NCBI RefSeq assembly: GCF_041821045.1
Contig: NZ_JBGUAW010000003.1
Coordinates: 62,001-126,000 of the forward strand
From: Thiohalorhabdus sp. Cl-TMA
Lineage (GTDB): Bacteria > Pseudomonadota > Gammaproteobacteria > Thiohalorhabdales > Thiohalorhabdaceae
Reading direction: 5' to 3'
DNA length: 64,000 bases
In this document: positions 1-64,000 of the stretch, piece after piece
Layout of the letters: each line of letters opens with the position of its first letter
Numbering within the stretch: position 1 is the stretch's first letter
The notes under the pieces: model-generated
The model's input: the letters and a program-made list of their open reading frames with translations, nothing else
What the model was told of the DNA's origin: nothing
The model's database searches: none
Program-made: the position numbers and the translations under genes

Positions 1-1407
1 CTGCACGCTAGTGGCGGTCACCCAGGCGGCCAGTACCAATCCCAGGGCGACCATGATGTAGTCCCCGGCGCGGGTGACCATGGCGGCGGCTCCCAAGCCC
101 ACCACCAGGCTGCCCACCAGCACATAGCGCAGCTGCTGCCAGAGGCGCGCCGCGCCGTCCCGCTTCCAGCGGCTCAGGTTGCCCACCCCGAGCAGCACCA
201 TCAGCACACTCATGATGGGCACGAAGACGGCGTTGAAGTAGGGCGGGCCCACGGACAGCTTGCCGGCCCCGAGGGCCTCGATCACCAGGGGATACAGGGT
301 GCCGAGCAGGATGGTGGCCATGGCCACCACCAACAGGATGTTGTTGGCCAGCAGCAGGGTCTCGCGGGAGACCGTGGAGAAGCGGGTGCCGCTGTCCAGC
401 GTCCCCGGCCCGCGCAGGGCGTACAGGAGCAGGGAGCCGCCCACCACCACCGTCAGGAAGCCCAGGATGTAGACGCCACGGGTGGGGTCGGTGGCGAAGG
501 CGTGCACGGAGGTGAGCACGCCGGACCGCACCAGGAAGGTGCCGAGTAGGGATAGCGAGAAGGCGGTGATGGCCAGTAGCACCGTCCAGCTCTTGAACAC
601 CCCGCGCTTCTCGGTGACGGCGAGCGAGTGGATCAGGGCCGTGCCCACCAGCCAGGGCATGAAGGAGGCGTTCTCCACCGGGTCCCAGAACCACCAGCCG
701 CCCCAGCCCAGCTCGTAATAGGCCCACCAGCTGCCGATGGCCACGCCCAGGGTGAGGAACACCCAGGCCACCCCCACCCAGGGTCGCGTCCAGCGCGCCC
801 AGGCGGCGTCGAGACGGCCGCCGAGCAGGGCGGCGATGGCGAAGCCGAAGGCCACGGCCATGCCCACGTAGCCCACGTAGAGCACCGGCGGGTGGATAAT
901 CATGCCGATGTCCTGGAGCAGGGGATTGAGGTCGGCGCCGTCCGGCGGCACCGGGGTGAGCCGGGCGAAGGGGTTGGAGGTGAACAGCATGAACAGCAGA
1001 AAGCCGATGCTCACCAGCCCCATGATGCCCAGCACCCGGGCGCTGAAGTCCGTGGGGAGGGTGCGGCTGAAAGCGGCCACGGCCACGGTCCAAACCCCCA
1101 AAATGAAGGTCCAGAGCAGGATGGAGCCCTCATGCCCGCCCCAAATGGCGGTGAGCCGGTAATAGATGGGCAGGGCCTCGTTGGAGTTCTGCGCTACGAA
1201 GGCCACCGAAAAGTCGCTGACCGCGAAGCAGTACGCCAGGGCGGCGAAGGCGGCGGCGAGGAACCCGAATTGGGCGGCGGCCGCCGGCCGGGCCACGGCC
1301 ATCCACTCCGGGACGCCGCGCGCGGCGCCCAACAGGGGGAACGCCGACTGCACGAGCGCCATGCAGAGGGCGAGAATGAGCGCGATATTGCCTAGTTCCG
1401 GGATCAT
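1..1407 (-). CDS. ccmF: CcmF, heme lyase subunit of cytochrome c maturation (partial, 3' end outside window)
   Basis: CcmF is the large membrane subunit of the System I heme lyase that joins heme from holo-CcmE to apocytochrome c in the periplasm. The reading frame opens with [11 protein letters not shown] and runs 469 codons to the window edge. The family is about 650 residues, so roughly the last 180 are missing. The tryptophan-rich WWD segment is clear around nt 640-720 ([18 protein letters not shown]), preceded and followed by hydrophobic helices. It lies 9 nt after ccmE in the same operon. Identification is very secure; only the C-terminus cannot be judged. Confidence 0.96.
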
Positions 1408-1416
1408 AGAGGCTGC

Positions 1417-1872
1417 CTACTGCTCGGCCATGGAATGGGGAGGCTTGGCGCCGGCCTTCTTCAGGGCCTCGGCCGCCTCGGGCGGCATGTACTCTTCGTC
1501 GTGCTTGGCCAGCACCTGCTCGGCCTTGAACACCCCGTCGGCGGTGAGCTTGCCGTTGGCGACGATCCCCTGCCCCTCCCGGAACAGATCGGGAAGCACG
1601 CCCGAGTACTCGATGGGGACGTGGTGCGCGGTGTCGGTGATGACAAAGCGGACGTCGAGGCTATCCTCGCTGCGCTCCACGCTGCCATCCTTCACCAGGC
1701 CGCCGATGCGGAAGGTGCGGTTCTCCGGGGCCTGACCCCGGGCGATCTCCGTGGGGCTGTAGAAATACACCAGATTCTCGCGGAATGCGGTCAGGGCCAG
1801 CGCGGTGGCGGCGCTGACGCCGACCAATACCAGCACCACCAAGTACAAACGCTTCTTGCGGCGGGGGGTCAT
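1417..1872 (-). CDS. ccmE: CcmE, periplasmic heme chaperone
   Basis: CcmE binds heme covalently through a histidine in the periplasm and hands it to CcmF/H. The 151-residue protein starts with a basic cytoplasmic end ([10 protein letters not shown]), one membrane helix at about residues 9-29, and a beta-barrel OB domain. The heme-binding motif KHDEEY is present, with His124 and Tyr128. The C-terminal tail is short and flexible. A longer frame extends upstream to 1992, but the start at 1872 overlaps the ccmD stop in an ATGA and matches family length (E. coli 159 residues), so I chose it. Confidence 0.96.
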
Positions 1873-2039
1873 CCACTCCTCCTCACACGCCGGTTCTGGC
1901 GGGCGATCTGTCTGAGTGTCTGGCGCTCGCGCCAATGGGGAACGACGAGGTTGACCAACAGGATCACCAGGGCCAGGCCATAGGATGGCCACACGAAGGC
2001 GGCGTAGCCGCCCATGTAGAAGAACTCCTGTAGTGTCAT
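1869..2039 (-). CDS. ccmD: CcmD, small heme exporter membrane protein
   Basis: CcmD is a small single-pass membrane protein needed to release holo-CcmE from the CcmABC complex. The 56-residue frame begins [17 protein letters not shown], has one helix (about residues 12-34) and ends in an arginine-rich cytoplasmic tail ([10 protein letters not shown]). The MGGY...FVW start and basic tail are characteristic of the family. It sits exactly between ccmC (4 nt gap) and ccmE (4 nt overlap), which supports the call despite its small size. Confidence 0.93.
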
Positions 2040-2043
2040 CCCC

Positions 2044-2787
2044 TTAGTACTCCTTTTCGTCCGCCAGTTCCCTTACCCAGTTGCTTCCCGACTCGGATTC
2101 CAGGAGCTCGATCCGGACACGCTTCATGGCGATGGTGAAGAAATAGAGGGTGAAGGCCACCGCCATTGTCAGCAGCGGCAGCAGCATGTTCACGCTGATG
2201 GAGGGCGCGTCCAGCTTGGTCACCGTGGGGCCCTGATGCAGGGTGCTCCACCACTCCACGGAGTAGTGGATGATGGGGATGTTGACCACGCCCACCAGGG
2301 CCAGAACGGCCCCCGCGCGAGCGGCGGTGCGCCGGTCCTCGATGGCCGACTGCAGGGCGATGAAGCCCAGGTAGAGGAACAGCAGGATCAGCTCCGAGGT
2401 CAGGCGGGCGTCCCAGACCCAGTAGGTTCCCCACATGGGCTTGCCCCAGAGGGAGCCGGTCACCAGGGCCAGAAAGGTGAAGGAGGCGCCCAGGGGCGCG
2501 GAAGCGCGCATCATGGCCTCGGCCACCTTCATGCGCCATACCAGCACGATAATCCCGGATATGGCCATGACCATGTACACGAACATGGACATCCAGGCCG
2601 AGGGGACATGGATGAAGATGATCCGGTAGCTGTCACCCTGCTGATAATCGGGCGGCGCCACCACCAGCCCCCAATAGAGCCCCACCGCCAGCAGGACGGC
2701 GGTGATCCCCCCGAGCCACGGCGTGAGGCGCCGGGAAAAGCCATAGAAATATCTGGGAGAGCCGTACTTGTGGATCCACTTGAACAT
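2044..2787 (-). CDS. ccmC: CcmC, heme transporter/handling protein for CcmE
   Basis: CcmC presents heme to CcmE on the outer face of the inner membrane. The 247-residue protein starts MFKWIHKYGSPRYFY and has about six hydrophobic helices. The WWD signature lies near residues 120-140 (GTYWVWDARLTSELILLF). The family is 240-260 residues. The frame is open upstream to 2883, but that extension is not conserved in character and the internal ATG at 2787 fits the family start. It is followed after 4 nt by ccmD. Confidence 0.96.
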   Translation of the reverse strand: MFKWIHKYGSPRYFYGFSRRLTPWLGGITAVLLAVGLYWGLVVAPPDYQQGDSYRIIFIHVPSAWMSMFVYMVMAISGIIVLVWRMKVAEAMMRASAPLGASFTFLALVTGSLWGKPMWGTYWVWDARLTSELILLFLYLGFIALQSAIEDRRTAARAGAVLALVGVVNIPIIHYSVEWWSTLHQGPTVTKLDAPSISVNMLLPLLTMAVAFTLYFFTIAMKRVRIELLESESGSNWVRELADEKEY

Positions 2788-2900
2788 GTCTAGCCCGCCT
2801 TGGATGCCGAGGAGAGGCTGTTCGCGATCACAGGCAAACCTCTGAATCGGTGGCAGGTGGCTTCCCCGACCCGGGAGCGCCACCGCGAGTGGGGTTCGCG

Positions 2901-3569
2901 CTAGCCAACGCTGATACGCAGGGCAGCCGCCGTCGCCAGGGGGGCCAGGGTCAGGGCCAGGACCAGCAGGGCGGCGAGGAAATAGAGCTGGCCGGCCACC
3001 GGGAGCTGGGCGGCGGCGTTATCCACGGCCCCCGCGGCGAAGATCAGTACCGGTATATACAGCGGAATAACCAGCAAGGTCAAAAGGAGCCCGCCCCGCC
3101 GCAGCCCCACCGTCAGTGCCACGCCAATGGCGCCCACCATGGAGAGCACCGGGGTGCCCAGGGCCAGCGTGGCCAGCAGCACCGGCAGGGCCTGCATGGG
3201 GAGATGGAGGAAGAGGGCCAGCAGCGGGGAGATGAGAATCAGCGGCAGCCCGGTCACCAGCCAGTGGGCCAGCACCTTGGCCACTACCAGCAAAGCCGGC
3301 GGATGCGGCGAGAGCAGCATCTGCTCCAGGGAGCCGTCCTCGAAATCGGAGCGGAACATGCCGTCCATGGACAGCGTTGCCGCCAGCAGGGCCGCCACCC
3401 AGATGATGCCCGGCGCGACGCGCATGAGGATGTCCTTCTCCGGGCCCAGGGCGAGCGGGAACAGCGTCACCACCACGATGAAGAACATCAGGGGATTGGC
3501 CAGCTCGCTGCGGTGGCGCAGCGCCAGGGTCAGGTCCCGGACCAGGATCGCCGCGAACGCGCGCCCCAT
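2901..3569 (-). CDS. ccmB: CcmB, membrane subunit of the heme ABC complex
   Basis: CcmB is the integral membrane partner of the ATPase CcmA in the CcmABCD complex that frees holo-CcmE from CcmC. The 222-residue protein has six predicted hydrophobic segments and the family features FEDGSLEQMLLSP and PLYIPVLIFAAGA. Its length is normal (E. coli 220). It begins 3 nt after the ccmA stop. A gap of 113 nt before ccmC is the longest in the operon, and I saw no terminator there. Confidence 0.96.
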   Translation of the reverse strand: MGRAFAAILVRDLTLALRHRSELANPLMFFIVVVTLFPLALGPEKDILMRVAPGIIWVAALLAATLSMDGMFRSDFEDGSLEQMLLSPHPPALLVVAKVLAHWLVTGLPLILISPLLALFLHLPMQALPVLLATLALGTPVLSMVGAIGVALTVGLRRGGLLLTLLVIPLYIPVLIFAAGAVDNAAAQLPVAGQLYFLAALLVLALTLAPLATAAALRISVG

Positions 3570-3572
3570 TCG

Positions 3573-4301
3573 TCAGCCTCCCTCCGCGACGCGTTCCGGG
3601 CCCAGGTGGATGCGCGACATGGCGGCGCTGCCCAGGTCCACCGGCTGGTGGGTGGTTATCAGGGCCATGCCGCCGTTCTCGCAGTGCTCGCGCAGCATGC
3701 GCTCCACGTAGGCTTTGCCCTTGCGGTCCAGGGCGTTGAAGGGCTCGTCCAGGATCCATAGCCGGGTGGGATGGACCAGCAGCCGGGCCAGGGCGACGCG
3801 GCGGGTCTGTCCAGCGGAGAGCTCCCGGACCGGCTTGTCCTCGAACCCCTCCAGACCGATCCGATGGAGGGCCTCGTCGGGGTCCATGGCGGGGCGGGCG
3901 GTGCCGAGGGCGCTGGCCACGCGCAGGTTCTCCAGCGGGGTGAGGTCGGCCTTCACCCCGTGGGCGTGTCCGATGTAGGTGAGCGCTTCCAGGAACTCCG
4001 GCCGGACCTCCTCCACGTCCGCGCCGTTCCAGCGCACGTTGCCCTCGGCCGGCAGCGCGAGGAGGCAGAGGATGCGCAGGAGGCTCGTCTTGCCGCTGCC
4101 GTTGGCGCCTTCCACCTGAATCAGCTCGCCCGGTCCCAGGCGCAGGTTGAAGCCCTCGAACAGCACCCGGTCGCGCCGCACGCAGGTCAGATCCACGGCC
4201 TCCAGGCGCGGGGTCGCCGCATCGCCGTGCGCATCGGTCGCATGTCCTTGTCCGGCGCTTAATGCCGGGGCCGCGGGCTGCCGATCCGTTTCGCTTGCCA
4301 T
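3573..4301 (-). CDS. ccmA: CcmA, ATP-binding subunit of the heme ABC complex
   Basis: CcmA is the ATPase whose hydrolysis drives release of heme-loaded CcmE. Walker A is GANGSGKT (residues 65-72), the signature is LSAGQTRR and Walker B is LWILDEPFNALD. With the ATG at 4301 it has 242 residues, about 30 longer at the N-terminus than most CcmA. That extension is Ala/Pro/Asp-rich and probably disordered, so the true start could be further downstream. It is the first gene of the ccm operon and lies 145 nt after hemL. Confidence 0.94.
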   Translation of the reverse strand: MASETDRQPAAPALSAGQGHATDAHGDAATPRLEAVDLTCVRRDRVLFEGFNLRLGPGELIQVEGANGSGKTSLLRILCLLALPAEGNVRWNGADVEEVRPEFLEALTYIGHAHGVKADLTPLENLRVASALGTARPAMDPDEALHRIGLEGFEDKPVRELSAGQTRRVALARLLVHPTRLWILDEPFNALDRKGKAYVERMLREHCENGGMALITTHQPVDLGSAAMSRIHLGPERVAEGG

Positions 4302-4379
4302 GGGGATGCCGGGGTGGGTTGCCAGGGGTGCGACCGGGCGCAAGATTAGCATGGGGTGGTTCCCAGGGCCATAGACGCG

Positions 4380-4407
4380 CAGCGGCCCGGAAGGTTCCGG
4401 GCCGCTG
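4380..4407 (-). terminator. Perfect 12-bp hairpin between hemL and ccmA
   Basis: A perfect 12-bp stem with a 4-nt loop lies between the hemL stop (4446) and the ccmA start (4301). The stem is very GC-rich. There is no T-run on either strand, so it may be a weak or factor-dependent terminator, or an mRNA-stabilising or attenuating structure between the heme-precursor gene and the cytochrome maturation operon. Confidence 0.5.
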
Positions 4408-4445
4408 GTTTGGCACGGGGCCTGCAAATGACCGGCGAAACCCGG

Positions 4446-5729
4446 TCAGGCCATGCCGGAGAGGACGTCCCGGGCCGCTTCCAGGGTGGCGTCCACGTCG
4501 GCCTCGGAGTGGGCCCGCGAGAGGAAGCCCGCCTCGAAGGGCGAGGGGGCCAGGTACACGCCCCGCTCCAGCATGCCGTGGAAGAACTGCGCGAAGCGGT
4601 TGGCGTCGGCGTCGGCCACGTCCTTGAAGGTGCGCACCGGACGGTCGGAGAAGAAGACGCCGAACATGGCGCCCACGTGGTTCTCCGTGAGGGGGACCCC
4701 CGCCTCCGTGCCGGCCTCCACGAGCCCCTGGGCGAGCCGCGCTGTGCGCTCCCCGAGGTCGGCGTGGAAGTGGGCGTTGTTCAGGGCCTTCAGCGTGGTC
4801 ACGCCGGCGATCATGGCCACCGGGTTCCCGGAGAGGGTGCCGGCCTGGTAGACGGGGCCCTCGGGGGAGAGGTGGGCCATGATCTCCTTCTTGCCGCCGA
4901 AGGCGCCCACCGGCATGCCGCCGCCGATCACCTTGCCCAGGCAGGTGAGGTCGGGCGTGACGTGGTAGTACTCCTGGGCGCCGCCGGCGGCCACCCGGAA
5001 TCCGGTCATCACCTCGTCGAAGATCAGAACCGCCCCGAAGCTGTCGCACAGTTCACGCAGGGTCTGCAGGAAGCCCGGCTCCGGCGGCACGCAGCCCATG
5101 TTGCCCGCCACCGGCTCCACGATCACCGCCGCAACCTCGCGGCCGATATCCTCGAACAGCGCGGTGGCGGCGTCCTCGTCGTTGTACGGCAGGGTATGGG
5201 TGTGCTGGGCCAAGTCCTTGGGTACGCCTGGGCTGGTGGGAACGCCAAGGGAAAGGGCGCCCGAGCCCGCCTTCACCAGCAAGCTATCCACGTGGCCGTG
5301 GTAGTTGCCCTCGAACTTCACCACCTTGTCGCGGTTGGTGTAGCCGCGGGCCAGCCGCAGGGCGCTCATGGTGGCCTCGGTGCCGGAGTTGCACATGCGC
5401 ACCTTGTCCACGGAAGGCACCATCTCCGTGATGAGCCGGGCCATCTCGGTCTCCAGCTCGGTGGGCGTGCCGAAGCTAGTGCCCCGGGCCACCGTCTCCT
5501 GGATCGCCGTGACCACCTCGGGGGCGGCGTGGCCGAGTATGAGCGGTCCCCAGGAGCCCACGTAGTCGATGTACTCCTTGCCGTCGGCGTCCCAGATGCG
5601 GCTGCCCTCGCCCCGCTCCATGAACAGGGGCGTACCGCCCACCGGCTTGAAGGCCCGCACGGAGGAGTTCACTCCGCCGGGGATGTACTTCTGGGCTTCC
5701 GCAAAGAGCTGTTCGGACCGCGTCGCCAT
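4446..5729 (-). CDS. hemL: Glutamate-1-semialdehyde 2,1-aminomutase
   Basis: HemL is the PLP enzyme that converts glutamate-1-semialdehyde to 5-aminolevulinate in the C5 pathway of tetrapyrrole synthesis, in the cytoplasm. The protein is 427 residues, the usual length. It has the family start [13 protein letters not shown], the cofactor-binding CNSGTEA segment, FDEVMTGFR, and the PLP lysine at about Lys266 in CLGKVIGGG. It is upstream of and codirectional with ccmA-F, so a heme precursor gene feeds into cytochrome c maturation. The start ATG at 5729 begins MATRSEQLF. Confidence 0.97.
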
Positions 5730-5938
5730 GGCACCACTCCAGGGGGCAGATGTTCCGGAAAACCGATCAAGCTAAAAGGTGCCCCGAGTACTGTCAATCT
5801 CCCGGAGAGATAAGTCACCGCATTGCCCAGACCGGGCTTCGGTGGACGGGCTATCGCGGCAGACCCTTTCCGTGCCATAGGCCGTCCACGCCGTGCTCTG
5901 GGCGTTTCGCCCCGGTTGGCCCATAATAGGCGCCTACC

Positions 5939-5954
5939 GAACGAACGTTCGTTC
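5939..5954. promoter_or_regulatory. 16-bp perfect palindrome, candidate TetR-type operator
   Basis: The sequence GAACGAACGTTCGTTC is identical to its reverse complement. It sits 24 nt upstream of the MAPEG gene start and just downstream of a possible -10 (CATAAT, 5922-5927). Perfect palindromes built on ACGTTCGT-like half-sites are typical operators of TetR-family repressors. No regulator gene is adjacent, so the binding protein would be encoded elsewhere. Confidence 0.6.
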
Positions 5955-5978
5955 TATAAAAATGGAAAGGATATACCC

Positions 5979-6398
5979 ATGACCATTCCCGTCTGGGTCC
6001 TGCTGGGTTATGCCGGCTGGACGCTGCTGATCCTGTTCGCCACCGTCGGTGTTTACCGTTGGAGCCGCATCCTCACGGGACGCGCCACCATCCGGGAGTG
6101 GAGCGCCGACGAGGAGCAGGGCAGCGGCTGGTATCGCCGCGCCATGCGCGCCCACATGAACTGCATCGAGAATCTCCCGGTCTATGCCGCCATCGTGGTG
6201 GCGATCATGGCCTCGGGCCTCAACAGCCCCTGGCTGGACGGTCTTGCCGTGGCGCTGCTGGCCTTCCGCATGGCCCACAGCCTCTGGCACATATTCCTGG
6301 AGCAGACCGAGGTGGTGGCCTCCATCCGTTTCGCCCTCTACTTCGCCCAGATCCTGATCCTGTTCGCCATGGGAATCTCGGTGGCGGTGAACGCCTGA
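5979..6398 (+). CDS. MAPEG family membrane protein
   Basis: The 139-residue protein begins MTIPVWVLLGYAGWTLL and has four hydrophobic segments. It carries the MAPEG-type loop (RRAMRAHMNCIENLPVYAA) after the first helix, followed by RMAHSLWHIF. MAPEG proteins include membrane glutathione S-transferases and related proteins of unknown substrate. The bacterial ones are often stress- or xenobiotic-linked. The start at 5979 follows AAAGGA; the frame is open upstream to 5823 but crosses the palindrome and lacks a better start. It is a monocistronic unit. Confidence 0.88.
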   Translation: MTIPVWVLLGYAGWTLLILFATVGVYRWSRILTGRATIREWSADEEQGSGWYRRAMRAHMNCIENLPVYAAIVVAIMASGLNSPWLDGLAVALLAFRMAHSLWHIFLEQTEVVASIRFALYFAQILILFAMGISVAVNA

Positions 6399-6550
6399 GG
6401 GCTTCCCGAGGCGATGAATCGCCAAGGAGGCCAAGAAACGGATAACGGAAAGCCGGTAACCGGCAAGGGCAGCCCGGGTCGAGTCAACCTGGGTCTATTC
6501 AGGTTCCCCTTTTGCGCCGTTCTCGGTGCCCTCGGCGGTTTGCCGGTCTT

Positions 6551-7219
6551 TCACCAATGCAGCCGCAGCAGGTTGTTGAGCCGCCGGGTCGCCTCGCGGA
6601 TATCCTCGGCATCCAGGATGCCGCTGATGCAGGCGGCGGCGTCGGCGCCGGCCAGTGCCAGCGGGGCGGCGTTATCCGGGGTGACGCCGCCGATCACCAC
6701 GATGGGCAGGTCCAGCTCCGCCCGGGCCCGCTTAAGCAGCGAGAGCGGCGCCCGCACCGCGTCGGGCTTGGTGGGCGAGGGGTGGAAGGAGCCGAAGGCC
6801 ACGTAGTCGGCCCCGGCCTTACGGGCATTGAAGGCGCGTCCGAGGTCGTTGTAACAGGAGGCGCCGATGATGACCTGGTCGCCCAGGAGGCGCCGCGCCT
6901 CGGCGATGGAGGCGTCGTCGCCGCCCAGATGGACGCCGTTGGCACCGGCGTCCCGGGCCAGCTCGGGATCGTCGTTGACGATGAACAGGGCATCGTATTC
7001 GCGGCAGAGGGTGGCCAGATCGCGGGCCTCCTGGAGCCGGCGGCCCCGGTCTTCGCCCTTGTCGCGGTACTGCACCAGGCGGGCACCCCCCTCCAGGGCC
7101 TCGCGGGTGGCCGCCAGGAGGCGGTCGGCCGGCAGGTGGTCCCGGTCCGCGATCAGATAGGCGCCGCGGATGGGCGAGAGACGGTGGTCGATGGTGACGG
7201 AAACGGCTTCCCCGGGCAT
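6551..7219 (-). CDS. thiE: Thiamine-phosphate synthase
   Basis: ThiE joins HMP pyrophosphate and the thiazole phosphate to give thiamine monophosphate. The 222-residue TIM-barrel protein has the diagnostic segments QYRDKG, FIVNDD, GVHLGGDD, YVAFGSFHPSPTK and VIGGV. The start at 7219 (MPGEAVSVTIDHRL) gives the family length; an upstream extension to 7492 would overlap the divergent hpnB gene and is rejected. It is separated from thiD by hpnB and a TPR gene, so the thiamine genes are near each other but not an operon. Confidence 0.95.
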   Translation of the reverse strand: MPGEAVSVTIDHRLSPIRGAYLIADRDHLPADRLLAATREALEGGARLVQYRDKGEDRGRRLQEARDLATLCREYDALFIVNDDPELARDAGANGVHLGGDDASIAEARRLLGDQVIIGASCYNDLGRAFNARKAGADYVAFGSFHPSPTKPDAVRAPLSLLKRARAELDLPIVVIGGVTPDNAAPLALAGADAAACISGILDAEDIREATRRLNNLLRLHW

Positions 7220-7313
7220 GGCCTGGATGCTCCCCTGGATAAAAGCGGATTTTCCCCCGATGTTGGGGTAAGGGAGCGAAAGTTCAAGCCATCCTTGCAG
7301 AAGGGGGAGTGCC

Positions 7314-8468
7314 GTGGAATGGCTGGTCTGGCTGCTGTCCGCGAGCGGGGCGGCCGTCTGGGGGACGGTGCTGCTGCATCCGGCGCGCCCCTGGGGGGTC
7401 CGGGAGCGCCTGGAGGCCCCGAACGACCCCGAATCCGCGGAGCTCGGCGATGTGACCGCCGTCATCCCCGCCCGCGACGAAGCCGCCTGCATCGGTCGGA
7501 CCCTCCGCGCCCTGGAGCGTCAGGGGACCGGGCTGCGCATCCTGGTGGTGGACGACGGTTCCAGGGACGGCACGGCCCGGGCGGCCCGGCAGGCCGCTTC
7601 GGGCAATGTCGAGGTGGTCCCGGCCGGCCCCCTGCCGGCGGGCTGGCAGGGCAAGCTGTGGGCGCTGGAGCAGGGCGTCCGCCGGGCGGGAACGCCCTAC
7701 CTGCTCTTCCTGGACGCCGACATCGAGCTGGCCCCGGGCCTGCTGCCCGCCTTGCGGACCAAGCTCCGCGTCGAGCACCGGTGCCTGGTCTCCCTTATGG
7801 CCACGCTGCGCATGGAGAACGGCTGGGAGCGGCTCCTGCTGCCGGCCTTCGTCTTCTTCTTCAAGCTCCTCTACCCCTTCGCCCTGGTGAACCGGCGGCG
7901 CAGCCGGATGGCGGGCGCGGCCGGGGGGTGCATGCTCCTGGATGCCGAGGCCCTTGGCAAAAGCGGCGGTCTGGAGGCGATCCGGAATGTGGTCATCGAC
8001 GACTGCACCCTGGCCCGGCATGTCCAGGAGGGAGGCGGTACCCTGTGGCTGGGGCTCAGCCGCTCGGTGCGCAGCCGACGGAGCTACCGCCGCCTGGCGG
8101 ATATCCGGGATATGGTGGCCCGCACCGCCTTCAGTCAGCTGCGGTATTCCGCGGCGCTGCTGGTGGTTGCGTCGCTGGTCCTGGTGGCGGTCTGCTGGGG
8201 GCCGCTGCTCGGCCTGGCGGCCGGTAGCGGGCCGGGCGGGCGGCTTCTCGGCGTTTTGGGACTGCTGGCCATGGTCGGTACCTATTTCCCCACCCTGCGC
8301 TTCTACGGATTCCGCGGCCTCCGGGCACTCACCCTGCCGCTGGCGGGCACCCTGTTCCTGACCACGACCTGGGCGTCCGCGTGGCGCTACTGGCGCGGTA
8401 TCCGCACCCGCTGGAAGGGCCGGACCTACGGTCGGGAGGCCGTGGGGAAAAGCGAGTCGGGGGAGTGA
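7314..8468 (+). CDS. hpnB: Hopene-associated glycosyltransferase HpnB
   Basis: HpnB is a family 2 glycosyltransferase found in hopanoid gene clusters. The 384-residue protein starts at GTG 7314, behind a strong AGGGGGAG. It has an N-terminal membrane helix, then the GT-A fold with TAVIPARDEA, VVDDGSRDGT and FLDADIELAP (DXD). The HpnB-specific middle follows: PAFVFFFKLLYPFA, AGGCMLLDAEAL, IDDCTLARHV and MVARTAFSQLRYS. Several C-terminal helices complete it. No other hopanoid genes are in the window, so the rest of the hpn cluster must be elsewhere. It is divergent from thiE with a 94-nt gap. Confidence 0.92.
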   Translation: MEWLVWLLSASGAAVWGTVLLHPARPWGVRERLEAPNDPESAELGDVTAVIPARDEAACIGRTLRALERQGTGLRILVVDDGSRDGTARAARQAASGNVEVVPAGPLPAGWQGKLWALEQGVRRAGTPYLLFLDADIELAPGLLPALRTKLRVEHRCLVSLMATLRMENGWERLLLPAFVFFFKLLYPFALVNRRRSRMAGAAGGCMLLDAEALGKSGGLEAIRNVVIDDCTLARHVQEGGGTLWLGLSRSVRSRRSYRRLADIRDMVARTAFSQLRYSAALLVVASLVLVAVCWGPLLGLAAGSGPGGRLLGVLGLLAMVGTYFPTLRFYGFRGLRALTLPLAGTLFLTTTWASAWRYWRGIRTRWKGRTYGREAVGKSESGE

Positions 8469-8557
8469 GCCGGTGCCGGGCGCCCCCCGGCCGCGACATG
8501 CGCCAGTTTTTCCGGGCCCGAAAGGGGAGTGGGGTCTCGGTTCCCGGGTCCGCCGGT

Positions 8558-9562
8558 CTACAGCAGCGAGGCCTCCACGGCATCATGCGCCGCCCCGGCC
8601 CGGGGATGGTTGGGCGCCACCTCCAGGGATCGCTGGAAGGCCCGCAGGGCGGCATGCAGCCGGCCCTGCGCCTGCCGGACCTTGCCGAGCAGGTAATGGG
8701 CCTCGCCCAGGGTGGGCTGCTCGGGCAGTGGTCCGCGTTCGATGTAAATCCGCAGGTGATCCGCCGCTTCCTCCAGCCGGGTCCCCGAGGCCAAGGCGGT
8801 GCGGGCGAAGCCTACCCGGGCCGCGGGGTCCGGCTCCTTTCGCGCCAGGCGCTCCGCGTAGAGGGCGAAGGCCCGCTCGTAGTGGCCGAGCTGCCTATGG
8901 AGTCCGGCCAGCCAGCGGTGCGGTCGGTGATGTTCGGGGGCCAGCTCGGCGGCGTGGCGGTAGGTGGCCAGCGCCTTGTCGAAGGCCTCTTCCTGCTCCT
9001 GGGCCAGGCCCCGGGCGCGCAAGCCCGCCACCGGGCTCTGCCGGAAGAGGACCCCGGTATGGCGCTCGGCGGCCTCCCGGGAGCCGCCCAGGAACCCCGG
9101 CGCCTGGAGGTCGTACATGACCAGCGCCACCCGCGCGTGCAGATGCTCCGGCTCAAGCTCCACGGCGCGCTGGAAGTGCTCCTGCGTTTTCCCGGCGTAG
9201 TAGGCGCGCTTGAAGATGTTGGCTCGTTCGGCGAGCTTTCCGTAGGCGCGTCCCAGCCAGTAGTGGAAATCGGCGTTGTCGGGGGCGCTCGCCACCGCCT
9301 TGCGCAGATGCTCGGCTGCCGGATAGGGCTCGAAGCGGCGCAGGGCGATGCGCCCGAGGTAGAACTGGCTGCGGCCGGAATCGGCATGGGCCCGGAAGCC
9401 GGCTCGGGCCTCCCGGAAGCGGCCCCGTTCGAAATCCGCGATCGCCTCCGGGAGGGAGCCGGCCTCTGCCTCTTGCGGTTCCGCGAGGGCGGGCGTGCCA
9501 AGTAATGGAATCAGGAGCAGGCAAGCGACGGCGCCGGAGCGGGCTTTCGGAAGATGCGGCAT
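8558..9562 (-). CDS. Secreted tetratricopeptide-repeat protein
   Basis: The 334-residue protein has a clear signal peptide ending near ALAEPQ (about residue 28), so it acts in the periplasm or at the outer membrane. The rest is a chain of TPR units: AIADFERGRFREARAGF, AAEHLRKAVASAPDNADFHYWLGRAYG, HFQRAVELEPEH, ALATYRHAAELAPEHH and AALRAFQRSLEVAPNHP. TPR proteins are scaffolds, and no specific partner is evident here. It lies between convergent hpnB and upstream thiD. Function unknown. Confidence 0.85.
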   Translation of the reverse strand: MPHLPKARSGAVACLLLIPLLGTPALAEPQEAEAGSLPEAIADFERGRFREARAGFRAHADSGRSQFYLGRIALRRFEPYPAAEHLRKAVASAPDNADFHYWLGRAYGKLAERANIFKRAYYAGKTQEHFQRAVELEPEHLHARVALVMYDLQAPGFLGGSREAAERHTGVLFRQSPVAGLRARGLAQEQEEAFDKALATYRHAAELAPEHHRPHRWLAGLHRQLGHYERAFALYAERLARKEPDPAARVGFARTALASGTRLEEAADHLRIYIERGPLPEQPTLGEAHYLLGKVRQAQGRLHAALRAFQRSLEVAPNHPRAGAAHDAVEASLL

Positions 9563-9715
9563 GGGTAGGTGCGGCCTCGGCTTGCACGGAACGGGTGGTC
9601 CCGGGCCGGGCCCGGAGCGCGCAATATCCTACCCGATAGACGAAGTGGTACGCGAGTACTTACGAACGTTCCCGCTCGGAGCCGGTCGAAACAGTCCACG
9701 CCGTTGAGCGGACGG

Positions 9716-10585
9716 TCACTCCTCCTCTTCCCAGTTCCGCCAATGGAACAGGCGGTTGGGGACCGCCTGGCCCCGGCCCGGGGTGTAGGCGGCGCGCAGG
9801 GCGCGGAAGGTGAAGTTGATGCCGGTGCGCACCGCCTCCACCACCTCGCGGCCGTCGGCGAGGGCGCAGGCGATGGCGGTGGAAAGGGTGCAGCCCGAGC
9901 CGTGGTAGCCCCGGTCGGGGAGGCGCGGATGGGTGAAGTTGGCCTCCTCCTGGCCGAAGGAGAACAGCCGGTCGGTGACCACTTCCTCCTCCGGATGGCG
10001 GTGGCCGCCCTTCAGGAGGATGTAGTGGGCCCCGTCGCGGAGCAGCTCGTCGGCGATGGCCTCGGGGACGTTCTCGCCCTCGGTGAGCTGTTGGGCCTCG
10101 TCCTGGTTGGGGGTGAGCACCGTGGCCCGAGGGAACAGGGTGCCCTGCAGCACGCTGGCCAGATCCGACTCGGCCAGATCGCCGCCTCCCGCGGCCACTA
10201 GCACCGGGTCCACAACCGCCGGAATGTCCGGATACTCGGCGAGCAGATCGGCCACTGCCCGGGCGTTGTCCGCGCTGCCCAGCATGCCGACCTTTACAGC
10301 CGCCACCGGAATGTCGGCGAGCACGGTGGCCACCTGGTCGCGCAGCTCGGCGGCTTCGCTGACCCGGAAGCCGTAGGCGTTGCGGGTATCCTGCACGGTG
10401 AGGGCGGTGATGGCCGCCGCGCCGTGGCAGCCGAAGGCGGCGATGGTGCCCAGATCCGCCTGAATGCCCGCCCCGCCGCTAGGGTCGGAGCCGGCGATGG
10501 TGAGGACCGTGGGCGGAGCGATGGTATCCAGCACATCGGCGCCTTGGGTGGCCGGGAAGACCAGGGGCTTATCGGCTTGTGCCAT
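9716..10585 (-). CDS. thiD: Hydroxymethylpyrimidine/phosphomethylpyrimidine kinase
   Basis: ThiD phosphorylates HMP and HMP-phosphate for thiamine synthesis. The 289-residue protein has the ribokinase-like fold with VLTIAGSDPSGGAGIQADLGT at the start, VKVGMLGS, VVDPVLVA, TPNQDEA, ILLKGGH, and the anion hole YHGSGCTLSTAIA. A 14-residue N-terminal leader (LVFPATQGADVLD) is slightly longer than usual. The start at 10585 was chosen because the frame upstream to 10627 is Pro/Arg-rich. It is followed downstream by the TPR gene and preceded by hemJ on the same strand (61-nt gap). Confidence 0.95.
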   Translation of the reverse strand: MAQADKPLVFPATQGADVLDTIAPPTVLTIAGSDPSGGAGIQADLGTIAAFGCHGAAAITALTVQDTRNAYGFRVSEAAELRDQVATVLADIPVAAVKVGMLGSADNARAVADLLAEYPDIPAVVDPVLVAAGGGDLAESDLASVLQGTLFPRATVLTPNQDEAQQLTEGENVPEAIADELLRDGAHYILLKGGHRHPEEEVVTDRLFSFGQEEANFTHPRLPDRGYHGSGCTLSTAIACALADGREVVEAVRTGINFTFRALRAAYTPGRGQAVPNRLFHWRNWEEEE

Positions 10586-10646
10586 GAAGAGCTTCCTCCG
10601 TGGCGGGGCGGCTCCTCCGGGGGGCACCGGCGGGAAAGCTTCGCGC

Positions 10647-11066
10647 TCAGCCGCCGGGCTTGAGCTCCACCAGCAGGATCACCGCCACCAGGATCAGGGT
10701 GGGGAATTCGTTCAGCATGCGGTAGAAGCGGTCGCCGCGGGTGTTGGCGTCGGCGGCGAATACCTTGCGCAAATGGCCAAGATAGAAGTGGTAGGCCAGC
10801 AGCACCGCCACCAGCGCGACCTTAGCGTGCAGCCACCATCCGCTGCCCCACCAATAACTGAACCAGAGCCACAGGCCCAAGGCCACAGTCACCACCATGG
10901 CGGGGGTCATGATGCCGCGGTACAGCCGGCGCTCCATGGTCTTGAACAGGGCCGCGGTTTCGGGGTGGGGGTCGGAGGCGTGGTATACGTAGAGCCGAGG
11001 CAGATAGAAAAGCCCGGCGAACCAGGCCACTACCGCCATTATGTGGACCGCTTTTATCCAGAGCAT
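10647..11066 (-). CDS. hemJ: HemJ-type protoporphyrinogen IX oxidase
   Basis: HemJ oxidises protoporphyrinogen IX to protoporphyrin IX in the inner membrane. The 139-residue protein starts MLWIKAVHIMAVVAWFAGLFYLPRLYVYH, the family hallmark with its conserved His. A histidine/lysine helix follows (WLHAKVALVAVLLAYHFYLG), then RVLNE-like RMLNEFPTLIL. Four membrane segments are visible. The ATG at 11066 fits the family; the open frame to 11168 is discarded. Together with hemL and ccm it gives the window a heme theme. Confidence 0.93.
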   Translation of the reverse strand: MLWIKAVHIMAVVAWFAGLFYLPRLYVYHASDPHPETAALFKTMERRLYRGIMTPAMVVTVALGLWLWFSYWWGSGWWLHAKVALVAVLLAYHFYLGHLRKVFAADANTRGDRFYRMLNEFPTLILVAVILLVELKPGG

Positions 11067-11167
11067 AGCCGCCTTCCCGTGATCCTTCGGTTTCCAAGGA
11101 ATGGGCGGGACGATAGCATACATAGCCGTAGGCGCCCGGGGGACGCCCGAGCCGAGGAGGCAGAGCA

Positions 11168-11815
11168 ATGACCAGTCCGGACAGCCGGCGGCGCATCCTT
11201 CTGACCCAGGAGGCGGCGCGCCTGATGGTGGAGGAGGGCATCAAGGACTTCGGGGTGGCCAAGCGCAAGGCTTCCCGGCACCTCGGCGGCGGTCCCCGCA
11301 ACACCAAGGACCTGCCCACCAATCGGGAGATCCAGGACGAGGTGGAGCTCCGCCTGCGCATGTACCGGGATACGCCCGACAGCCGGGCCCATCTGCGGGT
11401 GCTGCGGGAGGCGGCGCTGGACGCCATGCGCTTCTTCGCCGAGTTCCGGCCCCGCCTGGTGGGCTCGGTGCTGGACGGCACCGCCACCGAGCACTCGGAC
11501 GTGAATCTCCACCTGTTCTCCGAGACCGCCGAGGACGTGGAGATCTTCCTCCACGACTCGGGTATCCCCTTCGAGCGGGCGGTCCATCGCCGGCAGGTGG
11601 GCAAGGAGGCCGACGAATTCCCGGCCATCGCCCTGGTAGTGGACGGCGTGCGCGTGACGGCCACCATTTTCCCGCCCGAGGGCATCCGGCAGGCACCGCG
11701 CTCCTCGGTGACGGGCCGGCCCGTGGACCGCGCCAAGATTCCCCAGGTGGAAGCCCTGCTCGCCGAGGAGCCGGAGGAATCCGCCCCGCCGCCGGGTACC
11801 GGCACCGACGACTGA
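11168..11815 (+). CDS. Nucleotidyltransferase-like protein of unknown role
   Basis: The 215-residue protein has an N-terminal helical region (EAARLMVEEGIKDFGVAKRKASRHLG) followed by a region resembling a nucleotidyltransferase fold: RLVGSVLDGTATEHSDVNLHLFSET. The GS...SDVNLH pattern resembles the GS-x9-DxD motif, but the second acidic residue is replaced (DVN), so catalysis is doubtful. The C-terminus is Pro/Glu-rich. Homologues in gammaproteobacteria are uncharacterised. It is divergent from hemJ and 122 nt ahead of bioA, so possibly cotranscribed with bioA. Confidence 0.7.
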   Translation: MTSPDSRRRILLTQEAARLMVEEGIKDFGVAKRKASRHLGGGPRNTKDLPTNREIQDEVELRLRMYRDTPDSRAHLRVLREAALDAMRFFAEFRPRLVGSVLDGTATEHSDVNLHLFSETAEDVEIFLHDSGIPFERAVHRRQVGKEADEFPAIALVVDGVRVTATIFPPEGIRQAPRSSVTGRPVDRAKIPQVEALLAEEPEESAPPPGTGTDD

Positions 11816-11937
11816 ACGGACGCCGGGACGTCCTTGTACCCCGCAAGGGATATGGACCCGCTTTGCCGCGATCGCGTATTTCCTAGGACCTCGTCGCCGC
11901 AACGGGGCCTTCACAGCAGGCACTGCACGGATCAGCA

Positions 11938-13227
11938 ATGACCCAGCCCGTGACTTCCAGCCAGGGGACCGAGAATTGGCCCACGCGGGCCCTCGACCAC
12001 GTCTGGTACCCCTACGCCCAGATGCGGGACATGGATCCGCCGGTTGCGGTGGCCGGGGCGGAGGGCTGTCGGATCCGGCTGGCCGACGGCCGGGAGCTGG
12101 TGGACGGCACCGCCTCCTGGTGGTCGGCCTGTCACGGCTACCGCCATCCGCACATCATGGAGGCGGTGCACCGCCAGCTCGACGTGCTGCCCCACGTCAT
12201 GCTCGGCGGCATGACCCACGAGCCGATCATCCGCCTGGCCGAGCGGCTCGCCGACAAGGCCCCGGGTGACCTCGCCCACGCCATGTTCACTGAATCGGGC
12301 TCCGTTTCGGTGGAGGTGGCGCTCAAGATGGCCCGCCAGTACTGGGACAACCGGGGCGAGACCCAGCGCGACCTGTTCATCGCCTTCGAGAACGGCTACC
12401 ACGGCGATACCGCCGGCTGCATGGGCGTCTCGGACACCTACCGCGATCTCCGGCCCCGATTCCGCGGTCTCGCCCACGAGCACGTCACCGTGCCGCTGCC
12501 GCCCGAGGAAGGGCCGTGCGCCCTGGAGCGGGCCCTGGCGGAATACGGAGAGCGCGTGGCGGGGGTGATCACGGAGCCGCTCATCCAGGGAGCGGGCGGC
12601 ATGCTGGTGCACTCCCCGGCGGTCCTGCGCCGTGCGGCGGAGCTGGCCCACGGCGCCGGCACCCTGTTCATCGCCGACGAGATCGCCACCGGCTTCGGCC
12701 GCACGGGCAGCCTGTTCGCCAGCGAGCAGGCAGGGGTGGCTCCCGACATCATGTGTCTGTGCAAGGCCCTCACCGCGGGCACCATGCCCATGGCGGCGAC
12801 CCTGGCCACCCGGGCGGTGTTCGAGGGATTCCACGGCCCTGACGAATCCACGGCGCTCATGCACGGACCTACCTTCACCGGGAACCCGCTGGGGGCCGCG
12901 GCGGCGAACGCCTCCCTCGACCTCTTCGAGCGCGAGCCGCGCCTGGCCCAGGTGGCGGCCCTGGAGGCCCAGCTCGGCGAGGAGCTCGCGCCCCTGGCTG
13001 AACTCCCCGGCGTCGTCGATGTCCGCATTAAGGGGGCCATGGGTGCGGTTCAGCTCGCCACGGATCGCCACAAGGATTGGATGCGCCACCGGTTCGTGGA
13101 CCACGGCGTATGGATACGACCGCTGGGCGATATCGCCTATGTCACACCCCCGCTGGTCCTCGCCGGCGACGACCTCTCCCGCCTGACCGACGCCATGGGA
13201 CGGGTGATCCGGGAGGCCTTCGCCTGA
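11938..13227 (+). CDS. bioA: Adenosylmethionine-8-amino-7-oxononanoate aminotransferase
   Basis: BioA converts 7-keto-8-aminopelargonate to 7,8-diaminopelargonate using SAM as amino donor. The 429-residue class III aminotransferase has the BioA landmarks HVWYPYAQM near the N-terminus, GTASWWSACHGY, TESGSVSVEVALKMA, FENGYHGDTAG, IADEIATGFGRTG and the PLP lysine at about Lys276 in CKALTAGTM. Length is normal. It stands alone on the plus strand, apart from the bioFHCD operon 1.2 kb downstream on the other strand, which is an unusual but known arrangement. Confidence 0.97.
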   Translation: MTQPVTSSQGTENWPTRALDHVWYPYAQMRDMDPPVAVAGAEGCRIRLADGRELVDGTASWWSACHGYRHPHIMEAVHRQLDVLPHVMLGGMTHEPIIRLAERLADKAPGDLAHAMFTESGSVSVEVALKMARQYWDNRGETQRDLFIAFENGYHGDTAGCMGVSDTYRDLRPRFRGLAHEHVTVPLPPEEGPCALERALAEYGERVAGVITEPLIQGAGGMLVHSPAVLRRAAELAHGAGTLFIADEIATGFGRTGSLFASEQAGVAPDIMCLCKALTAGTMPMAATLATRAVFEGFHGPDESTALMHGPTFTGNPLGAAAANASLDLFEREPRLAQVAALEAQLGEELAPLAELPGVVDVRIKGAMGAVQLATDRHKDWMRHRFVDHGVWIRPLGDIAYVTPPLVLAGDDLSRLTDAMGRVIREAFA

Positions 13228-13342
13228 GGCGGCGTGATGGAGCATATTCCGGGAAGGATACTTGCAATGATAGGGCCCGGTGCGCGATGTTTGTGGGAAA
13301 ACCGGGTGCGGTTCTAGATCCAGGGAGGAGGCGAGCGCAGCC

Positions 13343-14005
13343 ATGGCTATGGCCCAGCCCCAGCAATCGCCGAATATTATGAGCATGGCCATCCGCGACC
13401 CCCATCGAGGCCTGTATCAGGTGGCCTTCAACGACGGGGTGTCCGGGGTCCGGGTGGAGGTGCCCTTCGAAGAAGCGGCCAGCGTCCGCGAGGCGCGCAT
13501 CAAGGCCGAGCACACCCTGCAGTACCAGGAATGGCTGCGGCACAAGCGGCTGCGCGAGCACCGCATCCGGCAGCTCGTGGGGGACTACAACGGACTGACC
13601 TACAACAAGCCGGTCCCCGGCAGTGACGACCTGACCGACGTGGACCCCGACGGCCTGGCGGATCACCTCATCGACCGGTTCGCCGAGGGCGAGCGGCGCA
13701 GCGTGTCCTACGGCGTGGGCGCCATGCTGCGCCACACCCTGGTGCTCCTGGAAGCGGCCCACCGGCTGCGCGGCGAGGGCGAGTGGAGCCTCTCCTACGC
13801 CTACCGCATGCTCGAGGACCTGCGCCTGATCCGGCGGCTCGGCGAATCGCTGACCGTGCGCGAGGTGGAGAAGGAGGTGCGGCTCGAGGACGCCGTGCGC
13901 TACTGGAACGCCATCAAGGACGGCCACCTGTCCCCGGCCATCCGCGACCAGCTGCGCCGCCGGGCCAAGGCCTGGCTCCGCCGCTACATGAGCCACCCCG
14001 ACTGA
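13343..14005 (+). CDS. Conserved hypothetical protein, helical
   Basis: I do not recognise this 220-residue protein. It starts MAMAQPQQSP after a purine-rich GGGAGGAGGCGAG, has a short beta-like N-terminal region (YQVAFNDGVSGVRVEVPF), then long charged helices rich in Arg and Glu ending in WLRRYMSHPD. It has no signal peptide, membrane helix, or metal or nucleotide motif. It follows bioA by 115 nt and ends 38 nt before a strong terminator, so it may be the last gene of the bioA transcript. Codon use is like its neighbours, so it is very likely real. Confidence 0.75.
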   Translation: MAMAQPQQSPNIMSMAIRDPHRGLYQVAFNDGVSGVRVEVPFEEAASVREARIKAEHTLQYQEWLRHKRLREHRIRQLVGDYNGLTYNKPVPGSDDLTDVDPDGLADHLIDRFAEGERRSVSYGVGAMLRHTLVLLEAAHRLRGEGEWSLSYAYRMLEDLRLIRRLGESLTVREVEKEVRLEDAVRYWNAIKDGHLSPAIRDQLRRRAKAWLRRYMSHPD

Positions 14006-14043
14006 GCGGGCGCCGCAGGCCGCCATCCGAACGGACGGATCCG

Positions 14044-14078
14044 AAAGAGACCGGGAAGTGATTCCCGGTCTCTTTTTT
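14044..14078 (+). terminator. Strong intrinsic terminator
   Basis: A perfect 14-bp stem (AAAGAGACCGGGAA pairing with its complement) with a 4-nt loop is followed by a run of six T residues. It lies 38 nt after the stop of the hypothetical gene that follows bioA and ends that transcript. On the minus strand the A-rich side also allows it to work as a bidirectional terminator. Confidence 0.92.
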
Positions 14079-14178
14079 GCTCGGTACCGGATTCCGCACC
14101 GGTGCGGCCATTCCCCGCGCGCGTGGTCCCCGCGGAAGCGGCCCTGGCCGAGACCGTTCGGCCCGAGTGCGGGCTTTC

Positions 14179-14215
14179 GGGAAAGGCGTCGGGACCGGAG
14201 GTCCCTCCCACAGGG
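14179..14215. repeat. REP-like palindromic element; rest of the 14.0-14.4 kb gap
   Basis: This unit contains GGGAAAGGCGTCGGGACC, then GGAGGTCCCTCCCACAGGG. It is closely related to the elements at 25.4-25.6 kb and resembles Pseudomonas-type REP sequences, which read TGTGGGAGC...GCGAC on the other strand. The central GGGACC/GGTCCC forms a small hairpin. Apart from this and the terminator, the 406-nt stretch between 14006 and 14411 holds nothing I can support. Confidence 0.65.
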
Positions 14216-14411
14216 TTCCCGGGCTGAGATTGGGCCGGGGGGCGGAGCTTTCGGCCCCGCGGCCGCGACAGGTTCCGGGCGCCCGAGCTCGCGGCGAGGG
14301 CAACGCTCCTGCGGCGGGCCTCGATCCGGGCCTCGAGGCCCATCAACGGTTCGCTCGCTCTACAGCCCGCACTCCGGAGGGGGCCGGCCTCAACAAGGTG
14401 GCCCCGCCGGC

Positions 14412-15119
14412 TCACTCCCCCCGGCCGATGCCGAAGGTCTCCACCAAGTCGGGCATCCCCGCCTCCTCTCCCGTCCCCTCCGCGCGCGGCACCACCGCCA
14501 TGGGCAGCTCCGGATGGAAGAAGCGCAGGGTGCGCCGCGTCTCCTCGGCGGGCACCGGCTCCTCGGGGCTGCGGTTGAGCACCAGGCCGGCCAGCGGCAC
14601 GCCGGCTCCCTTCAGGCTCTGCAGGGCCGTCAGGGTGTGGCTCAACGTGCCCAGGTAGGTGCCGGTCACCAGCAGGGCCGGCCACTGCAGGGCGGCCATC
14701 CAGTCCAGGAAGGTGGTGCTGTCCGTGAGGGGCACCATCACGCCGCCCACGCCCTCGGCGATCACGCAGCCGTCGGTCTCGCCCTCCAGGCCCTGGCAGT
14801 AGCCCGTGAGCATCTGCAGGGATAGGATGCGGCCGGCCCGGTCCGCGGCCATGTGCGGCGACATGGGCTCCCGGAGGCGCTCCAGGCACAGCCGTTGGTG
14901 GGCCGCCCAGTCGTCGGGGTCCTGGCCGCAGGCGTCCAGCAGCACCCGGCCGTCCGGGCTCCAGAGGCGGCCCTGGGCATCCTCGTCGCAGCCGCTGCTC
15001 ACGGGCTTGGTGGCCAGCACCGTCTCACCCCGGCCGCGAAGCTGCCGGGCAACGGCGGCGGTGATGTAGGTCTTGCCGATCTCGGTGCCCGTACCCGTTA
15101 CCACCAGCGTGCGATTCAC
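14412..15119 (-). CDS. bioD: Dethiobiotin synthetase
   Basis: BioD closes the ureido ring of dethiobiotin with CO2 and ATP. The 235-residue protein starts at GTG 15119 with NRTLVVTGTGTEIGKTYITA, where the P-loop is GTGTEIGKT (about residues 9-17). Other family segments are ATKPVSSGC, SPHMAAD, VIAEGVGGVMVPLTDS and GTLSHTLTAL. The GTG start overlaps the stop of the upstream methyltransferase in GTGA, so translation is probably coupled. It is the last gene of the operon. Confidence 0.95.
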   Translation of the reverse strand: MNRTLVVTGTGTEIGKTYITAAVARQLRGRGETVLATKPVSSGCDEDAQGRLWSPDGRVLLDACGQDPDDWAAHQRLCLERLREPMSPHMAADRAGRILSLQMLTGYCQGLEGETDGCVIAEGVGGVMVPLTDSTTFLDWMAALQWPALLVTGTYLGTLSHTLTALQSLKGAGVPLAGLVLNRSPEEPVPAEETRRTLRFFHPELPMAVVPRAEGTGEEAGMPDLVETFGIGRGE

Positions 15120-15790
15120 GGTGCTCTCTCTCCTTTGGCTTGCTCCGACAGCCTCTGCGCCGCGCTCCGCGTCAAGTAGCGGCCCGGCACCGGAACCAGT
15201 CCCGGGACCCGGCGCCGGTAGGCGCGGTAGGCAGCTCCGTAGGCGTGGATCAGTTTGCGCTCCTCGAGCCGGGAGCCGATGACGAGGTAGGCGGTGACGC
15301 TGAGCGCCGTCAGGAATTGGGCCAGGTCGAGGCTCCGGGTCCACAGCACCACCAGGCCGAAGAAGTACCAGGGGTGGCGGAGAAACCGGTGAAAGCCGGA
15401 GATCCGCAGGGGGTCGCGCGGCTCCACGCCGCCGCCCGGCTTTCGCCATTGGCGCAGGCCCAGGAAATGGCGCATATCGTAGGCGCGCAGGCTGACGGCG
15501 AAGCCCGCCACGGCGAGCAGTGCCGCCGCCTGGGCGGCCCACCAAGCCGGGCCGCGCCATTCCAGGATCATGGGGCCGCCGAGCCGCGTGGTGAGCCACA
15601 AGGGTGGCAACAGCAGGAGCACGGCGGCCAGGTTGTAGGCGAGCCGGTAGGCGCGCGCCGCGGTCCTCCCGAGGCGGGCGGCCCGGGCCTTGGTGCCGCG
15701 CGCGGCGAGGGCCGAATGCACGGCGAAGTAGGCCGCCCAGAGGGCGACCAGGCCGAGATAGGAGCCGGGCTGGGCTAGAAAGGCTTCCAT
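15116..15790 (-). CDS. ICMT/NnrU-like membrane methyltransferase inside the biotin operon
   Basis: The 224-residue protein has five or six hydrophobic helices. Its C-terminal half has the isoprenylcysteine carboxyl methyltransferase/NnrU pattern: FHRFLRHPWYFFGLVVLW, then EERKLIHAYGAAYRAYRRRVPGLVP. These are the SAM-binding residues RHP and the late E-E and Y-x2-Y-x3-VP. Such proteins methylate small or lipid-linked carboxyl or amine groups at membranes. It overlaps bioC by 16 nt and bioD by 4 nt, so it is firmly inside the bio operon. A biotin-related role is inference only; substrate unknown. Confidence 0.85.
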   Translation of the reverse strand: MEAFLAQPGSYLGLVALWAAYFAVHSALAARGTKARAARLGRTAARAYRLAYNLAAVLLLLPPLWLTTRLGGPMILEWRGPAWWAAQAAALLAVAGFAVSLRAYDMRHFLGLRQWRKPGGGVEPRDPLRISGFHRFLRHPWYFFGLVVLWTRSLDLAQFLTALSVTAYLVIGSRLEERKLIHAYGAAYRAYRRRVPGLVPVPGRYLTRSAAQRLSEQAKGERAP

Positions 15791-16596
15791 CCCACCAGGT
15801 ATCCCACATGCCAGGTTACCGGCACCGGCCCCGCCGGGCGCTCCGTGGTCTCCCGGTAGGCGCGGCACAGGCTGTCCAGGTGGCGGCGGCCGCGCAGCCC
15901 GCGTGCCCGGTCCGGGCCCTTGGCTACCGCACCCAGGCCTTTGAGGTCGCGCAGCACCGCCATGGGGCCCGGGGCCTCGTCCTCCTCCAGGACGGTCCGG
16001 CATTCGTATCCCGCCAGGCCCGCCGAGGCCAGGGCGGCCTCGGCGTCGGAGGTTTCGAGAAAGGGACCCGCGCGGCCCGCCCCGCCGGTCCGACGCAAGG
16101 CGGTATCCAGCTCCCGGAGGGTCCCCGCCAGCAGCGTGCTGGCGATCAGCAGTCCGCCCGGCCGCAGGGTGGCGACGATGCCGCGCAGGGCGGCCCGAAG
16201 GTCGTTGGCCCACTGGAGCGTCAGGGAGGAGACAACCGCGTCGAAGGCGCCGGGGACGAAGGGGAGCCGGTCGGCGTCGCCGGTCACCGCCGGGTGCCCG
16301 GGGACCCGCCCGCGCCGCGTCATGGGATGAGCCAGGTCCAGGGCCACCACCGCTTCGGGGGCGGCGGTCCCCGCCATCAGGTCGCGCCCCACGTAGCCGG
16401 TTCCGCAGCCGAGATCCAGGACGCACGCCGCGTGCGTCGGGGCCAGCCCCCGGTACAGCTCGGCCACTTCCGCCGCCACCCGGCGCTGGAGCGCCGCATG
16501 GCGGTCGTAGGTGGCGGCCGCCCGGGCGAAGTCCCGGCGAACCGCACGTTTGTCGAAGACCTCCTCAGGAGGACAGGTTTCGGGCGAATGCGGCAA
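15775..16596 (-). CDS. bioC: Malonyl-ACP O-methyltransferase
   Basis: BioC methylates malonyl-ACP so that fatty acid synthesis can build the pimeloyl chain. The 273-residue class I SAM methyltransferase has FARAAATYDRHAALQ near the N-terminus, motif I VLDLGCGTGYVG, VVALDLAHPM, DADRLPFVPGAFDAVVSSLTLQW and LRPGGLLIASTL. These are classic BioC features, including the ATYD-x-HA start. It overlaps bioH by 32 nt and the ICMT-like gene by 16 nt. Confidence 0.94.
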   Translation of the reverse strand: MPHSPETCPPEEVFDKRAVRRDFARAAATYDRHAALQRRVAAEVAELYRGLAPTHAACVLDLGCGTGYVGRDLMAGTAAPEAVVALDLAHPMTRRGRVPGHPAVTGDADRLPFVPGAFDAVVSSLTLQWANDLRAALRGIVATLRPGGLLIASTLLAGTLRELDTALRRTGGAGRAGPFLETSDAEAALASAGLAGYECRTVLEEDEAPGPMAVLRDLKGLGAVAKGPDRARGLRGRRHLDSLCRAYRETTERPAGPVPVTWHVGYLVGWKPF

Positions 16597-17311
16597 TGTG
16601 CTGTCCCGTCTCCTCGGGATGGGTGACGTGGGGGGCGTGGCCGGCCCCCTCGATGCGTTGGCCCAGGAACCGGGGCCCGCACTCGGCGAAGAAGTCGACG
16701 GCGGCGGGATCCACCACGGCGTCGCCGGTGCCGTGCAGAATCAGCACCGGCAGCTCCAGCGCCGGCGGCTCTGCGGTGAGGTCCGCGGCTTCCAGAACGT
16801 CCAGCCAGTCCTGAAGGGTCTCGGCGGCGGTCCCGGCCGCCAGCAGGCGGTCCCGGATGGCGGCCGGCGCCCATTGCGAGCGCGGTGCCCGATCCCCCTG
16901 GAACTGCAAGGTGTAGAAGCGGCGAAGGGTACCCTCGGGATCGTCGCCCAGGCCAGCCCGGAAGCGATCGAGCACTGCCGGCTCGAGCCCGGCCGGGTAG
17001 GTGGGGCGGCGCAGGAAAGCCGGAGGCGTGGCCACCAGGATCAGGCCGAGCGGCCGGATCACGCTCCGACGCACGGCTTCCAGCGCCACCAGCCCGCCCA
17101 ACGACCAGCCCATTACCAGGTCCCAGTCCCCCGGCAGAGCGTTCGCGGCCTCCTGCAGCCCGGGCGTGCCCGGCGTCGGGGTCTCCCCAGGGGCTGCGTG
17201 TCCGGGTAGGGCACGGGGCGTCAGCTCCACGCCCTGCGGCGCCAGCCGCTCCCAGCACCGCGGGGAGTGCCCCCAGCCCGCCAGAGCGAGGGTGCGCAGC
17301 GGCCGGTTCAC
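16565..17311 (-). CDS. bioH: Pimeloyl-ACP methyl ester carboxylesterase
   Basis: BioH removes the methyl ester after the pimeloyl chain is complete. The 248-residue alpha/beta hydrolase has LALAGWGHSPRCWERLAP at the start, the nucleophile Ser70 in MGWSLGGLVALE, Asp197 in LHGTGDAVVDP and His225 in GAGHAPH. This is a full catalytic triad. Translation starts at GTG 17311, overlapping the bioF stop as GTGA. The larger frame to 17965 is a shadow over bioF. Confidence 0.94.
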   Translation of the reverse strand: MNRPLRTLALAGWGHSPRCWERLAPQGVELTPRALPGHAAPGETPTPGTPGLQEAANALPGDWDLVMGWSLGGLVALEAVRRSVIRPLGLILVATPPAFLRRPTYPAGLEPAVLDRFRAGLGDDPEGTLRRFYTLQFQGDRAPRSQWAPAAIRDRLLAAGTAAETLQDWLDVLEAADLTAEPPALELPVLILHGTGDAVVDPAAVDFFAECGPRFLGQRIEGAGHAPHVTHPEETGQHIAAFARNLSS

Positions 17312-18483
17312 GAGGCCTCCATGGATGCCCGGTCCACCCAGGGCGCCAGGGCCTCGGCGAGCGCCTCCACGTCCGATTCGGTGTGCGGCGCGCGCAGGGT
17401 AACACGTAGCCGGGCCGTGCCTTCCGGAACCGTGGGCGGCCGGATGGCCTGCACCAGCAGCCCGGCCTCCAGCAGGTCCTCCTGGGCGGCCAGTGCCAGC
17501 CGGTCCGCGCCCAGCACCACGGGTACGATGGCACTGGCCGGCTCCGCCAGCCCCAGGCGTTCGCAGAGTCGGCTCGCCAGGGCGCGGGGGCGCGCGCAGA
17601 GCGCGGGGTCGTTGCGGATCCGACGCAGTCCGGCGGTGTTCCCCGCCACCGTGGCCGGCGGTAGGGCGGTGGTGTAGATGAAGCTGCGGGCCCGGGTCCG
17701 GATCAGGTCCGCCACTTCCCCGTGGGTGCAGAGATAGCCTCCGTAGCCGCCCACCGCCTTGGACAGGGTGCCCATCTGCAGCGGCACGGCTTCCGCGTCC
17801 AGGCCCGCGGCGGTCGTGCCCCCCGCGCCGCCGCCCACCACACCGATGCCGTGGGCGTCGTCGGTCATGAGCCAGCAGTCGAATTCGGCGGCGAGCGCGG
17901 CCAGCTCGCGCAGGGGTGCCAGGTCGCCGTCCATGGAGAACACGCTGTCGGTAACCAGCAGGCAATGGCGGGCCCGCTCCCGGTAGCGCTCCAGGCGCGC
18001 GCGCAGGGCGTTGGTGTCCGCATGGGGGAAGCGGACCATGCGTGCGCCGGACAGGCGGGCGCCGTCCACCAGACAGGCGTGGTTGAGCTTGTCCGCGAGG
18101 ATGAGGTCGTGCCGGTCCACCAGGGCCGGGAGGATGCCGAGGTTGGCCAGGTAGCCGCTGCCGAAGACCACCGCGTCCTCGGTGCCCTTGAGGGCCGCCA
18201 GCTCCGTCTCCAGCTCGGCGTAGGGGGGATGGTCCCCGGTTATCAGGCGGCTTGCGGCGCCGCCGGCGCCATGCGCCTCCAGGGCCCGGCGGGCGGCCTC
18301 GGCCACCTCCGGGTCGCGGGCCAGGCCCAGATAGTCGTTGGAGGAGAAGTCCACCAGCGTCCGGTCCCCGCGCAATACCCTGCGCGCGTCCAGCACCGCC
18401 GTCGGGGCCGGCGAGCGGCGGCGGCCGGCGGCCTCCAGGTCGTCGAGGGTGCGACGGGCATGCTGGCGCAGGGAGCTGGGCAT
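17308..18483 (-). CDS. bioF: 8-amino-7-oxononanoate synthase
   Basis: BioF condenses pimeloyl-ACP with L-alanine. The 391-residue PLP enzyme has FSSNDYLGLA, HGAGGAASRLITG, VVFGSGYLANLG, LNHACLVDG, VTDSVFSMDGD, TDDAHGIGVVG and the PLP lysine Lys242 in GTLSKAVGGYGG. Length and motifs are standard. It starts 4 nt after the small TPR gene, so it is the second gene of the operon. I found no obvious BirA operator (TTGTAAACC-type) upstream. Confidence 0.96.
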   Translation of the reverse strand: MPSSLRQHARRTLDDLEAAGRRRSPAPTAVLDARRVLRGDRTLVDFSSNDYLGLARDPEVAEAARRALEAHGAGGAASRLITGDHPPYAELETELAALKGTEDAVVFGSGYLANLGILPALVDRHDLILADKLNHACLVDGARLSGARMVRFPHADTNALRARLERYRERARHCLLVTDSVFSMDGDLAPLRELAALAAEFDCWLMTDDAHGIGVVGGGAGGTTAAGLDAEAVPLQMGTLSKAVGGYGGYLCTHGEVADLIRTRARSFIYTTALPPATVAGNTAGLRRIRNDPALCARPRALASRLCERLGLAEPASAIVPVVLGADRLALAAQEDLLEAGLLVQAIRPPTVPEGTARLRVTLRAPHTESDVEALAEALAPWVDRASMEAS

Positions 18484-18487
18484 GGCG

Positions 18488-18829
18488 CTATCGGTTCCGC
18501 AGGGGCTTGCCCTTGTCGAGGCGCTTCAGGAAGACCTCCATCTCCTTCTTGGCCTGCATGTCGCCGCGCTCCTCCGCATGGGCAACGCCGTTTTCCAGGG
18601 TGGACCGGCAGGCCGCCGCCGCACCGAGGCCGTCCTGGGCCTGTGCCAGCGCCTTGTAGGCGGCGGAATAACCGGGATCCTGCTCCAGGCATTTTTCCAA
18701 ATGCTCCGCCGCCCGCTGCGGATCGTCGGCGTTAAGGTACTCCAGACCGATGGAGTACCGCAGCAGCGGACCGTCCTGGCCCTGCTCCAGCATGCCGAGA
18801 AAGGCGTTCAGCTTGTCGGTTCCGCTCAT
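18488..18829 (-). CDS. Small TPR protein heading the bio operon
   Basis: The 113-residue soluble protein has two or three TPR-like helices (GPLLRYSIGLEYLNADDPQRAAEHLEKCLEQDPGYSAAYKALAQAQDGLG) and a Lys/Glu-rich C-terminus. It has no signal peptide. Similar short proteins occur widely in proteobacteria without known function. It ends 4 nt before bioF, so it is almost certainly cotranscribed with the biotin genes. A direct role in biotin synthesis is not shown. Confidence 0.82.
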   Translation of the reverse strand: MSGTDKLNAFLGMLEQGQDGPLLRYSIGLEYLNADDPQRAAEHLEKCLEQDPGYSAAYKALAQAQDGLGAAAACRSTLENGVAHAEERGDMQAKKEMEVFLKRLDKGKPLRNR

Positions 18830-18850
18830 GCCGGCTCCCCGTTGCTCAGC

Positions 18851-19399
18851 CTATATATTTTGCCGTACGCCGCGGCGTTGGGCCATGGCGGCGCCCAGAT
18901 CCCGGATGTCCTCCTCCCGGAGAGTCGCCTCCGCCGCCGGCAGCAGGTGGGCGTTCTCGCGCTGGAGGTGATCCAGCTGCGCGTCCCGGAACGCCTCGGC
19001 GCTCGCCCGGTAGCGGGCCGCCTCCACCGGCTCCCCCTCCCGAAGGTCGTCCAGTAGCGGCCGTAGCGTCCCCCAATGGTTCTCCAGCCCCGCGTGCTCG
19101 GCCTTCAGGCCGTCCAGAAGCGCGCTCAGATCGGGATCCGGCTCCGCGACAAGCCGACCCCGGAGCCGGGGAAGCAGGTCCTCCTCCTCGTCCGCATGGT
19201 GCAGGGGTGCCGCTTGGTCGAAATATCGCAGCACCTGTCCGGCGCTCTGGCGCACCGGCTCCGCGGGCGGGTCGTCACCCGGGAGATGCTCGGCGATCCG
19301 CACCGCCAGGTCGGCGAACCGCTCGATCCGTTGATGGCAGGCGCGCAGCAGCTGCAAGGGGCTCTGGAAATCGGGCGCGGAGTCGGCTTCGAGGGGCAT
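18851..19399 (-). CDS. Hemerythrin HHE domain protein
   Basis: The 182-residue all-helical protein carries the hemerythrin-like metal pattern: His in LLRACHQRIERF, HHADEEEDLLPRL (H-x3-E type) and the later EHAGLENHW and QLDHLQRENAHLLPAAE. Such domains bind a di-iron centre and sense or store O2, NO or iron. It is 21 nt upstream of the TPR gene on the same strand and may be the first gene of that transcript. It is divergent from the cytochrome c genes across an AT-rich spacer. Confidence 0.85.
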   Translation of the reverse strand: MPLEADSAPDFQSPLQLLRACHQRIERFADLAVRIAEHLPGDDPPAEPVRQSAGQVLRYFDQAAPLHHADEEEDLLPRLRGRLVAEPDPDLSALLDGLKAEHAGLENHWGTLRPLLDDLREGEPVEAARYRASAEAFRDAQLDHLQRENAHLLPAAEATLREEDIRDLGAAMAQRRGVRQNI

Positions 19400-19470
19400 G
19401 GAAACACCTCCGGGAAAATGCGAAATCTTGGACCTGTCCCGGAGTTTCGGGGTTCCGGGGGCGGCCCCAC

Positions 19471-19660
19471 CGTTATACCAATAAGTATTAATTTAATAAT
19501 TTAAAAATGCTTATCTTTTGTTAATTAAACATCTACGCACTTGGTTCAATTGCAATAGCTTGTCCCTTTGTTGTTTGCTAATAAAAATGTATAAGGGTAA
19601 TTTTGTAGCCGGTATAGGTTTGCACTTTATTCATACTATTCCGTTCACGGGCCGGGCGAC
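19471..19660. promoter_or_regulatory. AT-rich divergent promoter region
   Basis: About 170 nt between the divergent hemerythrin and cytochrome c genes are strikingly AT-rich (runs such as AAGTATTAATTTAATAATTTAAAAATG and TTTTGTTAATTAAAC) against a GC-rich background. It holds many possible -10 boxes and H-NS-like curvature, so I do not assign single promoter elements. It is the most AT-rich stretch I saw in the window. Confidence 0.6.
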
Positions 19661-19715
19661 CATTATGGGGCCGCCGCCGAACGGAAGGATAGCAGGGGAT
19701 AGCACAGGAGAAGCT

Positions 19716-20042
19716 ATGAGGCATGCAGGCATTGGGCTGGGGCTGGCGGCGCTCCTCGTAGCGGGAGGGCCGGCGATGGCTCAGTCGAAGGGTGACCCCG
19801 AAGCGGGAGCGCAAAAGGCCTATCAGTGCATGGGCTGTCACGGCGTACCGGAATATACGAACGCCTACCCGACCTACAACGTGCCCAAGGTCGGTGGCCA
19901 GCAGTACCAGTACCTGGTTTCGGCCCTGAAGGCCTATCGCTCCGGGAAGCGGGCCCACCCGACCATGCAGTCCCAGGCGAAGTCCCTCTCCGACGAGGAC
20001 ATCCGCGATATCGCCGCGTTCTTCGCGCAAGAGGGCTCGTAG
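19716..20042 (+). CDS. Small periplasmic cytochrome c (class I, c4/c553-like)
   Basis: The 108-residue precursor starts at ATG 19716 behind ACAGGAG. It has a signal peptide ending near AMAQS (about residue 23) and one heme site CMGCH (Cys-x2-Cys-His). The likely axial Met is in HPTMQSQAKSLSDEDIRDIAAFFA. It resembles one half of a diheme cytochrome c4. The next gene is a paralogue, so the pair looks like a split or duplicated c4. It would carry electrons in the periplasm. Confidence 0.9.
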   Translation: MRHAGIGLGLAALLVAGGPAMAQSKGDPEAGAQKAYQCMGCHGVPEYTNAYPTYNVPKVGGQQYQYLVSALKAYRSGKRAHPTMQSQAKSLSDEDIRDIAAFFAQEGS

Positions 20043-20091
20043 GGGCTCCGACGGGGCCAGCCGTTACCTATTTCCGCGTGTGGAGAAGACC

Positions 20092-20484
20092 ATGAAGCGC
20101 ATTTGGATCACACTGGTGAGCTTGACCCTGGCCGCGGGCTGGACCGGAGCCGCCCAGGCCGAGGAGGGGCACGCCTCCGGGCCTAAGGATTCCGGCAAGA
20201 CGGCCAAGGAGATCGTGACGAAGGGCATCCCCAGCAAGGGCATCGCGCCGTGCCAGTCCTGCCACGGGGAGACCGGCAAGAGTCCGGTGCCCATGTACCC
20301 CAATCTGGCCGGGCAGTACGAGAGCTACCTGAGTCATGCCCTGCATGCCTACCGGTCGAAGAAGCGGGTGAACCCCACCATGAATCAGCAGGCCAAGAGT
20401 CTCTCGGACCGGGAGATCGATGCCCTGGCCGGCTATTTCTCCGCCCAGCAGGATTCGCTCGGTACGCCTACCCTGGAAGATTAG
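20092..20484 (+). CDS. Second small periplasmic cytochrome c, paralogue of the previous gene
   Basis: The 130-residue precursor has a signal peptide ending AAQAEEG, one CQSCH heme site and the probable axial Met in NPTMNQQAKSLSDREIDALAGYFSAQ. The C-terminal part parallels the upstream cytochrome nearly residue for residue (PTM-x2-QAKSLSD). The segment YPNLAGQYESYLSHALHAYRSKKR is typical of cytochrome c4/c553. It starts 49 nt after its neighbour and is probably cotranscribed. GTG 20080 is an alternative start; ATG 20092 gives the better signal peptide. Confidence 0.9.
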   Translation: MKRIWITLVSLTLAAGWTGAAQAEEGHASGPKDSGKTAKEIVTKGIPSKGIAPCQSCHGETGKSPVPMYPNLAGQYESYLSHALHAYRSKKRVNPTMNQQAKSLSDREIDALAGYFSAQQDSLGTPTLED

Positions 20485-20506
20485 GGCTGCGGACCGGGTC
20501 CTTCCG

Positions 20507-20532
20507 GGCGGGCCCGCCTAGGCGGGCCCGCC
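20507..20532. terminator. 26-bp perfect palindrome between convergent genes
   Basis: A perfect inverted repeat of 13 nt per arm, all G/C except the central TA, lies between the cytochrome c gene and the convergent EAL-GGDEF gene. It contains that gene's TAG stop codon at 20518-20520. It probably acts as a bidirectional transcription stop or mRNA end structure. There is no T-run. Confidence 0.55.
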
Positions 20533-22311
20533 GGGGGTCCCGCGTCTATCCACGAACAGGGAGCACCCCGGCTTCTTCTTGGCCTGAGCCTTGACCTCCG
20601 TGGTCAGGGAGGCCACCTCGTAGTGGGAGTGGAAGCGTTCCGGTCCGGCCGGAACGGCGCCGATGGACAGGCTGATGAAGCCGTAGAAAACGTCCTGTCC
20701 CCGCCGGTCCTTGGCGGCGATGCCGCCGCGCTCCCGGGCCTCTTCGTCGTAGAAGGCCGGGGCGTTTTCCTCGAAGCGGCTCAGCAGGGTGCGGCACTGC
20801 GCCTGCCAGTCGCCGCTGCGCAGAATGAGGATGAAGTCGTCCCCGCCCACGTGGCCCACGAAATCCCGGCCCTCCACCGTATGCTCGACGAGCAGCCTTC
20901 CCAGCCAGCGCAGCACTTCGTCCCCGCGCGCGTACCCGTAGGTATCGTTGAAAGGCTTGAAGTTGTCCAGGTCGCAGTAGGCCACCACGAACTGCTCCCC
21001 GCCCGCCAGCAGGCGGTCGATGTGCTCGTCGATGGGGACGTTGCCGGGTAGCTGGGTCAGGGGATTGGCGTACCGGGCGTTGCGGATCTGCAGCTCGGTG
21101 ATCTTCTTGAGCAGCTCCACCACCGTCCCCATGCCCAGATAGCGCCCCTCCTCGTCGGTGATGATGAAATCGTCGTCCACGGTGGTGACCTGATCGCCCT
21201 CGGTGATGCGCCGGCTGAGCATCTCCACCGGGGTGTCCCGGCTGACGATGAGGGGCTCGGAGCGCATGAAGGCGGAGATGGGCTTGCGCCCGTGGAGCTC
21301 GCGGCCGAAGCGGCTGGTATAGAGGTTCATGAGCTCGTAGCGGCGGACGATGCCGAGGGGCTCGTGACCGTCCACCACCGGCAGGGTCACCAGGTCCGGG
21401 GCGTGGTGGAAGAGGTCCACCACCTGGTCCAGCGCGCTCCGGGGGTCCAGGGGCGGGCGCTCCTGGAGCAGGGTGCCCACGGAGTCGGTGAGGTGCCAGA
21501 ACGGCGAGCACTGGCACTCGCTGCCGAAGCTGCCGCGGGGAATGGCCCGGGGCGGGGCGGTATGGGGCCGGGCGAAGTGGTATCCCTGGCCGAAGGAGAC
21601 GCCCAGGTGACGCACCACCTCCAGCTCCTCCAGGGTCTCCACGCCCTCGGCGATGACCCGGCATTCCAGGGACTTGGCCAGCTCGCCGATGGAATGGACG
21701 AACTGCCGCTTTCCGGGGTAGGAGGGCAGGTCCTGGATGAAGTGGCGGTCGATCTTGACGTAGTCGGGACGCAGCTCCGACCACTGCCGGAGCCCCGCGT
21801 AGCCGGAGCCCAGGTCGTCGATGGCGATGGCGAAGCCCATATCCCGGTAGTGGGTTACGGCCTCGCGCATCAGGTCGAAGTCCTGGATGGGGTAGTGCTC
21901 GGTGAGCTCGATCACCACCTGGCCGGGGTCGGTGCCGGCCCGCTCCAGGAACTCCCGGGTGCGGCCGCCACGGAACCCCGGCTCCAGCAGGGCCTCCGGA
22001 TTCACATTGAGGAACAGCTTACCGGGAAGGCCCAGGCGTCCGAACTGGGCGATGGCCAGCTCCCGGCAGAGCAGCTCCAGCTCCAGCATGCGGCCGTTCT
22101 GGCGCGCCGCCTCGAACAGCGCCATGGGCGCGTGCAGGATGGTGTCCTCGGGGCCGCGTGCCAGTGCCTCGTATCCGTACACCTCCTGCTCGCAGATGGA
22201 AACGATGGGCTGCAATAGGATGGCGACATGCCGGTTACGGAGCGTATCCTCCAGAAGGGCGCCCTGATCCTGCTGCGCGTCGGTGGGGTCCGGGAAGGGT
22301 ATAGAGGGCAT
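20518..22311 (-). CDS. EAL - CBS pair - GGDDF c-di-GMP signalling protein
   Basis: The 597-residue soluble protein has three parts. Residues about 25-265 are an EAL phosphodiesterase domain with E48AL, NVNPEA, IELTEH, IDDLGSGYAGL, VKIDRHF and IAEGVE, all metal-binding residues present. Residues about 285-420 are two CBS motifs (ALDQVVDLFHHAPD...GIVRRYEL and DTPVEMLSRRITEGDQ...GMGTVVELL), which usually bind adenine nucleotides. Residues about 435-590 are a GGDEF domain with GGDDF (489-493) instead of GGDEF. The catalytic Glu is replaced by Asp, so cyclase activity is likely lost or weak. The probable role is a c-di-GMP phosphodiesterase sensing nucleotide status. Confidence 0.9.
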   Translation of the reverse strand: MPSIPFPDPTDAQQDQGALLEDTLRNRHVAILLQPIVSICEQEVYGYEALARGPEDTILHAPMALFEAARQNGRMLELELLCRELAIAQFGRLGLPGKLFLNVNPEALLEPGFRGGRTREFLERAGTDPGQVVIELTEHYPIQDFDLMREAVTHYRDMGFAIAIDDLGSGYAGLRQWSELRPDYVKIDRHFIQDLPSYPGKRQFVHSIGELAKSLECRVIAEGVETLEELEVVRHLGVSFGQGYHFARPHTAPPRAIPRGSFGSECQCSPFWHLTDSVGTLLQERPPLDPRSALDQVVDLFHHAPDLVTLPVVDGHEPLGIVRRYELMNLYTSRFGRELHGRKPISAFMRSEPLIVSRDTPVEMLSRRITEGDQVTTVDDDFIITDEEGRYLGMGTVVELLKKITELQIRNARYANPLTQLPGNVPIDEHIDRLLAGGEQFVVAYCDLDNFKPFNDTYGYARGDEVLRWLGRLLVEHTVEGRDFVGHVGGDDFILILRSGDWQAQCRTLLSRFEENAPAFYDEEARERGGIAAKDRRGQDVFYGFISLSIGAVPAGPERFHSHYEVASLTTEVKAQAKKKPGCSLFVDRRGTPGGPA

Positions 22312-22420
22312 GGCGGTCCTGGCCTTTCCTGGTATCCGCCTGAAGGGCCGGGAAAACGCTACCCGGCGAATTTTGCAGTTGAATGACGGAAAGCGCGTTT
22401 CCGAAGCGGACGGAGGCACC

Positions 22421-23251
22421 GTGAACGAAGGCAAGCCCTGGCTGGACGTTCTCCTGCAGGCCATGTCCGGCGCCTGGAAGAGCGTCCTGGCCTTTCTTCC
22501 CGAGCTGGCGGGCGCCGTGCTCCTGGTGGTTGCCGGATGGCTGGTGGCCCGACTGCTGCGGGCGGGCACGGTGCGCGTGGCCCGGACCCTGGACCGGGCC
22601 ATGGCGGTGGTGTCGCGGCGGCGGGGCAAGCCCGCTCCGACCGTCTCCGGGGCCGAGGTCCTGGGCGGTGCGGTGTTCTGGGCGGTGATCCTGGTGTTCC
22701 TCACCGCCGCTACCCAGGTGCTGGCCCTGGAGACCTTCGGTATCTGGCTCAACCGTCTGCTGGCCTATCTGCCCACCCTGCTCACCGGTGGCCTGATACT
22801 GGTGGCCGGATTCTTCATCAGCACCCTGTCACGGGACCTGGTGGTGGCCACCGCGCCCGCCGGACCCGCCCAGTCGGTGCTGATGGGCCGCGCGGTGCAG
22901 TGGGCGATCCTGCTTACCGCGCTGGTGCTGGGCGCCGACCAGATCGGGGTGGAGATCACCTTCCTGGTCATCCTTACCGGCGTGGTGGCGGCGGCAGTGG
23001 GCGGTGGTCTGGCCCTGGCGGTGAGCCTGGGGTCCGTGGATCTGGTCCGCAACCTGGTGGGCGCCCGCCACCTCCAGGCACGGCTCCGCATCGGCGACCG
23101 GGTGCGCATGGGCGGTCACGAGGGCCGGGTGCTCGAGCTTACCGCCACCGGGCTGGTGCTGGACTGCCCGGAGGGGCGGGTCCACCTGCCGGCCCGCACA
23201 TTCCACGAGGAAGCCGTCACCCTTTTGGGGTCCGAGACGGACCATGGCTGA
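22421..23251 (+). CDS. MscS-like small-conductance channel/TM-helix protein
   Basis: The 276-residue membrane protein starts at GTG 22421 behind GGAGG. It has a conserved TM-helix repeat (LPELAGAVLLVVAGWLVARLLR and LPTLLTGGLILVAGFFISTL), then a third group ending AVGGGLALAVSLGSVDLVRNLVG, which resembles the pore-lining helix of MscS. A short beta domain follows (LRIGDRVRMGGHEGRVLELTATGLVLDCPEG). It is shorter than MscS proper. It overlaps the next gene by 8 nt, in an apparent operon with Mg2+ transport genes. Confidence 0.82.
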   Translation: MNEGKPWLDVLLQAMSGAWKSVLAFLPELAGAVLLVVAGWLVARLLRAGTVRVARTLDRAMAVVSRRRGKPAPTVSGAEVLGGAVFWAVILVFLTAATQVLALETFGIWLNRLLAYLPTLLTGGLILVAGFFISTLSRDLVVATAPAGPAQSVLMGRAVQWAILLTALVLGADQIGVEITFLVILTGVVAAAVGGGLALAVSLGSVDLVRNLVGARHLQARLRIGDRVRMGGHEGRVLELTATGLVLDCPEGRVHLPARTFHEEAVTLLGSETDHG

Positions 23252-24089
23252 AGAAACGGCGCTGGCGCGCATCTTCCTGGAGTCCCATCCCGCGGAAGCG
23301 GCGGGGGTGCTGGAAGGGCTTCCGCCAGGCGAGGTGGCGGAGCTGGCGGAGGAGCTGCCCGCGGCGGTCCTGGCCCCCGCGGTGGGCGCCATGACTCCGG
23401 TCCCGGGGGCGCGCTGCCTGCGGGAGATCGGGGAGGAGCGGGCCGCGGAATTGCTCCAGGTGCTGCCCGCGCGCCGCGCGGCGGCCCTGATCCGTGGCCT
23501 GCCCTGGCACCGGCAGCGCTCCCTGGTGGCCCGCATACGGCCCGGACGGCGCACGACTCTGGCGACCCTGCTCCATCAGCCCGGCGACACCGTGGGCGCC
23601 TGGGTGGATCCGGAGGTTCTGACGGTGCGGGAGGATGTGGCCGTGGGCCAGGCGCTGCACCGGGTGCAGGAGTCCGACCACAAAGGGCCGTGCGGCATCT
23701 ATGTAGTGGACGGGGATTCCCGGCTGCTGGGGGTGGCCCGATTGCCGAAGCTCATGCAGGCGGGGCGGGAAACCCCCGTGGGCCGCGTGGCGGAGCGTGG
23801 TGTCCCCGTGCTGGCCTCCGCCACCGGCCTGGCGGCGCTCCCCGGCCATCCGGCCTGGAAGGAGCTCGCCGAGCTGCCCGTGGTGGACAGCCAGGGACGC
23901 CTGATGGGCGCGGTGACCGCCGCCACCCTGTCCCTGGCCATCCAGGACCGGAGCGAGACCGCGCAGGGCCCGCGGGGCTCCGTGCTGGGCGCGGTTTCCC
24001 TTTCCTTCTTCCAGACCCTGGGGGTGCTGGTGCAAATCCTGGTCTCCGGATCGGATCACGGCGGAAGGGGGCGGACCAATGGGCGCTGA
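23244..24089 (+). CDS. MgtE-like cytosolic regulatory protein (MgtE_N + CBS), without the transport domain
   Basis: The 281-residue protein has an MgtE-type N-domain of superhelical repeats (ESHPAEAAGVLEGLPPGEVAELAEELP, EERAAELLQVLPARRAAALI), followed by two CBS motifs (GAWVDPEVLTVREDVAVGQALHRV and ELPVVDSQGRLMGAVTAATL). Only one weak hydrophobic stretch is left at the C-terminus (LGAVSLSFFQTLGVLVQILV), not the five-helix transport domain. It overlaps the genes on both sides by 8 and 11 nt. It may pair with the full MgtE downstream as a sensor subunit; that is inference. Confidence 0.8.
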   Translation: MAEETALARIFLESHPAEAAGVLEGLPPGEVAELAEELPAAVLAPAVGAMTPVPGARCLREIGEERAAELLQVLPARRAAALIRGLPWHRQRSLVARIRPGRRTTLATLLHQPGDTVGAWVDPEVLTVREDVAVGQALHRVQESDHKGPCGIYVVDGDSRLLGVARLPKLMQAGRETPVGRVAERGVPVLASATGLAALPGHPAWKELAELPVVDSQGRLMGAVTAATLSLAIQDRSETAQGPRGSVLGAVSLSFFQTLGVLVQILVSGSDHGGRGRTNGR

Positions 24090-25380
24090 GAACGCGGTCG
24101 CGGCACTGAACCAGCGGTTTCTGGCGGGCTACCCGCGGGAGGCCGCCACCCGCGTAGCGGGGCTCGAGCCCGGGACCGCCGCCGCCATCCTGGCCGGCGG
24201 CGACGTGGAAACAGCGGCCCGGGTCTGGGACCACCTGCCGCCGGACACCGGTGCGGAGCTTCTGGAGCGCCAGGAATCCAGCCTCCGGACGCGGCTCCTG
24301 GCGGCCATGGAGCCGGCCCGGGCGGTCCGGCTGCTTGCGGGGATGGAGGAGCCGGCCCGGGAGGCGCTACTGGAGGCGCTGAGCCCGGGAGTGGCCAAAG
24401 AGCTACGGACCCTGCTGGCCTACCCGCCGGAAACGGCGGGGCAATGGATGGACCCCCGCGTTACCCCGCTGCACTCCGGCGATACCGTGCAGGAGGCCCT
24501 TCAGCGCATCCGCCGCCGCGGGGATTCCGGGGCGGCCGTGGTGTACCTGGTGGACGAGGAGGAACGGCTCGTGGGCCAGGTCCCGATCCGCGACCTCGCC
24601 CTGGCCGATCCGGACCGAACCCTGGGGGCTCTGGCCCGTCCCGCCGATGCGGCGGTCTCTGAGTTCGATCCCCGGGAGGAGCTGGTGGACCACCTGGAGC
24701 GCTATCAGGTGACCAGCGTGCCGGTGGTGGACTACGCCGGGCGGCTGGTGGGGGTGCTCCACCAGTCCTCCCTGGTGGCGGCGGTCCAGGAGGACCTGAG
24801 CGCCGACCTGCCGGCCATGGTGGGCGCCAGCCGCGAGGAGCGGGCGCTGTCCACGGTAGGGTTCTCGGTAACGCGCCGGCTTCCCTGGCTGTTCATCAAC
24901 CTGCTGACGGCCTTCCTCGCCGCCTCGGTGGTGGGACTGTTCGAGAGCACCATCGCCCGCTTCACGGCCCTGGCCGTGCTGCTGCCGGTGGTGGCGGGCC
25001 AGTCCGGCAATGCCGGGGCCCAGGCCCTGGCCATCACCATGCGCGGCCTCGCCCTGCGGGAGATCACGGCCCGTCACGGCTGGCGGGTGGCGCTAAAGGA
25101 GGTCCGGGTGGGGGCCCTCAATGGCCTGGCCATCGCCGGCGCTTGCGCCGGCGGGGTGCTGGTCTGGAGCGGCTCTAGCGGGCTCGCCCTGGTGATCGCC
25201 CTGTCCATGGTGCTCGCCATGGTGGCGGCGGGGCTCGCGGGCGCCCTGATCCCGGTGCTGCTGACCCGACTGGGGCAGGATCCGGCCCAGTCCTCCACCA
25301 TCATACTCACCACGGTCACCGACGTGGTGGGCTTCGCCGCCTTCCTGGGCATCGCTTCCCTGCTGGCCGGTCTGCTGTAA
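24079..25380 (+). CDS. mgtE: MgtE magnesium transporter
   Basis: MgtE is a Mg2+-gated Mg2+ channel of the inner membrane. The 433-residue protein has the N-domain (about 1-115, with AAAILAGGDVETAARVWDHLP), two CBS motifs (about 117-235) and the five-helix transport domain (about 265-433). The family signature PVVAGQSGNAGAQALAITMRG and the late ILTTVTDVVGFAAFLG are present. Length matches the family. It is the last gene of a three-gene overlapping operon and ends before the REP-like cluster. Confidence 0.95.
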   Translation: MGAENAVAALNQRFLAGYPREAATRVAGLEPGTAAAILAGGDVETAARVWDHLPPDTGAELLERQESSLRTRLLAAMEPARAVRLLAGMEEPAREALLEALSPGVAKELRTLLAYPPETAGQWMDPRVTPLHSGDTVQEALQRIRRRGDSGAAVVYLVDEEERLVGQVPIRDLALADPDRTLGALARPADAAVSEFDPREELVDHLERYQVTSVPVVDYAGRLVGVLHQSSLVAAVQEDLSADLPAMVGASREERALSTVGFSVTRRLPWLFINLLTAFLAASVVGLFESTIARFTALAVLLPVVAGQSGNAGAQALAITMRGLALREITARHGWRVALKEVRVGALNGLAIAGACAGGVLVWSGSSGLALVIALSMVLAMVAAGLAGALIPVLLTRLGQDPAQSSTIILTTVTDVVGFAAFLGIASLLAGLL

Positions 25381-25417
25381 AAGGGCCCGCCCGTCCGAAC
25401 ACCCGGTTCCGGGAAAG

Positions 25418-25622
25418 GCGTCGCGGCCGGAGGCCGCTCCCACGGAAGGGTCCGGTGGGCAAGGGAGCCCTGTGGGAGGGGCCTCCCGGACCCGACAAAA
25501 GCAGCGGCATTGGCCCGAATCCCGCTTAAGGCGCGAGGGCTGATGGCAGCCGCGGCCGGAGGCCGCTCCCACAGGGGGCCTCGCTGGGTATCGCGGTCCA
25601 TGGGAGCGACCTGCGGCCCTGA
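25418..25622. repeat. Cluster of four REP-like palindromic elements; otherwise empty gap
   Basis: Four related units alternate in orientation: 25420-25445 (GTCGCGGCCGGAGGCC core), about 25468-25496 inverted, 25549-25574, and about 25600-25621 inverted. Each has a GC-rich palindrome with a flanking CTCCCACAG/CTGTGGGAG tail, as in Pseudomonas-type REP elements. They fill the gap between convergent mgtE and the PEP-CTERM gene. I saw no gene for the associated RAYT transposase in the window. Confidence 0.8.
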
Positions 25623-25659
25623 GGAATCGCTTCTGTCCCGCCGCCCCGCGCCGCGGGCC

Positions 25660-26550
25660 TCAATCGGTCCGGGTGCTGCGGCGGCCGGCCCAGCCCAGGC
25701 CGGCCATGCCGAGGCCCAGCAGTAGGGCGGTTCCGGGTGCGGGAACGGGCTCGGGCCCGGGCCCCGGATCACCGGTAAAGGAGCCGGACTCGATGAATAC
25801 TCCGGAATCAAACAGCCCGTCGGCGGTGTCAGCGATGGCCAGCTTGATGCTGTGGGTGCCGGTGCCGAGGTTTGTCCCCTGTGCCGTGAGCACGTCGGTG
25901 AACCCGTCATACTCGAAATCGAAGTTGGGTCCGCCGTCGTCCAGGTCGTTGTTGTTGTAGAGCTGGGCGTTGGAGGCGTTGGTGCCCAGGGGATTCCCAC
26001 CGTTGACGTTGTTGATGCTCACCGGGGTGCTGGTGCCGGGGAGCAGGGCGATGTTCTGGCCGTCCAGGAAAAAGCCAAAGACGTCGTTGAATTCCTGGTT
26101 GACGTACTCGTTGTACTCCTCGGAGGCGAAGACGTAGTTGAAGGCCAAGTTGCCGCTGTCTGTGGTGAAGTCGAATTCCAAGACGGCGGCGTCCTGGGTC
26201 TCCTCCGGGGCCACCAGGTTGTCCAGATCAGGGTCGCCGGCGGCGTTGGTGTCCGTGGAGGTGGCATCCGAGGTGTTGGTATTATCGACATCCGCGGCCG
26301 ACCCGGTGGTCATGACCACCCCCTGGTCGATGCCGATCCCCGAGCTGTTGCCGTCGGTGAACGTGCCGGACTGGGTGACATCATCGCCGTCCGTGTAGGT
26401 GGGCGCGCCCTGCAGGGTGATGCCCGGTCCGATGATGTTGTTCACCAGTGTGGAGGCGTCATCGGTGGGGGAAACGGCAATGGCGTGGGCGGAGCCGGTG
26501 CCGGCCAGCAGCAGGAACAGGGCGGTTCCGGTGCGGTGCATGCTTGTCAT
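25660..26550 (-). CDS. Choice-of-anchor-L domain protein with PEP-CTERM sorting signal
   Basis: The 296-residue secreted protein has a signal peptide ending GSAHAIA (about residue 23). A choice-of-anchor-L domain follows: NIIGPGITLQGAPTYTDG, GIGIDQGVVMTTG, FVFASEEY-like NYVFASEEYNEYV and FGFFLDGQNIALLPG. The C-terminus is a PEP-CTERM-like signal: PVPAPGTALLLGLGMAGLGWAGRR. Exosortase would cleave this and release or anchor the protein outside. It is Asp/Asn-rich. Start ATG 26550 follows AGAGGG. A sigma-54 promoter lies 45 nt upstream. No exosortase gene is in the window. Confidence 0.9.
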   Translation of the reverse strand: MTSMHRTGTALFLLLAGTGSAHAIAVSPTDDASTLVNNIIGPGITLQGAPTYTDGDDVTQSGTFTDGNSSGIGIDQGVVMTTGSAADVDNTNTSDATSTDTNAAGDPDLDNLVAPEETQDAAVLEFDFTTDSGNLAFNYVFASEEYNEYVNQEFNDVFGFFLDGQNIALLPGTSTPVSINNVNGGNPLGTNASNAQLYNNNDLDDGGPNFDFEYDGFTDVLTAQGTNLGTGTHSIKLAIADTADGLFDSGVFIESGSFTGDPGPGPEPVPAPGTALLLGLGMAGLGWAGRRSTRTD

Positions 26551-26594
26551 GAATAGACCCTCTGGTTTGAAGTGGGGGATGTACCCCCCACCAA

Positions 26595-26610
26595 AGCAAC
26601 CCGTATGCCC
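26595..26610 (-). promoter_or_regulatory. Sigma-54 promoter of the choice-of-anchor-L PEP-CTERM gene
   Basis: On the minus strand the sequence is GGGCATACGGGTTGCT. It matches the RpoN consensus TGGCAYRNNNNTTGCW at every specified position except the first. The GG and GC doublets have the correct spacing. It ends 45 nt before the start codon at 26550, a good distance. RpoN control of PEP-CTERM genes is known in other proteobacteria. Confidence 0.8.
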
Positions 26611-28026
26611 GTTCGGGATTTTTCCCAACAATCATCGAGGAATGCGTCCGCTCCCGCGGCTTCGTGGTCCTCGGGCGGCCTTTTCGTAAAGCTCCTGGAC
26701 GCGATCCGGGGAGGTCGGACGCGCGGCCTGCGGCCGGTAGGCTGGCTGCTGGTTGGCCTGCTGCTGGCAGGATGCGCCGGCGAGGCCCCGGAGCAATCCG
26801 GCGTGCGGCTGGAGGCCTGGGTTCATGCCGGCCGACAAGCGGAGCGACAGACCATCCGGGGGCAGGTGGCTCGCTTCAATGATCGTCATTCCGGCGAGAT
26901 CCATATCGATCTGACCCTCATCCCGGAGGGCGCCTACAGCGCCCAGGTACAGGCGGCCGCCCTGGCCGGCGAGCTGCCGGATCTGCTGGAGTTCGACGGC
27001 CCCAACCTCTACCAGTACGTCTGGCAGGGCAGCCTGCGCCCAGTGGGCCCGTGGCTGCCGGAGTCCGTGAAGGCGGACCTGATCGTCTCCGTCCGCGAGC
27101 AGGGCACCTTCCGGGGGAACCTCTACTCGGTGGCCGCCTACGATTCCGGACTCGGAATCTACGCCCGCCGCAGCCGGCTGGAGGCGGCGGACGCGCGCAT
27201 CCCGGAGGGACCCGACGACGCCTGGGGCATCCGCGAATTCGGGCGGCTCCTGGCGCGCCTCGCGGAAAGGGACCACGACGGCGCGGTGCTGGACCTGCAC
27301 CTCAACTACCAGGGGGAATGGTTCCCCTACGCTTTCGCGCCGGCGCTGTGGTCCGCGGGCGGCGGCCTCATCGCCCGGCCGGGCTACGACCACGCCGAAG
27401 GTGTGCTGAACGGGCCGCGCTCGGTATTCGCCATGCGCCGGATCCAGGAATGGATCGAGCGGGGCCGGGTGGACCCCAATCTGGACGACGCAGCCTTCAC
27501 CGGCGGCAGGGTGGCGTTGTCCTGGGGTGGGCACTGGAACTACCCGCGCTACAAGGAGGCGGTGGGTGAGGACCTGCTGGTGCTGCCCCTGCCGGATTTC
27601 GGGCGGGGGATGCGCACGGCCCAGGGCTCCTGGAACTGGGGCATCACGCGGGGCTGCGACCACCCCGAGGCGGCGGGGAAATTCCTGGCATTCCTGCTGC
27701 GCACGGAGGAGGTCCTGGCCATGACCCGGGCCAACGGCGCCGTGCCGGGCACCCGTTCCGCCCTGCGCCGGTCGAGGCTTTACGGACCGGGCCGCCCCCT
27801 GCGGCTGTTCGCCAAGCAGCTCCGCTCCCCGCATGCGGTGGCGCGGCCCAAGACCCCGGCCTATCCGATCATCTCGGCCATCTTCCGGGACGCCTTCGCC
27901 GACATCCGCCACGGCATGGCCGTACCCGCCGTGCTCGACCGGGCTGCCGCCGAGATCGACGCAGACCTGCGCGCCAACGAGGGCTACCGGTTCCCCGAGG
28001 TCGAGCGGGAGAACCGAAAGGACTGA
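26605..28026 (+). CDS. Sugar ABC transporter substrate-binding lipoprotein
   Basis: The 473-residue protein is a family 1 extracellular solute-binding protein. A hydrophobic stretch with lipobox LLVGLLLAGC (Cys at about residue 55) shows a lipoprotein export signal. The mature part has FNDRHSGEIHIDLTLIP, LPDLLEFDGPNLYQYVWQG, and late-domain features GRVALSWGGHWNYPRYK and FLLRTEEVLAMTRANGAVPG. The start is uncertain: ATG 26605 gives an odd 40-residue leader and lies inside the divergent sigma-54 promoter. It precedes two permease genes and should feed them. Confidence 0.88.
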   Translation: MPVRDFSQQSSRNASAPAASWSSGGLFVKLLDAIRGGRTRGLRPVGWLLVGLLLAGCAGEAPEQSGVRLEAWVHAGRQAERQTIRGQVARFNDRHSGEIHIDLTLIPEGAYSAQVQAAALAGELPDLLEFDGPNLYQYVWQGSLRPVGPWLPESVKADLIVSVREQGTFRGNLYSVAAYDSGLGIYARRSRLEAADARIPEGPDDAWGIREFGRLLARLAERDHDGAVLDLHLNYQGEWFPYAFAPALWSAGGGLIARPGYDHAEGVLNGPRSVFAMRRIQEWIERGRVDPNLDDAAFTGGRVALSWGGHWNYPRYKEAVGEDLLVLPLPDFGRGMRTAQGSWNWGITRGCDHPEAAGKFLAFLLRTEEVLAMTRANGAVPGTRSALRRSRLYGPGRPLRLFAKQLRSPHAVARPKTPAYPIISAIFRDAFADIRHGMAVPAVLDRAAAEIDADLRANEGYRFPEVERENRKD

Positions 28027-28184
28027 CCGCTCCCTTTGTCCCCATTGTCCCGAAGGCGGTAAAGGGACCAATGTGGGAGTGAGCTCCGTTCGCGACATAT
28101 CCGAAGAGCCACGGACGGCCGCATGCCGCCGCTCCCGGGCTCTGCCGAGTGTCGGTGAACCGCCCTCCGCCCGTGGAGTCCGCC

Positions 28185-29099
28185 ATGCCCGTGGGTCGCC
28201 GCTGGAAAGCCCTCCTGAATCGCGAGGCCCCGGCCGCCTGGCTGCTGGCGGCTCCGGCCCTGCTCGGCCTGACCCTCTTCGTGGCCGTGCCCTTCGCCCT
28301 GGCCCTGGGCATGTCCTTCACCGACCTGCGCATGGGCTCGCCGCTGCCCACGGAATGGCAAGGCCTGGCGCAGTACCGCCGCATCCTCACCGATCCGTCC
28401 TTCCTGCACGCCCTGCGCAACAACGCCGTGTTCGCGGCGGTGGTGGTGCCGCTGCAGACGGCGCTCGCCCTGGGTCTGGCCCTGCTGCTGGACCGGCCCC
28501 TGCGCGGCATGGTGGTGTTCCGGACCCTGTTCTTCCTGCCGGTGGTTTTCCCTATGGCTCTGGTGGCGGTGGTCTGGATCCTGATCTACGCTCCCGGCCC
28601 GGACGGACTCATGAACGCCGCCCTGGACGCCCTGACCCTGGGCTACTGGGAGCCGGTGGACTTCCTGCACAACCCGTACTGGGCCTTGCCGGCCATCATG
28701 CTGCTGTCCATCTGGCAGGGGGTGGGCTTCCAGATGGTGATCCTGCTGGCGGCCCTGCAGGGCGTGCCACGGGAGCTGCACGAGGCGGCCCGGATGGACG
28801 GCGCCGGGCCGGTACGGCGCTTCTGGCACGTGACGCTGCCGCAGCTGCGCAATCCGCTGATCTTCGTCGGCCTGGTCACGGCCATCCTGTCCTTCCGCCT
28901 GTTCGACCAGGTGCAGATCATGACCCAGGGCGGGCCGCTGGATGCCACTACCACGGTCATGTACGAGGCGGTCACCGCCGTGTTCGAGCGCCAGCGAGCG
29001 GCGCTGGGCGCCGCCATGACCGTGGTGTTCTTCCTGTTGGTGCTGGGGGTGACCGTGGTGCAGCGGCTGCTGGTGCGCGAGGAGCGGGAGATCGAATGA
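28185..29099 (+). CDS. Sugar ABC transporter permease (MalF/UgpA type)
   Basis: The 304-residue inner-membrane permease has six helices and the ATPase-coupling EAA loop ELHEAARMDGAGPVRRFWHVTLPQL. The first helix (APAALLGLTLFVAVPFALAL) and FTDLRMG fit MalF-type permeases of short length. Start ATG 28185 follows GGAG; GTG 28149 is an alternative. The stop overlaps the next permease by ATGA, so the two subunits are coupled. The transporter's ATPase is not adjacent; a candidate is at 46411. Confidence 0.92.
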   Translation: MPVGRRWKALLNREAPAAWLLAAPALLGLTLFVAVPFALALGMSFTDLRMGSPLPTEWQGLAQYRRILTDPSFLHALRNNAVFAAVVVPLQTALALGLALLLDRPLRGMVVFRTLFFLPVVFPMALVAVVWILIYAPGPDGLMNAALDALTLGYWEPVDFLHNPYWALPAIMLLSIWQGVGFQMVILLAALQGVPRELHEAARMDGAGPVRRFWHVTLPQLRNPLIFVGLVTAILSFRLFDQVQIMTQGGPLDATTTVMYEAVTAVFERQRAALGAAMTVVFFLLVLGVTVVQRLLVREEREIE

Positions 29100-29935
29100 G
29101 GCGGGTGGGGGCGGGAATCCGGACGCTGTTGGTCTACGCCGTGCTGCTGGGCCTGGCGGCGGTGTACGCGGCGCCCATCGCCTTCATGGTGGTGGGCAGC
29201 CTCAAGCCCGAGGCCCGGGTGCTGGCGGACATGGGCAGCGCCGTGGCCTTCTATCCGGCCGATCCCTCCCTGGCCAACTACCACGACGTCTTCGCGCGGG
29301 TGGACTTCGCCCGCTTCCTGTTCAACTCGGTGCTGATCACCGGGTCCATCATGCTCGGCGGCCTGCTGGTGAACGGCTTCCTCGGCTACGCCCTGGCGCG
29401 GCTGCGCTGGCGGGGGCGGGGGCTGATCCTGGCGGCGGTGCTGGCCCTGCTCATCCTGCCGCTGGAGGCCATCGCCGTGCCGCTGTTCTACCAGGTGACC
29501 CTGCTCGGCTGGCGGGACACCTACGTGGTGCAGATCCTGCCCTTCGTCGCCAACGCCTTCTTCGTCTACCTGTTCTATGTCTTCTTCCTGGGCCTGCCCC
29601 GGGAGCTGGAGGAGGCGGCGCGCATGGACGGCGCCGGCGTCCTCGGCACCTACTTCCGCATCATCGTCCCCAACGCCAAGCCGGCGTTTGCGACGGTGGC
29701 CATCCTTACCTTCCTGTTCCAGTGGGGCCAGTACCTCTGGCCGCTGCTGGTGACCAGTGGCGAACGCGTCCGCCCCCTGCCCGTGGCCATCGCCGCCTTC
29801 CGCACCCTGCCGCCCCTGGAGTGGGGGGACATCCTGGCCTTCGGCGTGATGATGGTGGTGCCGGTGATTGTGGTGTTTCTGGCGTTTCAGCGGTGGTTTG
29901 TAAGGGGGGTGGCGGAGAGTGGTCTTAAGGGGTGA
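29096..29935 (+). CDS. Sugar ABC transporter permease (MalG/UgpE type)
   Basis: The 279-residue permease has six helices and the EAA loop ELEEAARMDGAGVLGTYFRIIVPNAKP. The first periplasmic region (LKPEARVLADMG...ANYHDVFARVDFARFLFNSVLIT) is typical of MalG-type subunits. Its ATG overlaps the preceding permease's stop. The larger frame starting at 27833 is only upstream read-through. A partial, diverged copy of this gene's EAA region lies at 31905-32063. Confidence 0.93.
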   Translation: MRRVGAGIRTLLVYAVLLGLAAVYAAPIAFMVVGSLKPEARVLADMGSAVAFYPADPSLANYHDVFARVDFARFLFNSVLITGSIMLGGLLVNGFLGYALARLRWRGRGLILAAVLALLILPLEAIAVPLFYQVTLLGWRDTYVVQILPFVANAFFVYLFYVFFLGLPRELEEAARMDGAGVLGTYFRIIVPNAKPAFATVAILTFLFQWGQYLWPLLVTSGERVRPLPVAIAAFRTLPPLEWGDILAFGVMMVVPVIVVFLAFQRWFVRGVAESGLKG

Positions 29936-30011
29936 TTTCTGGGCAGGGGGCTGTAGAGATCACCAAATTTCAGGACGAAGGTGAGGGACAGCCCTTTGTC
30001 ACGCCGAGCGT

Positions 30012-30845
30012 TCAGTCCGCAAGACCCGTCCGGAACGCCCGAAGGAGTGCCCGACCGCGCTCGGTATCCTTTCCCTTCATGTATTTCTCCAAGGCCCGGA
30101 CCAACCGGGAATCCTCCCCTTGGCGGAGCCCGGCATCCAGCACGCCCCGCAATTCCTCGCTCAGACTTGTCCCGGCCACAGTGGCCGCCTTGTGGCCCAG
30201 TACCCTTGCCCCCACGGCATCCTCGTCGTAATCGGCCTCCTCCATCCAATCCAGATAGTCATCATGCAGGTTGCCGGCGACCAGGCGGGCATAGTTTTCC
30301 AGGAGATAGGCCAGGTCCTCGGCATCCCGGTCATGCAGGCGATGCCGATCCTGCCAGGCGATCACTTTCAGGATCGCCAGTCCGGGCGGGCTGGCTACCT
30401 TTGCCGTGAGTCCCGTATCCAGGGTTATACCAAGACTGGCCTTGTAGGCTTCCCTGAACCCGGAAACGTTGAGGCGGACGGCGCGTTCCTCGCCCCACCG
30501 GATTACCCCAGGTTCGGATTCCACCCCGCCAAAGGGGATGAGATCCACGATTGACCCGTGAGGATCGGTCAGGCGCTGGCGCTGATGTCGGTCGGCCTGG
30601 AATTCATAGCCCTCTACCAGGATGGCCTCCAGCGACTGGAAGCCCTCCCAGCTGGCCACCTCGATGCCGATGTCCCAATCCCGGGTGAAGCGCCCCGGGC
30701 GCAGCCCATAGAGCCGCTCGAAGACCAGATGGCGGGCCATGGCCCCCGTGATCATCCAAGATACACCGGCCTCGTCCGCCGCCCGGGCGATCGTTTCCAA
30801 CAGGCGCCGGGAATCCGGGTCCAGTTGGAGCGTGCGCTCAGTCAA
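30012..30845 (-). CDS. AbiEii/AbiGii-type nucleotidyltransferase toxin
   Basis: The 277-residue protein has the nucleotidyltransferase pattern WMITGAMARHLVFERLYG followed by RFTRDWDIGIEV (DxD), then IVDLIPFGG, and KVIAWQDRHRLHDRDAEDLAYLL. It matches the AbiEii/AbiGii toxin family, whose members modify tRNA or other targets with nucleotides and stop growth during phage infection. It overlaps the upstream antitoxin gene by 8 nt. The pair sits between an intact permease gene and a broken permease copy, which suggests insertion. Confidence 0.85.
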   Translation of the reverse strand: MTERTLQLDPDSRRLLETIARAADEAGVSWMITGAMARHLVFERLYGLRPGRFTRDWDIGIEVASWEGFQSLEAILVEGYEFQADRHQRQRLTDPHGSIVDLIPFGGVESEPGVIRWGEERAVRLNVSGFREAYKASLGITLDTGLTAKVASPPGLAILKVIAWQDRHRLHDRDAEDLAYLLENYARLVAGNLHDDYLDWMEEADYDEDAVGARVLGHKAATVAGTSLSEELRGVLDAGLRQGEDSRLVRALEKYMKGKDTERGRALLRAFRTGLAD

Positions 30846-31842
30846 GGAAGCCCTCCCGGATTCGCGCGGCCACTTCCTGCAAGCGGTCAGCCGGGTCGTT
30901 CACCAATTCGGCATAAAGCAACAGGGGGTGGACCACCGGTCCCCAATCTTCCGACGCTTGGGGACCCCAGAAGGAGTCCAGTACTTCCAGATTCCCGGCC
31001 TCGTCTTTTACCGGCCGGATAGTGCGCGCCAGGGCTTTGAAATCCCCCTGCCCGTACAGGGTCGCCCGTTCAGGCCGCAGATACCCCGTCAACCGGGCGG
31101 CGCCCGCTTCCCCGCCGAGCCTGAAGCCGTACTCCCTGGGATCGAGGTCCTGCCACCATTCCGGATCCTCCACCCGGTACCGGCGCGGATTCAGGCGCGG
31201 CCGTAGCTCCCGCTGGAATCCCTTGGCCCAGTCCTCTGCAAGACCTTGCCTGTCGATCCAGTGCCGGCCGCTCCTGCCTACCCGGATATATCCGAGGGAA
31301 TCCAGGTCCTGAATCACGCCCGTGACCGTCCCGAGGGCCACCTGGGCGTATTCGGCGATCTCCCGATAGGAGGCATGGATCAGCCCCTCCCGGCATAGGA
31401 GGGCGAACACCACCTGGAGGCCCTTGGGCCGGAAGGCGCGGATTTGCGGGCCGGTGCTCCGCTTGGCCGGACGACCCTGCCCGGAGACGAACACGTACAG
31501 CTCGGGTCCTTGCAGGAATGCGTTGCCGGCCTGATCCAGGAAGTGAATCCCCCGCTCCCGGAGGATTTCCGCCGCCTTGGGGGTGACCCGCTCGGCCACC
31601 AGTAGCTCCTCGGGGGCGCTTTCCGTAACCACCTTCTCCAGGTTGCGCGGCGCAAGCTCCCCGGACAGGCGCACCCGATAGACCGTCCCCGCTAGCCGGA
31701 CCTCCGGCTCTGGAGCACCGGCTTCATGCTCGGCCGCCAAACCGGCGGTTTTTTCCAGGGCGGCAAGGGCCTGTTCGAGGGTCTTGTTGGGTTCCATCCC
31801 GGGAGCCTTGGAGGTGTTCAATAAAAATGATTGTACATTCAT
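30838..31842 (-). CDS. AbiEi-type antitoxin/transcriptional autoregulator
   Basis: The 334-residue protein has a central winged-helix region (FALLCREGLIHASYREIAEYAQVALGTVTGVIQDLDSLGYI), a preceding nuclease-like fold region (KAAEILRERGIHFLDQAGNAFLQGPELYVFVSG) and a C-terminal domain (LRPERATLYGQGDFKALARTIRP). This layout fits type IV antitoxins of the AbiEi family, which repress their own operon and block AbiEii. It is the first gene of the pair. ATG 31842 begins MNVQSFLLN; ATG 31797 (MEPNKT) is an alternative that would leave more room for a promoter. Confidence 0.82.
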   Translation of the reverse strand: MNVQSFLLNTSKAPGMEPNKTLEQALAALEKTAGLAAEHEAGAPEPEVRLAGTVYRVRLSGELAPRNLEKVVTESAPEELLVAERVTPKAAEILRERGIHFLDQAGNAFLQGPELYVFVSGQGRPAKRSTGPQIRAFRPKGLQVVFALLCREGLIHASYREIAEYAQVALGTVTGVIQDLDSLGYIRVGRSGRHWIDRQGLAEDWAKGFQRELRPRLNPRRYRVEDPEWWQDLDPREYGFRLGGEAGAARLTGYLRPERATLYGQGDFKALARTIRPVKDEAGNLEVLDSFWGPQASEDWGPVVHPLLLYAELVNDPADRLQEVAARIREGFLD

Positions 31843-31866
31843 GTTGAACGTTCACTCAAATTGAAC
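31816..31866. promoter_or_regulatory. GTTCAA/TTGAAC half-sites at the AbiEi start, candidate autoregulatory operator
   Basis: The short palindrome TGAACGTTCA lies at 31845-31854. It is flanked by GTTCAA at 31816-31821 and TTGAAC at 31861-31866, giving four related half-sites around the presumed start. AbiEi antitoxins of characterised systems bind inverted repeats in their promoter. If this is the operator, the downstream ATG at 31797 would be a more natural translation start. Confidence 0.5.
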
Positions 31867-31904
31867 AGCTAAGAATGTTTGTACCGGGTAGGGTTCTGGC
31901 CTTC

Positions 31905-32063
31905 GTGGTCTTCGTTTTCTTTCTTGGGCTGCCCCAGGAGCTGGAGGAGGCGGCGCGCATGGACGGCGCCGGCGTCCTCGGTACCTACTTCCACGTCATC
32001 GTCCCCAACGCCAAGCCCACCTTCGCCACCGTGGCCATCCTCACCTTCCTGTTCCAGTGGGGC
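31905..32063 (+). pseudogene. Fragment of a second MalG-type permease gene
   Basis: The translation FFLGLPQELEEAARMDGAGVLG and the following TYFHVIVPNAKP...FLFQWG matches the EAA region of the intact permease (about nt 29577-29736). Third-position differences are scattered through it. The match stops abruptly at CAGTGGGGC, and a stop follows within 15 nt. There is no start, signal or remaining helices. It is a remnant of a paralogous permease, next to the AbiE module. Confidence 0.85.
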
Positions 32064-32087
32064 CTGACAGCTAGATAACCTCCCGCC

Positions 32088-32780
32088 CTATTTCAAATGC
32101 CTTTCAAAGAACCCCATAGTTCGCTCCCAGGCCAGCTCCGCGGCCTCCGGGTTGTGCTCTAGCGGGGGAAGGTTGTACGAGTCCGCCGTCTCGTTGGCGA
32201 AGGCATGCTTGGCGTCGTAGCGGTGGAATGCGTAGTTCACGCCTGCAGCCTCCAGCTTATTCTCCAGTTCGTCCACGCCGGAGATGGGGAACATGTCGTC
32301 GCGGGTGCCCCAGTGGCCGAGCAGCGGTGCCTGGATCTGGTTGGCGTCCACGTATTCGAGCGGCGGGTAGCCGTACCAGACCACGGTGGCGTCGTGCTCG
32401 GGGACGTGGACCGCCGCCAGTAGCGACAGTGCGCCGCCCATGCAGAAGCCGGTGACGCCCACCTTGGTGCTGCCCGAGGCCTTCAGGTGCTGAACGGCGC
32501 CGCGCACGTCCTGCCCGGCGGCATCGCCGAAATCGAGCTCGGTCATGAGGTGCTCGGCCTCTTCCGCCTCCACGGTCTTCTCGCCCCGGTACAGGTCCGG
32601 CACCAGCGCCCGGTAGCCCGCCGCGGCGAGCTTTTCCGCCACGCCCTTGATCTGGTCGTTCACGCCCCACCATTCCTGGATCACCACGATGCCCGGAGAT
32701 CCTGCGGGCTGGTCCGGCTCCACCAGGTAGCCCTGCGCGGTCTGGCCGTCCGGCCGTTCGAATTCGATCATCTGGCCCAT
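32088..32780 (-). CDS. Dienelactone hydrolase family protein
   Basis: The 230-residue alpha/beta hydrolase has the dienelactone hydrolase layout: Glu36 in IQEWWG, the nucleophile Cys113 in VTGFCMGGALSLL, Asp161 in WGTRDDMFP and His192 in AKHAFAN. The cysteine nucleophile separates it from serine esterases. Carboxymethylenebutenolidase is the classical activity, but most homologues have unknown lactone or ester substrates. No aromatic-degradation cluster is nearby. Transcribed alone, away from the hybrid kinase. Confidence 0.92.
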   Translation of the reverse strand: MGQMIEFERPDGQTAQGYLVEPDQPAGSPGIVVIQEWWGVNDQIKGVAEKLAAAGYRALVPDLYRGEKTVEAEEAEHLMTELDFGDAAGQDVRGAVQHLKASGSTKVGVTGFCMGGALSLLAAVHVPEHDATVVWYGYPPLEYVDANQIQAPLLGHWGTRDDMFPISGVDELENKLEAAGVNYAFHRYDAKHAFANETADSYNLPPLEHNPEAAELAWERTMGFFERHLK

Positions 32781-33125
32781 GGCTTTTCCTCCGGGGGTCT
32801 GGTCAATTGGAAGGGGACGGTCCCGCCAGGTGAAATGGCGGAAGCCCTATTTCCCACGCTACGCCATCTCCCGGGCATGGTTCACGCCGGAAGGGAGGTT
32901 CGGATCTAGTCGATTGTAGAAAAAGATAGGGGTCCGGGGTCATCAGGCCTTTCCACTCGCCCATGGTCCGGCTCACTTTTTCGTGTTTACCCTGGCTTTT
33001 TCGGGATTACCTTTTTAATAACTTCCTTTTCCTCCTTGGGGAACCGACGGGTAAATTCAGGTTCGAACCAGCATCATTGCCGTTTCCTTTTGCGTTAGAA
33101 CCATTTTTTAGGCCGAGGAGTCCCC
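32781..33125. other. Divergent intergenic region, no gene seen
   Basis: This 345-nt gap separates the divergent dienelactone hydrolase and hybrid kinase genes. The right half (about 32985-33115) is more AT-rich, with stretches like TTTTTAATAACTTCC, and probably holds the kinase promoter. GAGGAG just before 33126 is its ribosome binding site. I see no clear palindrome or additional gene. Confidence 0.5.
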
Positions 33126-36100
33126 ATGCCTTCCGCTGGCCCTCCCCGGAAAGTGCCTGTCGACTTCCAGCGCATCTTCGAGCACTCCAAGGACAGCTAC
33201 GTCTTATTGGCCCCTGATGCCCCGGATTTCACGATCCTTGCGGCCAGTGATGGTTATGTGCGCAGTGCCCAGCAATCCAGGGAGGACCTGGTGGGCAACA
33301 GCCTTTTCGCGGCCTTCCCCGAAAACCCGGATGCCCCCGGGGCCACGACCGGTCCCGCCACCCTGCGCTCCGCCCTTGAGCAGGTCCTGCGTGACAAGCA
33401 GGAGACTAGCGTCGGCACCTTGCGCTATGACATCCCTGATCCGGTTACCCCCGGGCACTTCGCGGAGCGCTACTTCAGTCCCCGCAATATCCCGATCCTC
33501 GATGATGCGGGAGCGGTGGAATATATCCTGCACCGGGTGGATGAGGTCACCGACTTCGTGCTGCGGGAGCGGTTTCGCCCCCAGGATGCCGGGCCAAAGC
33601 CCGACTCGGCCAAAGAGATCCTGGTCATCGAGTCGGATCCCGGGCGCCGCGCATTCCTGGAAGGGCTCTTTGCCACCCAGTATCAGGTCCGGACCGGGGC
33701 TACGGCCGAGGAAGCCGTGGCGGCGGTCGAGGACCACCTTCCGGATCTGCTCTACACGGCCATGGACCTGCCCGATCAGGGGGCCGAGGCCCTGGTACGG
33801 ACCCTGCGGGACCGGCCGGAAACCTCGGAGCTGCCGGTTATTGTGGCCCTGGGCAAGACCAGCCCCCAGCAGTTCCAGGCAGCCTTCGCGGCCGGGGCGA
33901 GCGAAGTGGTGACCGGGCACGTCACCGCCAGGGAGGTGCTCGCGCGCACCGAGGCAAAACTGGCCGAGATTGAGCTGCGCCAGAGCCTGCCCGCACGGGC
34001 CCGTGAGCGCTACCACCAATTGTTCATGCAAGCCCCGGTGGCCATTACCTTCCTGGAGGGACCGGACCATGTCTTTACGGTGGCCAATGCGGCTCACGAA
34101 GAGCTGGTCGGCCACCGGGACTTGGTTGGGCTTCCCGTGCGAAAGGCCTTTCCGGAGCAGAACTTACAGCCTGTGTTCGACCAACTGGACCGGGTGTATG
34201 CCACCGGAGAGCCCTATATCGCCTCGGAGATCCCGGTGGATTTTCAGCTTCCTGGGCCTGAGGGGCTTACCCGAAAATATGTCACTTTTTCCTACCTTCC
34301 GCTGCGAAACCTGGACGGGAGTATCTTGGGTGTCGCCAGCTTTGCCTATGAAGTCACCGAGGCCGTCGAGGCCCGCCAAGCCCAAGCCCGGGAAAGCGCG
34401 CGCCAAGCGGCCGTGGCCCGCCTGGGCGAGCGGGCCCTGTGGAACCCGCCGCTCCAGTTGCTGTTCGACCAAGCGACCCGGGAGCTGGCCGAACAATTGG
34501 AGGTGGACTTCACCAAGGTCCTGGAATGGCACCCCGACGAGGGAACCCTGCTGCTGCGAAGCGGCACCGGGTGGCCGCAGGGCCAGGTGGGCACGGCCAC
34601 CGAGCCGGACCAGTACGGCTCCCCGGGGGGCTATACCCTGCTCACCGAAGAGCCCGTATTCATCGCCGATCTGACCACCGAGGAGCGCTTCGCCGCTAGC
34701 GAGCTGCTTACCGAGCACGGGGCGGTCAGCGGCGTTACGGTGGTCATCCGCGGGGCCCAGCAGCCCTACGGGGTGCTGGCGGCCTTCACCAAGGCGCCGC
34801 GCACCTTCACCGGCGACGAGGTGAACTTCCTGCAGGCACTGGCGAACGTGCTCGCGGCCAGCATTCAAAGGGCGGACACCGAGGCGCGGCTGCGCCACAG
34901 CGAAGCGCAGTTCCGGAATATGGCCGACGGCTTGCCCGTCCCCATCTGGATGAACAATGCCTCTGGGGAGCAGGAGCTGGTCAACCAGACCATGTGCGAG
35001 TACTTCGGGGTGACGCGGGAAGAAATGGTCGGCAATCGCTGGCAGGACTTCCTACACCCGGAGGATGCGGAAGCCTATATCCAGGAGGCTACCCGCTGCT
35101 TTGAGGAGCAACGCCCCTTCCATGCGGAAACCCGGGCCAAGCGTGCGGATGGTCAGTGGCGATTGCTGGAATCCTGGGGAGAGCCCCGTTTCTCTCCAAC
35201 CGGGGAGTGCCAGGGCATGGTCGGAGCCAGCCTCGACATTACCGAGCAGCGGGAAGCAGAGGAACAGCTCCGGGAAGCGGACCGGCGCAAGAAAGAGTTC
35301 CTGGCCCTACTTGGCCATGAGCTGCGCAATCCTCTGACCCCGATTGCCAACGTGGCCCAGCTGCTGCAGCTTCAAAAAGGCACCATCGACCGAGCGCGGT
35401 TGAGCCAGATGGCCGAGGTTCTCACCCGCCAGTCCGCACATCTGACCCGCATCGTGAACGATCTTCTGGACCTTTCTCGCCTGGAACGGGACCAGATAAC
35501 CCTGGAGCGCGAGTCGGTGGACTTGCGCGAGCTAGTATCCCAGGCGGTGGAGTCTATCCCTGCCTTGCGCGACCGGGAAGGGCACACCCTCGCGGTGGCC
35601 TTTCCGGAGGACCCGCTGATAGTCGAGGGGGACCGGGTCCGCATCACGCAGATGCTGACCAACCTGTTGGACAATGCCGCCAAGCACACGCCCGAGGATG
35701 CGGAGATTCGGGTGGAGGCCACCCTTGATGAGGGACAGGTCATCGTCCGGGTATGTGATCAGGGCGCCGGCATCGATCCGGCTTTTCTGCCCCACCTGTT
35801 CGAGCCTTTCGAGCGGGGGCCGGATGAGGGCACCCAGTTTATGGGGCTGGGGCTGGGCCTGCCCCTGGTCAAGCGATTGGTGGCGCTGCATGGGGGCACT
35901 GTGGAGGGGCAGAGCCCCGGGATCGGCCAGGGCAGCACCTTCGTTATCCGGCTCCCGGCCCAGGCTTCGGCAGGAACGGAGGAGCAAGAGGAGGCAGACG
36001 CAGTGGGCGTGACCGGCGCGGGGTCCATCCTGCTCGTGGAGGACCATGAGGATGTCGCCGGCTCTCTGCGCTTCCTACTGGAGGGGCTGAACCAGGAGGT

Positions 36101-36374
36101 GCGGTTGGCCCCTTCCGGGACAGCGGGCATCGAGGCGGCAACAGAGCACCGTCCAGCGCTGGTGTTCATTGATATTGGCCTGCCGGACATGAGCGGGTTT
36201 CAGGTGGCCGAACAGCTTCGGGAAGTAATGGGCGCTATTCCCCTGGTAGCCCTCTCCGGCCACCCGGCGTCGGAATTTACGGAGGAGCGCACCGAGCTCT
36301 TCGACGAGTGGCTGCTGAAGCCACCGACCCTAAAGGATCTGCAACAGACCCTGGCGCGCAGGGGGCGTTCTTGA
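33126..36374 (+). CDS. Soluble hybrid sensor histidine kinase (PAS - pseudo-receiver - PAS - GAF - PAS - HisKA - HATPase - REC)
   Basis: The 1082-residue protein has no membrane helix and so senses internal signals. Approximate layout: PAS 10-140; receiver-like domain 160-285 (ILVIESDPGRRAFLEGLF); PAS 295-415; GAF 430-580; PAS 590-715; HisKA with phospho-His731 in LLGHELRNPLTPI; HATPase about 840-955 (NLLDNAAKHT, GAGIDPAFLPHLFEPF, GLGLGLPLVKRL); C-terminal receiver about 965-1080 with Asp1016 in FIDIGLPDMSG. In the internal receiver the acceptor Asp appears replaced by Ala (YTAMDLPD), so it is probably not phosphorylated. No separate regulator gene is adjacent. Confidence 0.93.
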   Translation: MPSAGPPRKVPVDFQRIFEHSKDSYVLLAPDAPDFTILAASDGYVRSAQQSREDLVGNSLFAAFPENPDAPGATTGPATLRSALEQVLRDKQETSVGTLRYDIPDPVTPGHFAERYFSPRNIPILDDAGAVEYILHRVDEVTDFVLRERFRPQDAGPKPDSAKEILVIESDPGRRAFLEGLFATQYQVRTGATAEEAVAAVEDHLPDLLYTAMDLPDQGAEALVRTLRDRPETSELPVIVALGKTSPQQFQAAFAAGASEVVTGHVTAREVLARTEAKLAEIELRQSLPARARERYHQLFMQAPVAITFLEGPDHVFTVANAAHEELVGHRDLVGLPVRKAFPEQNLQPVFDQLDRVYATGEPYIASEIPVDFQLPGPEGLTRKYVTFSYLPLRNLDGSILGVASFAYEVTEAVEARQAQARESARQAAVARLGERALWNPPLQLLFDQATRELAEQLEVDFTKVLEWHPDEGTLLLRSGTGWPQGQVGTATEPDQYGSPGGYTLLTEEPVFIADLTTEERFAASELLTEHGAVSGVTVVIRGAQQPYGVLAAFTKAPRTFTGDEVNFLQALANVLAASIQRADTEARLRHSEAQFRNMADGLPVPIWMNNASGEQELVNQTMCEYFGVTREEMVGNRWQDFLHPEDAEAYIQEATRCFEEQRPFHAETRAKRADGQWRLLESWGEPRFSPTGECQGMVGASLDITEQREAEEQLREADRRKKEFLALLGHELRNPLTPIANVAQLLQLQKGTIDRARLSQMAEVLTRQSAHLTRIVNDLLDLSRLERDQITLERESVDLRELVSQAVESIPALRDREGHTLAVAFPEDPLIVEGDRVRITQMLTNLLDNAAKHTPEDAEIRVEATLDEGQVIVRVCDQGAGIDPAFLPHLFEPFERGPDEGTQFMGLGLGLPLVKRLVALHGGTVEGQSPGIGQGSTFVIRLPAQASAGTEEQEEADAVGVTGAGSILLVEDHEDVAGSLRFLLEGLNQEVRLAPSGTAGIEAATEHRPALVFIDIGLPDMSGFQVAEQLREVMGAIPLVALSGHPASEFTEERTELFDEWLLKPPTLKDLQQTLARRGRS

Positions 36375-36530
36375 AGCGAAATCCCCCGGCATAGTTCACG
36401 TTGGAGGAAGGCACAGGCATGGCGGTTTCTCGGGGGGATAGGGCAGGCATCGCATGATGGGCCCAACCACGGGCATGCGTTACTATATTAGATTTGGCTA
36501 ATTTGATTCGGCAGGGAGAGGCCTATACCT

Positions 36531-37259
36531 ATGAGCGCAGCGAATATGCAGATCCAGGATCCCGCGGTGACCGATATCGTCGAGGAGGCCGACGTCTACG
36601 CCGAGCTGCTGCCCCTGGATGGCGCCCGGGTCATCGAGCTCGGCTGCGGGGCGGCGGCCCATACCCGCGCCATCGCCGACACCGGTCGGCCGGCGTCCGT
36701 CCTCGCCTGCGAGGTGGACGAGATCCAGCACGGCAAGAATCTGGAGGCCACGGACGTCCCGGAGACGGTGACCTTCGCCCAGGCCGGGGCGGAAGCCGTC
36801 CCGGCGGAGGACGATAGCGCCGACGTGGTGCTCATGTTCAAGTCGCTGCACCACGTACCGGCGGAGTCCATGGACGCTGCATTGGCCGAGATCCGCCGCG
36901 TGCTGCGGCCGGGCGGGCTGGCCTACATCTCCGAGCCGGTCTTCGCGGGGGACTTCAACGAGGTGCTGCGCCTGTTCCACGATGAGTCCGAGGTGCGCCG
37001 GGCCGCCTTCGAGGCGGTGCGGCGGGCCGTGGACGGCGGCGTGCTGGAGCTCGTGGAGCAGCGCTTCTTCAACACCCGCAACGACTTCGACGATTTCGCC
37101 GACTTCGAGGACAAGGTGCTCGGCGTCACCCACACCGAGCACAACCTGAGCCCGGAGCTGTACGAGACCGTGCGGGAGACCTTCGAGGGCTACATGGGCC
37201 CCGACGGTGCCCGCTTCACCATGCCCATCCGCGTCGATCTGCTCTGCTGTCCGGCATAG
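36531..37259 (+). CDS. SAM-dependent class I methyltransferase
   Basis: The 242-residue protein has motif I VIELGCGAAAHTRAIA, an acidic turn LACEVDEIQ, VPAEDDSADVVLMFKSLHHVP and IRRVLRPGGLAYISEPVF. This is a typical small-molecule methyltransferase of the UbiE/type 11 group. The C-terminal half has acidic stretches and a late NLSPELYETVRETFEGYMG. Substrate unknown. It lies between two signalling genes, 156 nt after the hybrid kinase and 219 nt before the PAS-GGDEF-EAL gene, with gaps that look too long for tight coupling. Confidence 0.85.
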   Translation: MSAANMQIQDPAVTDIVEEADVYAELLPLDGARVIELGCGAAAHTRAIADTGRPASVLACEVDEIQHGKNLEATDVPETVTFAQAGAEAVPAEDDSADVVLMFKSLHHVPAESMDAALAEIRRVLRPGGLAYISEPVFAGDFNEVLRLFHDESEVRRAAFEAVRRAVDGGVLELVEQRFFNTRNDFDDFADFEDKVLGVTHTEHNLSPELYETVRETFEGYMGPDGARFTMPIRVDLLCCPA

Positions 37260-37478
37260 GCCGGCACGCCCTTTGGTTGAGTTTGGAATTTCCATATTGC
37301 CATTAGGGGATTGGAGTGGGGTCTTCTCATGCGTAGAATCAAATCGGCGATATGACAGGGCCTTAGAGTTCGGTGGCAGGTGAATGATGGCCCCTGATGG
37401 ATCGCGGCCATGGCTTCCTCCTAAGTGAGCCCGAGCGGAGGCGGCCTGAATGGACACCTGGCTGAAGGGGGAGGTCCG

Positions 37479-40217
37479 ATGTCTCCAGAAGGCCTGGAGC
37501 AGGGCCATAAGCTGCTGGCGGATGCCATGGAGATGGCACCGGATCCTGTTGCCATAACGGATCGGGAAGGTCGAATCGTTTACCGTAACCGGGCCGCCTG
37601 GGAGCTGTTCCCCGAAGAGGGCGGTAAGGATTGGCATTTCAGCGACCTCTTTGCTCTCCATAACGAGGGCAGGGAGCTCGCCGAGGAAGCCTTTGCCATC
37701 GCCTCGCGGGAGTCCTTCTGGGAAGGGGAAGCGATTCTCCTCGCCTGGGGGGGCGAACAGATCCCCATTTCCCTGGTGGTCCTAGCCCACCACGATGCCG
37801 CCGGGGAGGTGTGCTATTACTCTGCCCTGGCTCGGGACTTGAGCGCCCACAAGAGCGCCCAACAAGACCTACAGAAGCTGACTCGGGCCCTGTCCCAGGC
37901 CGGTGACATGGTTTATATCACCGACTCCTCGGGGCGGGTGGAGTACGTGAACAAGGCCTTCGAGCGGATCACCGGCTTCACAGGAAGGGAGGTCGTGGGC
38001 CGGCCCACCTCCGAATTTCTGAAGTCCGGATACCACGAGCCGGAATTCTACGAGCGCCTCTGGCGAGCCCTGCGGGCGGGGGAAACCTTCTCCGAGGAGT
38101 TCGTGGACCAGGTGGCGGATGGCCGGACGGTGTACCTGGCACAGACTATTTCCCCGATCAACGACGGCAACGGGCGGATCACGCACTACGTGGCCACCGC
38201 CCGCGAGATGCCGGAGCGCAAGGCCCTGGAGAAGGAGCGCCAGGAGCTTACCGAGATCCTGGAGTACAGCCCGGATATCGTTATCCAGTTGGACCCCGAA
38301 GGCAGGGTCTGCCATCTGAACCGTAGTGCCCAACAGCTGTTCGGGGTGGAGGGGGACCCACGGTGGAAAGGCAAGGGGCTCTCCACCTTCCTGCCCAACC
38401 GGGCCGCTTGGCGGATCCGTCACGAGGGTCTGGCCGAGGCCCGGCGCCATGGTTATTGGGAAGAGGAGATTACCTACGCCGACCCGGTTCGCGGCGAAGA
38501 GGTTCCGGTCTCCCAGCTCCTCATCGCCCACAAGGATGCCTGGGGCAAGGTGCGCTTCTTCTCGGCCATCGGACGACGGCTCATGCCTTACAAGGAGGCC
38601 CTGAAGGGCAACCTCCAGCAGGAATTCTATGATGTGGTCCGATATTCCGGCGTGGGACTGATCGTGGTCGGCCGCGACGGGTATATCCTGTTCAATAACC
38701 CCGCCGCCGCCCGCCTGCTCGGGCGCGGCGACCCGGAGCTGGCCGGACAGCGACTGGGGATTCCCCTGATGGGCCCGACCACCACCGAGATCGACATCTA
38801 TCAGCCCGATGGGCAACGGGGAATCGCCGAGCTTACCGTTACCGATACCTTCTGGGAGGGAAATCCCGGCTATCTCCTCATGCTTCACGACGTGACCGAG
38901 CTCCGGGAGGCGGAGCGGGTGGAGCATTTCGCCTTCTATGATCCGGTTACGGACCTGCCCAACCGGTTCCTCTTCCAGGATCGACTGGGAAAGGCCCTGG
39001 CGCGGGCGAAACGGAACGGGACCTGGCTGGCGGTGGCCATCCTCGATTTTGACGACTTCAAGCAGATCAACGACACGTTCGGTCACGAGGCGGGCGACCG
39101 CTTCCTGCGCGAGGTGGCCCGCCGTCTGGCACCGGCGGTGCGGGAAACGGATACCATTGCCCGCATAGGCGGCGACGAGTTCACCCTGCTCCTCGAAGAC
39201 CTGGCCTCCCCTGATGATGCTTTCCACTTGGCGGAACGGGTCCGCTCCGCCTTCTTGACCCCCTTCCAGCTCAACGATGCCATATGGACCGTGACCACCA
39301 GCGTGGGCTACACCCTCTATCCCGACTTCGGGGATGATCCGGAGGTGCTGCTCAGCCAGGCGGATACGGCCATGTACCAGGCCAAGGGACGGGGGGGGAA
39401 CCAGGTCCACCTCTACTCCGCCGACCTCGGAGCGGAGGTTTCCCGCCAAGCCCATCTTCAGCAGCTGGCCCGGGGGGCCCTCGCCCGTGGAGAGCTGGGG
39501 ATCCGCTATCAGGCCCAGGTAGCCCTGGAGTCCCGGCGCATCGTGGGTATGGAGGCCCTCATGCGGTGGCATTGCCCGGGGCAGGGCTGGATCTCCCCGG
39601 CGGAGTTCATCCCTTTCCTGGAACGGACCGGGGGCATCCTGGAGGCCGGGGCCTGGATCCTCCGGGAGGCCTGCCGAAAGGGGGCCGAGTGGGGCCGCCG
39701 GAGCTCCGCTGCGCCGCGGGTGGCGGTGAACGTCTCGCCCTCCCAAATTCGGTACGACGGCTCGCTGTACGAGAACGTGGTGCAGGCCCTCCGGGAGAGC
39801 GGCCTGGCCCCGGAGCGCCTGGAGCTCGAGGTCACCGAGGATCTCCTCTGGGATGGCGGCACACGGATCCGGGAGCGCCTGGCCGAGATCAAGGAGCTCG
39901 GGGTTCGGATAGCATTGGATGATTTTGGGACCGGTTATAGTGCCCTGTCGGTCCTCCAAGAGCTGCCCTTCGATACCCTGAAGATCGACCGCTCCCTGGT
40001 TACGGGCTTGGTGGAGGAGAGTGGTAAGGAGCCCTTGCTGGAAGCTATATTGGCTTTGGCGCCGGCCATGGGTCTGGAGGTTATCGCGGAAGGGGTGGAG
40101 CTGGAGGAGGAAGCCGGACGTCTACGGGAACTGGGCTGCCCGCTGGGGCAGGGGTTCGGCCTCGGCGGGCTGCATGTGGCCGCGCAGGTACCCGATTTTC
40201 TGCCGGATCACCCTTGA
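37479..40217 (+). CDS. Multi-PAS GGDEF-EAL c-di-GMP enzyme upstream of kaiBC
   Basis: The 912-residue soluble protein has four PAS-like modules (about 15-120, 135-250, 265-375, 385-480), then GGDEF with the intact motif GGDEF at 564-568 and NDTFGHEAGD. A complete EAL domain follows (E692AL, NVSPSQI, ELEVTEDLL, LDDFGTGYSAL, LKIDRS, IAEGVELEEEA). Both catalytic sites look functional. ATG 37479 follows GGGGGAGG; a GTG at 37425 is possible. It ends 73 nt before kaiB on the same strand, so it may share its transcript and link c-di-GMP to the KaiBC pair. Confidence 0.92.
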   Translation: MSPEGLEQGHKLLADAMEMAPDPVAITDREGRIVYRNRAAWELFPEEGGKDWHFSDLFALHNEGRELAEEAFAIASRESFWEGEAILLAWGGEQIPISLVVLAHHDAAGEVCYYSALARDLSAHKSAQQDLQKLTRALSQAGDMVYITDSSGRVEYVNKAFERITGFTGREVVGRPTSEFLKSGYHEPEFYERLWRALRAGETFSEEFVDQVADGRTVYLAQTISPINDGNGRITHYVATAREMPERKALEKERQELTEILEYSPDIVIQLDPEGRVCHLNRSAQQLFGVEGDPRWKGKGLSTFLPNRAAWRIRHEGLAEARRHGYWEEEITYADPVRGEEVPVSQLLIAHKDAWGKVRFFSAIGRRLMPYKEALKGNLQQEFYDVVRYSGVGLIVVGRDGYILFNNPAAARLLGRGDPELAGQRLGIPLMGPTTTEIDIYQPDGQRGIAELTVTDTFWEGNPGYLLMLHDVTELREAERVEHFAFYDPVTDLPNRFLFQDRLGKALARAKRNGTWLAVAILDFDDFKQINDTFGHEAGDRFLREVARRLAPAVRETDTIARIGGDEFTLLLEDLASPDDAFHLAERVRSAFLTPFQLNDAIWTVTTSVGYTLYPDFGDDPEVLLSQADTAMYQAKGRGGNQVHLYSADLGAEVSRQAHLQQLARGALARGELGIRYQAQVALESRRIVGMEALMRWHCPGQGWISPAEFIPFLERTGGILEAGAWILREACRKGAEWGRRSSAAPRVAVNVSPSQIRYDGSLYENVVQALRESGLAPERLELEVTEDLLWDGGTRIRERLAEIKELGVRIALDDFGTGYSALSVLQELPFDTLKIDRSLVTGLVEESGKEPLLEAILALAPAMGLEVIAEGVELEEEAGRLRELGCPLGQGFGLGGLHVAAQVPDFLPDHP

Positions 40218-40290
40218 TCCGGGAACACCGCTCCCTGGAGGCTCTAGGCCGCCTCCCGGTGCGGGTCAAACCATCGCGGTGAGCCGAATT

Positions 40291-40599
40291 ATGAGCCAAT
40301 ACCTGTTCCGGCTGTACCTGAACGCCGATCCGGAGGACTCCGACCGGGCTTGCCAGATCCGGGATCAGGTGGTCTATCTGCTGCAATCGGCGGCGCCGCC
40401 GGAGTTCGAGCTGGAGGTCATCAACGTCCTGGCCGATCCGGACAGGGCGGAGGCCGACGGCATCCTGGCCACCCCCACCCTGGTCAAGATCAAGCCCTCA
40501 CCCGTCCAACAGGTTATCGGTAGCTTCTCCGATCCGTCCCGGGTCCTGCCGGCCCTGGAGCTCGCCCAGCCACCGGCCGAGAACGGTAAGAGGGTATAG
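40291..40599 (+). CDS. kaiB: KaiB-like circadian clock protein
   Basis: KaiB is the fold-switching protein that binds KaiC. The 102-residue protein begins MSQYLFRLYLNADPEDSDRA and carries the KaiB core: a thioredoxin-like start with ALxxI-type helix (IRDQVVYLLQ), FELEVINVLADPDRAEADGILATPTL, and VKIKPSPVQQVIGSFSDPSRVLPAL. These match KaiB segments [22 protein letters not shown] and PPPVRRIIGDLS. ATG 40291 is 6 nt from kaiC at the other end. The larger frame from 40021 is a shadow of the EAL domain. Confidence 0.9.
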   Translation: MSQYLFRLYLNADPEDSDRACQIRDQVVYLLQSAAPPEFELEVINVLADPDRAEADGILATPTLVKIKPSPVQQVIGSFSDPSRVLPALELAQPPAENGKRV

Positions 40600-40605
40600 C
40601 AGCGC

Positions 40606-42027
40606 ATGAACGGAGCCATCCCCAAAGTTCCCACCAATATCCCCGGGTTCGACTATGTAACCGCCGGCGGTCTTCCCAAGGCGCGGTCCACCCTGGTGGC
40701 GGGCACCGCCGGCAGCGGCAAGACCATCCTGTGCTGCCAGTTCCTTGCAAACGGCGTGCAAGAGGGGGAGTCGGCGGTTTTCGTGAGCTTCGAGGAGCAA
40801 GCCTCCCGGATCCGGGAGAATATCCGCAGCTTTGGCTGGCCGGTGCCGGAGTGGGAAGAGCAGGGGCGGTGGGCGTTCGTGGACGCCGCACCCCGGGTGG
40901 AGCGGTCTATAGAGGAGACCGGCGAGTTCAGTCTGGACGCCCTGCTGGCCCGGATCCAGGGGGCCGTGGCGCGAACCGGGGCACGGCGGGTGGCCATTGA
41001 CTCCATCGGTGCCCTCTATCCCCGCTTCCTCGACTCCGACCGCATCCGGGAGGAACTGGGCCGGGTGATCCAGATGCTCACCGAGATGGGGATCACCACC
41101 CTAATCACTGCCGAACGGCGGCAGGAATACGGGGACGTTGCCCGGTACGGCATCGAGGAGTTCGTCCCCGATGGGGTAATCATCCTGCGCAACGTCCTGG
41201 AGAGCGAGCACCGCCGCCGGACTCTGGAAATCCTCAAGATGCGGGGAACCACCCACCACAAGGGGGAGTTCTCCTTCACCATCCGGGCCGACCGGGGCAT
41301 CGTGGTGGTTCCCCTGTCTTCCATCGACCTCGACCAGCCGGCCCCGGACCGACGGATCTCCTCGGGTCACCCCATTCTGGACCAGCTCACCGGGGGTGGC
41401 TTCTTCAACACCGCCATTGTCCTGGTGGCGGGGCCATCCGGCTCCGGCAAGAGCCTGGCCGCCTCCCACTTCACTGGCTCCGCCACCCCGGAGGAGCGCT
41501 CGCTCTACCTGGGCTTCGAGGAAAGCCGGCTCCAGATCCTGCGCAACGCCCGCGGCTGGGGCATGAACTTCGAGGCCCTGGAAGCCGAGGGCAGCCTCCT
41601 GTTGTACGCCCATTATCCGGAGGCGGAGACCCTTGAGGACCACCTGATCCATATAAAGGACCAGATCGATAGCTTCAAGCCCACCCGGATCGTAATTGAC
41701 AGCCTCACCGCCTTGGAGCGGATCGCCTCGGAGCGCGGTTTCAAGGCCTTTGTTGTAGCCCTGTTGGCCTACATTAAGGGGACTGGGGCCACCGCCCTAT
41801 TTACCGCAGCCAGTCCCGGCTTCGGCTACGAGGGCATGTCCATCACCGAGGCCCATATCTCCTCGCTGACCGATACAATCATCGCCTTGCGGGTCTCGGG
41901 CCTGGAAACCAAGCTCCAGCGCTCCCTCGTGGTACTCAAGATGCGGGGCTCCACCCAACACCACGAGACCCGGTCGTTTGCCATCACCGACTCCGGGATG
42001 GTGATCGATCCGGTTGAAGAGCGTTAG
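40606..42027 (+). CDS. kaiC: KaiC-like clock ATPase, C-terminal tail missing
   Basis: KaiC is a double RecA-like ATPase and autokinase. The 473-residue protein has CI with Walker A GTAGSGKT (33-40), catalytic Glu pair in FVSFEEQASRI and VAIDSIGAL. CII has Walker A GPSGSGKS (276-283), YLGFEESRLQ and IVIDSLTAL. The phosphorylation region reads EAHISSLTDT, so the cyanobacterial Ser431-Thr432 pair corresponds to Ser419-Ser420 here. The protein stops soon after KMRGSTQHHETRSF; the A-loop and KaiA-binding tail of the 519-residue cyanobacterial protein are absent. No kaiA was seen. Confidence 0.92.
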   Translation: MNGAIPKVPTNIPGFDYVTAGGLPKARSTLVAGTAGSGKTILCCQFLANGVQEGESAVFVSFEEQASRIRENIRSFGWPVPEWEEQGRWAFVDAAPRVERSIEETGEFSLDALLARIQGAVARTGARRVAIDSIGALYPRFLDSDRIREELGRVIQMLTEMGITTLITAERRQEYGDVARYGIEEFVPDGVIILRNVLESEHRRRTLEILKMRGTTHHKGEFSFTIRADRGIVVVPLSSIDLDQPAPDRRISSGHPILDQLTGGGFFNTAIVLVAGPSGSGKSLAASHFTGSATPEERSLYLGFEESRLQILRNARGWGMNFEALEAEGSLLLYAHYPEAETLEDHLIHIKDQIDSFKPTRIVIDSLTALERIASERGFKAFVVALLAYIKGTGATALFTAASPGFGYEGMSITEAHISSLTDTIIALRVSGLETKLQRSLVVLKMRGSTQHHETRSFAITDSGMVIDPVEER

Positions 42028-42176
42028 CGATGATGTGTCAGGATGTTGTCCGTATTCTCCCTGGACACCAATAGGAGGCTGGCCGTGCGGGCTCTCCCGC
42101 CGTTGGCCTGATTGTTGATTGGAGCGAATAGGGCCGCTTGAAGCGGGGTGGTGATGCCTTGGTGGCCTCCCGGCCT

Positions 42177-42326
42177 TCAGCGGGTTTTGCACGGCTGCGG
42201 TAGGTCCAGACCCCGGGCCCGGTTGAGCCGATGTCGACGCAGAATCCGGGACACGGTGGCTCGCGAGCCCCCACAAGCCCGGGCAATCCGCTTACCGGTA
42301 CATCGAAGTCGGCGGAGGCCGGCAGC
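42177..42326 (-). pseudogene. Remnant of an IS481-type transposase
   Basis: On the minus strand 49 codons read AAGLRRLRCTGKRIARACGG, then SRATVSRILRRHRLNRARGLDLPQP. This is the helix-turn-helix linker of IS481 transposases, commonly LRR-x-R-x-TG-x2-IA...S-x-STVSRVLRRHGLNRL. An in-frame stop precedes it and another follows it. Neighbouring frames hold weak traces (ADRGGSRSP). No terminal repeats were found. The rest of the 42028-42604 gap holds nothing else I can support. Confidence 0.65.
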
Positions 42327-42604
42327 TCACCGAACAAGCACCGGTCCCGTGTGCCGGAGACTGGGGCAAGGAGAGCGGCTGCCGCCCCGATCTGCGGCCA
42401 TTTCGATGCGCCGGTACTTCGCCCGGGGACAACCGGCGATAGTAGTCCGCGGATCCTGTCGGGGGGTTGGCCGCGGCGAGCCGGGAAGGGCTCGTCGCTG
42501 GTCGCCCCCGACCCGGGCTTGGAAGCTCGGGGAGGGACGGATCAAGATCCTATAGAGTCTTTCAGGAGACGCCATCTGGCCCGGCGGCCAGTCAAGAAGG
42601 GCCC

Positions 42605-42859
42605 ATGCGCCTTATTTCATTTCATAGGGAGGGCCGGACGGGCATCGGCCTGGTGGAGCCCGAGCAGGGCCGGGTGGTGGATCTCCAGGCGGTGGAACCG
42701 CGCCTGCCCTGGAACATGGCCACCTTCATCGCCAGCGGGGAGGCCGCCGAGTAGGCGGCCCCGGAGGCGTGGCTGGCCCTGGAGGAACTGACCGTGCTGC
42801 CGCCGCTGCCGATTCCCGCGCGGGACATCCTGTGCGTCGGAAAGAACTACCGTGCTCAC
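42605..42859 (+). pseudogene. Truncated copy of the FAA hydrolase gene at 45507
   Basis: The translation MRLISFHREGRTGIGLVEPE...VVDLQAVEPRLPWNMATFIASGEAAE, an in-frame TAG, then LALEELTVLPPLPIPARDIL and CVGKNYRAH parallels the first 90 or so residues of the intact gene. About eight codons are missing at the TAG. Homology ends after KNYRAH and is followed by an immediate stop. The catalytic domain is absent, so it is a dead partial duplicate next to the transposase remnant. Confidence 0.9.
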
Positions 42860-42861
42860 CC

Positions 42862-43178
42862 GCTGGGTTAATCCTACGCCTCATTCCTCTCATCCGATTC
42901 CTGCCTGGCCCGCATTAGTTTTCGTTTCTCCGTCTTGGTGTGGTTGTTGTTGGCTGCCCAAGACTTTAGGAGAGGCGGCCTGTAAAACAATCAGTCCGGT
43001 GTAGGTTACTTTTACGGGTGCTCTCCCTGCTTGGGGGCTCGTTATTCCTATAGCTTCGGCTCGATGCGGAAAGCAGGCGGGAGTTTGCTCGACCAGTGCT
43101 GTCGAAAAGTCTTACGGCTCGGATCTGTAAAACTTTTCTTACTTTTGTAAATTCCGGACAACACCCTCCCCCCGGCGA
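42862..43178. promoter_or_regulatory. Upstream region of the HAF PEP-CTERM gene, with repeated CTGTAAAAC motifs
   Basis: This roughly 315-nt gap is AT-richer than its surroundings. CTGTAAAAC occurs at about 42979 and again at about 43125, and the second copy runs into TTTTCTTACTTTTGTAAATT, giving an inverted GTAA/TTAC pattern. It lies directly upstream of a sigma-54 promoter, where an enhancer-binding activator such as PrsR would be expected to bind. Exact sites are a guess. Confidence 0.4.
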
Positions 43179-43194
43179 TGGCATGCGCATTGCT
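43179..43194 (+). promoter_or_regulatory. Consensus sigma-54 promoter of the HAF-repeat PEP-CTERM gene
   Basis: TGGCATGCGCATTGCT matches the RpoN consensus TGGCAYRNNNNTTGCW at all specified positions. It ends 70 nt upstream of the gene start at 43264. Together with the similar site at 26595 it points to RpoN-dependent control of both intact PEP-CTERM genes in the window. Confidence 0.9.
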
Positions 43195-43263
43195 GCCTAG
43201 GCGGACAGAGCCAGTAGTTTGTTGGCCGGGTAATTGGCCAAACCAGAAGGGAGGAAACGGAAG

Positions 43264-44553
43264 ATGAGGCGAGATTCCGAAAGTCAGCCATTCGGTCCAA
43301 ATCCCAAAGGAAATTCCGGGCAGTCATGGCTGAAAGGCGCAGGGAGCAGGAAAGGGCAAGGCACGATTCTTTGCGGCCTGATCATGCTCGGGACTGCCCC
43401 GGCCGCCTCGGCGGTGCCGACGTATAGTGTGACGGAGATCGTGCCCAGTGCCGGCCTCACCCCCGGGGTATCAATCCATGCTGAAGCGGTGAATGAAAAC
43501 GGCCAAGTGGCGGGGTGGGAGAAAAATCCCGCTACGGGCACCACCAACGGCTTCCGGTGGGAGACCGGCAGCGGGATCACCCATGTGGGGGATCTCCCCG
43601 GTGGGGATTACTTCAGTAAGGCGTACGGCATTAACAACGCCGGACATGTGGTTGGGACCAGCGATTTTGCCGACAAGGAACAGGATTACCAATCCAAACA
43701 AGGGTTTATATGGAAAGAAGGGGAAGGCATGACCGGCCTGGGCAGCCTTCCCGGAGGCGGGGATTCCAGCAAGGCCTATGATATTAATAACCATGGTCAG
43801 GTGGTGGGGCATGCTTCTTCGTCCGAGCGTTATGCTGATCCCTACCTTTGGGAGGAAGGCAGAGGCATGGAGGGCCTTGAATCCGTCCCCTCGGATTTTG
43901 ATAGGTCCACATCATTCAGCTCGGCCCGGGCCATTAATGATAAAGGACAAGTGACTGGAGAATATTTGTCTTACACACATCCGCATGCCCTACTTTGGGA
44001 AGAAGGCGGCGGAGTTGCTGACCTGGAAAGTTGGGAGAGTGGACCGGAAAGAAGCAATGCATACGACCTTAATGAGAAGGGCCAAGTGGCTGGCACCTCC
44101 TATACCCATTTTGGAAATTTCCCCATGGTATGGGAGGAAGGTGAGGGATGGCAGGCGCTTGGACCAGTTCACAGGGGCGCCGCTGGCGGCAGGGCCCTCG
44201 GCATAAACGACTCTGGCCAGGTAGTGGGAGAATTTGGCCAGGGCCTCTTTGAGGATGAAACCGACGCCTTCTTCTGGGAAGAGGGCAGCGGCATGCGGCA
44301 GCTGGAAGGGCTCATTGATCCGAACAGCCCCTATGCCGGTATTGATCTTGAGAGCGCCACGGATATCAATAACCTGGGGCAGGTCGTGGCGATGGGAACG
44401 GGCGCCATTCCGAGCGTGCGGCAAAACCACGCCTATTTGCTTACCCCGCAGAGGGTCCTCCCGCCGGAGCCGGTTCCCGCCCCGTCCACCCTTGCCCTGA
44501 TGGGCCTCGGAGTAATGGGGCTTACCAGGGCATTGCGGCAGAAAGCCTCGTAG
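43264..44553 (+). CDS. HAF-repeat extracellular protein with PEP-CTERM signal
   Basis: The 429-residue protein has a long export signal with hydrophobic core ILCGLIMLGTAPAASA (about residues 35-50). About seven HAF-family repeats of the type W-x-EGxG-x-LG-x-LPGG...A-x-xIN-x-xGQVVG follow, for example INNAGHVVGT, INNHGQVVGH and INDSGQVVGE. The C-terminus PEPVPAPSTLALMGLGVMGL plus a basic end is the exosortase sorting signal. Codon use is more AT-rich than neighbours. ATG 43264 follows GGGAGG; 43234 is an alternative. Confidence 0.9.
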   Translation: MRRDSESQPFGPNPKGNSGQSWLKGAGSRKGQGTILCGLIMLGTAPAASAVPTYSVTEIVPSAGLTPGVSIHAEAVNENGQVAGWEKNPATGTTNGFRWETGSGITHVGDLPGGDYFSKAYGINNAGHVVGTSDFADKEQDYQSKQGFIWKEGEGMTGLGSLPGGGDSSKAYDINNHGQVVGHASSSERYADPYLWEEGRGMEGLESVPSDFDRSTSFSSARAINDKGQVTGEYLSYTHPHALLWEEGGGVADLESWESGPERSNAYDLNEKGQVAGTSYTHFGNFPMVWEEGEGWQALGPVHRGAAGGRALGINDSGQVVGEFGQGLFEDETDAFFWEEGSGMRQLEGLIDPNSPYAGIDLESATDINNLGQVVAMGTGAIPSVRQNHAYLLTPQRVLPPEPVPAPSTLALMGLGVMGLTRALRQKAS

Positions 44554-44885
44554 GCAGGGCAGGTCCCCGCAAAAGTCCTGCGGGTAAAGCCCCGGTGGTA
44601 TATCCCGCCGGGGCCACCAGTTTCACGGTCCTGCCGAGCCAGGCGAGGTTCGGATGCCCGGAAAATTATTCTTCGCCGCTCGGTTCCCTTTCCCAGTGCT
44701 GCCCGAATACTCGGAACAGGCGCAAGGCCAGGGTGGCAGATGGGCTTCTAAACGGGTAACAATTCCCGGGGGAACAGGGGCTTTCGTCCCCATTTTTCGA
44801 AGCGGGAGCGAACAATTACGGGGGCGGGTCGAGGCCTGCCATCCGGCCCCGCAGGCGGCGGGGTGCCTCCCGGGGAAGGAGAATC
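44554..44885. other. Intergenic stretch, only a weak hairpin seen
   Basis: This 332-nt gap follows the PEP-CTERM gene. A GC-rich imperfect hairpin (GCCCCGGTGG...CCGCCGGGGC) at about 44590-44617 may end its transcript, but there is no T-run. The rest holds no convincing gene. GGGAAGGAG before 44886 is the cytochrome ribosome binding site. Confidence 0.4.
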
Positions 44886-45422
44886 ATGAGCTTCATCAGG
44901 CATGCAGTGCTGCTGGTGCTGATCGTGGCGGCGGCGGGGATCGCCTTCATGTACAGCGGTCTCTACAACGTGTCCGCGCAGTACCCCCATCGGGCGATTC
45001 CCAAATGGATTCTGCATACCACCATGGAACGGTCCGTGGCGTATCATGCCCGGGACATCCAGGCCCCGGATCTGGAAGGCCGGGAGCGGCTGCGCGAGGG
45101 CGTTGAGGAATACGAGGAGATGTGCGTGGGCTGTCACGGAGCGCCCGGCGTGAAGCCCGGACATGTGGCCGAGGGCCTGCGGCCCGAGCCGCCGGAGCTG
45201 GACCACGCGGCGGAGGAATGGACACCCGCCGAGCTGTTCTGGATCATCAAGCACGGGGTACGCATGACGGGGATGCCGGCCTGGGGGCCCACCCACGAGG
45301 ACGGCGAGCTGTGGGCGGTGGTGGCGCTCGTGGAGCGCTTCCCGCAGATGGCCCCGGCGGCGTACGAGGACCTGCGCGCGCAGGTGCGGCGCCAGGACGG
45401 AAACGGGCAGCATCAGCATTAA
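44886..45422 (+). CDS. Membrane-anchored cytochrome c
   Basis: The 178-residue protein has an N-terminal helix (HAVLLVLIVAAAGIAFMYSGLY) that probably stays as an anchor. A periplasmic class I cytochrome domain follows, with heme site CVGCH and probable axial Met in VRMTGMPAWGPTHEDGELWAVVALV. It is related to subunits of cbb3-like or alcohol/sugar dehydrogenase cytochromes. It ends in a His-rich tail (GNGQHQH). It is followed 84 nt later by the FAA hydrolase gene on the same strand. Partner unknown. Confidence 0.9.
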   Translation: MSFIRHAVLLVLIVAAAGIAFMYSGLYNVSAQYPHRAIPKWILHTTMERSVAYHARDIQAPDLEGRERLREGVEEYEEMCVGCHGAPGVKPGHVAEGLRPEPPELDHAAEEWTPAELFWIIKHGVRMTGMPAWGPTHEDGELWAVVALVERFPQMAPAAYEDLRAQVRRQDGNGQHQH

Positions 45423-45506
45423 GGGGGAAAGCGTGAGCGCGAAGTACGGGATCGAGGCGGCCGGCCGGCCAATGGCCGGAAGCCGTGGAGCGGGGGAAGC
45501 CACCGC

Positions 45507-46403
45507 ATGCGGCTGATCTCCTTTTCCGACCAGGGGCGCACCCGCATCGGGGTGCTGCGGCCGGAAGCGGGCCGCGTGCTGGATCTCCAGGCGGTGGAGC
45601 CGCGCCTGCCCTGGGACATGGCCACCTTCATCGCCGGCGGGGAGGCCTCCCGCATGGCCGCCGACGAGGCCGCCGGGCAGGCATCCCCCGAAGCGTGGCG
45701 CGCCCTGGAGGAGCTGACCGTGCTGCCGCCGCTGCCGATTCCCGCGCGGGACATCCTGTGCGTCGGCAAGAACTACCGCGCCCACGTGGACGAGCTCTCC
45801 GGCTCCGGCTTGGGCAAGCCCGGCACCGCTTCCGATGTCCCCGAGTACCCGGTGTTCTTCACCAAGGCGGCCACCACGGTGAGCGGTCCGGAGGAGCCCA
45901 TCCCCGCCTATCTCGACTACACGGAATCCGTGGACTACGAGGGCGAGCTGGCGGTGATCATCGGCAAGGAGGGGCGGGGCATTCCCGCCGAAGAGGCCTT
46001 CGACCACGTCTTCGGCTACACCATCGTCAACGACGTCACCTCGCGCAGACTGCAGCGGCGCCATGGCCAGTGGTTCCTGGGTAAGAGCGTGGACGGGTTC
46101 TGTCCCATGGGCCCCGCACTGGTCACCGCCGACGAGATCGACGACCTGGACGCCGTGCGGATCACCACCCGCGTCAACGGCGAGCAGCGTCAGTCCGGCT
46201 GCCTGGCAGACCTGATCTTCGGAATCCCGGAGCTTATAGAGACGCTGTCGCGCACCATGACCCTGATGCCCGGCGACGTGATCGCCACCGGAACGCCGGA
46301 GGGCGTGGGCGCCGGCTTCGACCCGCCCCGCTTCCTGCGTTCCGGGGACCGCGTGGAGATCCACGTCAGCGGCATCGGTACCCTGGGCAGCCCGGTGGAA
46401 TAG
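45507..46403 (+). CDS. Fumarylacetoacetate hydrolase family protein
   Basis: The 298-residue protein has a short N-domain (MRLISFSDQGRTRIGVL...VVEP-like region) and the FAH catalytic domain. Features are CVGKNYRAHVDE, FFTKAATTVSGPEEPI, the metal-binding ESVDYEGELAVIIGKEG (E-x-E), YTIVNDVTSRRLQ, and IATGTPEGVGAGFDPP. Members cleave C-C bonds in acylpyruvates or isomerise hydroxyhepta-diene-dioates. Complete and normal length. It is 7 nt before an ABC ATPase gene, likely one transcript. A truncated duplicate lies at 42605. Confidence 0.93.
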   Translation: MRLISFSDQGRTRIGVLRPEAGRVLDLQAVEPRLPWDMATFIAGGEASRMAADEAAGQASPEAWRALEELTVLPPLPIPARDILCVGKNYRAHVDELSGSGLGKPGTASDVPEYPVFFTKAATTVSGPEEPIPAYLDYTESVDYEGELAVIIGKEGRGIPAEEAFDHVFGYTIVNDVTSRRLQRRHGQWFLGKSVDGFCPMGPALVTADEIDDLDAVRITTRVNGEQRQSGCLADLIFGIPELIETLSRTMTLMPGDVIATGTPEGVGAGFDPPRFLRSGDRVEIHVSGIGTLGSPVE

Positions 46404-46410
46404 GTCATCC

Positions 46411-47535
46411 ATGGCTGCGGTGGTTCTGGAGGGGGTGCGCAAGACCTTCCCGGGCGAGGCCGCCGCGGTGCGGGACCTGAGCCTGGAGGTGGCGGACGGC
46501 GAGCTGATGGTGCTGGTGGGGCCCTCGGGATGCGGAAAGTCCACGGCCCTGCGCCTCATCGCCGGCCTGGAGGCGGCCACTGGGGGCACGGTGCGCATCG
46601 ACGGCCGCGCCATGGATCAGGCGGCCCCCGGCGAGCGCGACGTGGCCATGGTCTTCCAGAATTACGCCTTGTATCCACACATGAGCGTGCGCGGCAACCT
46701 GGAATTCCCCCTGCGCATGCGCGGAGCGAGGCGGGCGGAGCGGCGGCGGCGCGCCGAGGAGACCGCCGAGCTGCTCGGCATCACCGAGCTGCTGGAGCGC
46801 CGACCCCCGGCCTTGTCCGGCGGCCAGCGCCAGCGCGTGGCCATGGGCCGGGCCTTGGTGCGCGAGCCGGCCGTGTTCCTTATGGACGAGCCGCTGTCCA
46901 ACCTGGACGCCCGGCTCCGGGTGCGCATCCGCGGCGAGATCGCCGCACTGCAGCGTCGCCTCGGCGCCACCACCATCTACGTCACCCACGACCAGGCCGA
47001 GGCCATGACCCTGGGCGATCGGGTGGCCGTCCTACGGGACGGTGCCCTGCAGCAGGTGGACACGCCGGCCGGGCTGTACGCGGAGCCGGCCAACGCCTTC
47101 GTGGCCGCTTTCCTGGGCACGCCGGGCATGAACCTCCTGCGGGCGCGCAGTGGGGGCCGTGTGGACGCCGTGTGGGCGGAGCTGGGACAGCAGCGGGTAC
47201 GCCTTCCCGCCGAGCGCTGCCCGGAGCGGCTGCGGCGCGGGGACGGCGTGGAGTTCCTGCTGGGGATCCGGCCGGAGGGCTTCCGGCCCGTGCGCTGGGG
47301 GTCGGAGGACGATGTGCTCCGGCTGAAAGTGCGCATGCGGGAGTATCTCGGCCACGAGACCCTGCTGTACCTGGAGCCGCCGGGACCCGCCCTGGACCCC
47401 GAGGTTCCGGAATCCTCGCCGCCTCTGGTGGTTCGCATACGCGGCGAGGCGCCGCCACCCGGTGAGATCTTGCAGCTCCAACCGGACCCGCGCGGCCTAC
47501 GCTTCTTCGCCCCGGACGGAGCGCGCCTGGAATGA
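46411..47535 (+). CDS. Sugar-type ABC transporter ATPase (UgpC/MalK/MsmK family)
   Basis: The 374-residue ATPase has Walker A GPSGCGKST (37-45), signature ALSGGQRQRVAMGRALV and Walker B VFLMDEPLSNLDARLR. A H-loop (VTHDQAEAMTLGDRV) and a C-terminal TOBE/OB region (FLLGIRPEGFRPV, YLGHETLLYLEPPG) follow. MalK-like proteins have this length. No permease or binding protein adjoins it, while the transporter at 26605-29935 lacks an ATPase, so they probably work together although 16.5 kb apart. Confidence 0.93.
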   Translation: MAAVVLEGVRKTFPGEAAAVRDLSLEVADGELMVLVGPSGCGKSTALRLIAGLEAATGGTVRIDGRAMDQAAPGERDVAMVFQNYALYPHMSVRGNLEFPLRMRGARRAERRRRAEETAELLGITELLERRPPALSGGQRQRVAMGRALVREPAVFLMDEPLSNLDARLRVRIRGEIAALQRRLGATTIYVTHDQAEAMTLGDRVAVLRDGALQQVDTPAGLYAEPANAFVAAFLGTPGMNLLRARSGGRVDAVWAELGQQRVRLPAERCPERLRRGDGVEFLLGIRPEGFRPVRWGSEDDVLRLKVRMREYLGHETLLYLEPPGPALDPEVPESSPPLVVRIRGEAPPPGEILQLQPDPRGLRFFAPDGARLE

Positions 47536-47685
47536 ACCCCCGCCCTTGCCGGCTGTCCCTAGTATAGCCGCCCGGGGACAGAGCGCGCGCAAGGCCCGCT
47601 CGGGTCTGGGCAAAACGGCCGCGCCCCTCTACCCTGGTTCGCTTCTGTACCGCGAGACCCATCCCATCGCGAGAATGGTCCTTTC

Positions 47686-48966
47686 ATGGCATCACTGCGT
47701 TGGCTTCGCACCTATCTGCCGCCCATCCTGATCCTGCTGGCGGGCGGCGGTCTGTTCGCCGTGCTGGTGGCCACCCGTCCCGAGCCTCCCGCCCAGGAAG
47801 AGCAGGAATCCGTCTGGGTGGTGGACGCCAAGGCGGTCTCTCCGCGGTCTCAATCCCCGACCCTCTCCCTCTACGGTCGCCTGGAATCTCCCCGCGAGGC
47901 GACCCGCGCCGCGGCGGTGGCCGCGGATGTGGAGGAGGTGGCGGTGCGCGAGGGCCACATGGTGGAGAAGGGCGCGCTCCTGGTGCGGCTGGAGGCCGGC
48001 GACCTGCGCGACCAGCTTGCCCAGCGGCGCGCCGACCTCGCCGAGATCAAGGCGCGCATCGCGGAGGCCAAGGCGGAGCACCGGGCGGACGAGGCCGCGC
48101 TGGAGGAGCGCAAGGCCCTGGTGGACCTGGCGAAGCGTGCCGTGGACCGGGCCGAGAAGCTGGCCGGGCGGGATTTGGGCTCCCAGGCTGAGGTGGACGC
48201 CGCCCGGGAGGCCCGGCGCCGAGCCGAGCTGGAGCTGGTCCGCCAGCGGCTGCAGGTGGAGAACTTCCCGGCCCTGCTCAACCGCCTGGAGGCGCAGCGC
48301 AAGCGGGTGGCCGCCCAGGTGGCCCAGGCGCAGCGGGATCTGTCCCGGACCCGGGTGGAGGCGCCCTTCCGGGCCCGGATCACCGGCGTGGAAGTGTCTC
48401 CGGGGGACCGCGTGCGGCCCGGAGACGCCCTGGTGAGCCTCTACGATCCCGGCGCCCTGGAGGTGCGGGCCACCATACCCGCCTCGGACGTGGGCACCGT
48501 GCGCCGGGCCCTGGAGGCGGGCCGGGAGATTCCCGCTGAGGTGCAGGTGGACGGGCGGACGCTCCGGGCGCTGCTGGACCGCTTCGGCGGCCGCAGTCCC
48601 CAAGAGGCCGGCGGGGTGGAGGCCCTGTTCCGGGTCCGCGACGAGGCCCCGGCGGAGCTGCCGCTGGGCCGCTTCGCGGAGCTGACCGTGGAGATGCCGG
48701 CGCGGAAGCGGGTGGCGGCGGTACCCTATTCCGCCCTCTACGACCATGACCGGATCTACGTGGTCCGCGACGGCCGCATGGTGGGCATGGCCGTGGAGCG
48801 CGTCGGGCAGCGCGCGGTGTCCGGCGGTCCCAACCTCGCTCTGGTGCGAGCTCCGCAGCTCCGCGAGGGCGACCGGGTGGTGACCACCCAGCTTCCCACG
48901 GCCATGGAAGGGCTGCGGGTCCGGGTGCAGGACAGCCGCGAACCAGCGCGGGCGGAGGTGCCGTGA
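47686..48966 (+). CDS. RND efflux periplasmic adaptor subunit
   Basis: The 426-residue protein has an N-terminal helix (YLPPILILLAGGGLFAVLVA), a lipoyl half-domain (GRLESPREATRAAAVAADVEEVAVREGHMVEKGALLVRLE), a long alpha-hairpin (about 105-225, RAD/RAE-rich) and the second half-domain (TRVEAPFRARITGVEVSPGDRVRPGDALVSLYD). Barrel and membrane-proximal regions complete it. It bridges the inner-membrane RND pump and an outer-membrane channel. Its stop overlaps the pump gene start. Confidence 0.94.
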   Translation: MASLRWLRTYLPPILILLAGGGLFAVLVATRPEPPAQEEQESVWVVDAKAVSPRSQSPTLSLYGRLESPREATRAAAVAADVEEVAVREGHMVEKGALLVRLEAGDLRDQLAQRRADLAEIKARIAEAKAEHRADEAALEERKALVDLAKRAVDRAEKLAGRDLGSQAEVDAAREARRRAELELVRQRLQVENFPALLNRLEAQRKRVAAQVAQAQRDLSRTRVEAPFRARITGVEVSPGDRVRPGDALVSLYDPGALEVRATIPASDVGTVRRALEAGREIPAEVQVDGRTLRALLDRFGGRSPQEAGGVEALFRVRDEAPAELPLGRFAELTVEMPARKRVAAVPYSALYDHDRIYVVRDGRMVGMAVERVGQRAVSGGPNLALVRAPQLREGDRVVTTQLPTAMEGLRVRVQDSREPARAEVP

Positions 48967-51900
48967 GCGCCGAAGAGCACCGCCCGGAGGGCTTTATCGC
49001 CCGCTTCGTCCGCCACGGCGTAGCGGCGCACCTGCTCATGGCGCTCATGGTGCTCACGGGGGTCTTCGCCCTCGGCCAGGTGAACACCCAGTTCTTCCCC
49101 AATTTCGAGCCCGGCCGCATCACGGTCACCGTGCTCTGGCAGGGGGCCAGCGCCGAGGACATGGAAGAGGGCGTAACCCGGCCCCTGGAGCAGGAGCTGC
49201 GCAACCTCGACCACCTGGACTCCATCACCTCCACCTCCGCTGAGGGCGTTTCCCAGATCACCCTGGAGTACAAGGAAGACACGGACATGGGGGAGGCCCT
49301 GGAGGAGGCCAAGTCCCGGGTGGGGCAGGTGCGCAATTTGCCGGAGGAGTCCGAAGAGCCCGAGATCACCCGCATCACCCCCTTCGACCCCATCGCCAGC
49401 GTGCTCCTCTACGCCAAGGATGGTGACGCGGGCCCGGATGGGCTGGCGGAGCTGCGCGATCTGGCCCAGAACATGCGCGATGAGCTCCTGGACCGGGGTA
49501 TCGCCAAGGTGGAGATAACCGGTCTGCCCGAGCAGAAGGTCGCCATCCAGGTGCCGCCCGAGCGGCTGCACGAGATGGGCCTGTCCCTGCAGCAGGTGGC
49601 GGAGCGTGTGGAGGCGCAGAGCCAGGACCTCCCGGCGGGCGAGATCGGCTCCGCGGTGGCGGCCCGCCAGCTGCGCAGCGAGTCGCAGCGCCGCCGGGCC
49701 ACGGACTTCGAGGACATCGAGGTGCGCGCGGGCGCGGATACCGGTCGCATCGTCCTCGGCGACATCGCCCGCATCGAGCTCCAGGACCGCGAGGGTGAGG
49801 TACGGCTGACCCACCGTGGGCAGCCCGCCGTGGAGCTGGCGCTCATGCGCAGCCAGACCGGCGACACCCTGGAATCGGCCCGCGTCCTGCGCAACTGGGT
49901 AGCGGAGGTGAAGCCCACCCTGCCGCCCGGCGTCGGCCTGGCCACCTACAACGAGGCCTGGAGCCTGCTCCAGGAGCGGATCATGCTGCTGGTGAAGAAC
50001 GGGGCCGGCGGCCTGCTCCTGGTGCTCGCCATCCTGTTCCTGTTCCTGCGCGGCCGGGTGGCGGTGTGGGTGGCCCTGGGCATCCCGGTGTCCTTCCTGG
50101 CGGCGCTGGCCATCCTCTACGGCCTGGGCGGGTCGGTGAACATGATCTCGCTGTTCGCCCTGATCATGACCCTGGGGATCATCGTCGACGACGCCATCGT
50201 GGTGGGCGAGGAGGCCCTGACCCGCTACCAGGGGGACGGGGAGGGGCCCGATGAGGCGGCCGTGAACGCCGCCCGACGCATGTGGCCGCCGGTGCTGTCC
50301 TCGAGCCTGACCACCATCGCCGCCTTCCTGCCGCTCATGCTGGTGGGCGGCACCATCGGTATGATCCTGTTCGATATCCCCTTCGTGGTGATCTGCGTTA
50401 TCGCCGCTTCGCTGCTGGAGGCCTTCCTGGTGCTTCCCAGCCACCTGGGCACCGCCCTGCGCGGCATGCAGAGGGAGCGAGAGGGCAAGGGGTTCCGGGC
50501 CCGGTTCGAGCGGGGCTTCAACCGTTTCCGTGACGGCCCCTTCCGCCGCACCCTGGAGCGGGTGGTGCGCTACCGGGGCACCACGGTGGTGGCCGGTGTG
50601 GCGCTGCTCATCGCGGCGGTGGGACTGCTGGCGGGTGGTCGCCTGCCGTTCTCCTTCTTCCCCTCGCCCGAGGGCAACCTCATCCAGGCCAATGCCAAGT
50701 TCGTGGCTGGGACCCCCCGGGAGGACGTGGATACTTTCCTTGCGCACCTCCGGCAGACCCTGGAGGCCACCAACCGCGAGCTGAAGAGCCATCCAGTACG
50801 GATCGCCGTGGCGAGCCACGGCACCACCGTGGGCCAAGAGGCGGTGGGTGGCCAGCAGACCGGCGACCAGTTCGGTGCCATGCTGGTGGAGCTGATCAGC
50901 CCCGAGCAGCGGGCCATTCAGGCCAGCGATTTTATCGCCCGCTGGCGGGAGAACATCCGCCGGCCCGCGGGCATGGAGTCCTTCACCCTTACGGCCCCTA
51001 CCGGCGGACCCCCGGGCCGGGACATCAGCATCCGCCTAACCGATGCCGAGCCCCGGCGGCTCAAAGCCGCCGCCCGCGAGCTGGCCGGGGCCCTGGAGGG
51101 CTATCCGGGGCTGTCGGCGGTGGAGGACGACATGCCCTACGGCCGCGAGCAGGTCATCTACCGGGTCAACGGCGAGGGCCGCGCCCTGGGTCTCAGCGAG
51201 GAGGTGGTGGGTGGCCAGCTGCGGGCCGCCTACGCCGGCCATCTGACCCAGATCTTCAACCGCGGCCAGGACGAGGTGGAGGTCCGGGTGACCCTGCCTG
51301 AAGCGGTGCAGAACGACATGGGCGCGCTGCAGTGGCTGCCCATCCGATTGCCGAACGGCGGCATGGTGCCCTTGGATTCGGTGGTGGAGCTGGAAACCCG
51401 GCGCGGCTTCGAGGCCATGCGCCACGCCGAGGCCCAGCTGGCGGTTCACGTCCAGGCGGATGTGGACCGGGAGGTGACCAACACCAATCGCGTGCTGGAT
51501 GCGCTTAAGCAGGAGGTGCTGCCCGGCCTGGAGCGGGAGTACGGCATCAGCTACGAGTATGTGGGGCAGGCCGAAGACCAGGCGGAGACCATGGCGGACA
51601 TGCAGCGGGGCCTACTCATCGCGGTGGTGCTGATCTACCTGGTGCTTGCGGCGGTGTTCGCCTCCTATGCCTGGCCCCTGGTGGTCATGGCGGCCATCCC
51701 CTTCGGCCTGGTGGGGGCGCTGGTGGGCCACTGGCTGATGGGCATCGACCTCACCGTGCTGTCCCTGTTCGGCCTGTTCGGACTCTCGGGGATCGTGGTG
51801 AACAACTCCATCATCCTGGTGAGCTTCTTCCGGGATCTGGTCGGCGAGGGTATGCCCGTGCGCCGGGCGCTGGTGGAGGCCTCCTGCCGCCGCCTGCGGG

Positions 51901-52109
51901 CCATGGTGCTCACCAGCCTGACCACCATCGCCGGGCTCACCCCGCTGCTGTTCGAGGACAGCCTGCAGGCGCAGTTCCTGATCCCCATGGCGGTCTCCAT
52001 CACCTTCGGTCTGGCCTTCGCCACCGTGCTGGTCCTGGTGCTGGTGCCGGCGCTCCTTTCGCTGCAGCAGGACCTGGCGGGAGCGCGCCGGGGGGAAGGG
52101 GAAGCCTGA
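48963..52109 (+). CDS. RND efflux pump (AcrB/CusA-type superfamily, small-molecule branch)
   Basis: The 1048-residue inner-membrane pump starts at GTG 48963 and shows the RND plan: helix 1 (LLMALMVLTGVFALGQV), periplasmic loop 1 with VTVLWQGASAEDMEEGVTRPLEQ, helices 2-6 with MTLGIIVDDAIVVGEEAL (the proton-relay Asp pair), second periplasmic loop, and helices 8-12 ending with MAVSITFGLAFATVLVLVLVPALL. LFGLSGIVVNNSIILV is present in the late part. Substrate cannot be read from sequence. The next gene encodes a PagL-like protein, not a TolC channel. Confidence 0.95.
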   Translation: MSAEEHRPEGFIARFVRHGVAAHLLMALMVLTGVFALGQVNTQFFPNFEPGRITVTVLWQGASAEDMEEGVTRPLEQELRNLDHLDSITSTSAEGVSQITLEYKEDTDMGEALEEAKSRVGQVRNLPEESEEPEITRITPFDPIASVLLYAKDGDAGPDGLAELRDLAQNMRDELLDRGIAKVEITGLPEQKVAIQVPPERLHEMGLSLQQVAERVEAQSQDLPAGEIGSAVAARQLRSESQRRRATDFEDIEVRAGADTGRIVLGDIARIELQDREGEVRLTHRGQPAVELALMRSQTGDTLESARVLRNWVAEVKPTLPPGVGLATYNEAWSLLQERIMLLVKNGAGGLLLVLAILFLFLRGRVAVWVALGIPVSFLAALAILYGLGGSVNMISLFALIMTLGIIVDDAIVVGEEALTRYQGDGEGPDEAAVNAARRMWPPVLSSSLTTIAAFLPLMLVGGTIGMILFDIPFVVICVIAASLLEAFLVLPSHLGTALRGMQREREGKGFRARFERGFNRFRDGPFRRTLERVVRYRGTTVVAGVALLIAAVGLLAGGRLPFSFFPSPEGNLIQANAKFVAGTPREDVDTFLAHLRQTLEATNRELKSHPVRIAVASHGTTVGQEAVGGQQTGDQFGAMLVELISPEQRAIQASDFIARWRENIRRPAGMESFTLTAPTGGPPGRDISIRLTDAEPRRLKAAARELAGALEGYPGLSAVEDDMPYGREQVIYRVNGEGRALGLSEEVVGGQLRAAYAGHLTQIFNRGQDEVEVRVTLPEAVQNDMGALQWLPIRLPNGGMVPLDSVVELETRRGFEAMRHAEAQLAVHVQADVDREVTNTNRVLDALKQEVLPGLEREYGISYEYVGQAEDQAETMADMQRGLLIAVVLIYLVLAAVFASYAWPLVVMAAIPFGLVGALVGHWLMGIDLTVLSLFGLFGLSGIVVNNSIILVSFFRDLVGEGMPVRRALVEASCRRLRAMVLTSLTTIAGLTPLLFEDSLQAQFLIPMAVSITFGLAFATVLVLVLVPALLSLQQDLAGARRGEGEA

Positions 52110-52110
52110 G

Positions 52111-52704
52111 ATGCGCGGCCGGCGAGGTCCCATACATGCAATGCTGATGCTGGCGGCGTGGGGTCTGTGCGGGGGCGGTTCCGCCGCGGGCGCTGAGCTG
52201 AACGGCCTGTCGCTGTTCGCGGGACGCCTGACCGATAACGGCTGGGAGAGCTTTTTCATCAGCCCCCGCCAGACCAGCTTCCTGAACAGCCACATCCTCG
52301 CGGTGGTGCCGAGCTGGACCCTGCTGGATCGGGAACCCCGCTGGCTGCTCGAAGGGGAGGCGCAGGTGGTCAGGCACTTCGGGGGGCAGAGCCATTGGGA
52401 ATTCAACGGCGCCCTTGTCTTCCGGTGGCGCAGCTTCCCCTGGCGGTCTCGGGCGCGGACCACCGCCGCCTTCGGCATCGGGCCCTCCTGGGCCAGCCGC
52501 ACGCCCCGCCTGGAGGCGCGCTTCAACCGGCACGGCTCCGAGCGCTTCCTCACCTACTGGTTCATGGAGATCACCCACTCCCCGGCGGCCTGGGGGCCCT
52601 GGGCCGCCACGCTGCGTCTCCATCACCGCTCCGACGCCTTCGGCCTGGTGGCGGAGGACGGCGGCTCCAATATCCCCGCATTGGGCGTGCGGCGGCGGTT
52701 CTGA
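52111..52704 (+). CDS. PagL-like outer-membrane beta-barrel protein
   Basis: The 197-residue protein has a signal peptide ending SAAGAE and alternating hydrophobic strands. It ends in Phe (GVRRRF), typical for outer-membrane barrels. Late motif RLHHRSDAFGLVAEDGGSN resembles the H-x-S catalytic region of lipid A 3-O-deacylase PagL and its relatives. It starts one base after the pump stop (TGAGATG), so it is probably coupled to the RND pump. Enzyme activity is uncertain. Confidence 0.72.
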   Translation: MRGRRGPIHAMLMLAAWGLCGGGSAAGAELNGLSLFAGRLTDNGWESFFISPRQTSFLNSHILAVVPSWTLLDREPRWLLEGEAQVVRHFGGQSHWEFNGALVFRWRSFPWRSRARTTAAFGIGPSWASRTPRLEARFNRHGSERFLTYWFMEITHSPAAWGPWAATLRLHHRSDAFGLVAEDGGSNIPALGVRRRF

Positions 52705-52859
52705 GCCCCGCGCTCGCGTTTCCCGGACAGCCCGTGACCATTACTTGACGCCGCCGGGCAGCGGACATTGTCAGCGCGTTCCGCGGTATAGGAGATTGCT
52801 CCGGTAGGGGGCGGACATCCCGTCGCCGGCAATCCCTTGTCAGGGGGAAGGACGCGCCT

Positions 52860-54290
52860 TTGACCGCCTCGGATCGCATGGCCCTCCTGCCGAGCCGGAC
52901 AGGGGCATGGGCCGCCGGATTCCTCTCCTGGGGGCCGGCGGGAGGCGCCTGGAGCTGGACGGCGCTGCTGGTGGTGGTCGTCGGGACGGCGTTCTGGGCG
53001 CTCCGGGAGCGGCGGCGGGCCCGCCGGGCCGTTTCCGGCGAGGAACGGCTCCGCACGCAATGGAGCCATCTCCCGGCCGCCCTGGTGCTGGTGGATGACC
53101 ACGGCCGGATAGCCGCCCTCAATCCCGCCGCCGAGCGGCTGTTCGGCTACGGACCCGGCGAGGCGGCCGAACTACCAGTCGCGCGCCTGTTCCCGGACTC
53201 CACGGCGGCGGCCGACCCCCATTTTCTCGATTTCCATCGCAAGGCGGAGGAGCAGGCCGCCGGCGGACCCGCCCGGGAGGTGCACTGCCTGCACCAGGCG
53301 GGTCACGCCTTCCCCGTGCGCATGGCCGTGAGCGAGGTGCCGCGGGGCCCGCGCCGGGAGTACCTCCTCCTGTTCCAGGACAATTCCCTGGAGAAGGCCA
53401 TGGAAGGGGCCCTCCAGCGGGAGAGCCGCTTCGCAAACGCCGTGATCAACAGCCTGCCGGGTATCTTCTATCTGGTGGACCAGCAGGGATGCTTCTGCCG
53501 CTGGAACCGCAACCTGGAACAGGTGAGCGGCTACTCCGGCGCGGAGGTGGAGGAGCTGCATCCCCTGGAGCTCTTCCGGTCCGAGGAGCGCGACCGGGTA
53601 TCCCGGATGATCCAGGAGACCTTCGACGCGGGAGCGTCCAGCCTGGAGGCGGACCTGGTCCTGCGCTCGGGGGAGGCCCGGCCGTTCTTCTTCGCCAGCT
53701 TCCGCGTGGACCTGGACGGCGATCGCTATCTCGCGGGCATGGGCGTGGACATCAGCCACCGCCGCCACCTGGAGGAGGAGCTGACCCGGCTTGCTACCAC
53801 GGATCTGCTGACGGGCATCGCCAACCGCATGCAGTTCGAGCAGGATCTGGCCCGGGAAGTGGGGAAGGCGGAGCGTTACGGCCGGCCCCTGACCCTGATC
53901 ATGTTCGACGTGGATCACTTCAAGCGGGTCAACGACAGCCACGGCCATGAGAGCGGTGACCGGGTTCTGCAGGAGGTGGTGGCCGTGGCGGGTACCCGAC
54001 TGCGGGACGTGGACATCCTGGCGCGGTGGGGCGGCGAGGAGTTCATGGTGCTGGCGCCGGAGACCGGGGAGCGCGGCGGCTTCGAGCTCGCCGAGCGGAT
54101 CCGGCAGACCGTCGCCGAGCACGCTTTCCCCATCCCGGAGCAGATCGTGACCGCCAGCTTCGGGGTGGCGGCCTATGAATCGGGAGAGGGGGAGGGAACG
54201 TTCCTCCGCCGCGTGGACGAGGCCCTCTATCGCGCCAAGGCGGAGGGGCGCGATCAGGTCTGTCGGGCGGAGCCGGACCCGGCCTCCTGA
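52860..54290 (+). CDS. Diguanylate cyclase with two PAS domains
   Basis: The 476-residue protein has one membrane helix near residues 30-50 (WTALLVVVVGTAFWAL). PAS domains follow at about 65-170 (LVLVDDHGRIAALNPAAERLFGY) and 190-310 (INSLPGIFYLVDQQGCF...GMGVDISHRRHLEEEL). The GGDEF domain at about 315-470 has GGEEF (391-395), DVDHFKRVNDSHGHESGD and DEALYRAKAEGRDQV. An active site is intact; the inhibitory RxxD is not obvious. TTG 52860 behind GGGGAAGGA was chosen; ATG 52878 is possible. Confidence 0.92.
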   Translation: MTASDRMALLPSRTGAWAAGFLSWGPAGGAWSWTALLVVVVGTAFWALRERRRARRAVSGEERLRTQWSHLPAALVLVDDHGRIAALNPAAERLFGYGPGEAAELPVARLFPDSTAAADPHFLDFHRKAEEQAAGGPAREVHCLHQAGHAFPVRMAVSEVPRGPRREYLLLFQDNSLEKAMEGALQRESRFANAVINSLPGIFYLVDQQGCFCRWNRNLEQVSGYSGAEVEELHPLELFRSEERDRVSRMIQETFDAGASSLEADLVLRSGEARPFFFASFRVDLDGDRYLAGMGVDISHRRHLEEELTRLATTDLLTGIANRMQFEQDLAREVGKAERYGRPLTLIMFDVDHFKRVNDSHGHESGDRVLQEVVAVAGTRLRDVDILARWGGEEFMVLAPETGERGGFELAERIRQTVAEHAFPIPEQIVTASFGVAAYESGEGEGTFLRRVDEALYRAKAEGRDQVCRAEPDPAS

Positions 54291-54306
54291 TCCCGCCCGA
54301 CGGGGG

Positions 54307-54579
54307 TTAGCCCGATTCCCGCCGCATGCGCCGGGTTCGGGGCCGGAAATCCGCCGGCTTGTCGGCGATCCAGGCCACGAAGCGGCGGATGTCGGGGTGC
54401 CCGAGCAGGGCCTCGGCGGTGTTGTAGTGCCGCGCTAGCTCCTGCTCGGTGAGCACGGCGTGGATGTGCTTATGGCACGGATGGCAGACGTACAGAAGCC
54501 GGCGCTTGGGCTCCTCGCTGCCGAAGCGCCGGCGTACCCATTTGCGGCGGTGCATGGCCCGGGGGATGAGATGATGCAC
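54307..54579 (-). CDS. HNH endonuclease-like protein (start uncertain)
   Basis: The frame encodes HHLIPRAMHRRKWVRRRF followed by LLYVCHPCHKHIHAVLTEQELARHYNT, an HNH nuclease pattern. The preceding codons up to 54657 read WPCALCGRIGPRLTVHHLIP, which supplies the first CxxC zinc pair. That region is surely part of the protein, yet no ATG/GTG/TTG precedes it in frame after the stop at 54658. GTG 54579 would cut off CxxC. Either a CTG/ATC start near the hsp20 stop is used, or the gene is damaged. It overlaps the end of hsp20. Confidence 0.7.
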   Translation of the reverse strand: MHHLIPRAMHRRKWVRRRFGSEEPKRRLLYVCHPCHKHIHAVLTEQELARHYNTAEALLGHPDIRRFVAWIADKPADFRPRTRRMRRESG

Positions 54580-54653
54580 GGTGAGACGGGGCCCGATGCG
54601 TCCGCACAGGGCGCAGGGCCAGGAGGTCCCGCCTTGCTCCGAATCGGCCCCGA

Positions 54654-55157
54654 TCAGTCACGCTCCACGGCGATACGGCGGTGCCGGGCGCGCTCCGACT
54701 TGGGCAGGGTCACGTGCAGGACCCCGCGGCGGTACTGGGCGCGGGCCTGCTCCTCGTCCACCGCCACGGGCAGGGGGACCGCCCGCTCAAAGCGGCCGTA
54801 GGCGGCTTCGAGCACGTAATGCCGGCTCTTTCGGTCTTCGCGCTCCACCCGCTTCTCGCCGGCGATCAGCAGGTAGCCGTCCTCCACGCGGAGGTCGAAA
54901 TCGCCGGGCTCCATGCCGGGGGCTTCCAGGCGCACGGTGACCTCGTCCTCGCTCTCCCGCACCTCGGCGGCCATCAGGCCCCACCGCGGGCTGTGGAGAG
55001 CGATGCGGTCCTCCGAGGTCTCCACCTCCTCGGCCTCCTTGGAGGGCACGAATCGGGTGATGGCGCCCGCGGCGTTCTCCCGCAGGTGCTGCCAGCCTTC
55101 GAGAACACTGTCCCAGGCGCGGCCGAGGCCGCGGCGAACTTGGTCCAGTCCGTTCAC
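54654..55157 (-). CDS. Hsp20/alpha-crystallin small heat-shock protein
   Basis: The 167-residue protein has a helical N-terminal region, then the alpha-crystallin domain (about 60-160) with VRESEDEVTVRLEAPGMEPGDFDLRVEDGYLLIAGEKR, the typical FERAVPLPVAVD strand, and YRRGVLHVTLPKSE. The C-terminal I-x-I/V motif is present as RRIAVE. It acts as an ATP-independent holdase. Transcribed on the minus strand; the HNH gene follows with a small overlap. Promoter not identified. Confidence 0.94.
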   Translation of the reverse strand: MNGLDQVRRGLGRAWDSVLEGWQHLRENAAGAITRFVPSKEAEEVETSEDRIALHSPRWGLMAAEVRESEDEVTVRLEAPGMEPGDFDLRVEDGYLLIAGEKRVEREDRKSRHYVLEAAYGRFERAVPLPVAVDEEQARAQYRRGVLHVTLPKSERARHRRIAVERD

Positions 55158-55308
55158 GATTCTTCCTCCCTCGATGCTGAACTGGGTCTTCTTCCCTATT
55201 TCAAATGGGGGCGCACACGGGGAAAATCAATACCTTCGCAATGGCCGCCGCGGGGCGCCCGCCTCGGGGTATCGACCCGCTCAGCCCACTCGCGGACAGG
55301 AGGAAGTC

Positions 55309-55614
55309 ATGATCGTGGTAGCCAATCGTATACCGGTGGCGGAAGGCTGGGAGGAGGCCTTCGAGGAGCGCTTCCGTCACCGCGCGGGCCAGGTGGAGAG
55401 CCAGCCCGGCTTCGTGCGCATGGAGATACTGCGCCCCAAGGAATCCGAACCGTACGTGGTGAAGACCTACTGGGAATCGGAGGCCGCCTTCCGGGCCTGG
55501 ACGGAATCGGAGGATTTTCGCGCCGCCCACGCCGATCCGCCGCCCCGGGAGATGTTCGCCGGAAGCAACCAGATGGAGATCCACGAGGTGGCCCTGTCCC
55601 AGGAGCCGGAGTAA
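55309..55614 (+). CDS. Antibiotic biosynthesis monooxygenase (ABM) domain protein, HmoA-like
   Basis: The 101-residue protein is a single ABM domain: MIVVANRIPVAEGWEEAFEERF, GQVESQPGFVRMEILRP and YVVKTYWESEAAFRAWTESEDFRAAH. These match the heme-degrading monooxygenase-like HmoA/IsdG-type group. The Asn near the start and the Trp in AFRAW fit. Starts at ATG 55309 behind AGGAGG. Function could be heme turnover or quinol oxidation; not decidable here. Monocistronic. Confidence 0.88.
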   Translation: MIVVANRIPVAEGWEEAFEERFRHRAGQVESQPGFVRMEILRPKESEPYVVKTYWESEAAFRAWTESEDFRAAHADPPPREMFAGSNQMEIHEVALSQEPE

Positions 55615-55893
55615 TGGGAAAAACACCTGGGCATTGGGGAAATGCGCCGCAAAGGTGGATCCTACGTGCTATCGGAAACGCCCGATTTCGCCCATCGAGG
55701 AGGCCACGGTGGTGAAGCGACGCTGTTCCGTCCTGGACCGGCCGTTCCCCGGAGGGGATTGTAGGCATGGGACGGGAAGCTGTAGGCCGCCTTAACACCG
55801 CGCCGTCGAAAAATTTTTCATATTTTTCCTTTGGCCCCGTTTATCAGGGGGATACCCACCCGGAATGGTTGCTGCCGGTTACTGGTTGGGCCC

Positions 55894-56652
55894 ATGAAAC
55901 CGAAATGGAGCGCAACCATGTCCAGGCAATCCGAGCCCCGATTTCCCCATGCCCTTTTGGGTGCCGCCCTGCTGGGTATAACAACTGCTTCCTCCGCGGC
56001 ACCGCTCACCTCTTTTACTTCCACCGATCTCGGCGACCTTCCCGGCGGCAAGGATGCGACCTTCGCGGCTGACCTCAACGACTGTGAACAGGTCGTTGGC
56101 AGTAGCGCAACCGGTCAGGGGCGAGCGTGCATTCCTCTGGGAACGGGGAAGCGGAATGACCAATCTGGGTACGCCGCCCGGTTTCGAGGAAAGCAGGGCG
56201 GAATTTATCAATCAGGGCGGCCAGGTGGCCGGGAAAGCCTGGCGGGAGCAAGCCGGCACGGGATCAGGGACGCCCTTCCTCTGGGATCTCCGGAAAGGCC
56301 TGACGGTTTTCGGCAGCAAGAAGGGGATAAGTCTTACCGGCCTCAATAATAAGGGACAGGTAGTAGGCCTGAAGGGAAGCCAGCCGGTTCTTTGGGAGCC
56401 GGTTGGCGGAATCCGATCCCCTGCATGGCAGGGCCCCCTCTGATATGGCCCTGAACAATCGGGACCAGATGGCCGCCACGTTCTCCTTGGAGGGCGATTC
56501 CCCCACGCCTATCTGCTTACCCCCTCCTACCCCACCGATATCCCGGTGCCCGGAACCCTGGCTTTGACGGGGGCAGGCGCCCTGCTCCTTGGGCTTCGGC
56601 GCCTTGGCGTTTTCTCCCTGCCGCCGGTTGCCCCAGCCGCCGGTGTCGGCTA
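55894..56652 (+). pseudogene. Broken HAF-repeat PEP-CTERM gene
   Basis: Translation starts MKPKWSATMSRQSE with a signal-like HALLGAALLGITTASSAAP and TSTDLGDLPGGKDATFAADLND in one frame. It continues as ERAFLWERGSGMTNLGTPPG and LNNKGQVVGLKGSQPVLWE in another frame, ends at 56443, resumes as LNNRDQMAATF, and finally HAYLLTPSYPTDIPVPGTLALTGAGALLLGLRRL in a third arrangement. At least two or three frameshifts are needed. The parts equal a short relative of the gene at 43264, including PEP-CTERM. No sigma-54 site was found upstream. Confidence 0.87.
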
Positions 56653-56688
56653 GGTTGTGGCGCTTTGCCGAGGCCGGAGGCCGATCCC

Positions 56689-57594
56689 ATGGAGCACCTG
56701 CACCGCTACGCCCCCATCGTCGACGACCTGGAGGCCTTCCTGGCGGCGGCCGAGGAGCCCCTGCACCGCGTAGTATGGGCCAATACCGTGCGCACCACCG
56801 CCGAGGAGGTGGAGGGCTGGATCCACGACCGCTGCCCGGAGGCGGAGCGGGTCTCCTGGTTCGACGCCGCGTGGCGGATTCCCGCCGGGGCGGCCCGCCC
56901 GGGCAAGTGGCCGGAATTCGTTCTGGGGCTCATCCACACCCAGGAGGAGGTGAGTCTGTGGCCGGTTTGGGCGCTGGATGCCCGGCCGGGGGAGGCGGTG
57001 CTGGATATGTGCGCTGCGCCCGGCAGCAAGGCCGCCCGCACCGCCGTGGCCATGGCCGACCGGGGCCGGCTGATGGCCAACGACCGGAAGTGGGGCCGCC
57101 TGCAGGGGGTGCAGGACGTGGTGGCCCGCCTGGGACTCACCTGCGTGGCCTCCTCCAATATGGGCGGCGCCCAGATTCCCGGAGATGCCTGCTTCGACCG
57201 CGTCCTGGTGGACGCCCCCTGCACCGGGGAGGGCACTACCCGCAAGGCGGGCGGCGGCAAGCGGCCCCAGATCGTGAAGGACGACTTCCACAAGCTGGCC
57301 AGTGTCCAGAAAGGGCTGCTGCGCCGCGCCGTGGAGCTGGTGCGCCCGGGCGGCACCGTCATCTACGCCACCTGCACCTACGCCCCCGAGGAGAACGAGG
57401 CGGTGCTGGACGGCATCTACCCCGAGAAGGCCGAGATCGAGCCGATCCGGGTGCCGGAGGGGGTCCGCGTGGCGCCGGGCGTCACCGAGTGGCAGGGGAG
57501 AAGCTTCCGGCCCGACGTCGCCAACGCCATCCGCTTCTGGCCCCACCTCAATGACACGGGAGGCTTCTTTGTCGCAAGACTCCGCCGTCTATGA
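56689..57594 (+). CDS. RsmB/RsmF (NOL1/NOP2/Sun)-family RNA m5C methyltransferase
   Basis: The 301-residue protein has an N-domain (about 1-90) and a SAM domain with VLDMCAAPGSKAARTAVAM, ANDRKWGRLQGVQDVV, DRVLVDAPCTGEGTTRKAGG, and the second catalytic Cys in VIYATCTYAPEENEAVL. This is the PC...TC pair of RNA cytosine-C5 methyltransferases. The usual C-terminal RNA-binding domain of RsmF is absent and a small ORF follows with a 44-nt overlap. Start ATG 56689 chosen; 56665 uses TTG. Confidence 0.93.
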   Translation: MEHLHRYAPIVDDLEAFLAAAEEPLHRVVWANTVRTTAEEVEGWIHDRCPEAERVSWFDAAWRIPAGAARPGKWPEFVLGLIHTQEEVSLWPVWALDARPGEAVLDMCAAPGSKAARTAVAMADRGRLMANDRKWGRLQGVQDVVARLGLTCVASSNMGGAQIPGDACFDRVLVDAPCTGEGTTRKAGGGKRPQIVKDDFHKLASVQKGLLRRAVELVRPGGTVIYATCTYAPEENEAVLDGIYPEKAEIEPIRVPEGVRVAPGVTEWQGRSFRPDVANAIRFWPHLNDTGGFFVARLRRL

Positions 57595-58081
57595 GCCCTA
57601 TCCGGAAGCCGGGGAGGTCTGGCGCTATCTCGAGGACCGCTTCGGCCTGGACCGCACCCTGTTCGGTCACCACCGGCTCTGGTGGCGGCGGGGCGGCAAG
57701 CCCGACAAGCCCATCTGGATTGCCCACGAGGACTGCGCCCCGCCCGACGGGGTGAAGGTGGACTGGGTGGGGCTTGCCGTCATGCGCCAGCCGCCGCCGC
57801 GCGGCTTCCCCACCAATGCCTTCCTGCGCCGGTTCGGTGGCGCGGCCACCCGCAACGTGGTGGACGTGGACTGGGACACCGGACTGCGCCTCATGTACAA
57901 CCACCAGATCGAGCACGAGCCCCTGGACGAGAAGGGCGGACCCTACATCATCCGCGCGCCACGGGCGGTGCTCGGCCGCGGCTGGGTACGCAAGGGACGC
58001 CTGATCCTGGATACGCCCAAGGGCTGGCCGAACCAGCTCATGCCACGGACGGAGCTGGCGGAGGGGCCGGAGAGGGCGTAG
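57551..58081 (+). CDS. Small protein overlapping the RNA methyltransferase, possible detached RNA-binding domain
   Basis: The 176-residue protein begins MTREASLSQDSAVYEPYPEAG and contains FGLDRTLFGHHRLWWRRGGKPDKPIWI, GLAVMRQPPPRGFPTNAFLRRFGGAATRNVVDVDW and YIIRAPRAVLGRGWVRKG. I do not know a named family with certainty; the beta-rich, Arg-rich make-up and position suggest a separate counterpart of the C-terminal PUA-like domain of RsmF-type enzymes. It overlaps the methyltransferase by 44 nt, so it is translated with it. Confidence 0.7.
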   Translation: MTREASLSQDSAVYEPYPEAGEVWRYLEDRFGLDRTLFGHHRLWWRRGGKPDKPIWIAHEDCAPPDGVKVDWVGLAVMRQPPPRGFPTNAFLRRFGGAATRNVVDVDWDTGLRLMYNHQIEHEPLDEKGGPYIIRAPRAVLGRGWVRKGRLILDTPKGWPNQLMPRTELAEGPERA

Positions 58082-58199
58082 AAAACGTCAAGAAGCCAGG
58101 GCAGGTACCTGGCCTGGAGACATCCGGGCCCTGCCAAGGACTTGGCCTTTTTCCTTCGGGCTGTTCCTTGGCGTACTTCGTGGCTTGGCGTTGTCTGTC

Positions 58200-59282
58200 T
58201 TACTGCTTTTCCAGCACGAATATCGCCGGATACAGGTTGGAGGTCTCCACCACCTGGATGTGGCGGATGCGGAGCCCGCCCACCTGCTTCACCGCCTCGT
58301 TGAACGCCCCCCGCTTGCGGACCAGCACCACGAGCCGTCCGCCCGCGCGCAGTACCGTCCCTGTCCGGCGCAGCAGCCCCGCGTAGAAGGGGAAGAACTG
58401 AATGTCCTTGCCGATGCGCATGCCGTAAGGGGGATTGGTGACGACGGCGTCGAAGAAACCTTCCGGGTAGTGCTCGGCCAGATGGCGCGCGTCGGCCTGC
58501 TCCACCCGGGCCCGTCCGGCTAGGCCGGCGTTCTCCAGGTTCCGTCGGGCGCCGGCCACGGAGCGGGCGTTCCAGTCGCCGCCATACAGCTCCGCCCCGG
58601 GCAGGAGCTCCCCCGCCTCCAGGAGCACCGTTGCCGAGCCGCAGTAGGGATCCAGGATGCGGCGGGTGTCCCTCCCCACCGCCCCGAGCCGCAGACAGGC
58701 GTAGGCCACGTTGGCGCGCAGGGCGACGCGTGGGTTGTCGGCCCGCCGGTAGCGGTTGGACAGGGCCTTGCGGGTGCACTGCACCGCCACCGCGCAGCGT
58801 GTCCCATGGACGTCCACGCGGATGTTCACGGCGTAGCCTTTCAGGTCCACCGGGGCCGCGTAGCGATCCACGAGCACCGCCCCGGCCACCCGCTGCAGAT
58901 CGTGGCTGGTGAAGGTGTGCTCGCCGAGCCGCTCGCTGGTGACCCGGAACGGCGCAGCGTCGGCGAGCTCCGGAAAGTCCAGCTCCCGAAGCCGCGCCTC
59001 CAGTAGCTCCAGCGGCCGGTCGCCTTCCAGCTCGAAAGCGGCCACGGGGCGCAGCACGTGATGAACGGAGCGCATGGCCCGGGCGGGCGCGAGCAGCGTT
59101 TCCAGGGCGGCGGGGTGTCGGAGGTTCACCCAGCCCGGGAAGCGGGCGGGCCGGTGGTCGAGGGTCGTCGGCTCCAGATCGTGCGCCGCGAGGCGCTCCC
59201 GGAATTCGGCGGCCACCAGGTCTTCCAGCCCGGGGTTGGTGGTGAAGGCCAGCTCGGTCTGCGGCGGTTCGGATGCGTGCAC
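58200..59282 (-). CDS. THUMP-domain RNA methyltransferase (Trm14/RlmKL-like)
   Basis: The 360-residue protein has an N-terminal ferredoxin-like/THUMP region (about 1-160, with AFTTNPGLEDLVAAEF, the usual start for this family) and a Rossmann methyltransferase domain. SAM and catalytic motifs are ILDPYCGSATVLLEAG, GGDWNARSVAGARRNLENAG and VVTNPPYGMRIG (N-P-P-Y), typical of N2-guanine methylation. Target tRNA or rRNA position is not certain. GTG 59282 is the start. It is convergent to the methyltransferase pair at 56.7-58.1 kb. Confidence 0.9.
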   Translation of the reverse strand: MHASEPPQTELAFTTNPGLEDLVAAEFRERLAAHDLEPTTLDHRPARFPGWVNLRHPAALETLLAPARAMRSVHHVLRPVAAFELEGDRPLELLEARLRELDFPELADAAPFRVTSERLGEHTFTSHDLQRVAGAVLVDRYAAPVDLKGYAVNIRVDVHGTRCAVAVQCTRKALSNRYRRADNPRVALRANVAYACLRLGAVGRDTRRILDPYCGSATVLLEAGELLPGAELYGGDWNARSVAGARRNLENAGLAGRARVEQADARHLAEHYPEGFFDAVVTNPPYGMRIGKDIQFFPFYAGLLRRTGTVLRAGGRLVVLVRKRGAFNEAVKQVGGLRIRHIQVVETSNLYPAIFVLEKQ

Positions 59283-59305
59283 GGGGCTCCCGAGGGTCGG
59301 GGAAT

Positions 59306-59334
59306 GGGAGGGGGCGGCCCGGGAGGCCGCTCCC
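59306..59334. repeat. REP-like palindrome
   Basis: GGGAGGGGGCGGCC, then GGGAGGCCGCTCCC, reads on the minus strand as GGGAGCGGCCTCCCGGGCCGC. It resembles the REP-like elements at 14.2 and 25.4-25.6 kb, with some differences. It lies in the 57-nt gap between the R3H ATPase and THUMP methyltransferase genes. Confidence 0.55.
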
Positions 59335-59339
59335 GGGGA

Positions 59340-60926
59340 CTAAGCCGGATGGATCACCAGATGGCGCAGCGGCTCGCTGCCCACGCTCTCGGCCACCAGA
59401 TGGTACCGGACCGCCACCTCGTGCTGAACCTGCCGGACCTTGCCGGAATGCGGCGACAGCTCGATGGGCTCGCCCTCGGTGAGCACCTGCCAGGCGGCGC
59501 TCTCCGCCTCGCGCACCGCCTCGCTCACCTCCTCGTCGGCCAGGCCGTTCAGGACGTTGAAGACTTTCTCCAGGAGGCGGCGGATCTGGGCCGTAGTGTT
59601 CTTCTTGACCACGTGCAGCGGGGCGCCGGTGGCCTCCAGCACCTGGCGAAGCCTTGGGTCGTCGGACCGGGAGCGGCGGGCGATCACCAGGTTGGCGCGC
59701 TCGGGGCGGTCCACGGTGTGGGCTTCCAGGCGGAGGTCGCGGATGACCCGTTCCACGTGGTCCCGGGAAAGCGCATAGGGGTAGATGCGCACCGGGCCGC
59801 TGGCGCCGAAAGGTCCCGGGGCGGACTCCTCCGCCGGTGCCGGTCCCGGCGGCTCGCCAACGGGAAGGGGCTCGATGGGCTCCGGTGGGGCTTCCGGGGC
59901 TTGGGCGCGGGGCTCCTGGCTGGTCTCCGCCGGGTGGTCCGCGCCGTGCGGAATCGCCGTGCGCCGCTGGGGCCGGGGCTGTACGCCCCGCAGCAGCTCG
60001 TCCACCGCACGGGCCGTGTTGGGGTGCAGGCGCATCTCCTCGCGGCTCGGCAGCTCCACCACGGAATCGAAGGTGGGTGGTCCGCGACGCTCCGTGACCG
60101 TCTTCTGCGTGCCGCGGAAGCGGGCCTCCTCGTCGCCCAGGGTGACCGTTTTCACGCCCCCCACCAGGTCGGCGAGCGTGGGATTGGCGACGAGGTTCTC
60201 CAGGGTGTTGCCGTGGGCGGTGCCGATGAGCTGCACGCCCCGCTCGGCGATGGTGCGTGCCGCGTTGGCCTCCTCTCGGGTGCCGATCTCGTCGATGACG
60301 ATCACCTCGGGCATATGGTTCTCCACCGCCTCGATCATCACGGCATGCTGCTGGTCGGGATGGGGGACCTGCATCCGCCGCGCCCGGCCGATGGCGGGGT
60401 GCGGGATGTCGCCGTCGCCGGCGATCTCGTTGGAGGTATCGATGATGACCACCCGCTTTTCCAGGTCATCGGCGAGAATTCGCGCCACCTCGCGCAGCAT
60501 GGTGGTCTTGCCCACGCCGGGGCGCCCCAGCAGCAGCACTCCCTTGCCCGATTCCACCAGGTCGCGGATGGGCTCCACGGTGCCGTACACGGCGCGCCCC
60601 ACCCGGAGGGTGAGGCCGACCACCCGTCCCTGCCGGTTCCGGATGGCGGAGATGCGGTGCAGGGTCCCCTCGATGCCGGCGCGGTTGTCCGCGCTGAACT
60701 CCCCCAGCGAGGCCACCACCCGGTCCAGGTGCTCGCGGGTTACGGTCTCCGGGCCCAGGTCCCGGGCGTGATCGGGATAGCGCGCCTGGGCCGGACGGCC
60801 CACGTCGAGGACGATCTCCACCAGGCCCTCGAGCGGTAGATCCGCCATCCGTTCCCGGAAGGACCGGGGCAGCGTGGCAAGCAGGAGGTGGAGGTCGTCG
60901 TTCTGGGTAAGGGGGTGCTCGTTCAC
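59340..60926 (-). CDS. Ycf45/SpoIIIAA-like AAA ATPase with R3H domain
   Basis: The 528-residue cytosolic protein has an N-domain (about 1-110), then a RecA/secretion-type ATPase with Walker A GRPGVGKT (134-141), VVIIDTSNEIAGDGD, PEVIVIDEIGTREEA and VQLIGTAHGNTLENLV. A Pro-rich linker (about 325-395), a basic segment with VIARRSRS, and a C-terminal R3H-like domain (about 465-528, REAESAAWQVLTEGEPIELSPHSGKVRQVQHE...) follow. Similar proteins in cyanobacteria and plastids (Ycf45) have unknown role, probably single-stranded nucleic-acid binding. Start GTG 60926. Confidence 0.88.
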   Translation of the reverse strand: MNEHPLTQNDDLHLLLATLPRSFRERMADLPLEGLVEIVLDVGRPAQARYPDHARDLGPETVTREHLDRVVASLGEFSADNRAGIEGTLHRISAIRNRQGRVVGLTLRVGRAVYGTVEPIRDLVESGKGVLLLGRPGVGKTTMLREVARILADDLEKRVVIIDTSNEIAGDGDIPHPAIGRARRMQVPHPDQQHAVMIEAVENHMPEVIVIDEIGTREEANAARTIAERGVQLIGTAHGNTLENLVANPTLADLVGGVKTVTLGDEEARFRGTQKTVTERRGPPTFDSVVELPSREEMRLHPNTARAVDELLRGVQPRPQRRTAIPHGADHPAETSQEPRAQAPEAPPEPIEPLPVGEPPGPAPAEESAPGPFGASGPVRIYPYALSRDHVERVIRDLRLEAHTVDRPERANLVIARRSRSDDPRLRQVLEATGAPLHVVKKNTTAQIRRLLEKVFNVLNGLADEEVSEAVREAESAAWQVLTEGEPIELSPHSGKVRQVQHEVAVRYHLVAESVGSEPLRHLVIHPA

Positions 60927-61096
60927 GGCGTTCCTGAAGGTAATTGGCGGGGAGGAATCTTTCCCTTATAGATCAACGGAGAGCGGCGGGGTTCCCGGTC
61001 CGCGTCCTTGCGGGGAGCCGGGAGTGAAGCGGCCGGTGCATGGGGAAAATTCTGGCCGTTTCCGCAATGATCCCGGATAACATCCGGATTTGTCGG

Positions 61097-61125
61097 TTGA
61101 ATTTCTTCGGATTTTGGTATAGAAT
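61097..61125 (+). promoter_or_regulatory. Sigma-70-type promoter in the 60.9-61.4 kb gap
   Basis: TTGAAT and TAGAAT hexamers are separated by 17 nt, in an AT-rich island (GAATTTAAAAATC) of an otherwise GC-rich region. The first open frame downstream, 61152-61397, encodes 81 Arg/Pro/Ser-rich residues without recognisable features and is not a convincing gene. The transcript may instead be a long leader for the small ORF at 61461, or an unannotated RNA. The rest of this roughly 530-nt gap holds nothing I can identify. Confidence 0.55.
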
Positions 61126-61460
61126 TTAAAAATCAAAGGAATTCCGCAGAGATGGCGGCCTTTGATCTTCCACTGCCCATGAGGATCTCATCGGCCTTGC
61201 AGCGTGCTTCGTCCCCCCGGCTCGAACAGGGGACCCCACCATTGTACCGGACGGCATTCTCCGGCCGCCGGTTCTTCCGTACGCCAAGCCGCCCCGGCCC
61301 CTCGCCGGACCAGGCTGGGCATGCTCCATCTCTTCCCGATCGTTGTCCTGGTTTCCAGCCGGGTTCTGATGATGCCGAACGCGGGCGCGCGGACTGACCA
61401 TGGAAGGGCCCGCAGAACCGAATCGTTCCGCAACCGAAGGAGGTGCAAACCAAAACCGCT

Positions 61461-61691
61461 ATGCCGAGTATCACTGAAGACCACGCTTCTCCCGCCTTCA
61501 GCTCCTTGCCGGAAGAGGAGCCCGACTCACCGCAGGATGCTCTGTACTCCGAATGGGCGCTTCCCGCCCTGGAGCGGTTGCCGATCCTCAACCAGATCAC
61601 GGCCCTGTACAGCTCCTTGGCCTCTTCGGGACTCCAGGCCGTGGTGAGCGGACTAAAGGGGATGCTCACCACGCTCCTGGCCGGTCTGTGA
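61461..61691 (+). CDS. Small hypothetical protein
   Basis: The 76-residue frame begins MPSITEDHASPAFSSLPEEEP and ends with an amphipathic/hydrophobic region (LPILNQITALYSSLASSGLQAVVSGLKGMLTTLLAGL). A strong AGGAGGTG at 61437-61444 precedes it by about 16 nt; the GTG inside that site (61443) is a second possible start. The acidic N-terminus and membrane-active C-terminus are unusual; function unknown. It may be a small membrane-associated peptide. Confidence 0.5.
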   Translation: MPSITEDHASPAFSSLPEEEPDSPQDALYSEWALPALERLPILNQITALYSSLASSGLQAVVSGLKGMLTTLLAGL

Positions 61692-61863
61692 ACGGTGGGG
61701 TGCCCCGGTCGCTCCGTTGCAGGCACGCACGGGCGCCGGGGAAAGGTGGGCCGGTTGTCTCGGGAAGGTGCGGGGAGGACGGACCGCGCTTCCCGGTGGA
61801 TAGGGCGGCCCCGGGCCTGGGTGGCCCGGGGTGCCGTGCGGCGCCGGAAGCGGATGCCGGCGC

Positions 61864-62241
61864 TCAGTGGCTCATTTCCTCACGCAGCAGGAACAGTAGG
61901 AACACCATCAGGAAGGATCCCAGGGCGGCCAGGAACAGGGGCCAGGAGAGTAGAGGCAGCCCGCTCCACTGGAACAGCTCGCTGGGAATCCAAAGCAGCA
62001 GGCCGAGTCCGGCCCACCGCCGCATGTACACGCCCATGAAGGGGCGGACGAGGGCCCGGTTGCGCGCCCTCTGCTGATCGGCTTCATAACCGTCCCAGAC
62101 GCTCTCCCACTCGTCCCGTTCCACACGCCTCCCGTAGCCGTCCCGCTTGGGACGGAATTCCTCCCCCTGGCGATCCTTCACAGGCTGCAGGCCCGGGTGG
62201 GCCGAAGGCAGAAAGTAGGCGCGAATGGTTTGCCAAAGCAT
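61864..62241 (-). CDS. Small membrane protein of unknown function
   Basis: The 125-residue protein has a hydrophilic N-terminal half rich in Arg/Asp/Glu (DRQGEEFRPKRDGYGRRVERDEWESVWDGYEADQQRARNRAL) and two predicted membrane helices near the end (WAGLGLLLWIPSELFQWSGLPLLSWPLFLAALGSFLMVFLLFLL). No known motif was recognised. It sits 43 nt downstream of the next gene on the same strand, so the two may form a short operon. Confidence 0.65.
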   Translation of the reverse strand: MLWQTIRAYFLPSAHPGLQPVKDRQGEEFRPKRDGYGRRVERDEWESVWDGYEADQQRARNRALVRPFMGVYMRRWAGLGLLLWIPSELFQWSGLPLLSWPLFLAALGSFLMVFLLFLLREEMSH

Positions 62242-62284
62242 TACCGCTCCCGCCGGGGCTGGGCCCCGGATTAGGCGGCCCGGT

Positions 62285-62683
62285 CTAGCCGGAGGAGTCG
62301 GGGAGGTCCGCCGACGGACTCTCCACGGTCTTCTCCGAAGCGGGCTGAGCCGGTGACACGGACTCGGGAAGCTCCACCTCGTAATGCAGGCTCAGGGCCT
62401 CCTTGGCCCGGTCCCAGGCGCGATCGAACTCCCCGGTGTCGTTGGCGGAGGTGATCTGCCCGGCCAGGGTGCGGGCCTCGAACCGGTTCAGGCGCGGATT
62501 GGCCCGCCGGAGGACGGCGCTCAGGGTATGCGGGCTGGGGAAGGCGCCGCCGAAGGGTACTTCTTTCCGGTCAACGTAGCATTGGATGGCGCCGCCGACG
62601 CAGTAGCCACGCTCCGTGAGGTGAAGACAGCGTGCCGGCATGGGATGCGGGTACATGGACCGGATGGCGCGTACATCATACAT
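62285..62683 (-). CDS. Hypothetical protein with conserved-looking Cys residues
   Basis: The 132-residue protein begins MYDVRAIRSMYPHPMPARCLHLTERGYCVGGAIQCYVDRKEVPFGG and has three cysteines in the first 35 residues that could bind a metal. A helical part follows (LNRFEARTLAGQITSANDTGEFDRAWDRAKEAL), then a disordered Ser/Pro/Glu tail. I do not recognise the family. It is first of a possible two-gene operon with the small membrane protein. Confidence 0.65.
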   Translation of the reverse strand: MYDVRAIRSMYPHPMPARCLHLTERGYCVGGAIQCYVDRKEVPFGGAFPSPHTLSAVLRRANPRLNRFEARTLAGQITSANDTGEFDRAWDRAKEALSLHYEVELPESVSPAQPASEKTVESPSADLPDSSG

Positions 62684-62936
62684 GCTGTGCCTCCTCAGGC
62701 AGCGGTCTCGATCTTGAGCTCGTCATCTTGGTGCAAGCGTTAGCGCAAGCGCCCGGGTGCCCGGGGCGCGATGCCTCTTTCCCCATTTAGACCATGGAAC
62801 CCGCTTTTTCTCATCCCCCTAGGGGTTTGAGGGGCTTTCTGGGGAAAAGGCCGTATTGCCGGGGTGCAGACAGGGCCCCGGCCAAGGGGGGTATACTGGT
62901 TTCGAACCTTCTCCCGCGGAGAGGCCGGTTCCGGCT

Positions 62937-64000
62937 ATGGGGCGCGAAATCAAGGGCGGTCGCTTCGAGCAGCGGGATTTCGACCGCTTCGCCCGGCGTT
63001 TGCGCGGGGACACGGAGCGGCTCCGCGAGCTGTTCCGGGAGGAGGGGTTTTCCCGGCACCACGGCGTCGCGGGCTATGAGCTCGAAGCCTGGCTGGTTGA
63101 TGTGGATCAGGTTCCCGCCCCGATCAACGAGGCATTCCTACGCCGCGTTGGCCTCCCGGAGGTGACCCCCGAGCTGGCCCGGTTCAATTTCGAGCTGGGT
63201 GCCCGGCCCCGGCCGCTCGGCGGGGGCGTGCTCGGGGCCATGGAAGCGGAGCTGGCGGCCAACTGGGCCCGCTGCCGGGAGGCGGCGGAAACGCTGGAAG
63301 CGGCGCCCGTCATGATCGGCATCCTGCCCACGGTTACGGACGCCATGCTGGGGCTGGACAATATGTCGGCCCTGGAGCGGTACCGGGCCCTGAACGAGCA
63401 GGTCATGCGCGTGCGGCGCGGCCGACCCGTAATGCTGGACATCCAGGGGGCCGAATTCCTGCATACCGAGCATCGGGACGTGATGCTGGAGGCGGTGACC
63501 ACCTCCTTCCAGCTCCACCTGCAGCCGCCCGCGGAGCGGGCCGTCCGGTACTACAATGCCGCCCTGGTGCTGGCTGGGCCCCTGGTGGGAGCGAGCGCCA
63601 ACGCGCCTTTCCTGTTCGGCAGGCGGCTATGGCGCGAAACCCGCATCCCGCTGTTCGAGCAGTCGGTGGCGGCGGGTGGATTCGGCGGGGCGGCCTTCGG
63701 CCCGGTGAAGCGGGCCTCCTTCGGCAGCGGCTACGTCCGGCACTCCATGCTGGAGCTCTTCGAGGAGAATCTTGCCCATTACCCGGTGCTGCTGCCGGTG
63801 GAGCTGGAGGATCCGCCGGAGCATATGGCGCACCTGCGCCTGCATAACGGCACCATTTGGCGCTGGGTCCGGCCGCTGCTGGGGTTCGATACCGACGGCA
63901 CCCCCCACCTCCGCCTGGAGCATCGGGTGGTTGCGGCCGGTCCCAGCGTGGCCGATACCCTGGCCAACGCGGCCCTCTTCTACGGGCTGCTCCACACCCT
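62937..64000 (+). CDS. Glutamate-cysteine ligase family (GCS2-like) protein, partial at right edge
   Basis: The 354 visible residues start MGREIKGGRFEQRDFDRFA. They contain GYELEAWLVD near residue 44, VTPELARFNFEL, RPRPLGGGVLGAMEAEL, MIGILPTV, LDNMSALERYRALNEQV, LDIQGAEFLHTEHRDVMLEAVTTSFQLHLQ, ANAPFLFGRRLWRETRIPLFEQ, and LRLEHRVVAAGPSVADTLANAALF before the window ends. This is the GCS2 fold, which uses ATP to join amino acids. Close homologues are annotated as ligases without tested activity, so gamma-glutamylcysteine formation is not assured. ATG 62937 chosen. Confidence 0.8.
   Translation, partial: MGREIKGGRFEQRDFDRFARRLRGDTERLRELFREEGFSRHHGVAGYELEAWLVDVDQVPAPINEAFLRRVGLPEVTPELARFNFELGARPRPLGGGVLGAMEAELAANWARCREAAETLEAAPVMIGILPTVTDAMLGLDNMSALERYRALNEQVMRVRRGRPVMLDIQGAEFLHTEHRDVMLEAVTTSFQLHLQPPAERAVRYYNAALVLAGPLVGASANAPFLFGRRLWRETRIPLFEQSVAAGGFGGAAFGPVKRASFGSGYVRHSMLELFEENLAHYPVLLPVELEDPPEHMAHLRLHNGTIWRWVRPLLGFDTDGTPHLRLEHRVVAAGPSVADTLANAALFYGLLHT

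Follow-up and report, generated by a model that had tools for sequence, protein, structure and literature searches.

The membrane-bound, SAM-dependent enzyme MddA converts methanethiol to dimethylsulfide (PMC5607357), and its activity has also been reported for H2S (PMC12904073). Biotin operons are described as usually having overlapping genes (PMC5438404). The gene under study encodes a membrane methyltransferase and lies in such an operon in the sulfur bacterium Thiohalorhabdus sp. Cl-TMA, within a window that comprises the whole analysed stretch of 64,000 nucleotides. Its nearest characterised clade is MddA (NF045656), likewise a membrane protein with the RHP, EE and Y-x2-Y motifs and the N-terminal H-S-x2-A-x4-K...R residues, but forming a separate clade, with lengths of 250-290 aa as compared to about 220 aa in the window family, and found together with the window family in two genomes. 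ICMT proteins (Ma-ICMT 4a2n, 5v7p) share the superfamily fold and the C-terminal SAM-site motif, but not the N-terminal residues of the window protein. NnrU (PF07298) is also a membrane protein, which some homologs match weakly, whereas the window protein does not match it and a separate true NnrU is present in the genome. BioC, the malonyl-ACP O-methyltransferase, is the product of the adjoining gene and another SAM methyltransferase, but it is a soluble Rossmann-fold protein of unrelated fold, already encoded one gene upstream.

Organization of the operon and selection on the gene

The minus-strand order of genes is TPR, bioF, bioH, bioC, the methyltransferase gene and bioD, with bioA on the opposite strand (Table 1) and bioB located on a different contig of the genome. 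Since the methyltransferase gene overlaps translationally with both bioC and bioD, its co-expression with the biotin genes would be expected. However, bioF and bioH overlap by 4 nt and bioH and bioC by about 32 nt, and because overlapping is thus the style of the whole operon, the overlaps do not single out the methyltransferase gene. A purine-rich stretch within the end of this gene, AAAGGAGAGAGAG, could act as a putative ribosome site for bioD. Among the biotin proteins, BioF, BioD and BioA score above their NCBIfam cut-offs, and BioC and BioH fall below theirs, yet are the best matches by far.

Table 1. Coordinates of the methyltransferase gene and of the surrounding biotin genes in the window
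Feature	Coordinates	Strand	Basis or remark
Membrane methyltransferase, MddA-sister clade, 224 aa, ATG start	15116..15790	-	profile matches, tree, alignment, model
bioC end / methyltransferase gene start overlap, 16 nt	15775..15790	-	kept in congener G001
Methyltransferase gene end / bioD start overlap, 4 nt GTGA	15116..15119	-	
bioC, malonyl-ACP O-methyltransferase	15775..16596	-	TIGR02072 160 bits, below 185 cut-off; start codon uncertain
bioD, dethiobiotin synthase, GTG start	14412..15119	-	NCBIfam above cut-off
bioH-like esterase, GTG start	16565..17311	-	TIGR01738 103 bits, below cut-off
bioF	17308..18483	-	NCBIfam above cut-off
TPR protein, 113 aa	18488..18829	-	separated from bioF by a few bases; same place in all three genus members
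bioA	11938..13227	+	NCBIfam above cut-off

The copy in the congener G001 has 72-73% identity and occupies the same place in the operon, where both overlaps are kept, with ATGGAAGACGTCCTAG (16 nt) at bioC and ATGA (4 nt) at bioD. A simple Nei-Gojobori estimate between the window genome and G001 gives a dN/dS of 0.29 for the methyltransferase gene, as compared to 0.26-0.34 for the operon's four bio genes. The gene is hence under purifying selection in its present position, and a chance ORF is excluded because homologs with 32-72% identity exist and the dN/dS value lies within the range of the bio genes.

The TPR gene is another member of the operon without a known biotin role. Between bioA and bioD, positions 13343-14005 of the plus strand encode a 220-aa protein without a Pfam or NCBIfam family, which exceeds the bio genes in conservation, being 95% identical in G001 and 77% identical in G002, the third member of the genus.

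Assignment to a clade beside MddA

The methyltransferase is a five-helix membrane protein, whose AlphaFold model has a pLDDT of 93.6. Comparison of the family profile with Ma-ICMT (4a2n) in the PDB aligned 189 positions, nearly the full length, with an E-value of 7.8e-6, and searches of the PDB with the single sequence or, by Foldseek, with the model alone returned no match and no match below an E-value of 0.001, respectively. Alignments of the model gave Z values of 7.3-8.3 with ICMT and 7.7-8.6 with steroid and sterol reductases, which for a helical protein support the superfamily only. Judged by its predicted membrane fold and the C-terminal RHPxY...EE...YxxY core, the protein belongs to the broad ICMT/PEMT superfamily.

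Across 46 homologs, RHP (138-140), EE (176-177) and Y188-x2-Y191 are invariant or nearly so, and 22 columns are invariant, including H25, S26, A29, K34, Y48, R49, R138, H139, P140, Y142, E176, Y188 and Y191. RHP, E177, Y188 and Y191 are common to the methyltransferase family, MddA and the ICMT-like rows of the alignment. By contrast, H25, A29, K34, R49, W150, Y168 and L180 show no variation in either the methyltransferase family or MddA but are not invariant in the ICMT-like rows, and the serine of the N-terminal H/S/A/K/R set is likewise common to these two families only, in the comparison with ICMT-like proteins from the same class.

The profile scores point in the same direction, the best NCBIfam match being MddA (60.5 bits against a cut-off of 270), followed by isopcys_mtase (NF040696; 23.5 bits against 160), while Pfam ICMT reaches 14.6 bits against a cut-off of 24. 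A search of the window protein with PF07298 gave no match, and the sole PF07298 match in the genome, NnrU proper, sits elsewhere on contig C11. In a maximum-likelihood tree, with its root at the midpoint and a bootstrap that is not fully settled, the methyltransferase family forms its own clade (support 100/97) beside MddA (99/96), and both stand on one side, with the long-branched ICMT-like proteins set apart (94/81). The protein falls outside the MddA clade, and with a score far below the MddA cut-off it is not MddA proper; on these alignments and profiles it is a member of a well-supported, uncharacterised clade sister to MddA. The preliminary description had reported an ICMT/NnrU-like membrane methyltransferase inside the biotin operon. 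Re-reading reproduced its coordinates, the 16-nt and 4-nt overlaps with bioC and bioD and the C-terminal RHP...EE...YxxY motif, and membership in the ICMT superfamily is borne out by the motif core and the profile match to Ma-ICMT 4a2n. The labels ICMT and NnrU themselves had to be given up, as the protein fails both curated ICMT cut-offs and has no match to PF07298, MddA being the nearest characterised family.

Relationship to biotin synthesis

The same description regarded the gene as tied to biotin synthesis and as encoding a second carboxyl methyltransferase of the biotin unit. Such an enzyme, or a membrane helper of BioC, would make or protect the methyl ester in pimelate synthesis, and the position between bioC and bioD with overlaps retained in G001, the occurrence of carboxyl methylation in the ICMT superfamily and a mild enrichment of bioD among genomes with the gene (54/57 vs 254/313 without it, p 0.011) could all be cited in its favour. 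However, the third genus member has the same order TPR-bioF-bioH-bioC-bioD, where the gap of about 40 nt that separates bioC from bioD contains no gene (G002 is 82% complete, the stretch being intact), BioC itself is present in the operon, and the substrate-side residues follow MddA and not ICMT.

The distribution outside the genus also argues against a biotin role. A survey covered 370 gammaproteobacterial genomes, each at least 90% complete, and took as carriers the 57 genomes in which a family member scored 200 bits or more. Judged from the positions of bioD and from the flanks of retrieved loci, linkage to bioD occurs among these only in the window genome (G000) and G001, both of this genus (the check covered the carriers other than G059 and G215). 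When the available flanks of 55 homologous loci were searched by tblastn with the bio proteins of the window, none (0/55) had a bio gene. A bioD match is missing from three carriers (G134, G152 and G284), and G134, rated 100% complete, carries the methyltransferase gene without bioB and without bioD. The mild bioD enrichment would be what free-living genomes give. A literature search for ICMT-like genes in bio operons returned nothing relevant.

Outside the genus, the methyltransferase gene therefore shows no linkage to biotin synthesis and no dependence on it, and on present evidence its product is not a biotin enzyme, so that a part in pimelate ester chemistry is highly improbable. What stands of the suggested tie is the co-expression implied by the overlaps; a biotin role does not stand, given the empty site in G002, the absence of linkage in the carriers checked outside the genus and G134. 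The outcome that the description itself named as refuting, a random placement of the gene in relatives, is the one observed, homologs elsewhere having unrelated and varied neighbours. The gene is best read as a lineage-specific passenger that rides in the bio operon of two out of three members of the genus. This removes a tempting but wrong lead, namely that the BioC-BioH pathway might have a second esterifying enzyme, and cautions against inferring function from a single tight operon position.

Genomic neighbourhoods of the homologs

Elsewhere, homologs lie next to genes for RsgA, RNase T/RNase H, Rsd, an ion channel, GGDEF/EAL proteins, ArgJ, a Na+/H+ antiporter and others, with flanking genes called by a home-made caller, so that an individual neighbour may be wrong. 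A search for a conserved operon partner covered 39 same-strand neighbours, which represent 51 Pfam families, none of them found in more than three. Clear recurrence was limited to two pairings, one with MnmH in a single GTDB family (and at L033 and L037), the other with the RNase H/RNase T region in Sulfuricella-type genomes. In G011, G247 and G323, MnmH follows directly downstream, with either an overlap of a few bases or a gap of at most about 20 nt, and it is equally close in G152, these four genomes belonging to one GTDB family. At the level of loci, mnmH (tRNA 2-selenouridine synthase) abuts homologs at L002, L110, L033, L037 and L039, several of which overlap, again mostly in one GTDB family.

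This juxtaposition, with MnmH abutting or nearly abutting in G011, G247, G323, G152, L033 and L037, might suggest that the methyltransferase acts together with MnmH in selenium or tRNA thiolation chemistry. However, MnmH is not enriched genome-wide in carriers (12/57 vs 50/313, p 0.34) and a search of the window genome found no MnmH match. A functional linkage, which had looked likely at first, was rejected because the pairing is largely restricted to one GTDB family and lacks genome-wide co-occurrence, and we give this explanation very little credence.

Possible sulfur link and proposed function

The gene soxB (TIGR04486) is present in the window genome and enriched in carriers, 43/57 having it as compared to 117/313 non-carriers (p 1.5e-7). 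The contrast persists by GTDB family (about 25/33 vs 51/133, the family total being approximate; p about 2e-4), which is the only level at which kinship is handled in these statistics, lifestyle and genome size being uncorrected. As an independent check, the enrichment fits a sulfide or thiol substrate and lends support, short of proof, to a role in sulfur chemistry; lifestyle could explain it too. Because the N-terminal residues are common with MddA, a small sulfur substrate is suggested, and the methyltransferase is probably an MddA-like S-methyltransferase. Its substrate may nevertheless differ from that of MddA, since the score lies so far below the MddA cut-off; moreover, G017 and G038 each carry true MddA alongside the window-type family, so that their substrates may differ and the two are not simply interchangeable. 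A search of the window genome found no true MddA. G002, which is without the gene, has a true MddA (L107:4878-5747; 328 bits, above cut-off).

We favour, with middling confidence, a membrane SAM methyltransferase of the MddA-sister clade that likely acts on a small sulfur substrate and is a passenger of the bio operon without biotin catalysis. The C-terminal half with RHP, EE and YxxY would bind SAM as in ICMT and MddA, and the N-terminal half with the MddA-type H-S-A-K-R residues presumably forms the substrate pocket, in which sulfide, methanethiol or a related thiol would be methylated at the membrane. The gene may have entered the operon between bioC and bioD in a common ancestor of the two genus members that have it there, or it may have been lost from the third; an inserted gene would then have become translationally overlapped with bioC and bioD, and be co-expressed with the biotin genes while taking no catalytic part in biotin synthesis.

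The main competitor is a PEMT-like lipid or quinone methyltransferase, or an enzyme for another small membrane-soluble substrate, with no sulfur link. It draws on a weak Pfam PEMT match of 19 bits (with an E-value of 1.3e-7 in the best homolog) and on weak DUF1295 and NnrU matches in some homologs. However, the PEMT score of the window protein is below the cut-off, MddA is the nearest clade whose reaction is known, and the soxB enrichment agrees better with sulfur, which makes this explanation rather unlikely. Less probable still, and in our view doubtful, is the stronger proposal of a new class of membrane S-methyltransferase (for H2S, MeSH or another thiol) in sulfur- and iron-oxidising Proteobacteria, placed here under biotin-operon control for a physiological reason.

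The work also marks out an uncharacterised and widespread clade of MddA-like membrane methyltransferases that is concentrated in soxB-carrying bacteria. If this clade does methylate sulfide or methanethiol, it would be an additional source of methylated sulfur gas, which MddA models miss at their cut-off.

A paralog of BioC in the genus was also considered as a link and set aside. This second BioC-like methyltransferase (TIGR02072, 139 bits) is present in all three genus members (G000:C1:137118-137861; L104:5047-5949 on the plus strand; also L105 and L106), a few genes from those for a UbiH-type FAD monooxygenase and dihydroorotate dehydrogenase.
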